In this document: positions 1 through 43,714 of the stretch, one piece after another | Numbering within the stretch: the stretch's first letter is position 1 | Layout: each line of letters opens with the position of its first letter | DNA from: an uncultured SAR116 cluster alpha proteobacterium | Lineage (GTDB): Bacteria; Pseudomonadota; Alphaproteobacteria; Puniceispirillales; Marisalimonadaceae | NCBI GenBank assembly: GCA_902630555.1 | Contig: CACOVB010000005.1 | Location: 1-43,714, forward strand | Direction of reading: 5' to 3' | Length of the DNA: 43,714 bases | Notes under the pieces: generated by a model | What the model was told of the DNA's origin: nothing | The model's input: only the letters and a program-made list of their open reading frames with translations | Database searches by the model: none | Position numbers and translations under genes: made by a program

Positions 1-3000
1 ATAAGCGGAAGTCCTTATCTTGTAGTTCCACAAGATCCTTCTAATCTAAGTGCTGGCTACGAGGCATTTAGCGTTACTATTGATGACAACAGCACTGCTG
101 GTGATCCTTCAGATGATACCGGGACAATTGGTGCTAAAGACACAACAGTAGATTTAACTGGTTGGGATCCTGCTGCACAAGCTGCAAGCAAAATTGGTTC
201 GTTTGCTAGTGATACATTTACTGCAGTTCCAAACAATGCGCCAGTAATTACAAGTCCTGAAACGGGTACTGTTGATGAAAATGATGCGACAGATACAGTT
301 ATTTATGATGCAAATGCAACAGATGACGATAGTGATAGCATTGCATTCTCAATTGATCAGACTGATCCTTCAGATGATTCTGATAAAGTTTCTATGGATT
401 CAGAAGGTGTGGTAACCCTAAATGAATCTGCAAATTATGAAAGTAAAGACAGTTACCAATTTACAGTTGAAGCAACCGATGGAATAGACACTGTAACTAA
501 GGATGTGACAGTCAGTGTAAATGATGTTGATGAAGCTCCAATAGTTACATTAACTGGTTTTACTCCTGGAGGTGCCGATCCTAGAGCAAATAAGAATATT
601 CCTGAAGTTGAAGATTCAGTGATAGAAAATGCAATTCATGCAGAGGGTGTTGCTCCTGGTATAGTGTATGAAATAACAGATACCGATACACTTAACCATA
701 TACTTGATCGTAATGATCATGGCATTACACCTGGTTTATTTGCTTTTGATAGAAACGCTACTCATTTCACGATTTCAAAAGTGGCAGTGACAGATGCATC
801 ATCAGCACAAAAATATTTTGTAAATGTAACTGATCCAACAGAAGATAATATAGATGTTGTAACTAAATATACTTTGGCCCAAGAGCAAGTGCTAGATGAT
901 TATCTTGGCACTAATGCAATATATGAAGGTATTAGAGCATTTTCGACTACTATTAATGCTGATGTTGATACAGTTGATGTTTTGGACACCGGTGAGGATA
1001 TCTTTTTCTCCCTAAATGGAGAGCACTCTAACCATTTTACTATAGACAACTCAACTGGAGAGATATTTTGGAATAACCCGGATGTTGTAGCCGATTATGA
1101 AGAAGTTTCTGGCGCAGTTTATAATGTAATAGTAACCGCTACTGATGTTTCAGCAATCGGTGTACATGGGGCTAGCTCTAACCCACAACCAATTATGATG
1201 TATCTCACTGATGTAAATGAAACTCCAACTATGGAGATTACTGGTGCTACTGATGGTATTATAAATGTTTCTGAGGATAGTGATGTAGCTACGTCTCTTG
1301 CAACAGTTACGACTGACGATGATGATGGTCATACCGTTACCATGAGTGTAGATAATGCTGATTTTTATTTTACGCAAACTGGCGCAGGAACTGGAGTTTT
1401 TGAGTTATTTGCAAATTCATTAGATCACGAAACTGATGACCAAATGGTTGTTAATATTACTGCATCGGATGGTGTAAACTCAGCTTCTAAACAATTAACT
1501 GTTAATGTTGGTGACGTAAATGAAGCCCCTGAGTTTGATTTACCAGTAGGAGGAACCCAAGGGCCAATTAGTTTAACCAATAAAACCATGGAATTTTCTA
1601 TCTCTGAAAATGCAAGTGTTGGTGACATCGTAACTACATTAGTTGCTTCTGATGAAGATGATGGACATTCGCCGATATTTAGCCCTTCTATGTATTCTAC
1701 TTTTAACATTAGTTCAGTTGGTGCAATAAGTGTTAATACAACGCTTGATTATGAAACAGAACAATCAGTTGATTTTACAGTATATGCTACCGATTCTGTT
1801 AATGCTTCTCTTCAAGATTATTTAGACATTAAAATTAATATTCTTGATGTTAATGAAGCGCCAGTTTTAGATACAATAACAACAGTTCCTCTTGAGGAAA
1901 ACCAAACAGATGTGCAATTGGCCCTCGTTACAGCGAATGACCCAGATAATGTTGGTGATGTACCTACCGATCCTACTTATGACAATGTAAGTCTGTCCGT
2001 AGGAGGTGCAGATGCTGCTTCATTTTCCATTAATGCTTCTAATTACTTAACATTTACTGGTCCAGCAAACTATGAAACCGATAAAAAGAGTTATGAAATT
2101 AATGTTGTAGCTACTGATGGAGCTGGTAATACAGATATTGAATCGTTAACTATAGCAGTGGGAGACGTTAATGATGATCCAGTAATTACAAGTGAAACTG
2201 GAACTTTAGCTGCCGCTGTAGATGAAGGTAATACAGTAATCTATAGAGCAGCTGCATCAGATGAAGATGCAGGCACTACTCTTACATATAGCATTTCAGG
2301 TACAGATGCTGACAAAATGACTATTGATGGATCTGGTGTTGTAACATTGAATAGTGCTGCTAATTTTGAAAGTCAACCAAGTTATTCTTTTGACTTAACA
2401 GTTGGTGATGGAACCACAACAGTAACAGAAGGCATTGTTGTTAATATTGCTGATATTAATGAAGCACCAGAAATAACAACTACAACCGCTTCAGATTATG
2501 ACGAAAATCAAGATTACACCTCTAATCCGATTTTTGATGCTGACGCAACTGATCAGGATACAAGTGATAATATAACCTTTAGTCTTGGTAATTCTAAAGA
2601 TGAAGCTGATCTGACAATAGATTCTGTTTCTGGTGAAGTATCATTAAAAGAAAATGCAGATTTTGAAACAAAATCCTCATATGAGTTTGACGTTATAGCG
2701 ACAGATGATGGTGAGGGATTATTGTCTGCAACTCAGCCAATCACTGTTAATATTACTGATTTAAATGAAGATCCTGAACTAACAAGTGGAGCGAGTGGTA
2801 CAGTTGTTGAGAACCTTCCAGATACTACAGTTGTTTATACGGCAACTGCAACAGATCAAGATGCAGGTCATGATGGAAATATACAATTTTCAATTACTTC
2901 AGATGCAACTGATGATTCAGACAAGGTGTCAATAGGGCAGTCTACAGGTGTGGTCACATTGAATAATTCTGCTGATTTTGAGAATCAATCTTCTTATACG

Positions 3001-6000
3001 TTTGAGGTTGTGGCAACAGATCCTCTAGGTCTTACGGATGCTAAAACTGTAACAGTTTCTGTTGAGGATGTGATTGAGAAGTATGGTGACAATCCATCTG
3101 ATAATACAATCGAACTTAATCATGCAGAATTTTCCGGTAGTACGCCAATTACAGGTGTAGGTATAGATCATCTGTCTGTTGATATAGTTATTCCTCTCAG
3201 TGACAAATATAGTTATGGAGAAGGTTATGATAACAGAGCATCAGCAGGTACAACGATAAGTTCGATGGCTTTTGTTCCAGGTCAACAGTTTAATGTTTTT
3301 GAAGATATATTCATATCTTTTGAAAATAATATTGATGCTGGTGGCAATGATAAATTGACTATTGAGTATGTAGGCCAAAAAGCTGTTGATAGTACCAGTT
3401 CTGGATCAGGCACAATTTCTTATAATTATGTTGGTAACTTTGAAGATCTTCATAATGGTGGAACATTAGAATTATATTTTGCTGATGGTTTTGTTGATCT
3501 AGATAGTAGTACTGACTTTAGTTCAGGGGATACCATTCTATATAACAGTGATCTTCCTACAATTACTGTTGGAGGAAACCAAGTGGCTTCTCCACAAGTA
3601 GTTGGACTGTCTTCAACCAGCACTTCAAATGATAATGTATTGCTTGCTGGTGGAAATACACCTGGCCCAGATCAACCAGCAGCTAATTTTGGAGTTGGCA
3701 ATGATAATGTTCTAATTGGAACTAACTCAACAATGGATATGAACGGTGTTTATCTTGGTGGAGTAGGTTTTGACTTCCTTGAATTATACAACTCAGGTGC
3801 CGAAGGCGTTAAAGTTGACTTTGGTGCAGGTGATTTCGGTGACAACTCAGCTTTTGTAAATGTTGCAGGCTCAGACATTGGGTTTGACATTAATGAATTT
3901 GAAAGCTTAAAACTTTCCAATGGCAATGATATTGTTATATTTGAAGATGGTGTAGGTGAAAACCTAACTACAAGATATGACACTGATTATTTCATTCATG
4001 ACATGTCAATGTTTGAAGTAAGATCAGGCGAAGTTTCCAACGGTGGAAGAGACTACTTTTATATCGATAAAGCAAGTAATTTATATCTTAATTATGATTT
4101 TGCAAAATCTGGTATTGATGCTGAATTTGGTAAAAATGCAGGTGTCGAACATGCAAAAATTGAAGCAATAGGTAATAATAATATAAATACTTATGTTGAA
4201 GATACTGGCGGAGTAGGTCAATTAGTTGATTATTTTGAAGCATCTTCCTTCAGCGATATTGTTACTAATTTAAGTAACACTGGTATCACTGTTAACGTTG
4301 GTACATCAGATGGAACGACATACGATGTATTTAAAGGATCTGCAACTTCTGAGTATGATATGTTGGATGCAAGATTAACTTATGACTTAGCCTTTGGTAA
4401 AAATGGAGAATATGTAACTGTAGATGGTATATCAGAACTCAATGCTAAAGAAGTTATGGCTAAGCTAACAAATGTTGACTTTATCATGGTTCGTGATGGT
4501 TTATTAGATGGAGCTGCCAACTATGAACAGATACATGCTCAACTTCATAATGATGATGTCGATTTTTATTCTGACAACTCAGCTATGTATGGCATACAGC
4601 AAATTGCAGGAATAGGCCAATTGTCAAGTGACCTTTACGGTGAAGGTTATGACGTCATGACAAGTGCTGTTTTAGAGACTTTTGGTGACATGTCAGATAA
4701 GAGAATCTTTTATGACGGTAAGCATAGTGACTTTGTGGATACTTATGATCGATTACTAAGTACTAGTGAAGGTACATTTAACATGGCTCTTGATGTTACT
4801 GGAGTTGATGCAAATGTTAATAAGTATGGAATAGGCTCTAACTGGGAGGCTGAAGTTGCAGCAAGTAACCCAGGTGGTACAGCGAGTTCATTCTATATTG
4901 ATGTCAACGGTAAGAAAGTTGCTGTTACTTTTGATGGCAATGGATGGAAAGTTGATAACACATCATTATTTATTGCTCAAAATGCTCAAGATAACCTTGT
5001 TCTTCCAGATCTTGATGCGTTTAGTCAGTTAGTCTCTGATAGATATGATATTAATTATACTACAAGTGGCCAGTTTACGAATAGTATTTATCTAAATGCA
5101 ACAGAACAGCAAATTGGAGAGGTTTTAGCAAGTACTGATGGCTCTATTGATAGCGTAAAAGCCTTTAACTTTGGTTTTTATACTAAATTTGATCTTAATA
5201 GTAATTTAGTAAATATTAAGATTGAAAATGTTGTTGAAACGGCATATAGCCTAACAGATGAGTTAGGTGCTGATCTTACTGCTGGAAACTATGTCTTTAG
5301 AGGAAATGAAACTGATGGATTTACTGTCCATGAAGTTACAGGAACTGGACCATATGTTGTTGACAGTACTGCAATAACTACTACTACAGCTTTAGATACA
5401 GCTATCTCAGCCCTCACACAATCGGACATTGATGGTTATACTTTTTTAGCTAACATAACAAATCCATCAAAGTTTAAGGTTGATCCAAACGATATCGATG
5501 TTCTTGTTGAAGACTTCTATAATGTCGTTGACATTAATGGTGCATCAGTCAACTCAGGTAGTGAAGCTGCTAACTTTGTTAAAGTTGATGATAATTTAGA
5601 CGTTGCCCTTGGTAATGGTGGAGATGACACTTATGTTATCAAGAGTTCTACAAAGGGATCTGCAATAGAATATGGTGATATAAAATCTTCTGGTGGATTA
5701 GCAAACTCAGAATCTGACTCAGTTAACTTTAAAGGGATCACAGATATTGATGATTTAAATTTTGTTAGAAAACAAGTTAGAAACGAACAACAAGATAATA
5801 CATTATCAATAACTGAAAAAGGAAGTGCCACCTCAACTGACTTATTTGACAACTTTAATATCCATCTAGATTTCAGACGTATTGAATATCTAACGATTGA
5901 CGATGGTGCCAACAATAATGAAATATTTGAAATCTCAGTTGATGGGAACAACGGTACTGACGGAACAGGAAAAGATTTAAGTTGGGATAATGAGATTGTT

Positions 6001-6297
6001 GTTGCCTCAAGTACAGGAAGCACAATATCAGCAGATGGAGGAATTGACGTTCTCGTAGGTGGTGCTGGTAATGATACTATTGATTTATCAGGAGTTTTAG
6101 ATGGATCAGAAGTTCACCTTAAAAATATCGATACTGCGAATGACGCCATTGTTAAAGTGTCAGGTACAAGAACTGATACTGTGAATGACGGTAAATTAAC
6201 AGTTGATTTAGGTGCTAGTCAAAGTATGACGATTTATCACGAAGAAGCTGATGATGATGTCATGGCTCAATTGCTAATTGATGCAACATTACCATAA
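1..6297 (+). CDS. Giant cadherin-repeat / RTX surface protein, 5' end outside window
   Basis: The reading frame is open from base 1, so the N-terminus is missing; 2098 residues are visible. From about base 232 to 3080 there are roughly eight cadherin-like domains. Their junctions carry DVDEAP, DVNETP, DVNEAP (twice), DVNDDP, DINEAP, DLNEDP and a degenerate DVIEKY, near bases 526, 1213, 1517, 1848, 2167, 2455, 2758 and 3067. The roughly 1070 residues after that have no fold I recognise, apart from scattered RTX-like calcium patches: GVGNDNVLIG near 3691, GGVGFDFLEL near 3757, GNGGDDTYVI near 5611 and GGAGNDTIDL near 6058. The protein is acidic and I found no cysteine in it, as is usual for type I-secreted RTX proteins. 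Inference: a secreted, calcium-stabilised adhesin or surface-layer-like protein. No type I secretion genes lie in the window. The cadherin and RTX assignment is firm; the role is not. Confidence 0.85.
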   Translation: MSGSPYLVVPQDPSNLSAGYEAFSVTIDDNSTAGDPSDDTGTIGAKDTTVDLTGWDPAAQAASKIGSFASDTFTAVPNNAPVITSPETGTVDENDATDTVIYDANATDDDSDSIAFSIDQTDPSDDSDKVSMDSEGVVTLNESANYESKDSYQFTVEATDGIDTVTKDVTVSVNDVDEAPIVTLTGFTPGGADPRANKNIPEVEDSVIENAIHAEGVAPGIVYEITDTDTLNHILDRNDHGITPGLFAFDRNATHFTISKVAVTDASSAQKYFVNVTDPTEDNIDVVTKYTLAQEQVLDDYLGTNAIYEGIRAFSTTINADVDTVDVLDTGEDIFFSLNGEHSNHFTIDNSTGEIFWNNPDVVADYEEVSGAVYNVIVTATDVSAIGVHGASSNPQPIMMYLTDVNETPTMEITGATDGIINVSEDSDVATSLATVTTDDDDGHTVTMSVDNADFYFTQTGAGTGVFELFANSLDHETDDQMVVNITASDGVNSASKQLTVNVGDVNEAPEFDLPVGGTQGPISLTNKTMEFSISENASVGDIVTTLVASDEDDGHSPIFSPSMYSTFNISSVGAISVNTTLDYETEQSVDFTVYATDSVNASLQDYLDIKINILDVNEAPVLDTITTVPLEENQTDVQLALVTANDPDNVGDVPTDPTYDNVSLSVGGADAASFSINASNYLTFTGPANYETDKKSYEINVVATDGAGNTDIESLTIAVGDVNDDPVITSETGTLAAAVDEGNTVIYRAAASDEDAGTTLTYSISGTDADKMTIDGSGVVTLNSAANFESQPSYSFDLTVGDGTTTVTEGIVVNIADINEAPEITTTTASDYDENQDYTSNPIFDADATDQDTSDNITFSLGNSKDEADLTIDSVSGEVSLKENADFETKSSYEFDVIATDDGEGLLSATQPITVNITDLNEDPELTSGASGTVVENLPDTTVVYTATATDQDAGHDGNIQFSITSDATDDSDKVSIGQSTGVVTLNNSADFENQSSYTFEVVATDPLGLTDAKTVTVSVEDVIEKYGDNPSDNTIELNHAEFSGSTPITGVGIDHLSVDIVIPLSDKYSYGEGYDNRASAGTTISSMAFVPGQQFNVFEDIFISFENNIDAGGNDKLTIEYVGQKAVDSTSSGSGTISYNYVGNFEDLHNGGTLELYFADGFVDLDSSTDFSSGDTILYNSDLPTITVGGNQVASPQVVGLSSTSTSNDNVLLAGGNTPGPDQPAANFGVGNDNVLIGTNSTMDMNGVYLGGVGFDFLELYNSGAEGVKVDFGAGDFGDNSAFVNVAGSDIGFDINEFESLKLSNGNDIVIFEDGVGENLTTRYDTDYFIHDMSMFEVRSGEVSNGGRDYFYIDKASNLYLNYDFAKSGIDAEFGKNAGVEHAKIEAIGNNNINTYVEDTGGVGQLVDYFEASSFSDIVTNLSNTGITVNVGTSDGTTYDVFKGSATSEYDMLDARLTYDLAFGKNGEYVTVDGISELNAKEVMAKLTNVDFIMVRDGLLDGAANYEQIHAQLHNDDVDFYSDNSAMYGIQQIAGIGQLSSDLYGEGYDVMTSAVLETFGDMSDKRIFYDGKHSDFVDTYDRLLSTSEGTFNMALDVTGVDANVNKYGIGSNWEAEVAASNPGGTASSFYIDVNGKKVAVTFDGNGWKVDNTSLFIAQNAQDNLVLPDLDAFSQLVSDRYDINYTTSGQFTNSIYLNATEQQIGEVLASTDGSIDSVKAFNFGFYTKFDLNSNLVNIKIENVVETAYSLTDELGADLTAGNYVFRGNETDGFTVHEVTGTGPYVVDSTAITTTTALDTAISALTQSDIDGYTFLANITNPSKFKVDPNDIDVLVEDFYNVVDINGASVNSGSEAANFVKVDDNLDVALGNGGDDTYVIKSSTKGSAIEYGDIKSSGGLANSESDSVNFKGITDIDDLNFVRKQVRNEQQDNTLSITEKGSATSTDLFDNFNIHLDFRRIEYLTIDDGANNNEIFEISVDGNNGTDGTGKDLSWDNEIVVASSTGSTISADGGIDVLVGGAGNDTIDLSGVLDGSEVHLKNIDTANDAIVKVSGTRTDTVNDGKLTVDLGASQSMTIYHEEADDDVMAQLLIDATLP

Positions 6298-6316
6298 TCA
6301 AAGGAAATAAAAGATA

Positions 6317-6355
6317 AATTACAAGAATTTAATAATTAATTAAATTCTTGTAATT
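6317..6355. terminator. 17-bp AT-rich palindrome after the giant gene
   Basis: A perfect inverted repeat has arms at 6317-6333 and 6339-6355 with a 5-base loop. It begins 20 bases after the stop of the giant gene. No T-run follows, so it is not a classical intrinsic terminator. It could instead stabilise the mRNA end, attenuate read-through into the small downstream gene, or bind a protein. Confidence 0.5.
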
Positions 6356-6405
6356 ACCAAAGCAAAAATTAAAATAAAATTAACTATTTAAAATGGAGAG
6401 AATAA

Positions 6406-6642
6406 ATGGATCAAAAATTTGTTGATGCTATAACTAATGTGAGAATGGTTAGCGGAACTATCAGAATAGATTTAATGAATATCTCAGGGCAAACTGATGA
6501 TAACAAATTACAGTTCTCCAAAACAGGTGAAATTATTTTGTCTCCTACAGCATTTGCGCAGGCTCTTAAAACAATGCAGGACGTTGATACAGAACTAAAA
6601 AAAAGAGCTCAAACAGCTCAATCCAAAAATGGAAAGAAATAA
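6406..6642 (+). CDS. Small DUF3467-like protein, 78 aa
   Basis: The gene begins with ATG after a GGAGAG ribosome site and lies about 108 bases downstream of the giant adhesin-like gene on the same strand. The product has no signal peptide or membrane segment. The layout (a beta-rich first half, then EIILSPTAFAQALKTMQ and a charged helix) resembles DUF3467 proteins, in which a strand ending in a SPxxA-type turn leads into a helix. This likeness is by eye and weak. The tail is lysine-rich. Function is unknown. Its position suggests co-transcription with the giant gene through the intervening palindrome, or independent expression. Confidence 0.6.
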   Translation: MDQKFVDAITNVRMVSGTIRIDLMNISGQTDDNKLQFSKTGEIILSPTAFAQALKTMQDVDTELKKRAQTAQSKNGKK

Positions 6643-6674
6643 AACCACTAAAAGGAAAATATTCTGTTCATTAG

Positions 6675-6704
6675 TTGACCATTGATAAATAAAAATGGTC
6701 AATT
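6675..6704 (+). terminator. Weak hairpin terminator candidate
   Basis: Inverted repeat TTGACCAT / ATGGTCAA has arms at 6675-6682 and 6695-6702 with a 12-base loop and is followed by a short T-stretch. It lies between the small DUF3467-like gene and the binding-protein gene and could end the upstream transcript. The rest of the 173-base gap is AT-rich; I could not fix a promoter in it. Confidence 0.35.
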
Positions 6705-6815
6705 TATAACCAAAACTTAACTTTTGCTTATAAATACATTTCTTTATTGATGTATGTTTAAGAATACGTCAAACTAAATAATATAATCAAATTATCTTAC
6801 CTAAAGGAGAAGTTT

Positions 6816-8039
6816 ATGAAAAAATCATTCCTTTCAGACTTTAAATTGAAAATCACTAGCATCATTGTTGGCGCATTATTTTCAGTTTCATCAAGTCTAT
6901 CGTTTGCAGATACAGTTAATATTTTAGGATTATTCCCATTTAGTGGTCCTTATGCAGACTCAGGAAAACTTACTGATCAAGGTGCTAGAATAGCTCTTGA
7001 GGAAGTGAATTATACAATTAATGGTAAAAAAATAAAATATGTTACTAGAGATAGTGAAACGAAAGCCGGTCCAGCAGCTAGAAGAGCACAAGAAGCAATA
7101 GATACAGAAGGCGTAAAATTTATTGTAGGCCCATGGTCTTCTGGTGTTGCATTAGCAGTAACAGAAGTAGCCAAAAAAAATAAAGTTATGTATTACTTTT
7201 CTGGTGGTACAGAAGATATTTCTGGTAAAAAATGTCATAAATACGCATTTATGTGGGCAGCTAACGCATGGACAGCGATGGATGCTAACCTAAAGATATT
7301 TAAAAAAGCTAACCCCAATGCAAAAAAAATATATCTATTTGTAGTTGATTACGCATTTGGGTGGACACTTCAGAAATATGTGGAAAGTCTTGCACCTAAG
7401 TATGGATTAGAAGTTGTAGGTGTTGATAGACATCCACTTGGTCACAGAGAGTACTCAACTTTTATTACAAAAGCTATGTCAACAAATCCAGATGCTGTTT
7501 ATATGATCAATTTTGGATTAGACGCTATTTCAGCAGTTAGACAGTTAAATAATTTTGGTTTTACACCTAAAAAACCAGTTGTTATGTCTTGGTCTTCTGG
7601 TTTTGAAGAGTTAATCCAATTAGATCCTGCCGCAAGAGAAAACCTCATTGTTGGTTCTAATTATTATTATACTATAGATAACCCAGATAATAAAAAATTT
7701 GTAGAAGCTTATAAAAAGAAATTCAAAGGTGTTCCTCCTGGATACGCTGGTGCCGCCGGATATGGCCTCATGAAAATGACTTTGTTAGGCATGCAAAAGT
7801 CTGGCAGTACTGAACCTCAAAAGGTTATTACTGCTTTGGAAGAACATAAAGGAAAGAATTTTGTTGGTGATTTTGAAATAAGAGGAAGAAATCATCAGAC
7901 AGTTCGACCATTTTTTGTTCTACAAACAAAAAAGAAAAGTGAAATGAAAAATAAATACGATATGGCCGAAGTTGTAGATATAAGTTCTACAGAGCAGCCT
8001 AAGAATATCAATATGTGTAAAGATATTGGATCATTCTAA
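6816..8039 (+). CDS. Periplasmic substrate-binding protein of a Liv-type ABC transporter
   Basis: A 407-residue type I periplasmic binding protein of the branched-chain amino acid/amide family (Peripla_BP_6). A signal peptide is clear: a lysine-rich start, a hydrophobic stretch at about residues 13-28 and a likely cut after SFA at residue 31. The mature protein opens with VNILGLFPFSGPYADSG, typical of the first strand and ligand loop of this family. A strong AAAGGAG ribosome site precedes the ATG. It heads an operon with two permeases, two ATPases and an amidase, so its ligand may be an amide, urea-like compound or amino acid; the sequence alone does not say which. A hairpin directly after the stop fits higher expression than the membrane genes. 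Confidence 0.88.
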   Translation: MKKSFLSDFKLKITSIIVGALFSVSSSLSFADTVNILGLFPFSGPYADSGKLTDQGARIALEEVNYTINGKKIKYVTRDSETKAGPAARRAQEAIDTEGVKFIVGPWSSGVALAVTEVAKKNKVMYYFSGGTEDISGKKCHKYAFMWAANAWTAMDANLKIFKKANPNAKKIYLFVVDYAFGWTLQKYVESLAPKYGLEVVGVDRHPLGHREYSTFITKAMSTNPDAVYMINFGLDAISAVRQLNNFGFTPKKPVVMSWSSGFEELIQLDPAARENLIVGSNYYYTIDNPDNKKFVEAYKKKFKGVPPGYAGAAGYGLMKMTLLGMQKSGSTEPQKVITALEEHKGKNFVGDFEIRGRNHQTVRPFFVLQTKKKSEMKNKYDMAEVVDISSTEQPKNINMCKDIGSF

Positions 8040-8058
8040 GTATTTAAATCAATAAATG

Positions 8059-8082
8059 AGACGGCATCCAATGCCGTCTTTT
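8059..8082 (+). terminator. Hairpin after the binding-protein gene (partial terminator)
   Basis: A 9-bp perfect stem, AGACGGCAT / ATGCCGTCT (8059-8067 and 8071-8079), has a 3-base loop and is followed by TTT. It is the most GC-rich stem in the area. It lies between the binding protein and the first permease, so it probably attenuates transcription into livH or protects the upstream mRNA. Confidence 0.75.
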
Positions 8083-8098
8083 AACTTTTAAGAATAAT

Positions 8099-8959
8099 AT
8101 GACCTTTTTAATCATATCTCAAATTTTAAATGGCCTTGGTCTAGGCATGTTGTACGCTCTTGTTGGGGTTGGTCTGACATTAATTTTAGGTGTATTAAAC
8201 ATACCAAATTTTGCTCATGGTGTACTTTATGCTTTAGGTGCGTATTTAGCTTTTACAATTGCTAATGTGACGGGTTCATTTTATTTTGCGATGTTCTTAT
8301 CACCGCTCTTAGTAGTTTTAGTTGGGTTTATTTTAGAAAGTCAAGGTGTTAGAAGATTATATCATGCACATCATGACTACCAACTTTTATTTTTATTTGC
8401 TTGTGCGCTTATCATTCAGGAAATAATTATCATCATTTGGGGACCAATTGGCTTTTCATTGTTACCACCTCCAAGTCTAAGTGGCGCAGTTGACTTAGGA
8501 TTTTTAATATATCCAAAATATAGATTGGTCCTAATCTGCTTTGCATTTTTTATGATTGTTTGTCTTTACTTGTTTCTTACAAAAACTAATTTAGGTGCAA
8601 TTTTGCGTGCTGGGATTGAAAACAGAGATATGGTCAAAGTTCTTGGGATAAATGTAAATGTTGTATTCTTATATACATTTGGTCTTGGGGCGTATTTAGC
8701 AGGTTTAGCAGGCGCTTTATCTGCTCCTATTATGGGGCTAACACCATCTATGGGACTTGATATTTTGCCAATATGTTTTGTAGTTGTTGTAGTTGCAGGG
8801 TTAGGAAGTATTCCAGGTGCTATAATTGCAGGTATTTTGATAGGTTTATCACAAGGTGCAGCGACTATCTGGTTTCCAGAAGCAACAAATGTAGTGATAT
8901 ATGTCATGATGGGATTAACTATAATTTTTAGACCACAAGGTCTTTTTGGTGTAAGATGA
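8099..8959 (+). CDS. livH: Liv-type ABC transporter permease 1
   Basis: A 286-residue inner-membrane permease of the LivH family (BPD_transp_2). The N-terminus GLGLGMLYALVGVGLTLILG and the downstream LNIPNFAHG segment are family hallmarks, as is a late AGLGSIPGAIIAGILIGL stretch. Hydrophobic segments cover nearly the whole length, about eight. It forms the channel with the next gene product; the two overlap by 4 bases (ATGA), implying coupled translation. The ribosome site is weak. The Liv name marks the family, not a proven branched-chain amino acid substrate. Confidence 0.88.
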   Translation: MTFLIISQILNGLGLGMLYALVGVGLTLILGVLNIPNFAHGVLYALGAYLAFTIANVTGSFYFAMFLSPLLVVLVGFILESQGVRRLYHAHHDYQLLFLFACALIIQEIIIIIWGPIGFSLLPPPSLSGAVDLGFLIYPKYRLVLICFAFFMIVCLYLFLTKTNLGAILRAGIENRDMVKVLGINVNVVFLYTFGLGAYLAGLAGALSAPIMGLTPSMGLDILPICFVVVVVAGLGSIPGAIIAGILIGLSQGAATIWFPEATNVVIYVMMGLTIIFRPQGLFGVR

Positions 8960-9915
8960 TTAAGAATAAATATAGTTTTATAGCATTAATAATATTTTTA
9001 TTTGTAGGGCCATTTCTCTTTCCTAATGCAACAATTGCAGAGATGTTAATCTTTGGCATTGTTGCAATATCAACAAATATTATGTTGGGTTACACTGGTA
9101 TGCTATCTTTTGGACAAGCATTATTTTTTGGAACTTCAGCTTACATTTCAGGTTTGATGTTACTTGGTGGTTTTCCATTATTCTTAGCTATACCAGTAGC
9201 TACTCTAGGTTCTTTTATCATTTCACTATTTATTGGCTATTTTTGTGTGAAACGAGAAGGATTATATTTTATATGTCTTACATTTGCTTTTAATCAGATG
9301 TTTTATTTTATAGCTTATGTATGGCATGATGTAACTGGTGGAGAAGACGGCCTTGTTGGTGTTGAAAGACCTGCTTATATAGATACTCAATTAACGTTTT
9401 ATATATTTACAGCGATAATGTTTTTATTTGCTGTTATCGCATTATATAAAATCGTTACATCGCCACTAGGTTTGATTTTTAAACTCATTAGAGAAAATGC
9501 AAGCAGAGCTGAGGCAATTGGTTATAATGTCAGATTTTACAAATTAATCTCATTTTCAATAGCTAGTACATTCACAGGATTAGCTGGATCACTCTATGTG
9601 TTAATTCATAGTATGGTTCCTATCGATCAAATACATTGGTTGAAATCAGGAGATATAATCTTTATGACACTTTTTGGAGGGGTTGGAAGTTTTCTAGGAC
9701 CTTTAATTGGTGTGGTTGGATATATTTGGCTTTCTGATACCTTTTCAATTATTTGGGCAAGATGGCCATTAATTATGGGTGTAATATTCGCAATTGTAGT
9801 TTTATATTTCAGAGGTGGCGTTAGTGAATTATTAGAAAACCTTTTCAAAAAGTACAAATCAATCTCAAGAAAAACTGAACATGAACAAGATATTAAAAAT
9901 ACAAAACTTAACTAA
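8956..9915 (+). CDS. livM: Liv-type ABC transporter permease 2
   Basis: A 319-residue inner-membrane permease of the LivM family. It contains the typical NIMLGYTGMLSFGQALFFG segment near residues 35-55 and SIASTFTGLAGSLYVL near 200, then TLFGGVGSFLGPLIGVVG near 240. About nine hydrophobic segments are visible, and the charged C-terminal tail is cytoplasmic. The start overlaps the livH stop by 4 bases. The end overlaps the ATPase gene by 35 bases, so the last residues of this protein and the first of LivG share DNA. Confidence 0.87.
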   Translation: MIKNKYSFIALIIFLFVGPFLFPNATIAEMLIFGIVAISTNIMLGYTGMLSFGQALFFGTSAYISGLMLLGGFPLFLAIPVATLGSFIISLFIGYFCVKREGLYFICLTFAFNQMFYFIAYVWHDVTGGEDGLVGVERPAYIDTQLTFYIFTAIMFLFAVIALYKIVTSPLGLIFKLIRENASRAEAIGYNVRFYKLISFSIASTFTGLAGSLYVLIHSMVPIDQIHWLKSGDIIFMTLFGGVGSFLGPLIGVVGYIWLSDTFSIIWARWPLIMGVIFAIVVLYFRGGVSELLENLFKKYKSISRKTEHEQDIKNTKLN

Positions 9916-10627
9916 AAATTTTGGAAGTGTTTCTGCTGTTTCTAATGTTAACTTAGAAGTAGAAGAAGGAACAATACACTCGGTCATTGGGCCTAATGGA
10001 GCTGGCAAATCTACATTTTTTAATATGATTTCAGGTGTGATCCCTCCATCAAATGGAAGTGTTTATTATAAAGATAAAAATATTACAGGTTTTGAAAGTT
10101 ATAAATTGCCACATATGGGTATTGCTAAATGCTTTCAAATAACAAATGTTTTTCCAAAACTAACTGTAAGAGAAAATGTATGGGCATCAATTTTTTCTTG
10201 TAGTCATAAAAGTAAAATTGATCTTTTTAAATCAATGAATGATTTTAAAACAATTGATAAAGATACTGAAAATATAATTAGTGATGTAGGTCTTTCTCAT
10301 AAAATTGACGATAAAGCTGAAGAGCTTTCTCATGGTCAACAACGAATGTTGGAGATGGCAATAACTCTTGGTGCTAAACCTGATTTATTATTGTTAGATG
10401 AACCAACCCAGGGACTTGCACCAGAAGCTACAGTTGAAATGACAGGGCTTATTCGTAAGCTCTCAAAAAATTATACTATATTGTTGATTGAACATAAAAT
10501 GCATATCGTTATGGAAATTTCTAAAATAATAACTGTTTTAAATTTTGGAGAGAAAATAGAAGAAGGTACTCCTAAACAAATTAAAAATAGTAAAAAAGTC
10601 CAAGATGCTTACCTAGGAAGAAAATAA
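9881..10627 (+). CDS. livG: Liv-type ABC transporter ATPase 1
   Basis: A 248-residue ATP-binding subunit. Walker A is GPNGAGKST at residues 37-45, the signature motif is LSHGQQRMLEMA, Walker B is LLLLDEPTQGLAPE, and a late EH gives the switch histidine. The signature reads SHGQ where SGGQ is more usual; this variant is common in LivG. Translation starts inside the livM coding end (35-base overlap), and the stop shares one base with the next ATG. With LivF it powers import through the two permeases. Confidence 0.9.
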   Translation: MNKILKIQNLTKNFGSVSAVSNVNLEVEEGTIHSVIGPNGAGKSTFFNMISGVIPPSNGSVYYKDKNITGFESYKLPHMGIAKCFQITNVFPKLTVRENVWASIFSCSHKSKIDLFKSMNDFKTIDKDTENIISDVGLSHKIDDKAEELSHGQQRMLEMAITLGAKPDLLLLDEPTQGLAPEATVEMTGLIRKLSKNYTILLIEHKMHIVMEISKIITVLNFGEKIEEGTPKQIKNSKKVQDAYLGRK

Positions 10628-11325
10628 TGCACTTAGAAATAAAAAATCTGCACACATACTATGGACTAGTACATATGCTAAAAGGTGTAACCCTTAACGT
10701 TAACGAGGGTGAAATTATAAGTATTTTAGGAAGAAACGGAGCAGGAAAAACAACGACAATTAAAAGTATTATGGGCCTTGCTCCTTCTAGTGAAGGAAGT
10801 GTCATATTAAAAGGTGAAGAAATAACAAATTTTGAACCTCATGAAGTAGCTAAAAAAGGAATTTCTTTTGTTCCAGCTAGTAGAGGTATATTTTCAACAT
10901 TAACAGCATATGAGAATTTAAAAATATTTCATTTAAAACACTCAAAATGGAATATTGATGATGTTTTTAAACTTTTTCCAAAACTTGAAAAATTAAAATT
11001 TAGAAATGGAAATTCTTTATCCGGTGGTGAACAACAAATGCTAGCAATTGGAAGATCTTTAGTAATTAATCCATCTGTTATAATGTTAGATGAACCTTCA
11101 CAGGGACTTGCTCCAATGATTGTTGAAGATGTAAAAGAGATGCTTCTTAAGTTAAAAAAAGAGGGTATGAGTATTATTCTTGTTGAGCAAAATCTTCAAA
11201 CTGCCTTGGATGTAGCTGATAGAGTTTATATTTTAGATCAAGGAGAGATTGTATTTGAAGGAAAGTCACAAGAACTCTCTAAAAATAAAAAACTCACTTT
11301 AAAATTTCTTGGTGTGTCTACTTAG
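10627..11325 (+). CDS. livF: Liv-type ABC transporter ATPase 2
   Basis: A 232-residue ATP-binding subunit. Walker A is GRNGAGKT at residues 35-42, the signature is LSGGEQQMLAIGRSL, and Walker B is VIMLDEPSQGLAP. The typical LivF segment GISFVPASRGIFSTLTAYEN is present. It shares one base with the livG stop (TAATG), so the pair is probably translated together. The next gene, an amidase, follows after 14 bases and belongs to the same run. Confidence 0.9.
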   Translation: MHLEIKNLHTYYGLVHMLKGVTLNVNEGEIISILGRNGAGKTTTIKSIMGLAPSSEGSVILKGEEITNFEPHEVAKKGISFVPASRGIFSTLTAYENLKIFHLKHSKWNIDDVFKLFPKLEKLKFRNGNSLSGGEQQMLAIGRSLVINPSVIMLDEPSQGLAPMIVEDVKEMLLKLKKEGMSIILVEQNLQTALDVADRVYILDQGEIVFEGKSQELSKNKKLTLKFLGVST

Positions 11326-11339
11326 TTATAGGAGCTGTA

Positions 11340-12665
11340 ATGTCTTCAAATTATGTTAAAAATCCTGGCAACCTTCAAAATTTATTTAATCAAATTAAAG
11401 ATAAAAAACTTTCACCCGTTGAATTAATTAACAGTTATATAAATAGAATTAACGATACACAAAAAGAAATTGAGCAATGGAAGAGCTATGATTTTGAAAA
11501 AGCTATTGAAACAGCAAAACTAAGAGAACAACAGGTATTAGACAATAATATTTTAGGTCCTCTTCACGGAATACCTGTTGGTATTAAGGACATTATTCAT
11601 GCCGAAGGATTTAAAACTGAATTTAATTGTAAGGCTTTTAAAAATACAGAAGTTTCAAAATTAGATTCTGGTGTTGTTTTAGCTTTAAGATCAGCTGGGG
11701 CAATTATTTTGGGCAAAACACATACAACTGAATTTGCATTTTATGATCCATCTCCAGCAAGAAATCCACATAACCCAAATCACACCCCTGGGGGATCGAG
11801 TAGTGGATCTGGTTCATCTGTTGCAAGTGGAACAGTTCCAATGTCAGTGGGAACACAAACTATGGCATCTGTAAATAGACCAGCAATTTATTGTGGCATC
11901 TCAGCCTTTAAGCCTACAAATGGTTCTATAACAACTTATGGTATATCTCCATTAGCACCGTCGTTTGACACGCCTGGATTTTATGGATGGTCAATAGCTG
12001 ATGCATGTTATGGCTATAACTCAGTATCTTTAAATGACAAATTACCTTTGAAATCTCTGAATAAAGAAGATGTAAATATAGTAGTTATAAAAGACGATTT
12101 AACTTCAGATATTAATCCTAATGTATCAAAACAAATTGAAGAGACTAAATCTATGTTGAAAGAACTAGGTTTTAATGTCGAAGAAAAAGCGTCTCCAGTA
12201 AACTTTAATGACTTATTAGATTTGCATTGGGAAATGTTAATTTATGAAACAGGAAAAAATTTACAATTTTTACTCAATCATTCTGAAGAATTAATTGGGC
12301 CAAGACTACTTCAAATGATAAAAGACGGATTAAATATAAACATTGAAAAATATACAGAAACAAAATCAAAACTTAATAGATCCATAAATAAATTCTTTTC
12401 ATCATTTAATAAAAACACAATTTTTATTTTTCCAGCCATCCCTAATTCAGCTCCTGTAGGTCTGGAAAGTACAGGAGAGCCAAAATATATTGCCCCATGG
12501 ACAGCTTTATCAGGTCCTATTGTAAGTTGTTCAACTGGATTAGATGATAATAAAATGCCAGTTGGAATACTTTTATGTGCGCATCCTTTTAAAGATAGAT
12601 ATTTATCCAATTTTTGTTTGGATATTTATAACAAGTCAGAATACTTCACAGGTCTTAAACTTTAA
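11340..12665 (+). CDS. Amidase signature family hydrolase linked to the ABC transporter
   Basis: A 441-residue amidase of the GatA/FAAH-type family, which splits C-N amide bonds with a Ser-cisSer-Lys triad. The triad fits Lys83 (HGIPVGIKD), Ser153 (start of the GGSSSGSGSS loop) and Ser177 (TMASVNRPA); the 24-residue gap between the two serines matches FAAH. The usual GGS before the nucleophile is MAS here, which may alter the oxyanion hole. The protein has no signal peptide, so it is cytoplasmic. An AGGAG site precedes the ATG, only 14 bases after livF. It is unlikely to be tRNA amidotransferase GatA, because gatB and gatC are absent. Inference: it hydrolyses the amide brought in by the upstream transporter. 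Confidence 0.82.
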   Translation: MSSNYVKNPGNLQNLFNQIKDKKLSPVELINSYINRINDTQKEIEQWKSYDFEKAIETAKLREQQVLDNNILGPLHGIPVGIKDIIHAEGFKTEFNCKAFKNTEVSKLDSGVVLALRSAGAIILGKTHTTEFAFYDPSPARNPHNPNHTPGGSSSGSGSSVASGTVPMSVGTQTMASVNRPAIYCGISAFKPTNGSITTYGISPLAPSFDTPGFYGWSIADACYGYNSVSLNDKLPLKSLNKEDVNIVVIKDDLTSDINPNVSKQIEETKSMLKELGFNVEEKASPVNFNDLLDLHWEMLIYETGKNLQFLLNHSEELIGPRLLQMIKDGLNINIEKYTETKSKLNRSINKFFSSFNKNTIFIFPAIPNSAPVGLESTGEPKYIAPWTALSGPIVSCSTGLDDNKMPVGILLCAHPFKDRYLSNFCLDIYNKSEYFTGLKL

Positions 12666-12671
12666 TTAAAT

Positions 12672-12691
12672 AAGAATAACAATTTATTCTT
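12672..12691. terminator. Hairpin between convergent genes
   Basis: Stem AAGAATAA / TTATTCTT (12672-12679 and 12684-12691) with a CAAT loop lies between two convergent genes, and its right arm covers the stop of the minus-strand gene. It is AT-only with short T/A flanks, so it may work in both directions but weakly. Confidence 0.4.
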
Positions 12692-13514
12692 TTATACTTA
12701 AATCTTCTTTCACCTGTCCATCATAAGAACTTTCGGAAAAAGATCTTTCGTTATCCCAAATATTAGATGGCATAGGAAGTCCAGAAAACAAAGACTCATT
12801 TAATGCAATTTTTGGAATTATATTAAGCTTCTCCTTAAGAAGTAATTCAACTTGTCTGCAATGTTGTCCTGAATGCCATGCTGTTCTCTCAAGAACTTCA
12901 TGAAATGAAACTTCTCCATAATAGACATTTGCAGGTTTTGAGAAATGAAAATTCTTTCCTTCATTAGACCACCAACTTTCAAATCTTAACTTAATATCTT
13001 CAGCATAATCATAGAGATCATTTTCATCTTTTATTTTATCAGGAAGTATTGAAAGTAAAGCTTCATAAGTGTAAGGAGTATCATTTTGAAAGTAATTTAA
13101 AAAGACCTCGGGAATATTAAAAATATGATAAATTAATTGTCTATATGATCTTGGTCTTCCTGGTAATATAACATCTAATTTTGATGCTGGTATTTGTTTT
13201 AAAAAAGAGCATGTAATTTCGTTGATTTGAATAATTTTTGAAAAAAGGATATTAGGGGCGAGCATTTTATGCTCGTCATAAGAGAATTCTGCAACTTTTG
13301 CTACATCTCTAAAAACAGCACCATTTGCCCAGTTTTCTCCTTTAATAACAATAGGAACCATTCTTAATCCAAATTTTTCTAAATCTTTAAATCCTCTTGG
13401 ATCTTCTAATATGTTTATGGATTCAAATTTAATATTATTTGTTTCAAGAAATTCTTTTGTTTTTAAACAACTTGAACAACCTGGTTGCCAGTAAACTTTT
13501 ACCACTTCATCCAT
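12684..13514 (-). CDS. Glutaredoxin-DinB domain fusion protein
   Basis: A 276-residue cytoplasmic protein with two domains. Residues about 4-75 are a glutaredoxin/thioredoxin-like fold with a CSSC redox site (Cys13, Cys16) and a VP pair at residues 53-54 in the cis-proline position. Residues about 90-230 look like a DinB/YfiT-type four-helix bundle. It keeps the three expected metal histidines: His130 (LIYHIF), His214 and His218 (WHSGQH). DinB-like enzymes often use a thiol cofactor, so linkage to a glutaredoxin suggests a thiol-dependent transferase or repair activity; that is inference. The ATG has a GAGGA site upstream. It is convergent with the amidase gene and divergent from the dehydrogenase gene. 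Confidence 0.8.
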   Translation of the reverse strand: MDEVVKVYWQPGCSSCLKTKEFLETNNIKFESINILEDPRGFKDLEKFGLRMVPIVIKGENWANGAVFRDVAKVAEFSYDEHKMLAPNILFSKIIQINEITCSFLKQIPASKLDVILPGRPRSYRQLIYHIFNIPEVFLNYFQNDTPYTYEALLSILPDKIKDENDLYDYAEDIKLRFESWWSNEGKNFHFSKPANVYYGEVSFHEVLERTAWHSGQHCRQVELLLKEKLNIIPKIALNESLFSGLPMPSNIWDNERSFSESSYDGQVKEDLSIKE

Positions 13515-13641
13515 ATTAAGATCCTCATAGTAGTTTTAATAAATATATAATAATTCTATACTAAGTTATTTAATACTTAAATTATGAATATTTTATCGTA
13601 CTGAGTCTATTAATTAAAAAAACAAAAGAGGATAAGACGTT

Positions 13642-14532
13642 ATGAATGCAAAACAATATAATATTGGCTTTATTGGTTTGGGGCTTATGGGTAAAGGTTT
13701 TACTGAACGTCTTGTTAAAAAGGGTCATTCAGTCATTGGTTATGATCTGGATTTTAAAAAAGTTGAAGAAGCTTCAGTCTATGGTGTTCGTGCCGGAAAG
13801 TCTCCTGCAGATGTTGCGTATCAAAGCGATATAGTGATGTTGTGTGTAACTTCTACTGCTGCAGTTGAGGATGTAATTTTTGGACCTGAGGGAGTCAGTA
13901 AGGGTGCAAATTCAAGAAGTTTACTAATTGATTTTTCGACAACTATTGTTGCTTCTACAAAAGAGATGGCAAGACGCTTAAAAGAAGAGTCAAATATGGG
14001 GTGGATTGATGCTCCAGTATCTGGAGGACCAGATGCTTGTCGAGATGGATCGCTTGCCATAATGGCTGGTGGCAGTAAAGATGATATTGAGAGTGTTAGA
14101 ACATTGCTGGAACAACTTTCGGCAACTTTTACAGTTTTTGGAGATGTAGGTGCAGGACAGGTCGCTAAAATGGTTAATCAAGTGTTGGTTTTGAATAATT
14201 ACGTTGTTCTTGCAGAAGCACTTGCCTTAGCAGAAGCAGGTGGTATTGACGCTTCTAAAATACCTGAAGCTCTTGCAGCAGGACATGCTGGTTCAAATTT
14301 ATTACGAGATATATTTCCTAGAATGATTGCTAGAGATTTTGAACCTAAAGGATATGCACGACAAGTCCTTAAAGATCTTGATATGGTGTATGATCTAGCA
14401 AAAGAATTCAAAACCCCAACACCTATGTCAGCACAAGCAGCAGCCTTGTTTCGTATTTTTAACTCTAAAGGTCATGAAGAACTGGATGGTATTGCAATTT
14501 TAAAACTCTTTGATGGTCAAGATAAAGTTTAA
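13642..14532 (+). CDS. NAD(P)-dependent beta-hydroxyacid dehydrogenase (3-hydroxyisobutyrate dehydrogenase family)
   Basis: A 296-residue cytoplasmic oxidoreductase. The N-terminal Rossmann motif GLGLMG (residues 12-17) binds the dinucleotide. The substrate loop DAPVSGG (123-129) and the catalytic lysine in GAGQVAKMVNQ (Lys176) are intact. Family members act on 3-hydroxyisobutyrate, tartronate semialdehyde or related small hydroxyacids; this sequence does not decide between them. It stands alone between a divergent gene and a convergent crotonase gene. Codon use is less AT-rich than in neighbours such as the crotonase, which may reflect higher expression. Confidence 0.85.
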   Translation: MNAKQYNIGFIGLGLMGKGFTERLVKKGHSVIGYDLDFKKVEEASVYGVRAGKSPADVAYQSDIVMLCVTSTAAVEDVIFGPEGVSKGANSRSLLIDFSTTIVASTKEMARRLKEESNMGWIDAPVSGGPDACRDGSLAIMAGGSKDDIESVRTLLEQLSATFTVFGDVGAGQVAKMVNQVLVLNNYVVLAEALALAEAGGIDASKIPEALAAGHAGSNLLRDIFPRMIARDFEPKGYARQVLKDLDMVYDLAKEFKTPTPMSAQAAALFRIFNSKGHEELDGIAILKLFDGQDKV

Positions 14533-14637
14533 TTAAGAAATCTATTTTATTACTAAAATATGTGTTAGATTTATCTGCTCTTTAAAAACTTGTTTCAAAA
14601 GAGTTAATTTCTTTGTTTTAATATTACTCCGAATAAA

Positions 14638-15414
14638 TTAGTCCCACTTTGGTTTTCTCTTTTCCAAAAAAGCTTTTAGGCCTTCTTGAGCATCTGGAGT
14701 AACTGTTGCGTTGCAAAAATCTTCAACAGCATTCGCAACACTTCTTCGATAATCAAAATCATTTGCTCTCATAAAAGCTGCTCTACTTAATTTTATAGCG
14801 TTAGCTGATTTTTTTGAAAAAATAAGCGCCATATTTTCGGCCTCTTTATTTAGGTTTGACTTTGATATAATTTTATTGATTAAACCGATAGAAAAAGCTT
14901 CTTTTGTATCAAAAACTCTACCACTAAAAAGTAATTCAAAAGCTTTATATCTTCCCACAATTTTAGGCAAATGAATAAAATGAATGGCAGGAGGTAGTCC
15001 TAAATTAATTTCTGGGTAACCAAAAGATGCATTTTCAGAGGCGATTATCACATCGCATGAAATTGCTAATGTCATTCCACCACCTCTTGCAGAACCATTT
15101 ACAACAGCAATTGTAGGTTTGCCCATATTATATTGTAAGTCCCATAACTTTACATATAAACGTTCTAAAAATTCTCTTACTTTTAAAATTGGTTTATCGA
15201 GTAAAATGTCCAAGTCTAAACCAGCACAAAATATTTTTTCTAATTTACTTTTTATTAATACAACCCTAACGTTCGCATCATTTTTTGCCAGTTTCAAAGC
15301 ATTCAATATCTCATCAAGAAGTTGAATATTAAAAGCATTAATAGGTGGCCGGTTAATACATATATGTGCAATTTTAGATTTAATTTTATATTCTAAAAAT
15401 TCAAATTTCTGCAT
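14638..15414 (-). CDS. Enoyl-CoA hydratase/isomerase family protein
   Basis: A 258-residue crotonase-fold enzyme acting on acyl-CoA thioesters. The two oxyanion-hole segments are visible as CAGLD (63-67) and GSARGGG (107-113). Both acidic positions used by hydratases appear kept: Glu135 in FGYPEINLG and Glu160 in AFELLFSGR. The usual PGAGGT loop is replaced by PPAIHFIHL, so the substrate range may be unusual. It is monocistronic on the minus strand and convergent with the dehydrogenase. The exact substrate cannot be read from the sequence. Confidence 0.83.
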   Translation of the reverse strand: MQKFEFLEYKIKSKIAHICINRPPINAFNIQLLDEILNALKLAKNDANVRVVLIKSKLEKIFCAGLDLDILLDKPILKVREFLERLYVKLWDLQYNMGKPTIAVVNGSARGGGMTLAISCDVIIASENASFGYPEINLGLPPAIHFIHLPKIVGRYKAFELLFSGRVFDTKEAFSIGLINKIISKSNLNKEAENMALIFSKKSANAIKLSRAAFMRANDFDYRRSVANAVEDFCNATVTPDAQEGLKAFLEKRKPKWD

Positions 15415-15462
15415 TTTCTTAAAATAGTATACGTTTAAAATTCTTATATAATTTATATGGCT

Positions 15463-15496
15463 TTGTAATAAAACTGTAATATTTTTTTCATATAAA
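15463..15496 (+). promoter_or_regulatory. Pho box and -10 element of the pst operon
   Basis: TTGTAAT-AAAA-CTGTAAT at 15463-15480 gives two 7-base direct repeats at 11-base spacing, matching the PhoB consensus CTGTCAT-AAAA-CTGTCAC in layout and in most bases. A TATAAA at 15491-15496 follows after exactly 10 bases, the distance expected when PhoB replaces the -35 contact. pstS starts 52 bases further on. It indicates induction by phosphate starvation. Confidence 0.75.
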
Positions 15497-15548
15497 TGTA
15501 AAGCGAATCAGGGATACATAATTAACATTAATTTTTTTTGGAGTAGAA

Positions 15549-16583
15549 ATGTTAAATAGAATTATAATTTCACTTGTAGCTTTTATATTTTCCACAAATA
15601 TATCTCTAGCAAGGGACTATATTAGTATTGCTGGTTCATCGACAGTGCTGCCATTTGCAACTATTATTGCTGAAAAATTTGGAAAAAATCCTTCTTTTAA
15701 AACACCTGTTGTTGAATCTGGTGGTTCATCAGTAGGAAAAAAAAATGTATGCGAGGGTGTTGGTGTAAAATACATTGATATAGGAAATGCATCTTCTAGA
15801 ATGAAACCTAAAGAGTTAGAATTTTGTAATAAAAATGGTGTAAAACTTACTGAAATTAAAGTTGGTTATGATGGTATTGTTGTTGCAAATTCAAAAAAGG
15901 GAATATTGTTAAAAATTTCTAAATCAGATTTAGGAAAAGCATTAACTGCTAAAATACCTCAAAATGGTAAATGGATTGATAATCCTTATAAAAATTGGAA
16001 TGAGATAAATCCTTCTCTTCCAAATCTGCCGATTAGGGTATATGGACCACCAACAACATCAGGGACAAGAGCTTCATTTGTAGAATTGGTTAACCAAAAA
16101 GGTTACTGCGCTAAAGACAAAGATGCAAAAGCTGCGTCTTTAGGCAGAGGAGATAAAAAAGGTAAAAAATGTCGTGCAATGCGAACGGATGGTGCATTTA
16201 TTGAAGCAGGAGAGCAGGATAATTTAATCGTGCAGAAATTAAATGAAGATCCTAATGCATATGGTATATTTGGATTTTCCTATTTAGATCAAAATTCAGA
16301 TACTATACAGGGTGCTGAAATAAGTGATACTGCTCCAACATTTGAAAATATTGCAAGTAATAATTACTCTGTTTCTAGAGCATTATATATTTATGTTAAG
16401 CATCAACACATCGGCGTTATCCCGGGGTTGAAAAAGTTTTTAGAAAACTGGAAACTTAATTGGTCTGAAGATGGAATTTTATCTGATGCTGGGATGATAC
16501 CAATGTCTGAAACAGAACGTGAAAAATATGCAAAAGCGATAGAAGAATTGCCAGTGTTAACTGCTGACATTTTAAAAAAATAA
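15549..16583 (+). CDS. pstS: Phosphate ABC transporter periplasmic binding protein PstS
   Basis: A 344-residue phosphate-binding protein. A signal peptide ends near Ala21. The mature part has the phosphate-loop motifs AGSSTVLPF (about 28-36), ESGGSSVG (about 57-64) and TSGTRASF (near 177). Two cysteines (CEGVG and LEFC) may form a disulfide. A GGAG site precedes the ATG, and a well-formed Pho box lies upstream. It is the first gene of pstSCAB-phoU and is followed by a terminator-like hairpin, so it is probably made in excess over the membrane parts. Confidence 0.95.
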   Translation: MLNRIIISLVAFIFSTNISLARDYISIAGSSTVLPFATIIAEKFGKNPSFKTPVVESGGSSVGKKNVCEGVGVKYIDIGNASSRMKPKELEFCNKNGVKLTEIKVGYDGIVVANSKKGILLKISKSDLGKALTAKIPQNGKWIDNPYKNWNEINPSLPNLPIRVYGPPTTSGTRASFVELVNQKGYCAKDKDAKAASLGRGDKKGKKCRAMRTDGAFIEAGEQDNLIVQKLNEDPNAYGIFGFSYLDQNSDTIQGAEISDTAPTFENIASNNYSVSRALYIYVKHQHIGVIPGLKKFLENWKLNWSEDGILSDAGMIPMSETEREKYAKAIEELPVLTADILKK

Positions 16584-16591
16584 AGTTATAT

Positions 16592-16624
16592 TGATGAAAC
16601 CCAGAAATGGGCATCATTTTTTTT
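16592..16624 (+). terminator. Hairpin with eight-T run between pstS and pstC
   Basis: Stem TGATG/CATCA (16592-16596 and 16612-16616), a 3-base bulge, then CCCA/TGGG (16600-16603 and 16608-16611) around a GAAA loop, followed by eight T. It has the form of an intrinsic terminator. Because pstC starts 15 bases later on the same strand, read-through must occur, so it probably attenuates. Confidence 0.78.
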
Positions 16625-16639
16625 AAAGAGGTCTAAAAT

Positions 16640-18025
16640 TTGATTACATTTTACTTATTTTTAGTCCTCTTATTGATTCCAACTATTTGGTTTTTTTACG
16701 GAAATAAAACTGCACAAAAAATTAAATTAAAAAATGGTAAATTACATTCATTAATCCATTATTATGGATTATTTGTTTTATTATACTCATTATTACCTTC
16801 TATTTTTGTTTACATAATAATTCTAGTTGGTGATGACATTTTATTTTCATATTTAATAAATGATTACATTCCTGAAAAAATAAAAAATTCTAGTGATTAC
16901 AATAAAGTCATTGTAATGACACAGATACAAAATATTTTAGATGGCATTTATTTTGGAGAGCAACCTGACTGGGTAAAATTAGCATCTGAAAAAATAGAAC
17001 ATTGGTCAAATTTATCACTCTTAGTTAACTACTCTTTAACAATTTCAATATCTATAATAGGAGGTTTTTTAGGTTTTAGAAGAATAAATCCAGATTTAAG
17101 ATCTAGAAACTCCGTTGAAACTATAATTATATATGTCTTAGGCTTTAGTTCATTACTTGCAATCTTAACTACCGTTGGAATTGTTTTTTCAGTTATTTTT
17201 GAATCTCTTAGGTTTTTTGCTATCATTCCTGCTTCTGAGTTTTTATTTGGTCTTACATGGAATCCTCAGTTTGAAGGTGCAGAAAGAGCTGGTTCTGGGC
17301 AAGAAGGACTAGCTTCTTATGGATCTGTTCCATTGTTTGTTGGAACATTTTTAATATCTTTTGTTGCCTTATGTATTGCTGTTCCTATTGGTTTATATAG
17401 TGCAATTTATCTTTCAGAATATGCGTCTAAAAAAGAGAGGTCTATATTTAAACCTCTTCTTGAAATATTAGCCGGTATACCAACTGTAGTTTATGGTTTT
17501 TTTGCAGCTTTAACTGTTGCACCAATGTTAAGATCTGGTGGAACTTTAATAGGTTTAGATGTTGCTTCTGAATCAGCCTTAGCTGCAGGTTTTGTAATGG
17601 GCATCATGATCATACCATTTGTTTCATCATTATCAGATGATGTGATAAATGCTGTTCCTCAATCGATAAGAGATGCAGGATATGCTTTAGGTTCAACTAA
17701 AAATGAAGTTGTCCTTCAGGTGATATTGCCGGCAGCATTACCAGGTATCATTGGAAGTATTATATTGGCAGTATCAAGAGCTATTGGGGAAACTATGATT
17801 GTGGTTATGGCAGCTGGTCTTGCTGCTAATCTATCATTTAATCCACTTGATGCAGTTACAACTGTTACTGCTCAAATTGTTACAATTTTAGTTGGAGACC
17901 AAGAATTTGAATCGGCAAAAACATTATCAGCTTTTGCCTTAGCATTAACACTTATCGTAATAACTTTAATTTTAAATTTCTATGCACTTCACATCGTTAA
18001 AAAGTATAGGGAGCAATATGAGTAA
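16640..18025 (+). CDS. pstC: Phosphate ABC transporter permease PstC
   Basis: A 461-residue inner-membrane permease, longer than the E. coli form (about 320) because of an N-terminal extension with extra hydrophobic segments, common in alphaproteobacteria. The core from about residue 230 carries the permease motif region LAGIPTVVYGFFAAL and ALGSTKNEVVLQVILPAALPGI, the ATPase-contact EAA loop. The start is TTG at 16640, preceded by AAAGAGG. It ends 8 bases inside pstA. Confidence 0.92.
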   Translation: MITFYLFLVLLLIPTIWFFYGNKTAQKIKLKNGKLHSLIHYYGLFVLLYSLLPSIFVYIIILVGDDILFSYLINDYIPEKIKNSSDYNKVIVMTQIQNILDGIYFGEQPDWVKLASEKIEHWSNLSLLVNYSLTISISIIGGFLGFRRINPDLRSRNSVETIIIYVLGFSSLLAILTTVGIVFSVIFESLRFFAIIPASEFLFGLTWNPQFEGAERAGSGQEGLASYGSVPLFVGTFLISFVALCIAVPIGLYSAIYLSEYASKKERSIFKPLLEILAGIPTVVYGFFAALTVAPMLRSGGTLIGLDVASESALAAGFVMGIMIIPFVSSLSDDVINAVPQSIRDAGYALGSTKNEVVLQVILPAALPGIIGSIILAVSRAIGETMIVVMAAGLAANLSFNPLDAVTTVTAQIVTILVGDQEFESAKTLSAFALALTLIVITLILNFYALHIVKKYREQYE

Positions 18026-19328
18026 TAATAATAAAAATTATACTTTGATGGATGCAAAAAAAGCAGAAGAGATTGTTAGATCAAATGTAAAAAAAAGAAG
18101 AAGAAAAGATATTGTATTAAAATCTATTGGCCAATTTGCTATTTTTGTAGCTTTATCTTTTTTAGTATTTCTTTTTGTATCTATTTTTGCAAAAGGAATA
18201 CCAGGCTTTTTTCAACATTATGTTACCTTAGAGGTAAACTTAGATCAAAAAAGATTGGATCCAAAAGGGGATTTGTCACCAGATTCTCTTTATAGTGGCG
18301 ATGCAAGGAAATTAGTTTTAGAAGCTCTGTATAAAGAAATAAATCCAAAAGGAAGAAAACAAAAAAAAGCTGCAAAAAAAATCTTGTCGTCTAATGCTGA
18401 AATCAGAGTAGCTCAAATGGTTTTAGAAAATCCTTCATTGCTAGGAAAAACAATTCCAATTACTTTTGCGCTTGATGATGACATTGATAGTTTTTTAAGA
18501 GGATATATAAAACGAGATACACCTGAAAGCGACAGAAGGATAAATAATACTGTAATAAAATTTGTAGATGTACTCGTTGAAAAAAAATTAGTTAATTACA
18601 AATTTAGTGATTACATATTATCTGGTAGTGCCTCAAGGTCTCCTGAAATAGCAGGTGTAAAGGGAGCTTTGATAGGTTCAATTCTAACGCTTTTTGTTTG
18701 TTTTATATTGTCTTTTCCAATAGGTGTAGCAACTGCAATTTATTTAGAAGGCTTTGCTGCTAAGAATAGGATTACTGAAATTATTGAAATAAATATTAAT
18801 AATCTGGCCGCTGTACCCTCAGTCGTATTTGGTATTTTAGGATTGGCTATATTCATTGGAGTTTTCGGTATGCCAAGATCAATTCCATTAGTTGGAGGAA
18901 TGGTTCTGGGTATAATGACATTACCTACCATAATAATATCGTCCAGAGCAGCTATATCTGCCGTTCCTCCAAGTATACTTGATGCGGCATATGGTGTTGG
19001 AGCTTCAAAATTACAAACAATGTTTCATCATGTAATACCTTTGGCTATTCCGGGCATGTTAACTGGAACGATAATTGGTATGGCAAGAGCATTAGGGGAG
19101 ACTGCACCATTATTAATGATTGGAATGGTTGCTTTTATAGTAGATATACCAAATTCAATCCAAGAGCCTGCTACAGTACTTCCTGTTCAAATTTTTATGT
19201 GGGCTGATTTCGCAGAAAGGATGTTTGTTAATAAAACGAGTTCTGCTACGATAATTTTACTTGTTTTTTTAATTTTGATGAATGGTGTAGCAATCTTTTT
19301 AAGAAATAAATTAGAGAGAAGATGGTAA
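18018..19328 (+). CDS. pstA: Phosphate ABC transporter permease PstA
   Basis: A 436-residue inner-membrane permease. I chose the ATG at 18018 because GGGAG lies just upstream; an in-frame ATG at 17982 would overlap pstC by 44 bases without a ribosome site. After the first membrane helix there is a charged insert of about 150 residues resembling the DUF3333 region of alphaproteobacterial PstA. The permease core follows, with [33 protein letters not shown] (EAA loop) and [14 protein letters not shown]. The gene overlaps pstC by 8 bases and pstB by 7. Confidence 0.92.
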
Positions 19329-20149
19329 TAATGAATTATAATAATAATAATATGGATATAGAAACAAAAACAATTGGGAATATATTTACCGAAAATCCAA
19401 AAATAACATCAAGAAACGTCAATGTTTTTTATCATGACAAGCAAGCAATCAATAATGTATCTCTAGACATTAGCTCTAAAGAAATAATATCATTAATAGG
19501 ACCATCAGGCTGTGGTAAATCAACATTTTTAAGATGTTTTAACAGAATGAATGATACTATTGATGGTTGCAAAGTAGAAGGAAACATTGTTTTAGATGAT
19601 CAGGATATATATCATCCAAGTGTAGATGTTGTACCCTTGAGGGCTAAAATAGGAATGGTATTCCAAAAGCCAAATCCATTTCCAAAATCAATCTACGATA
19701 ATGTTGCATATGGTCCAAAAATTCACGGCTTAGCTTCTACTAAAGATGAATTAGATAGTATAGTTGAACTGTCTTTAAAAAATGCGGGATTGTGGAACGA
19801 AGTTAAAGATAGATTACAGTCTCCTGGAACAGGTTTATCAGGTGGACAGCAACAAAGATTATGTATCGCTAGAGCAATTGCTGTAAGTCCTGAGATTATT
19901 TTAATGGATGAACCTTGTTCAGCCCTAGATCCAATTGCAACAGCAAAAATAGAAGAATTAATTCATCAATTAGGTAAAAATTACTCTATTGTAATAGTTA
20001 CACATTCGATGCAACAAGCTGCTAGAGTATCTCAAAGAACTGCCTATTTTCATTTAGGTGAATTAATAGAAGTAGGTCTTACTAAACAAATATTTACAAC
20101 TCCTCAAGATAAACAAACAGAAGCATATATTTCAGGTAGAATAGGATAA
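19322..20149 (+). CDS. pstB: Phosphate ABC transporter ATPase PstB
   Basis: A 275-residue ATPase. Walker A is GPSGCGKST (about 60-68), the signature is [14 protein letters not shown], Walker B is [13 protein letters not shown], and the switch histidine lies in VTHSM. The PstB-specific [20 protein letters not shown] is present. The start could be the ATG at 19322 (7-base overlap with pstA, GAGAG upstream) or the one at 19331; both fit. The N-terminus is asparagine-rich and unstructured. Confidence 0.95.
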
Positions 20150-20158
20150 GTTATAAAC

Positions 20159-20866
20159 ATGAATAATGATCATATATTATCAACATTTGACAATGATTTA
20201 AATAGATTGAATAAAGATCTATTAAAGTTAGCTAAACTTGCAACAGAACAGTTTGTAAATTCAATTGATAATTTTTCTACTCAAAATATTGAAGAGATTG
20301 ATAAATTAATTGCTAATGATAAAAACTTAGATGAATTAGATGAGAAAATTCAACAGTTGGGATTTGAAATAATTGCATTAAGAGCACCTCAGGCGGGAGA
20401 TTTAAGAAGAGTTATATCTGCTTTAAAGATAGCAACAATTTTTGAAAGGATTGGTGATTATTCAAGAAATATTTCAAATAGAACAAAGGCATTAATCGAA
20501 ATGAGTTCTGACGACACTCCTGGTGTAAATATTGGTAAAATGGGACTTGTAACTCAAGAAATGTTAGAAGATGTTATAATTGCTTATAAAGATAAAGATA
20601 GTGATTTAAGCATTAAAGTTAGAGATACTGATGTAGTAATAGATAAAATGAATACGAAACTTTACCAAGAAGTTCTTGCGTCAATGAGCAGAAATAAAAA
20701 AAATATTGTCAGTGGAACTCACATTCTATTTATAGCAAAAAATATTGAAAGAGTTGGTGATTATGTAACAGATATAGCTGAACATAATTATTTTTTAATA
20801 AATGGTAAACCATTAAGTGATAATAGACCTAAAGCAGATAAAACTAGCCTTTATGGCCAAGATTAG
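20159..20866 (+). CDS. phoU: Phosphate-specific transport regulator PhoU
   Basis: A 235-residue, all-helical protein with the two PhoU repeats. Metal-site motifs are visible in ATIFERIGDYSRNI and AKNIERVGDYVTDIAEH. PhoU links Pst transport to the PhoR/PhoB sensor pair and damps the Pho response. It follows pstB by 9 bases. No phoB or phoR gene follows, so the regulators must lie elsewhere. The stop codon lies in the left arm and loop edge of a hairpin that also covers the next gene's start. Confidence 0.94.
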   Translation: MNNDHILSTFDNDLNRLNKDLLKLAKLATEQFVNSIDNFSTQNIEEIDKLIANDKNLDELDEKIQQLGFEIIALRAPQAGDLRRVISALKIATIFERIGDYSRNISNRTKALIEMSSDDTPGVNIGKMGLVTQEMLEDVIIAYKDKDSDLSIKVRDTDVVIDKMNTKLYQEVLASMSRNKKNIVSGTHILFIAKNIERVGDYVTDIAEHNYFLINGKPLSDNRPKADKTSLYGQD

Positions 20867-20877
20867 AATTAATCTTG
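20858..20877 (+). promoter_or_regulatory. Hairpin spanning phoU stop and downstream TTG start
   Basis: A perfect 8-bp inverted repeat, CAAGATTA / TAATCTTG (20858-20865 and 20870-20877), has a GAAT loop. The left arm and loop include the phoU stop (20864-20866) and the right arm ends in the TTG start (20875-20877) of the next gene. No ribosome site is evident there, so the hairpin may hide the start until ribosomes finishing phoU open it. Confidence 0.5.
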
Positions 20878-22113
20878 AATAAAAATATTGTAATAGTTGG
20901 AGCAGGAATTACTGGATTATCAGCTGGCTTACAATTATTGAGAGGTGGGCTTGCAGTAACTCTCATAGATAGAGTTGACATTGGAAGTGAAAAACAAACT
21001 TCTTACGGCAACGCTGGTCTGTTAGCTGCTTCGTCAATTATACCATTATCATCTCCTGGATTAGTTAAAAATTTACCATTTTATTTATTTTCAAAAAAAT
21101 CTCCTTTGTTCTTGAAATATTCATATTTGCCAAAATTATTACCTTGGTTAATTCCTTTTTTAAAAAATTCACAAAAACATAACTTTACAAATATCATAAA
21201 AAATCTTCATCAACTTACCTATGACACAGTAGAACAGCATATTGCTTTAACCAAAAATACCAAAGCATCAAAATTCATAAATAAAGGAAAAATCTCAATG
21301 ATTTTTAGAGATCAAAGTGAGATTTTGAAAAGTAAATCTGATTTTGAAATTAGAAAAAAATATGGATTCAATTTTAAAAATCTAAGTGATTATGAATTTA
21401 GTAGTGAATACAATTTTTTATCAAATAATTATAATAGTGCTGTTGAGTTTTATGATCATGGTTGGATTTCATCACCACAAAAATATCTCGAAGCTATAAA
21501 AAAAGAGTTTATTTCTTTAGGTGGTATGTTTAAAAAAGCAGAAGTTACTTCAATATCAAACAATGAAGTAATATTAAAAGATAATAATATTATCTCTGCA
21601 GATAAAATACTGATATGTTCAGGAGTTTGGTCAAAAAAACTATTAAAAAATATTAAACACAAAGTTAATATTGAGGCTGAAAGAGGATTTCATATCGTAC
21701 TAAAAAAAGTTAGTTTCTTGCCACCTAATCCATTAATGATAATTGACAAAAAAATTGCAATTACTCCAATGGAAGATACATTAAGGTTTGCGGGTATAGT
21801 AGATTTTTCTGGTATTGATGCACCTGCAGATAAATCTAGATATGATTATATACGTAGCTTAATCAAAAATATTATGCCTTCTTTATCTTGGAAAGAAGAA
21901 GATCTTTGGATGGGTCAAAGACCTTCAACGTCAGATAGCCTACCAGTTTTAGGAAAATCTAAATCTTTGGAAAATGTTTATTTTGCGTTTGGTGGTCAGC
22001 ACGTAGGTCTCACAATTGGACCAAAATTAGGAAAATTAGTTTCAGATTTGATTTTAAATAAAAAAACAAATTTTAATTTAGATCCTTATTTACAAAGTAG
22101 ATTCAATAATTAA
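20875..22113 (+). CDS. FAD-dependent amino acid dehydrogenase/oxidase (DadA-like)
   Basis: A 412-residue FAD enzyme of the DAO family. It opens with the FAD motif GAGITG at residues 9-14, and SYGNAGLLAASSIIPLSSPG is typical of DadA-type D-amino acid dehydrogenases. The C-terminal GGQHVGLTIGPKLGKLVSDL is the family's second FAD contact. The start must be the TTG at 20875, because the FAD motif begins almost at once and no ATG precedes it. It follows phoU by 8 bases, so it may be co-transcribed with the pst genes. Substrate is unknown; D-amino acids or cyclic imino acids such as hydroxyproline epimers are candidates. Confidence 0.82.
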   Translation: MNKNIVIVGAGITGLSAGLQLLRGGLAVTLIDRVDIGSEKQTSYGNAGLLAASSIIPLSSPGLVKNLPFYLFSKKSPLFLKYSYLPKLLPWLIPFLKNSQKHNFTNIIKNLHQLTYDTVEQHIALTKNTKASKFINKGKISMIFRDQSEILKSKSDFEIRKKYGFNFKNLSDYEFSSEYNFLSNNYNSAVEFYDHGWISSPQKYLEAIKKEFISLGGMFKKAEVTSISNNEVILKDNNIISADKILICSGVWSKKLLKNIKHKVNIEAERGFHIVLKKVSFLPPNPLMIIDKKIAITPMEDTLRFAGIVDFSGIDAPADKSRYDYIRSLIKNIMPSLSWKEEDLWMGQRPSTSDSLPVLGKSKSLENVYFAFGGQHVGLTIGPKLGKLVSDLILNKKTNFNLDPYLQSRFNN

Positions 22114-22123
22114 ATAGTTATAT

Positions 22124-22327
22124 ATGAAAAGATGGCGCCATTTTATTGTAATAATCTTATTAATACCCTTTTTTCTTTTATACTTGTGGCTCTCTACAAA
22201 TCTAATTGATTATTTTACTGGTCAAAATCAATACTTAGATTGGTTCCTTTATATAGTTATAGGTTTAGCTTGGATATACCCAGCAATAAAAGTAATTAAC
22301 TGGTTAGCAAAACATGAGTCATTTTAA
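22124..22327 (+). CDS. DUF2842-like small membrane protein
   Basis: A 67-residue protein with two hydrophobic helices (about 7-27 and 40-58), a basic N-terminus (MKRWRHF) and a WIYPAIKVINWL ending. Size, topology and the W-x-x-P-x-x-x-x-I-x-W pattern match DUF2842, a short alphaproteobacterial membrane family without known function. It lies 10 bases after the DadA-like gene. Its stop overlaps the convergent MFS gene by 4 bases. Confidence 0.7.
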   Translation: MKRWRHFIVIILLIPFFLLYLWLSTNLIDYFTGQNQYLDWFLYIVIGLAWIYPAIKVINWLAKHESF

Positions 22328-23508
22328 ATTTTGATTGTTGAATCATTAAATTTAGTTATCCAAAGAAAAATAATGTAAAAAGCTAAAATAAAAATTGGTA
22401 TTAAAGCCATATATAGCATCATATGCCATCCAATAGAAACCAATAGATTACCTCCTAGATAAGATGCAAATGCGACACTACCAAATATTATAAAGTCAGT
22501 GACACCTTGAACTATTGACTTTTCTTTTGGGTTTGTACTTTTTGCAATAATATCACTTCCACCAACAAATAAAAAATTCCAGCCTAGTCCACATAAAAAT
22601 AATGACAACCAAAAATGATATTCAGTTTGACCTATCGTTCCAAAATAAATTGATACCAAATAACATATTACTCCAAGAGCCATAAGTTTAAGATTTCCTA
22701 GTTTATTTATTAGTTGTCCTGTAAAAAGAGATGGAGCAAACATTGCAATAACGTGCCATTGAATTATATTTGCATTTACATCATTACCTAATTTACAAAT
22801 ATTAACTATTTGAATAGGGGTGGCAGTCATAATAAAACTCATCAATGAAAATCCCAAAGCTGCAGATAATATTGCCAATATAAGTTCTTTTTTAAATAAA
22901 ATTTCAGATAAAGGTCTTTTTATATTTATATTTTTTTTTGGTTTCGGAATATTTAAAAATGCTAGTACAAATAAATTTAAAATCTGAACTGTTCCAGCAA
23001 TTAAATAAGTTGCAAGATATATATGTTCAGTGAGAAAAGTATAAGATATTTTTGATAATTCAGGTCCTAATATGGCAGCTATTAATCCTCCTGCTAATAC
23101 GTAAGAAAGTGCTTTACTTTTAAAATTATCAGGAACGTTATCTGCTGCAGCATATCTATAAAATTGTTGAGTAGCTTGAGAGACGCCAATAAAAATTGAA
23201 CCAACAATAAAATACATAAAATTTTTATCAAAAATTGAAAAAGCAACAATAAATGTTCCTAATAAAGACGAAAGAACACCTAAAATAAATATTTTTTTTC
23301 TTCCAAATTTACCCATTAATAACGAAACTGGTATTAATAATAATGCTAGTGTTAAGAATTGTAGTGAAAGAGGTAGAGTAGCATATTCTTGTTTTGGTGA
23401 TAAAACGAAACCAACTAACCCAGTATTTATAATGCCGATGTTAGTTGTTGTTACGGACAAACCTTGAGCAATTGCTAAAATCAATACATTCTTTTTTGCT
23501 AATTCCAA
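22324..23508 (-). CDS. Major facilitator superfamily transporter
   Basis: A 394-residue inner-membrane transporter with about 12 hydrophobic segments. The loop MGKFGRKKIFILG after the second helix is the MFS motif A (G-x-x-x-D/G-R-x-G-R-R/K-K form). The start is TTG at 23508, directly preceded by an in-frame TAA; an ATG lies three codons before that stop. The gene is convergent with the DUF2842 gene and divergent from the VOC gene. The substrate is unknown; efflux is as possible as uptake. Confidence 0.82.
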   Translation of the reverse strand: MELAKKNVLILAIAQGLSVTTTNIGIINTGLVGFVLSPKQEYATLPLSLQFLTLALLLIPVSLLMGKFGRKKIFILGVLSSLLGTFIVAFSIFDKNFMYFIVGSIFIGVSQATQQFYRYAAADNVPDNFKSKALSYVLAGGLIAAILGPELSKISYTFLTEHIYLATYLIAGTVQILNLFVLAFLNIPKPKKNINIKRPLSEILFKKELILAILSAALGFSLMSFIMTATPIQIVNICKLGNDVNANIIQWHVIAMFAPSLFTGQLINKLGNLKLMALGVICYLVSIYFGTIGQTEYHFWLSLFLCGLGWNFLFVGGSDIIAKSTNPKEKSIVQGVTDFIIFGSVAFASYLGGNLLVSIGWHMMLYMALIPIFILAFYIIFLWITKFNDSTIKI

Positions 23509-23524
23509 TTATAAACCCATGTTT

Positions 23525-23543
23525 AACATTGTTCATCAATGTT
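23525..23543. promoter_or_regulatory. Palindromic operator candidate between divergent genes
   Basis: A perfect inverted repeat, AACATTG-TTCAT-CAATGTT, lies in the 86-base gap between the divergent MFS and VOC genes. Its size (two 7-base half sites, 5-base spacer) fits a dimeric regulator site. No regulator gene is adjacent, so this is only a candidate. Confidence 0.4.
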
Positions 23544-23594
23544 TTATTGACTAAGATACAATAGTTGAAAAATTATAAATGTTGAAGGAAAATC

Positions 23595-24425
23595 ATGAAT
23601 TGGAAAATTTTCAATGTTTCAATACCTGTAAAAGATTTAGAAAAATCTAAAATTTTTTATAACGATATATTAGGTAATAATACTGTCGACACAGAGTTTT
23701 ATAAAAATTTTTTTAGTGATGATAATGAGGATATTTTTTTAGGAAGTAATGGATTTGGAGTAAGGTTATTTAAGCCAAAACATGATTTAGAGCTTAATGA
23801 TAATATCCAAAGTAGAAGAAGCTATGTTTCAATAATTATTAGTGATTTTGAATCTGTTTTAAAAAAACTTCAACAATCAAATTTTAGATTTATTTATAAA
23901 AAGATAAATTCTTTTGAAACAGTAATTTTACAAGAACCCTCTTTAAATATGATGCAATTTATAAAATCTAACGAAATTTTAGATAAGTATTCTAATGACT
24001 TTTTTGAAAATTCTAATTTTTATATTCATCATGTGAATTTAGAATCACTTGATGTTCGAGAAAGCGTACATTTTATTTCTGAATTAATTGGTTTGAAAGA
24101 AGGTAATTGGGTTGCTCCAAATGATAAAGGTGATTTTAGTATAGACAAAAAAGAATTATCTTTATTCCCAATCTCAAATGATAATAAAGGTCTTCATTTA
24201 ATTAAACCAGATGAAGGATTTGCCTTTAGAAATAATTTTATTCATAACCCATCAATTGGTGGTCATCCTGCTTTTACTGTAAAGAACATTAATTTAATTA
24301 AAGAAAAGCTAGATAACCTTAATATTTTATACTCTGATGCAAATGTCTATGCGATGCCAGGGTTTCATCAAATTTATTTATATGATGCAAATGCTAATAC
24401 TTTAGAGATAAATCAAGAGGTTTAA
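23595..24425 (+). CDS. VOC (glyoxalase/dioxygenase) family protein with two modules
   Basis: A 276-residue cytoplasmic protein with two VOC modules. The first (about 3-120) begins KIFNVSIPVKDLEKSKIFYNDILG. The second (about 140-275) begins IHHVNLESLDVRESVHFISELIG and ends IYLYDANANTLEINQEV, a usual VOC close with a metal-ligand glutamate. An expected histidine is replaced by Asn in the first module (FNVSI) but kept as HHVNL in the second. A GAAGGA site precedes the ATG. The SDR gene follows after 3 bases, so the two probably act in one pathway. Ring-cleaving dioxygenase and isomerase activities are both possible. Confidence 0.78.
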   Translation: MNWKIFNVSIPVKDLEKSKIFYNDILGNNTVDTEFYKNFFSDDNEDIFLGSNGFGVRLFKPKHDLELNDNIQSRRSYVSIIISDFESVLKKLQQSNFRFIYKKINSFETVILQEPSLNMMQFIKSNEILDKYSNDFFENSNFYIHHVNLESLDVRESVHFISELIGLKEGNWVAPNDKGDFSIDKKELSLFPISNDNKGLHLIKPDEGFAFRNNFIHNPSIGGHPAFTVKNINLIKEKLDNLNILYSDANVYAMPGFHQIYLYDANANTLEINQEV

Positions 24426-24428
24426 TTA

Positions 24429-25211
24429 ATGAAAAAAGTATTTAAAAATGCATGTGTGACAGGTGCTGGCAATGGTATAGGAAGATCTATTGCAATATCA
24501 TTAAATAAAAATGGATATAATGTAGTTTGTGCTGACATAGATTTAAAAGCTCTTAATGAAACTTTAAAGCAGATGTCTAATAAAAAATGTCTAAAAATAA
24601 AAATCAAATGTAATGTTTCTATCTTAAAAGACATAGATAAAATGATAGCTAAAACGGTTAAAGAATTTGGATCACTTGATATTATGGTGAATAATGCAGG
24701 AGTAACAAAAAGTTTAAGTTTATTTGATTTAGATGAAAAACATTGGGAATGGATGAATAATATAAACGCTAAAGGTACTTTTTTTTGTTTACAAAAATCT
24801 GCTAAACAAATGATTAGGCAAGGACATGGAGGAAGAATTATTAATATGTCTTCTGTAGGAGCTAAAGGATTTGTTGATGTTTCAAATACTATTTATGCTG
24901 CAACTAAAGGTTCAATTTTAAGTATGACAAAAACTGCTTCACAAGAACTTGGTAAATATAATATAAATGTGAATTCAATTTGTCCTTCTCCAACTTATAC
25001 AGATATTGTTAAAAAATTAGTTGCAAAACGAGCTAAAGAGCAAAAAAAATCTGAAAAAGAGATTATGGATTATTATATGCGAGATGTACCTTTAGGGCGC
25101 TTTAATGATCCTCATGATATAGCATCTATGGTTATATTTTTATCATCTTTAGGTGCAAGGAACATAACAGGCCAATCATTTAATGTGGACGGTGGATTAA
25201 TTCCTAGTTAA
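24429..25211 (+). CDS. Short-chain dehydrogenase/reductase
   Basis: A 260-residue NAD(P)-dependent oxidoreductase of the classical SDR family. The cofactor motif TGAGNGIG spans residues 11-18, NNAG 88-91, and the catalytic set is Ser141/142, Tyr156 and Lys160 (YAATK). The C-terminal GQSFNVDGG is typical. Asp36 (CADID) after the second strand favours NAD over NADP. It lies 3 bases after the VOC gene and overlaps the convergent dioxygenase gene by 8 bases. The substrate is unknown. Confidence 0.88.
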   Translation: MKKVFKNACVTGAGNGIGRSIAISLNKNGYNVVCADIDLKALNETLKQMSNKKCLKIKIKCNVSILKDIDKMIAKTVKEFGSLDIMVNNAGVTKSLSLFDLDEKHWEWMNNINAKGTFFCLQKSAKQMIRQGHGGRIINMSSVGAKGFVDVSNTIYAATKGSILSMTKTASQELGKYNINVNSICPSPTYTDIVKKLVAKRAKEQKKSEKEIMDYYMRDVPLGRFNDPHDIASMVIFLSSLGARNITGQSFNVDGGLIPS

Positions 25212-26100
25212 TTTGAGAAAACGGACCATAAACAGGGTTTGATCCTTCTATGGTTCCTCTGATCATGGCTCTTCTGTACTTTGAATAATCGTAAGGTAAA
25301 ACTCTATGTAATAAAACCCTATTATCCCACATTATTAGATCATTTAATTCCCATTCATGAGTTAAATAAAATTTTTCGTTACTAATAAAATTAACTAGCC
25401 ATTTGTGGAGTTCTTTACCTTCTTTGAAACTCATTCCGCCTATTTCTAAACTTGTATTAGAAGTGAAGAAAAGTGACTTCTCCATATCTCTATCTGGATG
25501 AACTCTTACAAGTGGATGCGTAACAGGCGGAAAATTTCTTTTTTCGTCAATGGTTAATTCAGGTAGTGACGGTTCAAGGCGCCTAATATCGTTATATGAA
25601 TGGACTTGATGAAGAGGCTTTAGTTTTTCTTTAATATCTTCTGGTAAAGATTTGTATGCTAAAATCATATTTGAAAATTGAGTTTGCCCGCCACTTGCTT
25701 CTTTTGGAAGTGTTTCTTTACCAAACAATAATGAATAAAGTGCAGGATAAAATCTATATGAGCTATCTGTATGCCACCTAGAATTGTTTTTTTGCAAAAC
25801 CACTCGTGGGTCATTTTCATTCAGATGTTCTCCATCAGCGGAAATATTAGCTACATTAAAAATTTGAATATTTTTCTTAGTTTTATTTTTCTCTGGATAA
25901 CTTTCTAAATTTCCAAAATTTTTACAAAAGTTTATCAAGCTATCTTCATCTAACTTTTGGTTTTTAAAACAAATAAAATGCTTGTTATGCATTAATTTTT
26001 TTATTTCATTTAGATCATCTTTATCTACATTTTTGGAAGCATCAAAATTGTAAATTCTAACTCCGGTGTGATCAGTAATATTTTCAAAATCAATAGACAT
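25204..26100 (-). CDS. TauD/TfdA-type Fe(II)/2-oxoglutarate dioxygenase
   Basis: A 298-residue dioxygenase. The iron ligands fit His110 and Asp112 (WHTDSSY) and His265 (LLHRV). The 2-oxoglutarate arginine falls in RRAMIRGT (residues 276-281), about 16 after the distal His. Relatives remove sulfite from taurine or hydroxylate small carboxylates; this one lacks a clear substrate mark. A nearby TauE-type exporter could remove sulfite if a sulfonate were the substrate, but that link is speculative. It is convergent with the SDR gene. Confidence 0.85.
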   Translation of the reverse strand: MSIDFENITDHTGVRIYNFDASKNVDKDDLNEIKKLMHNKHFICFKNQKLDEDSLINFCKNFGNLESYPEKNKTKKNIQIFNVANISADGEHLNENDPRVVLQKNNSRWHTDSSYRFYPALYSLLFGKETLPKEASGGQTQFSNMILAYKSLPEDIKEKLKPLHQVHSYNDIRRLEPSLPELTIDEKRNFPPVTHPLVRVHPDRDMEKSLFFTSNTSLEIGGMSFKEGKELHKWLVNFISNEKFYLTHEWELNDLIMWDNRVLLHRVLPYDYSKYRRAMIRGTIEGSNPVYGPFSQIN

Positions 26101-26154
26101 CTTTAAATTTTTTCAAATTTGATTATATCTAATATATTAATTCAAAAAATATCT

Positions 26155-27237
26155 ATGTATCAATTCAAAATTTTACTTTCTTCAACTATTACAATCCTAT
26201 TCAATCTTTTTTTCATCTCAAAACTATATGCATTAGGGATCAATGATCTAAAAGTTCAAAAATTACAAGACTTTGAATATGCATGGGGAATGGATTTAAT
26301 TGATAATGAAAATCTATTAGTTTCTGAAAAGAAAGGCGTATTATATATTTATAATTTTTCTACCGGAAAAATTGTTGGAAAAGAAGTTTTCAATGATGTT
26401 CTTTCAAAAAGACAAGGGGGATTGCTTGATATTATTTTTGTAAAGGATAAAGAAAAAAAATACGTTTTTTCATGCTATCAAAATTTAAGTTCCGATCTTA
26501 TCGTAGCAAGACACGAATTAAAGAATTTTAAATTCTTAAACAAGAAGATTATTTTTTCCTCTAAGTATCAATCAAGAAGTGGCGTTCATTTTGGATGTAG
26601 ATTTATAAATTACAAAAATAATATTTTATTTTCTATAGGTGACAGAGGTGACAGAAACAACTCTCAAAACTCAAAAAATTACCCAGGTAGTATCATTAAA
26701 ATAGATTATGAAGGAAACCATAAAATTATCAAAGAAGGATGGTTGTCTGGAATTTTTTCTATGGGTCATAGAAACCCACAAGGTTTAATTTACATTAAAG
26801 AATTTGACGAAATTTGGTCACATGAGCATGGGCCAAAGGGTGGAGACGAAATTAATATAGTAAAAATGGGTAAAAATTATGGTTGGCCAGTTGTAACATA
26901 TGGAAAAGAATATTGGGGAGGAAAAATTGGTGTTAGCAAACCTGTTAAGGGCTATGAAGATCCAATTTGGAAATGGATACCTTCAATTGCACCCTCAGGA
27001 ATGGCCTTTTACAACAATGATTACTTTGAATTTCTTAAAAATAAAATATTAGTTGGATCACTGAAATTTAAAAATTTATATATCGTCAATTTAAATAAAA
27101 AAAGGCCTAGTACGGAAATTAAATTTTTAAAAAATAAAATTGGAAGGATTAGAGATGTATTAGTTCATCCCAAAGGTCATATTTTATTAATTAATGATGA
27201 AAGGGATGGAGGATTATTTAAATTAGATAAACATTAA
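26155..27237 (+). CDS. PQQ-dependent aldose sugar dehydrogenase (soluble GDH family)
   Basis: A 360-residue secreted beta-propeller enzyme that oxidises sugars with pyrroloquinoline quinone. I chose the ATG at 26155 because it gives a normal signal peptide (MYQFK, a hydrophobic stretch, then KLYA); a TTG at 26119 would add 12 residues. Family marks are VHFGCR (catalytic His145, Arg149), FSIGDRGDR, MGHRNPQG and HEHGPKGGDEIN (about 223-234), followed by NYGWPVVTYG. No PQQ synthesis genes are in the window, so the cofactor may be made elsewhere or taken up. It stands alone on the plus strand. Confidence 0.88.
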   Translation: MYQFKILLSSTITILFNLFFISKLYALGINDLKVQKLQDFEYAWGMDLIDNENLLVSEKKGVLYIYNFSTGKIVGKEVFNDVLSKRQGGLLDIIFVKDKEKKYVFSCYQNLSSDLIVARHELKNFKFLNKKIIFSSKYQSRSGVHFGCRFINYKNNILFSIGDRGDRNNSQNSKNYPGSIIKIDYEGNHKIIKEGWLSGIFSMGHRNPQGLIYIKEFDEIWSHEHGPKGGDEINIVKMGKNYGWPVVTYGKEYWGGKIGVSKPVKGYEDPIWKWIPSIAPSGMAFYNNDYFEFLKNKILVGSLKFKNLYIVNLNKKRPSTEIKFLKNKIGRIRDVLVHPKGHILLINDERDGGLFKLDKH

Positions 27238-27374
27238 TTTTTCTTTGAATTTCTTTTACACTTTTCCGAGCAATACAGAACATTATCCCAATCTTTTTTC
27301 CATTTTTTTCGCCAAGTAAATTCTAATTTGCAAGTTTTACAAAATTTTTTTGGAAGATTAAGTTTCTTATGCAT
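27234..27374 (-). CDS. DUF2256 zinc-ribbon-like protein, 46 aa
   Basis: A short gene easily missed by length cut-offs. Reading the minus strand from ATG at 27374 gives 46 residues with CKTC (Cys12, Cys15), then FTWRKKWKKDWDNVLYCSEK and a final pair Cys35/Cys39. The C-x2-C ... FTWRKKW ... W-x-x-V-x-Y-C-S-x-x-C pattern is the DUF2256 family signature. It probably binds zinc. The start is 2 bases after the stop of the TauE gene, so the two are likely co-transcribed. The stop overlaps the end of the sugar dehydrogenase gene by 4 bases. Its role is unknown. Confidence 0.88.
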   Translation of the reverse strand: MHKKLNLPKKFCKTCKLEFTWRKKWKKDWDNVLYCSEKCKRNSKKN

Positions 27375-27376
27375 GA

Positions 27377-28120
27377 TTAAAAATTTTTAAATAATAAAAT
27401 TAACCCTAATATTATTAAAGTGATAAGTATACTTTTTCTAAAAATTTCATTAGACAATTTATGTCTTATTTTTGTTCCAAAATATTGTCCTAGTATAGCT
27501 GGAACAATTAAGAAAAAACTTAAAAACAAGTCATTTAATGTACCTAGACCGTGATATAATAAAGATCCATATAATGGAATTGACCCAATGAAGTACATTG
27601 TAGCGATTGTTCTTATAAAAAATTCTTTAGATAAATTGACTGATATTAAATATGTTAATATTGGTGGCCCATAAAATGTTGATAATCCACCAAGTATGCC
27701 AGAAAAAAATCCTAAAATTGATGTAATAGGTCTTTCATATTTGACATCTATGTTATTTATACGAAATCCAAAAAAATTCACTAACGCAGCAAAAATTATT
27801 GAAAGAGCAATTATTATTGAAACAGTGTTTAGTTCAATTTCCACAATTAATCTACCACCAACAATTAAGCCAATGACTAAAAAGATTAATAATGGAAGAA
27901 ATCTTAAACTTCCTAATCCTTTTTGTATTTGCATTTGAAGAAAGTTTGTACTCAATATTGGAAAGCAAAGAAGCATCATCGCAGTTGTTGGAGGTAGAAA
28001 ATAAGCAATAATTGGAACTGCTACCATAGGCATTCCAAGTCCTAAAACGCCCTTCATAAAACCACCAGCTATTATTGATATAATAATAATTAAAATTAAG
28101 TTTGGATCAAAATAATACAT
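27377..28120 (-). CDS. TauE/SafE family membrane transporter
   Basis: A 247-residue inner-membrane protein with about eight hydrophobic segments, of the TauE/SafE family. Each half carries a family motif: GGFMKGVLGLGMPMVAVPII near residues 18-37 and ILGFFSGILGGLSTFYGPPIL near 134-154. Members export sulfite, sulfoacetate or other small anions, or take up organic acids; direction cannot be read here. It is transcribed away from the nitroreductase gene, and the DUF2256 gene follows after 2 bases. Confidence 0.85.
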   Translation of the reverse strand: MYYFDPNLILIIIISIIAGGFMKGVLGLGMPMVAVPIIAYFLPPTTAMMLLCFPILSTNFLQMQIQKGLGSLRFLPLLIFLVIGLIVGGRLIVEIELNTVSIIIALSIIFAALVNFFGFRINNIDVKYERPITSILGFFSGILGGLSTFYGPPILTYLISVNLSKEFFIRTIATMYFIGSIPLYGSLLYHGLGTLNDLFLSFFLIVPAILGQYFGTKIRHKLSNEIFRKSILITLIILGLILLFKNF

Positions 28121-28185
28121 GCGCTTTTAATTGTTTAGATTACAATAGGAATATGTAAAGCTAAATTTAATGAAAGGTTTCACTA

Positions 28186-28758
28186 ATGAATGAAATTATA
28201 AAATTTTTAAAAAAAAGAAGATCTGTAACTGCAAAAAAAATGCTGCCAGGTAATGTTACAGAGAATGACCTTAACGATATTTTAGAATGTGCTCTTCGTG
28301 TTCCTGACCATGGAGCGTTATCACCATGGAAATTAGTTGTTATACAAAACGATATGAGAAAAACTATTGGAGAAGAAATATTAGTTCCAGAATTCATAAA
28401 AAATAATACTGACTTAGACGAAGAAAAATTACTATTTGAAAAAAATAGGTTTTTGCGAGCTGATAAAATTATTGCAGTTATTTATTCTCCAGTAGAGAGT
28501 ATTAAAATCCCAAGTTGGGAAATGATGCTTTCTACTGGAGCAGTTTGTCAAAATATAACCATAGCAGCTCAATCTTTAAATTATGCAGTACAATGGGTTA
28601 CTGAATGGTATTCCTATAATGATAAAATGTTAGAATATTTAGGAGGAGATATTTCTAAAGATAAGTTAGCAGGCTTTATATATATAGGTGAAAAAAAAGA
28701 AGATCCAGTTGAGAGAATTAGGCCTAAGTTTGAGAAAGTAATAAAATTTCTAAATTGA
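28186..28758 (+). CDS. Nitroreductase family flavoprotein (YdjA-like)
   Basis: A 190-residue FMN-binding oxidoreductase. The N-terminal KKRRSV supplies the FMN-phosphate arginines, and RVPDHGALSPWKLVVI (about 44-59) is characteristic of the small YdjA-type subgroup. The GAVCQNITIAAQSLNYAVQWV segment lines the cofactor site. A GAAAGG site precedes the ATG. The end overlaps the convergent threonine dehydratase-like gene by 9 bases. Physiological substrate is unknown. Confidence 0.85.
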   Translation: MNEIIKFLKKRRSVTAKKMLPGNVTENDLNDILECALRVPDHGALSPWKLVVIQNDMRKTIGEEILVPEFIKNNTDLDEEKLLFEKNRFLRADKIIAVIYSPVESIKIPSWEMMLSTGAVCQNITIAAQSLNYAVQWVTEWYSYNDKMLEYLGGDISKDKLAGFIYIGEKKEDPVERIRPKFEKVIKFLN

Positions 28759-29727
28759 AATTTTTAATGATTTTTCAAAAATATCTGGATCTACATTTCC
28801 ACCAGAAGCAATGATTACAACTGTTTTGTTTTTTATGTCGATTTTATTGAACAATGCAGAAGCTAATGCAACTGCTCCACCAGGTTCTAAAATTATTTTA
28901 AAATATTGAAAAGCATATTTCATTGCTTTCAATGCTTCTAAATCACTTACCAAAAGTGAGCCACTTAAATTTTCTTTGTTAATTGAAAATGTCAGTTCTC
29001 CTGGTTTGCTGGCTAATAATGAATCACAAATTGATTTTTTTGAAACATCAACTTCAGTAATTTTATTATCTCTTAATGATAAATAAGTGTCATTATAATA
29101 TTCAGGCTCAACTGCATATATAGGAACATTAGAATATTGTGATTTAATTGCTGTACTTACTCCTGCGATAAGGCCACCACCACCACAGCAACACAAAACT
29201 AAATCGGGAATTAGATTATTTTTTTTAAAATCATTTATAATTTCATAACCTACAGTACCTTGACCATTGATAACATCAGGATGATCAAATGGAGGAATGA
29301 TTTCAGCATTTATTTCTTTTGCTAAATTAGTACCAATTTCTTCTCTAGATTCTGAGTATCTATCAAATGTTACAATATTTGCCCCCCATGATTTTGTTCC
29401 ATTTAACTTTGCATTTGGAGAGTCCTTTGGCATAACAATTGTAGCATTTTTATTAGTCAAATAACATGCTGACGCAATGGCTTGTGCATGATTGCCACTT
29501 GACCATGCAAGAATATTTTTTTTATCATCATCAAGTTTTAAAATTGAGTTTATAGCCCCTCTAAATTTAAAAGCTCCAATTTTTTGTAAATTTTCTGCTT
29601 TTATAAAAATGTTTGAGCTAAATTCTTTATTTAAAAGGTCAGATGAAAGTAATGGGGTCTTTGTAGCATAGTTAGATATTCTATCATACGCTTTTTCTAT
29701 TTCTTGATAATTAACTAGACTTTTCAT
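28750..29727 (-). CDS. PLP-dependent threonine dehydratase / serine racemase-like enzyme
   Basis: A 325-residue fold-type II PLP enzyme. The Schiff-base lysine is Lys54 in GAFKFRGA. SSGNHAQA (about 85-92) holds the substrate, CGGGGLIAG binds the PLP phosphate, and SGGN near the C-terminus holds the ring. It has no ACT-like regulatory domain, so it matches the short catabolic dehydratase or serine/aspartate racemase types rather than biosynthetic IlvA. Hydroxyaspartate dehydratase is also possible. The gene is divergent from dapA with a 75-base gap. Confidence 0.83.
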   Translation of the reverse strand: MKSLVNYQEIEKAYDRISNYATKTPLLSSDLLNKEFSSNIFIKAENLQKIGAFKFRGAINSILKLDDDKKNILAWSSGNHAQAIASACYLTNKNATIVMPKDSPNAKLNGTKSWGANIVTFDRYSESREEIGTNLAKEINAEIIPPFDHPDVINGQGTVGYEIINDFKKNNLIPDLVLCCCGGGGLIAGVSTAIKSQYSNVPIYAVEPEYYNDTYLSLRDNKITEVDVSKKSICDSLLASKPGELTFSINKENLSGSLLVSDLEALKAMKYAFQYFKIILEPGGAVALASALFNKIDIKNKTVVIIASGGNVDPDIFEKSLKISI

Positions 29728-29802
29728 ATAACTAAATGTTTAATAATTCATTATTAAATAAATGCTTTAATTTTGTAAATATTAAATAACTAAGAGGTTA
29801 AT

Positions 29803-30678
29803 ATGTTGTTCACTGGTTCATATACTGCACTTTTAACACCCTTTAGAAATGGTGAAGTAGATTATGATGCATATAGAAAATTAGTTGATTTTCAAATAGA
29901 TAATGGAACTCATGGCTTAGTTCCCGTTGGAACAACTGGAGAGTCTCCAACTTTATCTCATGATGAACATAAAAAAGTTATAGAAGTTTGCATAGATCAA
30001 GCTAATGGAAGAGTTCCAATTATAGCTGGAGCTGGTTCAAACTCCACTACTGAAGCTATTGAATTTGTTAAACATGCCTGTGATGTTGGGACAGATGGGT
30101 TGCTTGTAGTTACACCTTATTATAACAAACCCACTCAAGCAGGATTATTGGCTCATTACACTGAACTAGCAAATGTAAGTTCAAAACCTATAATTATTTA
30201 TGACATTCCTGGTAGATCTGTAATTGGAATGACAGATGAAACTATGGCCAAGCTCGCCCAACATGACTTAATAATTGGAGTAAAAGATGCAACTGCAGAT
30301 TTAGGTCGTCCTACTCGGCTTTTGAATGTTATTAATGAAAAATTTATACAATTGTCTGGTGAAGATGGTACAGCTTTACCTTATCTTGCTGCGGGAGGAC
30401 ATGGCTGTATTTCTGTCACAGCTAATATAGCACCCAAGCTACTTTCAAGAATGCATAATGCTTGGCAACAAGGTGATATTAAAACTGCACAAGATATAAA
30501 TCAAAAACTTATGCCTCTGCATGATGCATTGTTTTGTGAAACAAGTCCTGGACCATTAAAGTACGCAGCATCTCTACTTAATATTTGTCAAAGTGACACA
30601 AGATTACCAATTGTTGAAATAGCATCTGAAAGTAAAAAAAGAGTTGAAGAAGGGCTTAAATTTGCTGAGTTAATGTAG
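29803..30678 (+). CDS. dapA: 4-Hydroxy-tetrahydrodipicolinate synthase DapA
   Basis: A 291-residue enzyme that condenses pyruvate with aspartate semialdehyde in lysine and peptidoglycan synthesis. Catalytic residues fall at the same numbers as in E. coli: Thr44, Thr45 (GTTGESPT), Tyr133 (IIYDIPGR), Arg138 and the Schiff-base Lys161 (GVKDATAD). Length is usual. An AAGAGG site precedes the ATG. smpB follows after 5 bases, the usual alphaproteobacterial neighbour. Codon use is less AT-rich than in the flanking genes. Confidence 0.96.
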   Translation: MLFTGSYTALLTPFRNGEVDYDAYRKLVDFQIDNGTHGLVPVGTTGESPTLSHDEHKKVIEVCIDQANGRVPIIAGAGSNSTTEAIEFVKHACDVGTDGLLVVTPYYNKPTQAGLLAHYTELANVSSKPIIIYDIPGRSVIGMTDETMAKLAQHDLIIGVKDATADLGRPTRLLNVINEKFIQLSGEDGTALPYLAAGGHGCISVTANIAPKLLSRMHNAWQQGDIKTAQDINQKLMPLHDALFCETSPGPLKYAASLLNICQSDTRLPIVEIASESKKRVEEGLKFAELM

Positions 30679-30683
30679 TTTCG

Positions 30684-31136
30684 ATGAATAAGCCAATTGC
30701 TGAAAATAAAAAAGCAAGATTTGATTACAATATTACTGAAACTTTAGAAGCTGGGATTGTTTTACTAGGTAGTGAGGTAAAAAGTTTGCGTCTTGGAAAA
30801 GCCAGTATTAGAGAAGCTTATGCAAGTCAAGAAGATGGAGAACTTGTTTTAATCAATTTTAATATCCCAGAGTATGATTTAGCAGCCAAAGGACAAAATC
30901 ATGAGCCTAAAAGGTTTAGACAATTACTATTACATAAAAAAGAAAAAAATAAAATTTTTGGAATGATAAAAAGAGATGGTTATACGATAATTCCATTGAG
31001 TTGCTACTTTAACAAAAAAGGGATTGTTAAAGTTAACTTAGGTTTTGCTAAAGGTAAAAAACAAGTTGATAAAAGAGAAACTATAAAAAAGAGAGATTGG
31101 GAAAGGTCAAAGCAAAGACTCTTAAAAGTGCAATAA
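30684..31136 (+). CDS. smpB: tmRNA-binding protein SmpB
   Basis: A 150-residue protein of the trans-translation rescue system, delivering tmRNA to stalled ribosomes. It has the beta-barrel motifs ETLEAGIVLLGSEVKSLR and SIREAYA, the KGQNHEPKRFRQLLLHKKE segment and the basic C-terminal tail with KRETIKKRDWERSKQRLL. The tmRNA gene itself was not seen nearby. It is 5 bases after dapA, and its last 15 bases overlap the convergent UDG pseudogene. Confidence 0.95.
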   Translation: MNKPIAENKKARFDYNITETLEAGIVLLGSEVKSLRLGKASIREAYASQEDGELVLINFNIPEYDLAAKGQNHEPKRFRQLLLHKKEKNKIFGMIKRDGYTIIPLSCYFNKKGIVKVNLGFAKGKKQVDKRETIKKRDWERSKQRLLKVQ

Positions 31137-31742
31137 TTTTTTTATCAATTTAAAAGTATTATCCAAATCAGAAATTTTTAATCTTTTAGTATTAATATTA
31201 TATTTTGAACAGTGATAACAGTTAATTAAAGTAATTTGATCATTGATCTTATGTTTTTTTAGGTGTTTGAATTTATATTCAGATAGGTTTTTATTTAATG
31301 CAATGACAGTACTGTTGTGAGAAATTTGACCTAATGTTAAAATAATTCTTAGGTTTCTCATTTTGTTTATTTCTGAGCTTAAAAAAACATTACATTTTTT
31401 TATTTCTAATGAATTCGGTTTATTGTTAGGTGGTAAACATTTGACTGCGTTTGTTATTCTACATTTTATATTATTTGTAATTTCAAATTCAGTATAGTTT
31501 TTTGAAATGTTATATTTTTTTAAGAACTTGAAAAGTAAATTTCCAGAAAAATCACCATTAAAAATTTTACCTGTTCTATTTGCTCCTCTTAATCCAGGCG
31601 CCAAACCAACAATTAAAAGTTTACTAGAAAGTGACCCTATCCCTAAAACTCTATCATTTTAAAAGTCTGGAAATAAGATTTTATTTTGATTTCTATAATC
31701 AACTAATCTATTACAAATAGTGCAATTTTTTTTTGGTTCCAT
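31122..31742 (-). pseudogene. Family 5-type uracil-DNA glycosylase, interrupted by an in-frame stop
   Basis: Reading from ATG at 31742 gives a start with CTIC (Cys7, Cys10) and NRLVDYRNQNK. There is then an in-frame TAA at 31661-31659, after FPDF. Without any frameshift, the frame continues NDRVLGIGSLSSKLLIVGLA and the catalytic PGLRGANRTGKIFNGD. Two more cysteines follow (AVKC and IKKC), completing a four-cysteine iron-sulfur set, and NCYHCSKYNINTKRL stands in for the usual SYHPSxxNxxTxRL. Counting the stop codon, 206 codons give a normal family length. A late start at TTG 31604 would lose the first two cysteines and a core strand. Options are a recent nonsense mutation, read-through, or a sequence error. 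The last 15 bases overlap smpB. Confidence 0.8.
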
Positions 31743-31772
31743 AAGTTTAAATATTAAATTATAAAATTTAAA

Positions 31773-32276
31773 ATGAAAAATAAATTTATCATAGCTGTTG
31801 GATCAAATATAAATAGTCCAGAGGGTTTTGACCCAATAGAAAACTGTAATAAAGCTATAAATGAACTTTCTAAATTTAATATAAAGATAATTCAAAAGTC
31901 ATCTTGGTATTTAAGCGAACCTATCCCAAAAAGTTCTCAACCAAAATATTATAATTCTGTATTTTTATGTAATTCAAATCATGATGTTAATAAAGTTTTA
32001 AAAATTATTCAAATTGTAGAACAAAAATTTGGACGTGTAAGAATTTTTAAAAATATGTCAAGATGTATTGACCTTGACATTATATCATTTAATGGAAATG
32101 TAAAAAATTCATTGTTATTAAAAATTCCACATCCAAGAATGCATTTAAGGAAATTTGTTTTATTGCCACTTTTTGAAATAGATGCACATTGGTTACATCC
32201 ATTGTTAAAAAAGAACATTCAATTTTTTTTAGAAAAAGTGAAATGCCAAAAAATTAAAAAATTAAAAATTGATTGA
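31773..32276 (+). CDS. folK: HPPK, folate biosynthesis pyrophosphokinase FolK
   Basis: A 167-residue enzyme that transfers pyrophosphate from ATP to 6-hydroxymethyl-dihydropterin. It opens FIIAVGSNINS, has YYNSVF for pterin contact, RCIDLDII (the two metal-binding aspartates) and IPHPRMHLRKFVLLPLFEI, which closes the ATP site. The usual RWGPR stretch reads FKNMSR here, a moderate divergence. It is divergent from the UDG pseudogene by 30 bases and followed by rpoZ, a normal alphaproteobacterial arrangement. Confidence 0.9.
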   Translation: MKNKFIIAVGSNINSPEGFDPIENCNKAINELSKFNIKIIQKSSWYLSEPIPKSSQPKYYNSVFLCNSNHDVNKVLKIIQIVEQKFGRVRIFKNMSRCIDLDIISFNGNVKNSLLLKIPHPRMHLRKFVLLPLFEIDAHWLHPLLKKNIQFFLEKVKCQKIKKLKID

Positions 32277-32318
32277 TTTTTTTAATTAAAACTATTATGC
32301 AATTAATCAGAGGTGTTT

Positions 32319-32705
32319 ATGGCTAGAGTAACGGTTGAAGATTGTATTGAAAAGGTTCAAAATAGATTTGAACTAATTATCGCTGCATCGCAAAGAGCAA
32401 GAGAAATTTCTAACGGAGTTCAAATCGAAGTTGATAAAGATAATGACAAAAATACAGTAATATCATTAAGAGAAATTGGTGATGGAGCAATAACTTATGA
32501 TGATTTAAAAGAAAGATATCTCAAGTCTCTTCAAAAGGTTGTAGTAAATAATGAAGAAGATGAAGAGAATGATATTGAAGAAGAATTTTCTAGTTACTTA
32601 AGTCAAGAAGATAATGATAAAAGCTTAAATCCAAATAATTTCTTTAAAAATACAGATGATTCATTTGAAGATGTTTCAGATGAATTAATTAGAAAAGAAG
32701 AATAG
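32319..32705 (+). CDS. rpoZ: RNA polymerase omega subunit RpoZ
   Basis: A 128-residue omega subunit that helps assemble RNA polymerase and, in many bacteria, forms part of a ppGpp site. I chose ATG 32319 (MARVTVEDC), which matches the family and has AGAGG upstream; a GTG at 32313 would add two residues. The core MARVTVEDC to about residue 75 has ASQRAREI. The last 50 residues are acidic and low in complexity. It precedes the ppGpp synthetase gene by 54 bases, the usual pairing. Confidence 0.93.
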
Positions 32706-32759
32706 CAAATTTTATTATATTCGTTATAATTTCTGAAAGATAATTAATTCAGAAATGGT

Positions 32760-34883
32760 ATGCTTGACACTAAATTTTTTCTAAGTTTAAAAAATAAGAA
32801 TTATATTAAATCTCTTGATTTAATTAAAAAAGCTTACGATTTTAGTAAATCGAAGCATGCTGGGCAATACAGAGACGATGGTAAAGATTACTTTACTCAT
32901 CCAATAGAAGTTGCAGAAATTCTCTCAAATATGGGTTTGGATAGTCCTTCAATTATTACAGCTTTACTTCACGACGTTGTTGAAGATAGTGCTGTTACTA
33001 TTCAAGATATAAAAAAATTATTTGGTGTAGAGATTAGTAAGTTAGTTGATGGTGTTACAAAATTAACTAAGATTGAACTTAAATTTGGACTAGCTCAAGC
33101 AGAAAATTTTAGAAAGCTTTTAATTTCTTCGTCTGATGATATTAGGGTGCTACTTGTTAAGTTAGCTGATAGACTTCATAATATTAGAACAATTGAGGGT
33201 ATTAAAGATAAGAGAAGACAAATTAAAATTTGTACAGAAACACTTGAAATATATGTCCCATTAGCAGAAAGACTTGGTATAATTGGGATTCAATCAGAGT
33301 TAGAAGAAAAATGTTTTTCCGTAATAAATAATGAAACAAGAAATTCTATTCAAAAGAGATTAGACTCAATTTATTCAGAGGACAAAATCAATATTCCATT
33401 AATTATTAAAGAAATTAAAAAAATTGCATTTGATAAGAAAATTTTTGTTGAAATTTCTGGAAGAAAAAAGACTTGCTATTCCATTTGGAAAAAAATGCAA
33501 ACGAAAAAAGTTGGAATGGATAATCTCTCAGACATTATGGCTTTTCGAATTATTGTCAAAAAAAAAGAAGATTGTTACAAATTACTAAGTCTATTGCACC
33601 AAAATTATACTGCTATAATGGGAAGGTTTAAAGATTATATATCAGCACCAAAGAGAAATGGTTACCAATCATTACATACTGGTTTGATTGGACCAAAAAA
33701 AACTAAAATTGAAATTCAAATTAGAACTTATGAAATGGATGAGTTTGCAGAAAATGGAGTCGCTGCTCATTGGATGTATAAAAATGGCACAAAGTTTAAA
33801 GAAGGTATAAAATTCAAATGGGTTAGAGAATTGCTTCAAATAATTGAAGAATCTAACCATCCTAATGAATTTCTAGAGCACACTAAATTGGAGATGTACA
33901 ATGATCAAGTTTTTTGCTTTACACCAAAAGGGAATATAATTAATTTACCTGTTCATGCTACTGCAATTGATTTTGCTTATGCTGTGCATTCTGAATTAGG
34001 AAACGCTGCAGTTGGTGCAAAAATTAATAATAAGGTAAGACTTTTAACTTCAGAATTAAAAAATGGTGATCAAGTAAAAATACTAACTTCATCTAACGGT
34101 TATCCAGATCCTAATTGGTTGGATAATTGTATTACAGGTAAAGCAAAGTCTAGTATTAGAAGGTTTATCAGAAACAAAGAAGTAGAAGAATATAAACAGC
34201 TTGGAACATCTCTTTTAAGAAATGAGTATAAGCAAAAAAATAAAAAATTAAATTTTAAAGAATTAAAGAAAATTATTGAAAAATATGAATTATTGGATGT
34301 AGATGAACTATTGATTGAGATAGGTAAAGGTAATATTTTTTCTAGTGAAGTTATAAAATCTATATATCCCGAAAATAAGTATTTTAATGTTTTTAGAAAA
34401 AAACCATTTATCAAAAAAATTTTTAATAATAAGAAAAATGACCTAAACATTAATGGGGCTATACCAGGCATGGCAATTCATTATGCTCATTGTTGTAGTC
34501 CACTTCCAGGAGATCGCATCGTAGGAATTGTTACTTCTGGAAAAGGAATTACAGTACATTCTTTAGATTGTTTTTCTTTAGAAAAATTTCATGATACTCC
34601 TGAAAGATGGTTGGACATATCTTGGGAAAGAGAAAAAGATATTTTGTATAGAGGCAAATTAATTGCTGTTCTAATGAATGAACCTGGGAGCTTAGCTGAT
34701 GTAACAAGAATAATCAGTTCCATCAATGGGAACATTTCTAATCTACAAGTAGTAAATAGAGATATAAATTTTTATAAATTTACAATTGATCTTGAGGTTG
34801 AAAACCTTTCTCATTTAAATGAAATTATAGCTGCTTTAAGATTGTCAGATTTTGTGGAAAGTGTAGAAAGAGAAAAAAGTTAA
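32760..34883 (+). CDS. rsh: Bifunctional (p)ppGpp synthetase/hydrolase (RelA/SpoT homologue)
   Basis: A 707-residue stringent-response enzyme. The hydrolase HD domain keeps its metal residues: His47, His71-Asp72 (HDVVED) and Asp137 (LADRLHN). The synthetase domain has GRFKDYISAPKRNGYQSLHT; the RFKD form is typical of bifunctional enzymes, whereas RelA-only enzymes have EFDD. A TGS domain (VFCFTPKGNIINLP), a zinc-finger-like HCCSPLPGD region and a C-terminal ACT domain follow. It would make and remove (p)ppGpp. It shares one base with the next gene. Confidence 0.95.
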   Translation: MLDTKFFLSLKNKNYIKSLDLIKKAYDFSKSKHAGQYRDDGKDYFTHPIEVAEILSNMGLDSPSIITALLHDVVEDSAVTIQDIKKLFGVEISKLVDGVTKLTKIELKFGLAQAENFRKLLISSSDDIRVLLVKLADRLHNIRTIEGIKDKRRQIKICTETLEIYVPLAERLGIIGIQSELEEKCFSVINNETRNSIQKRLDSIYSEDKINIPLIIKEIKKIAFDKKIFVEISGRKKTCYSIWKKMQTKKVGMDNLSDIMAFRIIVKKKEDCYKLLSLLHQNYTAIMGRFKDYISAPKRNGYQSLHTGLIGPKKTKIEIQIRTYEMDEFAENGVAAHWMYKNGTKFKEGIKFKWVRELLQIIEESNHPNEFLEHTKLEMYNDQVFCFTPKGNIINLPVHATAIDFAYAVHSELGNAAVGAKINNKVRLLTSELKNGDQVKILTSSNGYPDPNWLDNCITGKAKSSIRRFIRNKEVEEYKQLGTSLLRNEYKQKNKKLNFKELKKIIEKYELLDVDELLIEIGKGNIFSSEVIKSIYPENKYFNVFRKKPFIKKIFNNKKNDLNINGAIPGMAIHYAHCCSPLPGDRIVGIVTSGKGITVHSLDCFSLEKFHDTPERWLDISWEREKDILYRGKLIAVLMNEPGSLADVTRIISSINGNISNLQVVNRDINFYKFTIDLEVENLSHLNEIIAALRLSDFVESVEREKS

Positions 34884-35368
34884 TGAGCTTTTTCAAAAAT
34901 CAATCAAAAAGGTTTAAAAATTTATTTTCGATCAATTTAAAAAGAGCAAGCTTATTTTATTTTTTAAAATTAATTAGAGTAAAAGATTCGAAAGATAAAC
35001 TAGCTTTAGGATTTGCTTGTGGTTCAATGGTATCATTCACTCCATTTATAGGGTTTCATTTTTTACTTGCTGTTTTTTTTGCATATTTACTTAGAGGCAA
35101 TATAGTAGCTTCACTAATTGGAACATTTGTTGGAAACCCATTTACTTTTCCATTCATTTGGATATTTATTTATAAAGTAGGAAATATTTTTTTTAAAAAT
35201 GATGAAAATTTTTCTCTTGAATTCACCTTTCAAAGTTTATTTGATCAAGGTTATGACATATTAATTCCAATGTTAATTGGTTCATTAATTGTATCAATTC
35301 CTATTTGGTTTATTTCGTATTTTACAGTAAAATTTTTAATGTCTTCATTTAAAAAAAGAAAAGCATGA
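34883..35368 (+). CDS. DUF2062 membrane protein
   Basis: A 161-residue protein with a basic, amphipathic N-terminus and hydrophobic segments at about 54-72, 74-105 and 125-150. The stretch FACGSMVSFTPFIGFHFLLA and VGNPFTFPFIW are DUF2062 hallmarks. Function is unknown, though the family often sits near rsh and pdxJ in alphaproteobacteria. Its ATG shares one base with the rsh stop (TAATG), so translation is probably coupled. Confidence 0.85.
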   Translation: MSFFKNQSKRFKNLFSINLKRASLFYFLKLIRVKDSKDKLALGFACGSMVSFTPFIGFHFLLAVFFAYLLRGNIVASLIGTFVGNPFTFPFIWIFIYKVGNIFFKNDENFSLEFTFQSLFDQGYDILIPMLIGSLIVSIPIWFISYFTVKFLMSSFKKRKA

Positions 35369-35381
35369 ATATATAACTAAA

Positions 35382-36107
35382 ATGTGCAAATTAGGAATAA
35401 ATATAGATCATGTTGCAACATTAAGAAATGCCCGTGGCCAAACTCATCCAGATCCTCTTAAGGCGGCTATGATTTTAAAAGAATGCAAGGTTGATTCTAT
35501 CACTATGCATTTAAGAGAAGACCGAAGACATATTAAAGATGACGATATTTTCTTAATTAAGGATAAAGTTGATTTACCAATTAATTTAGAAATTGCTCCT
35601 ACAGATGAGATGACTAAAATAGCCTTAAGGTTAAATCCTAGATCAGTTTGTTTTGTTCCAGAGAAAAGAATGGAAGTTACAACTGAAGGTGGTTTAGATG
35701 TTAAATCAAATATGAACAATATAGAAAGATTATTAAATTTTTTATCAAATTCCAAAATTGAAGTAGCCTGTTTTATCGAGCCTAATTTTTATCAAATTGA
35801 CAGTCTCAAATCTTTAGGCATTAAAACATTAGAATTTCATACGGGTTCATATGCAGATTCAAGAACAGAAAAAATTATGAATGAAAAATTATCTTTGATA
35901 AAAGAAGCTGCTCAATATGCAGAAAAATTAGGTTTTGATTGTCATGCAGGACACGGCTTAAACTATGATAATGTTTCCAAGATTGCTTCAATTAAAGAGA
36001 TTAAAGAGTTGAATATAGGACATTTTATAATTGGAGAATCCATTTTTAGTGGTTTAAAAAATAGTATTTTAAAAATGAAAAAGATTATAAAAACAGCTAG
36101 AAAATGA
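35382..36107 (+). CDS. pdxJ: Pyridoxine 5'-phosphate synthase PdxJ
   Basis: A 241-residue TIM-barrel enzyme, last step of vitamin B6 synthesis from 1-deoxyxylulose phosphate and 3-amino-2-oxopropyl phosphate. NIDHVATLRNARGQTHPDP (residues 7-25), SITMHLREDRRHI, NLEIAPTDEM and DCHAGHGLNYDN hold the active-site residues. Length is usual. The end overlaps acpS by 4 bases (ATGA), a conserved pairing. Confidence 0.96.
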   Translation: MCKLGINIDHVATLRNARGQTHPDPLKAAMILKECKVDSITMHLREDRRHIKDDDIFLIKDKVDLPINLEIAPTDEMTKIALRLNPRSVCFVPEKRMEVTTEGGLDVKSNMNNIERLLNFLSNSKIEVACFIEPNFYQIDSLKSLGIKTLEFHTGSYADSRTEKIMNEKLSLIKEAAQYAEKLGFDCHAGHGLNYDNVSKIASIKEIKELNIGHFIIGESIFSGLKNSILKMKKIIKTARK

Positions 36108-36508
36108 TTTACGGTATTGGTACTGATTTAATTGACTCTGAAAGAGTTGAAAAATTATTAAATAAGTTTGGAGAAAAATTTTTATTTAAAGTTTTTAGTA
36201 ACGAAGAAATAGATAATTCAAAAAACTCTTACAACAAAGCTCTATATTTTTCCAAAAGATTTGCGGGTAAAGAAGCTTTTTGGAAAGCTGTATCACCCAA
36301 TAAAGAAAATACGTTACACTTTAATGAAATTGAAATTTTATCCAATGAAAATGGAAAGCCATATGTTAATTTGATAGGCAGAACAAAGAATAGAGTATCA
36401 AATTTAGAAAAATCATTGAATTGTAAACTAAATATTCACATATCAATTTCAGATGAAAAACCTAATGCGCTTGCATTTGTAATTATTTTTCTTGCTCATC
36501 TAAATTAG
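36104..36508 (+). CDS. acpS: Holo-[acyl-carrier-protein] synthase AcpS
   Basis: A 134-residue enzyme that moves phosphopantetheine from CoA to acyl carrier protein. The metal residues are Asp8 (IGTDLI) and Glu57 (RFAGKEAFWKA). ISISDEKPNALAFVII closes the fold. Its 4-base overlap with pdxJ, and lepB 32 bases downstream, match the alphaproteobacterial pdxJ-acpS-lepB-rnc-era order. Confidence 0.94.
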   Translation: MIYGIGTDLIDSERVEKLLNKFGEKFLFKVFSNEEIDNSKNSYNKALYFSKRFAGKEAFWKAVSPNKENTLHFNEIEILSNENGKPYVNLIGRTKNRVSNLEKSLNCKLNIHISISDEKPNALAFVIIFLAHLN

Positions 36509-36540
36509 CTATTGCATAAAGAAACTAATAGAGATTTGAA

Positions 36541-37287
36541 ATGAAAAAAAGTAAAGATAAAAACAATAATAGTTTTTATGAATTAATAAAAACCTTATTT
36601 TACGCAGGTACTATAGCTGTTCTTTTTAGATCGATTTTATTTGAGCCTTTTAATATACCATCAGGGTCAATGATACCATCATTATTAGTTGGCGATTACT
36701 TGTTTGTTTCAAAATATTCTTATGGTTATTCAAGATATAGTTTCCCATTTGGCATTTTGCCAATTAAAGAAAGATTGATGTACGATGTTCCTCAAAGAGG
36801 GGATATCATAGTTTTTAGAAAACCAGGAGATGAAAAAGTTGATTATATAAAAAGATTAATTGGATTACCTGGTGATACTGTTCAGCTTATAGATGGTCGG
36901 TTATATGTTAATGACAAATTGGTTAATAGAAAAAAAACTAATATTGGCCAAATCACTAAAAATAATGGAAGTAAGATAAATCTTATTGAATATGAAGAAA
37001 ATATTTTTGACACAAAATCATACAAAATAATTGAAGCTAGTGATAATGATTTTTTTGATAATACTATCAAATTTACAGTACCTTCTGATAATTTTTTCTT
37101 TATGGGAGACAACCGTGATAATAGTAAAGATAGCAGAGCTTCCGAGGTTGGTTTTGTACCAAAAATTAACTTAATTGGTAAAGCACAAATTATATTTTTT
37201 TCGCATAATGGATCTGCTAGATTTTATGAATTTTGGAAATGGCATAATTTAATTAGATTTTCAAGAATTGGAAAAAAAATTGAATAA
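36541..37287 (+). CDS. lepB: Signal peptidase I LepB
   Basis: A 248-residue membrane-anchored serine protease that removes Sec signal peptides. One membrane helix spans about 17-33. The catalytic pair is Ser43 (IPSGSMIPSL) and Lys104 (YIKRLIGLPGD), and MGDNRDNSKDSR is conserved box E. Its last 20 bases overlap the most likely rnc start. Confidence 0.95.
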   Translation: MKKSKDKNNNSFYELIKTLFYAGTIAVLFRSILFEPFNIPSGSMIPSLLVGDYLFVSKYSYGYSRYSFPFGILPIKERLMYDVPQRGDIIVFRKPGDEKVDYIKRLIGLPGDTVQLIDGRLYVNDKLVNRKKTNIGQITKNNGSKINLIEYEENIFDTKSYKIIEASDNDFFDNTIKFTVPSDNFFFMGDNRDNSKDSRASEVGFVPKINLIGKAQIIFFSHNGSARFYEFWKWHNLIRFSRIGKKIE

Positions 37288-37963
37288 ACTATATTCTGAA
37301 ATTGAAAAAATTTTAGATTATGAATTTAAAGATATTAATTTATTAGATGAAGCTCTTACTCATTCAAGCATAAAGATAAATAATAAACATAAAAAAGTTT
37401 TTAATTATGAAAGATTAGAATTCCTTGGAGATAGAATTTTAGGTTTTGTAATATCTGATTTGATATTTAAAAAATTTCCTAATTTTCGAGAAGGTGATTT
37501 AAGTATATTATTTCAAAAATATACCAATACAAAATTTTTATCAAATGTAGCAATAAGTTTAAATTTAAGCAAGTTTGTGGTTGTACAAAAAGGAGACGCT
37601 TTAGAAAAAAAAGACTCAATAATGTCTGACCTTATTGAATCCATAATTGCTGCAATTTATATTGACTCAAATTTAGATAATGCAAAGTTTTTTATTGAAA
37701 ATAAAATATTAAATAACTCAAATATTAAAAATGTTGTTGATAAGCATCCAAAAAGTTTACTTCAAGAATTTTCTTTAAGGTATTATAAAAAGATTCCAGT
37801 TTATACTGTTGAAGAAAAAACTGGCCCAGACCATGACCCTCAATTTAAAGTAAATGTATCAATTAATTCTCAAAATTATGCTTTTGGTAAAGGTTCAAGC
37901 ACACAGAAGGCTCAGGAAGAAGCTGCAAAAAATCTTTTAAAAATAATGGAGTCTAAAAATTAA
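37268..37963 (+). CDS. rnc: Ribonuclease III
   Basis: A 231-residue double-strand-specific RNase for rRNA and mRNA processing. Catalytic acids Glu51 and Asp55 (YERLEFLGD) and Asp121/Glu124 (DLIESIIAAI) are present. The dsRNA-binding domain from about 160 has the usual KSLLQEF and AQEEAAKNLL. The start is TTG at 37268 or at 37280; both lie inside lepB. Its stop overlaps the proposed era start by 3 bases on the DNA. Confidence 0.93.
   Translation: MEKKLNKLYSEIEKILDYEFKDINLLDEALTHSSIKINNKHKKVFNYERLEFLGDRILGFVISDLIFKKFPNFREGDLSILFQKYTNTKFLSNVAISLNLSKFVVVQKGDALEKKDSIMSDLIESIIAAIYIDSNLDNAKFFIENKILNNSNIKNVVDKHPKSLLQEFSLRYYKKIPVYTVEEKTGPDHDPQFKVNVSINSQNYAFGKGSSTQKAQEEAAKNLLKIMESKN
37948..37951 (+). 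promoter_or_regulatory. Ribosome binding site supporting ATT start of era
   Basis: GGAG lies 7 bases before ATT at 37959, an ideal spacing, inside the last codons of rnc. In the era frame no ATG, GTG or TTG occurs between the preceding stop (37944-37946) and the TTG at 38019, which is already past the P-loop. Confidence 0.65.
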
Positions 37964-38867
37964 TACTAAATGTGGGTTTATATATTTAGTTGGACCTCCT
38001 AATGTTGGAAAGTCAACATTGCTAAATTATTTGCTTGGGCAAAAAGTTTCGATTGTTTCAAGAAAAGTTCAAACAACAAGATTTCCAACAAAGGGAATAC
38101 TTAATATTAAAAGTTCTGAAAATAATAAACCAGATTGTCAAATTATATTTGTTGATACACCAGGATTATTTGAGCCAAAAAAAGCTTTGGAAAAACATAT
38201 TGTTAAAAACACTATTTCTGAATTAAATAGTTTTGAACATATTTGTGTTTTATATGATGCAACTTCAAGTAAAATAAAATTTTCAGAATTTTCAAAAATT
38301 ATTAAAAGTATTAATCTCAATAAGAATAATTCATCTTTAATAATTAATAAAATAGACTTAATTGAAAAAGAAAAACTTTTTATAATTGTAAAAAATATCC
38401 AAAAAATTTTTGAATTTAAAAATGTATTTATGGTTTCTGCAAAAAAGGGGCAAGGTTGTAAAGATTTAATTGATTTTCTGCAAACGACCATACCAGTAAG
38501 CCCATTTTTATATAATAAGGATCAACTTACAGATTTATCTGAAAGAGTATTTTCTTCAGAAATCACAAGAGAAAAACTTTTTAATTATCTTAATTCCGAA
38601 TTACCTTATAACCTTTATGTTGAAACAATCATTTGGAAAGAAACAAAAAAATCAATCACAATTCATCAAAATATTAATGTATCAAAATATAATCATAAAA
38701 GAATTATTATTGGTAAAAATGGTAAAAATTTAAAAAAGATAGGAATTTCTTCTAGAGAAGATTTAGAAAAAGTTTTTAATAAAAAGGTAAATTTATTCCT
38801 ATTTATAAAAATAAAAAATAATTGGATGAATAATATAAAAGAATTGAACCACTTAGGACAAAATTAA
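37959..38867 (+). CDS. era: GTPase Era, probable ATT start
   Basis: A 302-residue GTPase needed for 30S ribosome maturation. With initiation at ATT 37959 the protein begins (M)NTKCGFIYLVGPPNVGKST, matching the family's usual N-terminus and length (about 301). The G1 P-loop is residues 12-20, G2 lies in QTTRFPTKG, G3 is DTPG, G4 is NKID, G5 is SAKKG. The C-terminal KH domain has RIIIGKNGKNLKKIG. A start at the first canonical codon, TTG 38019, would delete the P-loop and cannot give an active enzyme. The GGAG site supports ATT. A sequence error is the main alternative. recO begins on the next base. Confidence 0.88.
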   Translation: MNTKCGFIYLVGPPNVGKSTLLNYLLGQKVSIVSRKVQTTRFPTKGILNIKSSENNKPDCQIIFVDTPGLFEPKKALEKHIVKNTISELNSFEHICVLYDATSSKIKFSEFSKIIKSINLNKNNSSLIINKIDLIEKEKLFIIVKNIQKIFEFKNVFMVSAKKGQGCKDLIDFLQTTIPVSPFLYNKDQLTDLSERVFSSEITREKLFNYLNSELPYNLYVETIIWKETKKSITIHQNINVSKYNHKRIIIGKNGKNLKKIGISSREDLEKVFNKKVNLFLFIKIKNNWMNNIKELNHLGQN

Positions 38868-39605
38868 ATGTACAATTGGACAGATATTGGAATTATTTTA
38901 AAAATTGAAAAAAGAGGAGAAAAAGGAAATCTTTTGAACGTACTTACTAATAATCATGGAAGGCACATGGGTTGGTTCAATAACTTTAATAAGAAGCAAT
39001 ATTTAATACAGCCTGGTGATTTAGTGAGTGTTTCATGGTCTTCAAGAATTTCAAATCAATTGGGTTTCTTTAAAATCGAGTTAATAGAGACAACTGTTGG
39101 AAAAATTTTTAATGATAAAATTAGACTAGATGTAATTTCGTCTTTTTGTTCGTTAACTTCATTCATTTTACCCGAAAGAGAAAACTGTCCTTTTTTTTTT
39201 CAAAAATCCAAAACTTTCTTAAAAGAAATTCCAATTAATCCTTCAAATAATGAAGTTTTAAAATTATATATTTTTTGGGAATTAGATTTGTTGAATGAAG
39301 TTGGCACTCCATTAAATTTTAGTGAATGTACTGTTTCAGGAGATAAAAAAAATTTAAAATATGTGAGCCCGAAATCTGGAAATGCAGTAGGAAGCTCTTT
39401 TGCAGGGAAATATGAAAATAGGTTATTAAAATTACCATTTTTTTTAGGAGGCGTTAATGTTATTAACAATAATGAAAATGATGATATATGTTCTGGATTA
39501 AGCTTGACATTGTTTTTTATAAAAAAATTTTTAGATACTTTTGATTTTAATAATTTAACTAAATTATTATTTGCAAGAATACGATTACAAAATAATTTTA
39601 AATAA
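38868..39605 (+). CDS. recO: DNA repair protein RecO
   Basis: A 245-residue protein of the RecFOR pathway that loads RecA. The N-terminal OB fold begins [20 protein letters not shown] and includes NNHGRHMGW. The helical part has [22 protein letters not shown] and a shortened zinc region, typical of alphaproteobacterial RecO. The ATG abuts the era stop with no gap; parC follows after 11 bases. Confidence 0.9.
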
Positions 39606-39616
39606 AGAGGTTTATA

Positions 39617-41818
39617 ATGGAAGATTTGAAAATTATAAATAGATTATTTTCTGAAGAAATTTCAGAGAGATATCTATCCTATGCTCTTTCAACAATTACA
39701 TCTCGTTCATTACCAGATGTAAGGGATGGGTTAAAACCTGTACATAGGAGATTAATTTATGCTATGAGGCAACTAAAATTAAATCCCAATAGTAACTTTA
39801 AAAAATCAGCTAGAGTTGTTGGAGATGTAATGGGTAAATTTCATCCTCATGGTGATGCAGCCATATATGATGCCATGGTAAGAATGGCACAAGAATTTTC
39901 ATTGAAATACCCATTAGTAGATGGTCAAGGTAATTTTGGAAACATTGATGGAGATAATGCTGCTGCAATGAGATATACAGAGGCAAAGCTCACTGAATTT
40001 GCAGAATTATTGATAAAAGATATTGATTCAAATACTGTTGATTTTAAAGAAACATATGATGGTGAGGATAATGAGCCAGTTGTACTTCCTTCTGCAATAC
40101 CCAATTTATTAGCAAATGGATCACATGGTATCGCTGTAGGTATGGCGACTTCAATACCACCTCATAATTTGTCAGAACTATTTGATGCTTGTTTACATTT
40201 ACTAAAATTTCCAGACGCTACCGATAAAAAAATTATCAGTTTTGTAAAAGGTCCAGACTTACCCACTGGAGGTGTTATAATTGAATCCGAGGATTCAATT
40301 TATCAAACTTACAAATCTGGAAAAGGAAGTTTTAGAGTTAGGTCAAAATGGAATGTAGAAAAATTAAAAAATGGAAAATGGCAAATAATAATTTCTGAAA
40401 TTCCATATCAAATTATTAAAAGTAAATTAATTGAGAAAATTGATAATTTGGTAGAAGATAAAAAAATTCCTTTAATGTCAGAGATATTGGATGAAAGTGC
40501 TGAAAATATCAGAATTGTAATTGAACCTAAAAATAGAGATGTATCCCCTGAACTTTTAATGGAAAATTTATTTAAGTTAACTGACTTAGAAGCTAAAGTT
40601 CATTTAAATTTAAACTATTTAGACAAAAAAAATATTCCTGGAGTAAGATCTCTTAAAATCGCATTGATTGATTGGCTAGAACATAGAAAAGAAATCTTAG
40701 AAAGAAAGTCAAATTTTAGATTAAACAAAATTACTGATCGTTTAGAGGTTATTGATGGACAAATAATTGTTTACTTAAATCTAGATAGAGTAATTGAAAT
40801 TATTAGACAAGAAGATGACCCTAAAGAAGTTTTAATCAAAGAGTTTAAGTTATCTGAAATACAGGCCAATTCAATTCTAGATATGAGATTAAGATCTTTA
40901 AGAAAGCTTGAGGAAATCGAATTAAAAAGAGAAAAAAATAATTTGTTGTCTGAGCAAGAAACATTATTAAAAATATTATCTGATGAAGGTGTTAAGAAAA
41001 ATGTTTTAATTGATGAGATGAAAGAAATAAAAAATAGCTTAAAAAATAAAATCAATAGAAAAACTACTTTTGAGGTAGCTCCTAAAATAGAAATACCCGA
41101 TATCAATGAATACATTGAAGAGGAGCCAATTACAATTATTTTATCTAGTCAAAATTGGATTAGATCGCAAAAAGGACATATTGAACTAAATTCTGAATTC
41201 AAATTACGAGAAGGAGATACCATAAAAAAAGTTATTCACGCTAAAACAAATGATAAAATAATCTTTTTTTCTGAGAATGGATCTTTTTATAGTATTTTAG
41301 GAAATAAATTACCCTCTGGACGTGGTTTTGGTGAACCGTTATCAAAATTTTTTGATTTAGATAATAACGAAAAAATAGTGAACTTATTTAGTCATTTTGA
41401 AGGCGAGGTTGCAATAGCATCATCAGATGGTTTGGGTTTCAAAATAAAAACTGACAAATTAATTGCAGCAACAAGATCAGGTAAAAAAGTTTTTAATCTT
41501 AATGAAAATAAGAAAGCTAAAGCTTTGACAATTTGTGATAAAGAGTATCTGGCAGTGACAGGAAGCAATAGAAAAATGCTGATTTTCAGTTTATCTGAAC
41601 TGCCTGAATTGAATAAAGGTAAAGGTGTTATTTTGCAAAGATATAAAGACGGTTATTTGGAAGATATAAAATCAATTTCTAAAACAGATGGAATTGTATG
41701 GAATTTAACAGGTGGAAGACAAAGAACAGAAAAGGATATCTCAGGTTGGATTGGTAAACGTGGAAGCGTTGGTAAATTAGTTCCGAATGGTTTTCCACGC
41801 CCCCCAAAATTTGATTAA
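39617..41818 (+). CDS. parC: DNA topoisomerase IV subunit A ParC
   Basis: A 733-residue type IIA topoisomerase subunit that unlinks daughter chromosomes. The catalytic tyrosine is Tyr120 (AAAMRYTEA), the same number as in E. coli ParC. The quinolone region reads [12 protein letters not shown], with Ala and Asp where E. coli has Ser80 and Glu84. The C-terminal domain is short and lacks a clear GyrA box, favouring ParC over GyrA. It is last in the recO-parC run, with an AAAGAGG site upstream. Confidence 0.92.
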
Positions 41819-41833
41819 ATTTTAAGCTAAAAT

Positions 41834-41880
41834 AAAATATATTGACTACTACAAAATAGTACTTTTTATTAATATATTTT
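41834..41880. terminator. AT-rich palindrome after parC
   Basis: Outer arms AAAATATATT / AATATATTTT (41834-41843 and 41871-41880) enclose an inner TACTA-CAAAA-TAGTA hairpin followed by C and five T. The inner hairpin with its T-run has terminator form but a weak AT stem. It probably ends the housekeeping transcript before the TRAP genes. Confidence 0.45.
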
Positions 41881-41938
41881 TAGTTTAGGATTATTCTAAT
41901 ATCAAATTTCTTAGATTTAGTGAATTATGGAGGAATTA

Positions 41939-43072
41939 ATGAAAAGAAGAGATTTTTTCAAAAAAGCAGGAGTTGCAACTGCTGCAGGTTTGGGCGGATT
42001 AGCTTTACTTTCATCTTGTGATCAAGGTGAAAAAAAAGATGTAAGTGCTCCAGCTGTCCAAAAATCAAAAAAAACAATTAATGTAGTTTCTACGTGGCCT
42101 AGAGATTTTCCTGGACTTGGTTTATCAGCACAACGATTAGCTGCCAGAATTACAGAGCTTTCAGAAGGATCTTTAGAAGTGAAATATTTTGCTGCTGGTG
42201 AAAAAGTTGGTGCTTTCGATGTTTTTGATGAGGTTTCGTCTGGAAATTCTCAAGCTTATATTGCTGCAGAATATTACTGGAAAGGTAAACATGCTGCTTT
42301 TAATTACTTCACCTCAGTTCCCTTTGGAATGACTACAGTTGAATGGAATGCTTGGATAAAATTTGGTGGTGGCCAAAAGTTATGGGATGAACTATCCGGA
42401 GAATTCGGTTTAAAGGCTCTTCCTTGTGGTGGAACAGGCACTCAAGCTGGTGGCTGGTTTAATAAAGAAATAAATTCTGGTGAAGATCTTAAAGGATTAA
42501 AAATGAGAATACCAGGACTTGGTGGAACAGTTATGTCAAAACTGGGCGCATCACCAGTATCTCTGCCAGGCGGTCAAATTTATGAAAATCTTGTATCAGG
42601 ATCTATTGATGCAACAGAGTGGGTTGGTCCTTATAACGATTATTTCATGAAATTTTATGAGGCAGCAAAGTTTTATTACACTGGCGGAATGCATGAGCCG
42701 GGTTCGTGCCTTGGAATGGGTTTTAACGCAAGTTTTTGGGGTGGATTAACTAAAAATGAACAAGCTTTAATTACTGCTGCTTGTATGGAAGAACATGCCG
42801 CACAGTATGAAGAAACTTGTGCAAAAAATGGTGAATATTTAGCCAAACTTGTTAAAGATCATGGAACGCAAGTTAAGTCATTTAACGATGATGTTTGGGA
42901 TGCATTTGGTGAGGCAGCTAAAGAGGTGTTTGAAGAAACTAGAGCTCACTCAGCAATGACCAAAAAAGTTGATGATGCATATCAAAGTTTCATGAGAGAG
43001 TGTGGAACTATGATGGCTAATTTTGAAGTCAATTACACTAACCAAAGAAATAGAGTATTAAATATTTCTTAA
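41939..43072 (+). CDS. TRAP transporter substrate-binding protein (DctP family)
   Basis: A 377-residue extracytoplasmic binding protein. I chose ATG 41939 because GGAGG lies 5 bases upstream; ATG 41927 overlaps that site. The N-terminus carries a twin-arginine motif (RRDFF) and a lipobox-like LSSC with Cys27, so it may be a Tat-exported lipoprotein. The mature part has WPRDFPG, the carboxylate-binding RIPGLGG segment and EWVGPYNDY, as in the TakP-like group that binds 2-oxo acids. Ligand remains inferred. A strong hairpin follows, then the small permease gene. Confidence 0.87.
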   Translation: MKRRDFFKKAGVATAAGLGGLALLSSCDQGEKKDVSAPAVQKSKKTINVVSTWPRDFPGLGLSAQRLAARITELSEGSLEVKYFAAGEKVGAFDVFDEVSSGNSQAYIAAEYYWKGKHAAFNYFTSVPFGMTTVEWNAWIKFGGGQKLWDELSGEFGLKALPCGGTGTQAGGWFNKEINSGEDLKGLKMRIPGLGGTVMSKLGASPVSLPGGQIYENLVSGSIDATEWVGPYNDYFMKFYEAAKFYYTGGMHEPGSCLGMGFNASFWGGLTKNEQALITAACMEEHAAQYEETCAKNGEYLAKLVKDHGTQVKSFNDDVWDAFGEAAKEVFEETRAHSAMTKKVDDAYQSFMRECGTMMANFEVNYTNQRNRVLNIS

Positions 43073-43082
43073 AATAAAATAC

Positions 43083-43117
43083 AAAAAAGGATTAAGAATT
43101 TTCTTAATCCTTTTTTT
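43083..43117. terminator. Strong hairpin between TRAP binding-protein and permease genes
   Basis: A perfect 10-bp stem, GGATTAAGAA / TTCTTAATCC (43089-43098 and 43101-43110), has a TT loop and is flanked by six A and seven T. It is the best terminator in the window. The next same-strand gene starts 9 bases after the T-run, so it probably limits expression of the membrane subunits. Confidence 0.85.
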
Positions 43118-43126
43118 ATCAATAAT

Positions 43127-43714
43127 ATGAAAGCTTCAGATTTAATTTTAAAACTATTTGGATGGTTATCCATTTCCTTTATTATTGCATTTCTAATTGA
43201 TAATGTAATGCAAGTAGGGTTTGATTTTCCTGGTATATTAACTCTTTTTAAAAAATTTTCTTTTTTAGCTATTTTTGAATTATTGATTTACATAATTATT
43301 GCATTAATAACAATTTATTATGTTAGAAAAAAAAGTATTTCTTATAGAACAGATTCAATTATTTTACATAATTTAAATTTATATTTGATTAGATCATTTT
43401 TTTGGATTGTATTAATAATTGGAATAGTTGATATAACAATAGCATTTATGCGAGTTGAAAAAATTTTTGATTTATTTTTATCTAAACAATTTGTTTCTAA
43501 TTTTAGTCGCCCTGTTTTTGTTGGGTTGTACTTTCATATACCTTTAATTTTTTTAGGTTTTATTGTAGCTAAATACACAAAAACGATTGGATTTCACTGG
43601 TTATCACTTTTAATTGTAGCATCTGAGTTAATTATTGTAATTACAAGATTTGTATTTTCTTATGAACAGACATTTATGGGTGATTTAGTAAGATACTGGT
43701 ATGCAGGTTTATTT
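43127..43714 (+). CDS. TRAP transporter small permease (DctQ family), 3' end outside window
   Basis: The frame from ATG 43127 stays open to the last base, giving 196 residues. It is strongly hydrophobic, with about four or five segments. The end EQTFMGDLVRYWYAGLF matches the position just before the conserved histidine region of DctQ proteins. It has a long N-terminal part compared with the shortest DctQ proteins. It would work with the binding protein upstream and a large DctM permease expected beyond the window. No good ribosome site precedes it, so expression may depend on read-through. Confidence 0.75.
   Translation, partial: MKASDLILKLFGWLSISFIIAFLIDNVMQVGFDFPGILTLFKKFSFLAIFELLIYIIIALITIYYVRKKSISYRTDSIILHNLNLYLIRSFFWIVLIIGIVDITIAFMRVEKIFDLFLSKQFVSNFSRPVFVGLYFHIPLIFLGFIVAKYTKTIGFHWLSLLIVASELIIVITRFVFSYEQTFMGDLVRYWYAGLF

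Follow-up and report, generated by a model that had tools for sequence, protein, structure and literature searches.

A premature stop codon in the family-5 uracil-DNA glycosylase gene of a SAR116 bacterium, probably a very young null allele

The udgb gene of an uncultured SAR116 cluster alphaproteobacterium encodes a family-5 uracil-DNA glycosylase (UDGb) and lies in the window analysed here, the whole stretch of 43,714 nucleotides from contig CACOVB010000005.1. We read this locus, with a probability of roughly 70%, as a very young null allele (an incipient pseudogene) of an ancestral SAR116 gene that has been lost repeatedly in the genus. A single substitution would have turned codon 28 into TAA, and translation would end after 27 residues, ahead of the catalytic motif. 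The allele is known from one genome assembly (976,564 bases in 64 contigs, 57% complete), and we take the base call at the stop to be true. Most likely the case is one of ordinary, ongoing repair-gene loss and not a new kind of system, and it offers a small, clean example in which close relatives have repeatedly lost one base-excision-repair enzyme and one of the copies appears to bear just its first lesion. Among the papers searched, none names both SAR116 and uracil-DNA glycosylase.

A single interruption in the UDGb reading frame

Translated from the minus strand, the locus forms one open frame of 206 codons in which the TAA at codon 28 is the sole internal stop; the terminal stop is also TAA (Table 1). 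Read with X at the premature stop, the product matches the Pfam domain PF03167 (E 4e-21, above the cut-off), and both halves align with 91% identity to one intact 206-aa ortholog from SAR116 bacterium MED-G100 (G005; L034 1487-2104, minus strand), the stop being the only interruption. This ortholog occupies the same smpB-udgb-folK position and differs in carrying a Tyr codon, without a stop, at position 28. The initial annotation, which described a uracil-DNA glycosylase cut by a single in-frame TAA, is thereby confirmed, as is its observation that the four Fe-S cysteines (C7, C10, C102, and C117) and the catalytic GANRTG motif (motif-1 region GLAPGLRGANRTG) are present; the motif-2 region YHCSKYN is retained as well, and no second lesion was found in the window copy. 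The stop is not an accident of chance ORF structure, since dN/dS along the intact lineages is 0.09.

Every ortholog that aligns at codon 28 has a Tyr or Phe codon there, and none has a stop: TAC in G005, G011, and G006, TAT in G012, and Phe in G002, G007, G008, G009, G004, G010, and G015. One base change suffices to explain the break, as had been proposed; of the specific suggestion that TAT (Tyr) became TAA, the tyrosine agrees with the nearest relatives, while the codon does not, the nearest copies having TAC.

The stretch from the stop to motif 1 contains no ATG, GTG, or TTG codon, and a complete Fe-S enzyme therefore could not be made from a downstream start. Restart was rejected, as the first available start, a TTG at 31604, is Leu47 inside GLAPG; initiation there would omit two Fe-S cysteines, and the resulting ORF is unlikely to be functional because C7, C10, and the first 46 residues are missing. 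The uninterrupted frame of an active family-5 enzyme is broken here by the TAA at codon 28, and, judged from its sequence, the window allele would lack enzyme activity.

Table 1 Features of the udgb locus in the window
Feature	Position	Strand	Description
udgb	31122..31742	-	Family-5 uracil-DNA glycosylase gene, 206 codons plus TAA, broken at codon 28
Premature TAA	31659..31661	-	Codon 28; Tyr or Phe codon in every ortholog aligning there
5′ fragment	31662..31742	-	27 codons upstream of the premature TAA; of the Fe-S cysteines only C7 and C10 lie within
Longest ORF downstream of the stop	31122..31604	-	TTG start = Leu47 of GLAPG; without C7, C10, and the first 46 residues; unlikely to be functional
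Motif 1 region	31569..31607	-	GLAPGLRGANRTG, residues 46-58
Cys102	31437..31439	-	Third predicted Fe-S cysteine; Tyr in the decayed G004 and G007 copies
Cys117	31392..31394	-	Fourth predicted Fe-S cysteine
Motif 2	31206..31214	-	His177-Cys178-Ser179
smpB	30684..31136	+	Convergent neighbour; overlaps the udgb 3′ end by 15 bases
folK	31773..32276	+	Divergent neighbour; start codons of folK and udgb 30 bases apart

The enzyme belongs to family 5 and is not the main Ung, a point missed by the initial annotation. Among solved structures its best match is the Thermus thermophilus family-5 UDG 2d3y (E 1.2e-21, 81 bits, against at most 39 bits for other entries), and it resembles the Thermus enzyme (2d3y, 2ddg) in length, in the CxxC and two further cysteines, in the GLAPG...GANRTG-like motif-1 region, and in the NTxRL tail of motif 2. 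The four cysteines align to those of 2d3y and are predicted Fe-S ligands. Unlike the Thermus protein, the window copy has HCSKYN instead of HVSRQN in motif 2 and is stopped at codon 28; HCS is also found in the UDGb of other genomes of the order (L091, L093, L095) and is therefore not damage. Motif 1 is of the family-5 type (GLAPG/A followed by GANRTG), as opposed to GEAPG in family 4 (seen in L092) or GQDPYH in family 1 (GQDPYHG in L049). Assignment to family 4 was rejected on this motif and on a TIGR00758 score of 74.6 bits against a cut-off of 125.3.

Independent decay in the genus and the age of the stop

The gene order dapA-smpB-(udgb on the minus strand)-folK-rpoZ-relA is common to the genus, and the udgb locus is present in 12 of the 13 genus genomes compared, the window genome (G000) counted. 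Named relatives recovered with the G005 ortholog are mostly SAR116 cluster alphaproteobacteria. Complete genomes of the order (G037, G043, G042) also have UDGb adjoining smpB, and the gene is therefore ancestral. In the two genomes examined from genera g2 and g3 of the family (L103, L104), smpB and folK are adjacent and udgb is absent from between them. These two genera also encode UDG proteins of family-4-like layout (L088, L090, L102) in which GEAPG is replaced by DSPPD, DCTPD, or DGMPN, and which are possibly diverged or inactive family-4 UDGs retained in UDGb-less sister genera.

Seven of the 12 relatives (G002, G005, G006, G008, G009, G010, G012) have an intact udgb at the smpB/folK position, and in three it is badly decayed, with differing frameshifts, stops, and active-site changes. 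The copies of G004 (the same locus as AG-426-A06, L065) and G011 (the same locus as AG-891-N20, L064) each carry several frameshifts along with active-site or Fe-S changes, and that of G007 (L036) has a 1-base deletion in an A-run near codon 5, two TAA codons, and the substitutions Gly63Glu, Cys102Tyr, and His177Tyr. These genes are inactivated at the same locus as in the window and differ from it in their frameshifts and their active-site or Fe-S substitutions; the TAA of the window is absent from all three. Since G004 and G007 have Cys102Tyr in common, they may descend from one first loss; even with that pair counted once, the lesions indicate that the gene was inactivated separately at least three times, the other two cases being G000 and G011. 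That the same gene has been independently wrecked in sister species had been missed before. No break in smpB was seen in any of the 12 genus genomes where smpB was found. UDGb is best read as a repair gene under intermittent constraint in the genus.

The status of udgb in G003 (AG-895-J18) is uncertain, as the start of rnc, inverted, stands in place of its 5′ part. At L085 899-1573 the first part of rnc runs in frame into udgb at about codon 33, so that a 225-aa fusion protein would be read, and no other rnc copy was found in that assembly. A biological fusion was rejected: rnc lies at 37268-37963 in the window order, about 6 kb from udgb, and in the gene order of the genus the two are on opposite strands; the join is therefore most likely an inverted amplification chimera, of the multiple-displacement (MDA) type whose mechanism is treated in PMC1855051.

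A codon model with dN/dS by branch class was fitted to the udgb orthologs under two topologies, T1 and T2, of which the gene itself prefers T2. The ratio is 0.092 on intact lineages but rises to 0.32 for the three decayed tips, an improvement of 2dlnL 29.7 over a single rate. The raised ratio that marks relaxed selection in a pseudogene is absent from the window tip, which at 0.094 lies at the level of the intact copies, with a profile upper bound of about 0.24 under T1 and an estimate of 0.089 under T2; constraining this tip to the rate of the decayed copies worsens the fit by 2dlnL 5.7. On the assumption that the ratio rises to 1 once the gene is inactive, the bound leaves at most about 16% (about one sixth) of the tip for the time after inactivation. 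Hence the stop, unless it is not real, must be very young, which agrees with the initial suggestion that the loss, if real, is recent.

A true mutation weighed against error and other explanations

The main rival explanation, unlikely but of appreciable weight, is that the gene is intact in the organism and that a wrong base arose during amplification or assembly of a single-cell or low-coverage genome. Most of the genus genomes that could be found by name come from single cells (AG- assemblies), and the window genome is possibly another; the inverted rnc/udgb join of G003 affects the same gene and is typical of MDA chimeras (PMC1855051); and a base error in an intact gene would likewise leave a copy with neither relaxed selection nor a second lesion. 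Against this, benchmarks of the single-cell workflow (PMC6122165, PMC8443664) found about 5 mismatches and 3 indels in every 100 kb. At such rates the window, with 40 kb of coding DNA, should contain about 0.1 nonsense errors and udgb alone 0.0016; the indel rate leads one to expect about 1.2 frameshifts, yet none was seen in the window genes that align to G005. We surveyed breaks in 102 genes (99 kb) orthologous to G005 within 412 kb of the window genome, window included, and udgb was the only one broken inside a contig. The sole other broken gene, the ortholog of a 289-aa G005 gene at contig C4 1-730, is frameshifted at the very edge of the contig, probably through an assembly-end error. Because the only gene known for repeated loss in the genus is the one that carries the lone nonsense codon, we favour a true mutation over error, by our own estimate (not a computed ratio) roughly 3 to 1.

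Read-through, programmed or suppressed, that would give full-length UDGb had been raised by the initial annotation and is highly improbable. The frame and catalytic residues are kept downstream of the stop and the window tip is still constrained, but TAA ends more of the window's genes than any other stop (27 of 39), codon 28 is a stop in none of the relatives, no conserved recoding feature is seen, and the sister lesions include frameshifts, which stop-codon read-through would not rescue. Equally improbable is an older silent inactivation, for example of expression, in an ancestor of G000 and G011 that was followed by separate lesions: the udgb sequences favour these two as sisters (lnL gain 7) and both copies are broken, yet dN/dS on the G000 tip is still 0.09 whichever topology is used and the two have no lesion in common. 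A very young null thus remains the preferred reading.

Ung as a probable backup, base composition, and other parts of the window

Family-5 UDGs remove uracil and hypoxanthine from DNA, and act synergistically with Ung in Mycobacterium smegmatis (review PMC8438529). If the window allele is a young null, loss of UDGb would plausibly be tolerated because the genus also encodes the family-1 enzyme Ung (L049, L050, L052), which would act as backup; an intact Ung was found in eight genus genomes, one of them G007, whose UDGb is dead. In the 57%-complete window assembly ung was not found and its neighbours are likewise missing. Given that this neighbourhood too is unassembled, a real loss is not concluded, and in this organism too Ung may buffer the loss of UDGb. 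A more speculative extension, which we hold to be doubtful, is that UDGb is under fluctuating or intermittent selection, such that nulls arise and segregate repeatedly in natural populations, repair of uracil and hypoxanthine shifts to Ung alone, and the mutation rate is transiently altered, the window allele having just arisen. The repeated loss of UDGb lets one ask whether the mutation spectrum is changed in free-living streamlined marine bacteria.

The link once drawn between loss of this enzyme and the AT-rich base bias was not upheld. Third-position GC of the flanking genes is 0.137-0.159 in genomes with intact and broken copies alike (0.175 in G003, on fewer codons), so AT richness is independent of UDGb loss. 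An effect of udgb loss on base composition was accordingly rejected, which argues against this loss as the source of the AT richness.

Elsewhere in the window, a 1967-aa ORF at 394-6297 shows only a weak, partial match to its 1665-aa counterpart in G005 (54% across the final 280 residues), although most of its neighbours are 75-99% identical to G005; by sequence it would be a fast-evolving large protein. Positions 6804-14534 have 93.5% DNA identity to G005 and positions 14635-43714 have 86.6%, and the higher identity of the former suggests recent exchange or stronger constraint.
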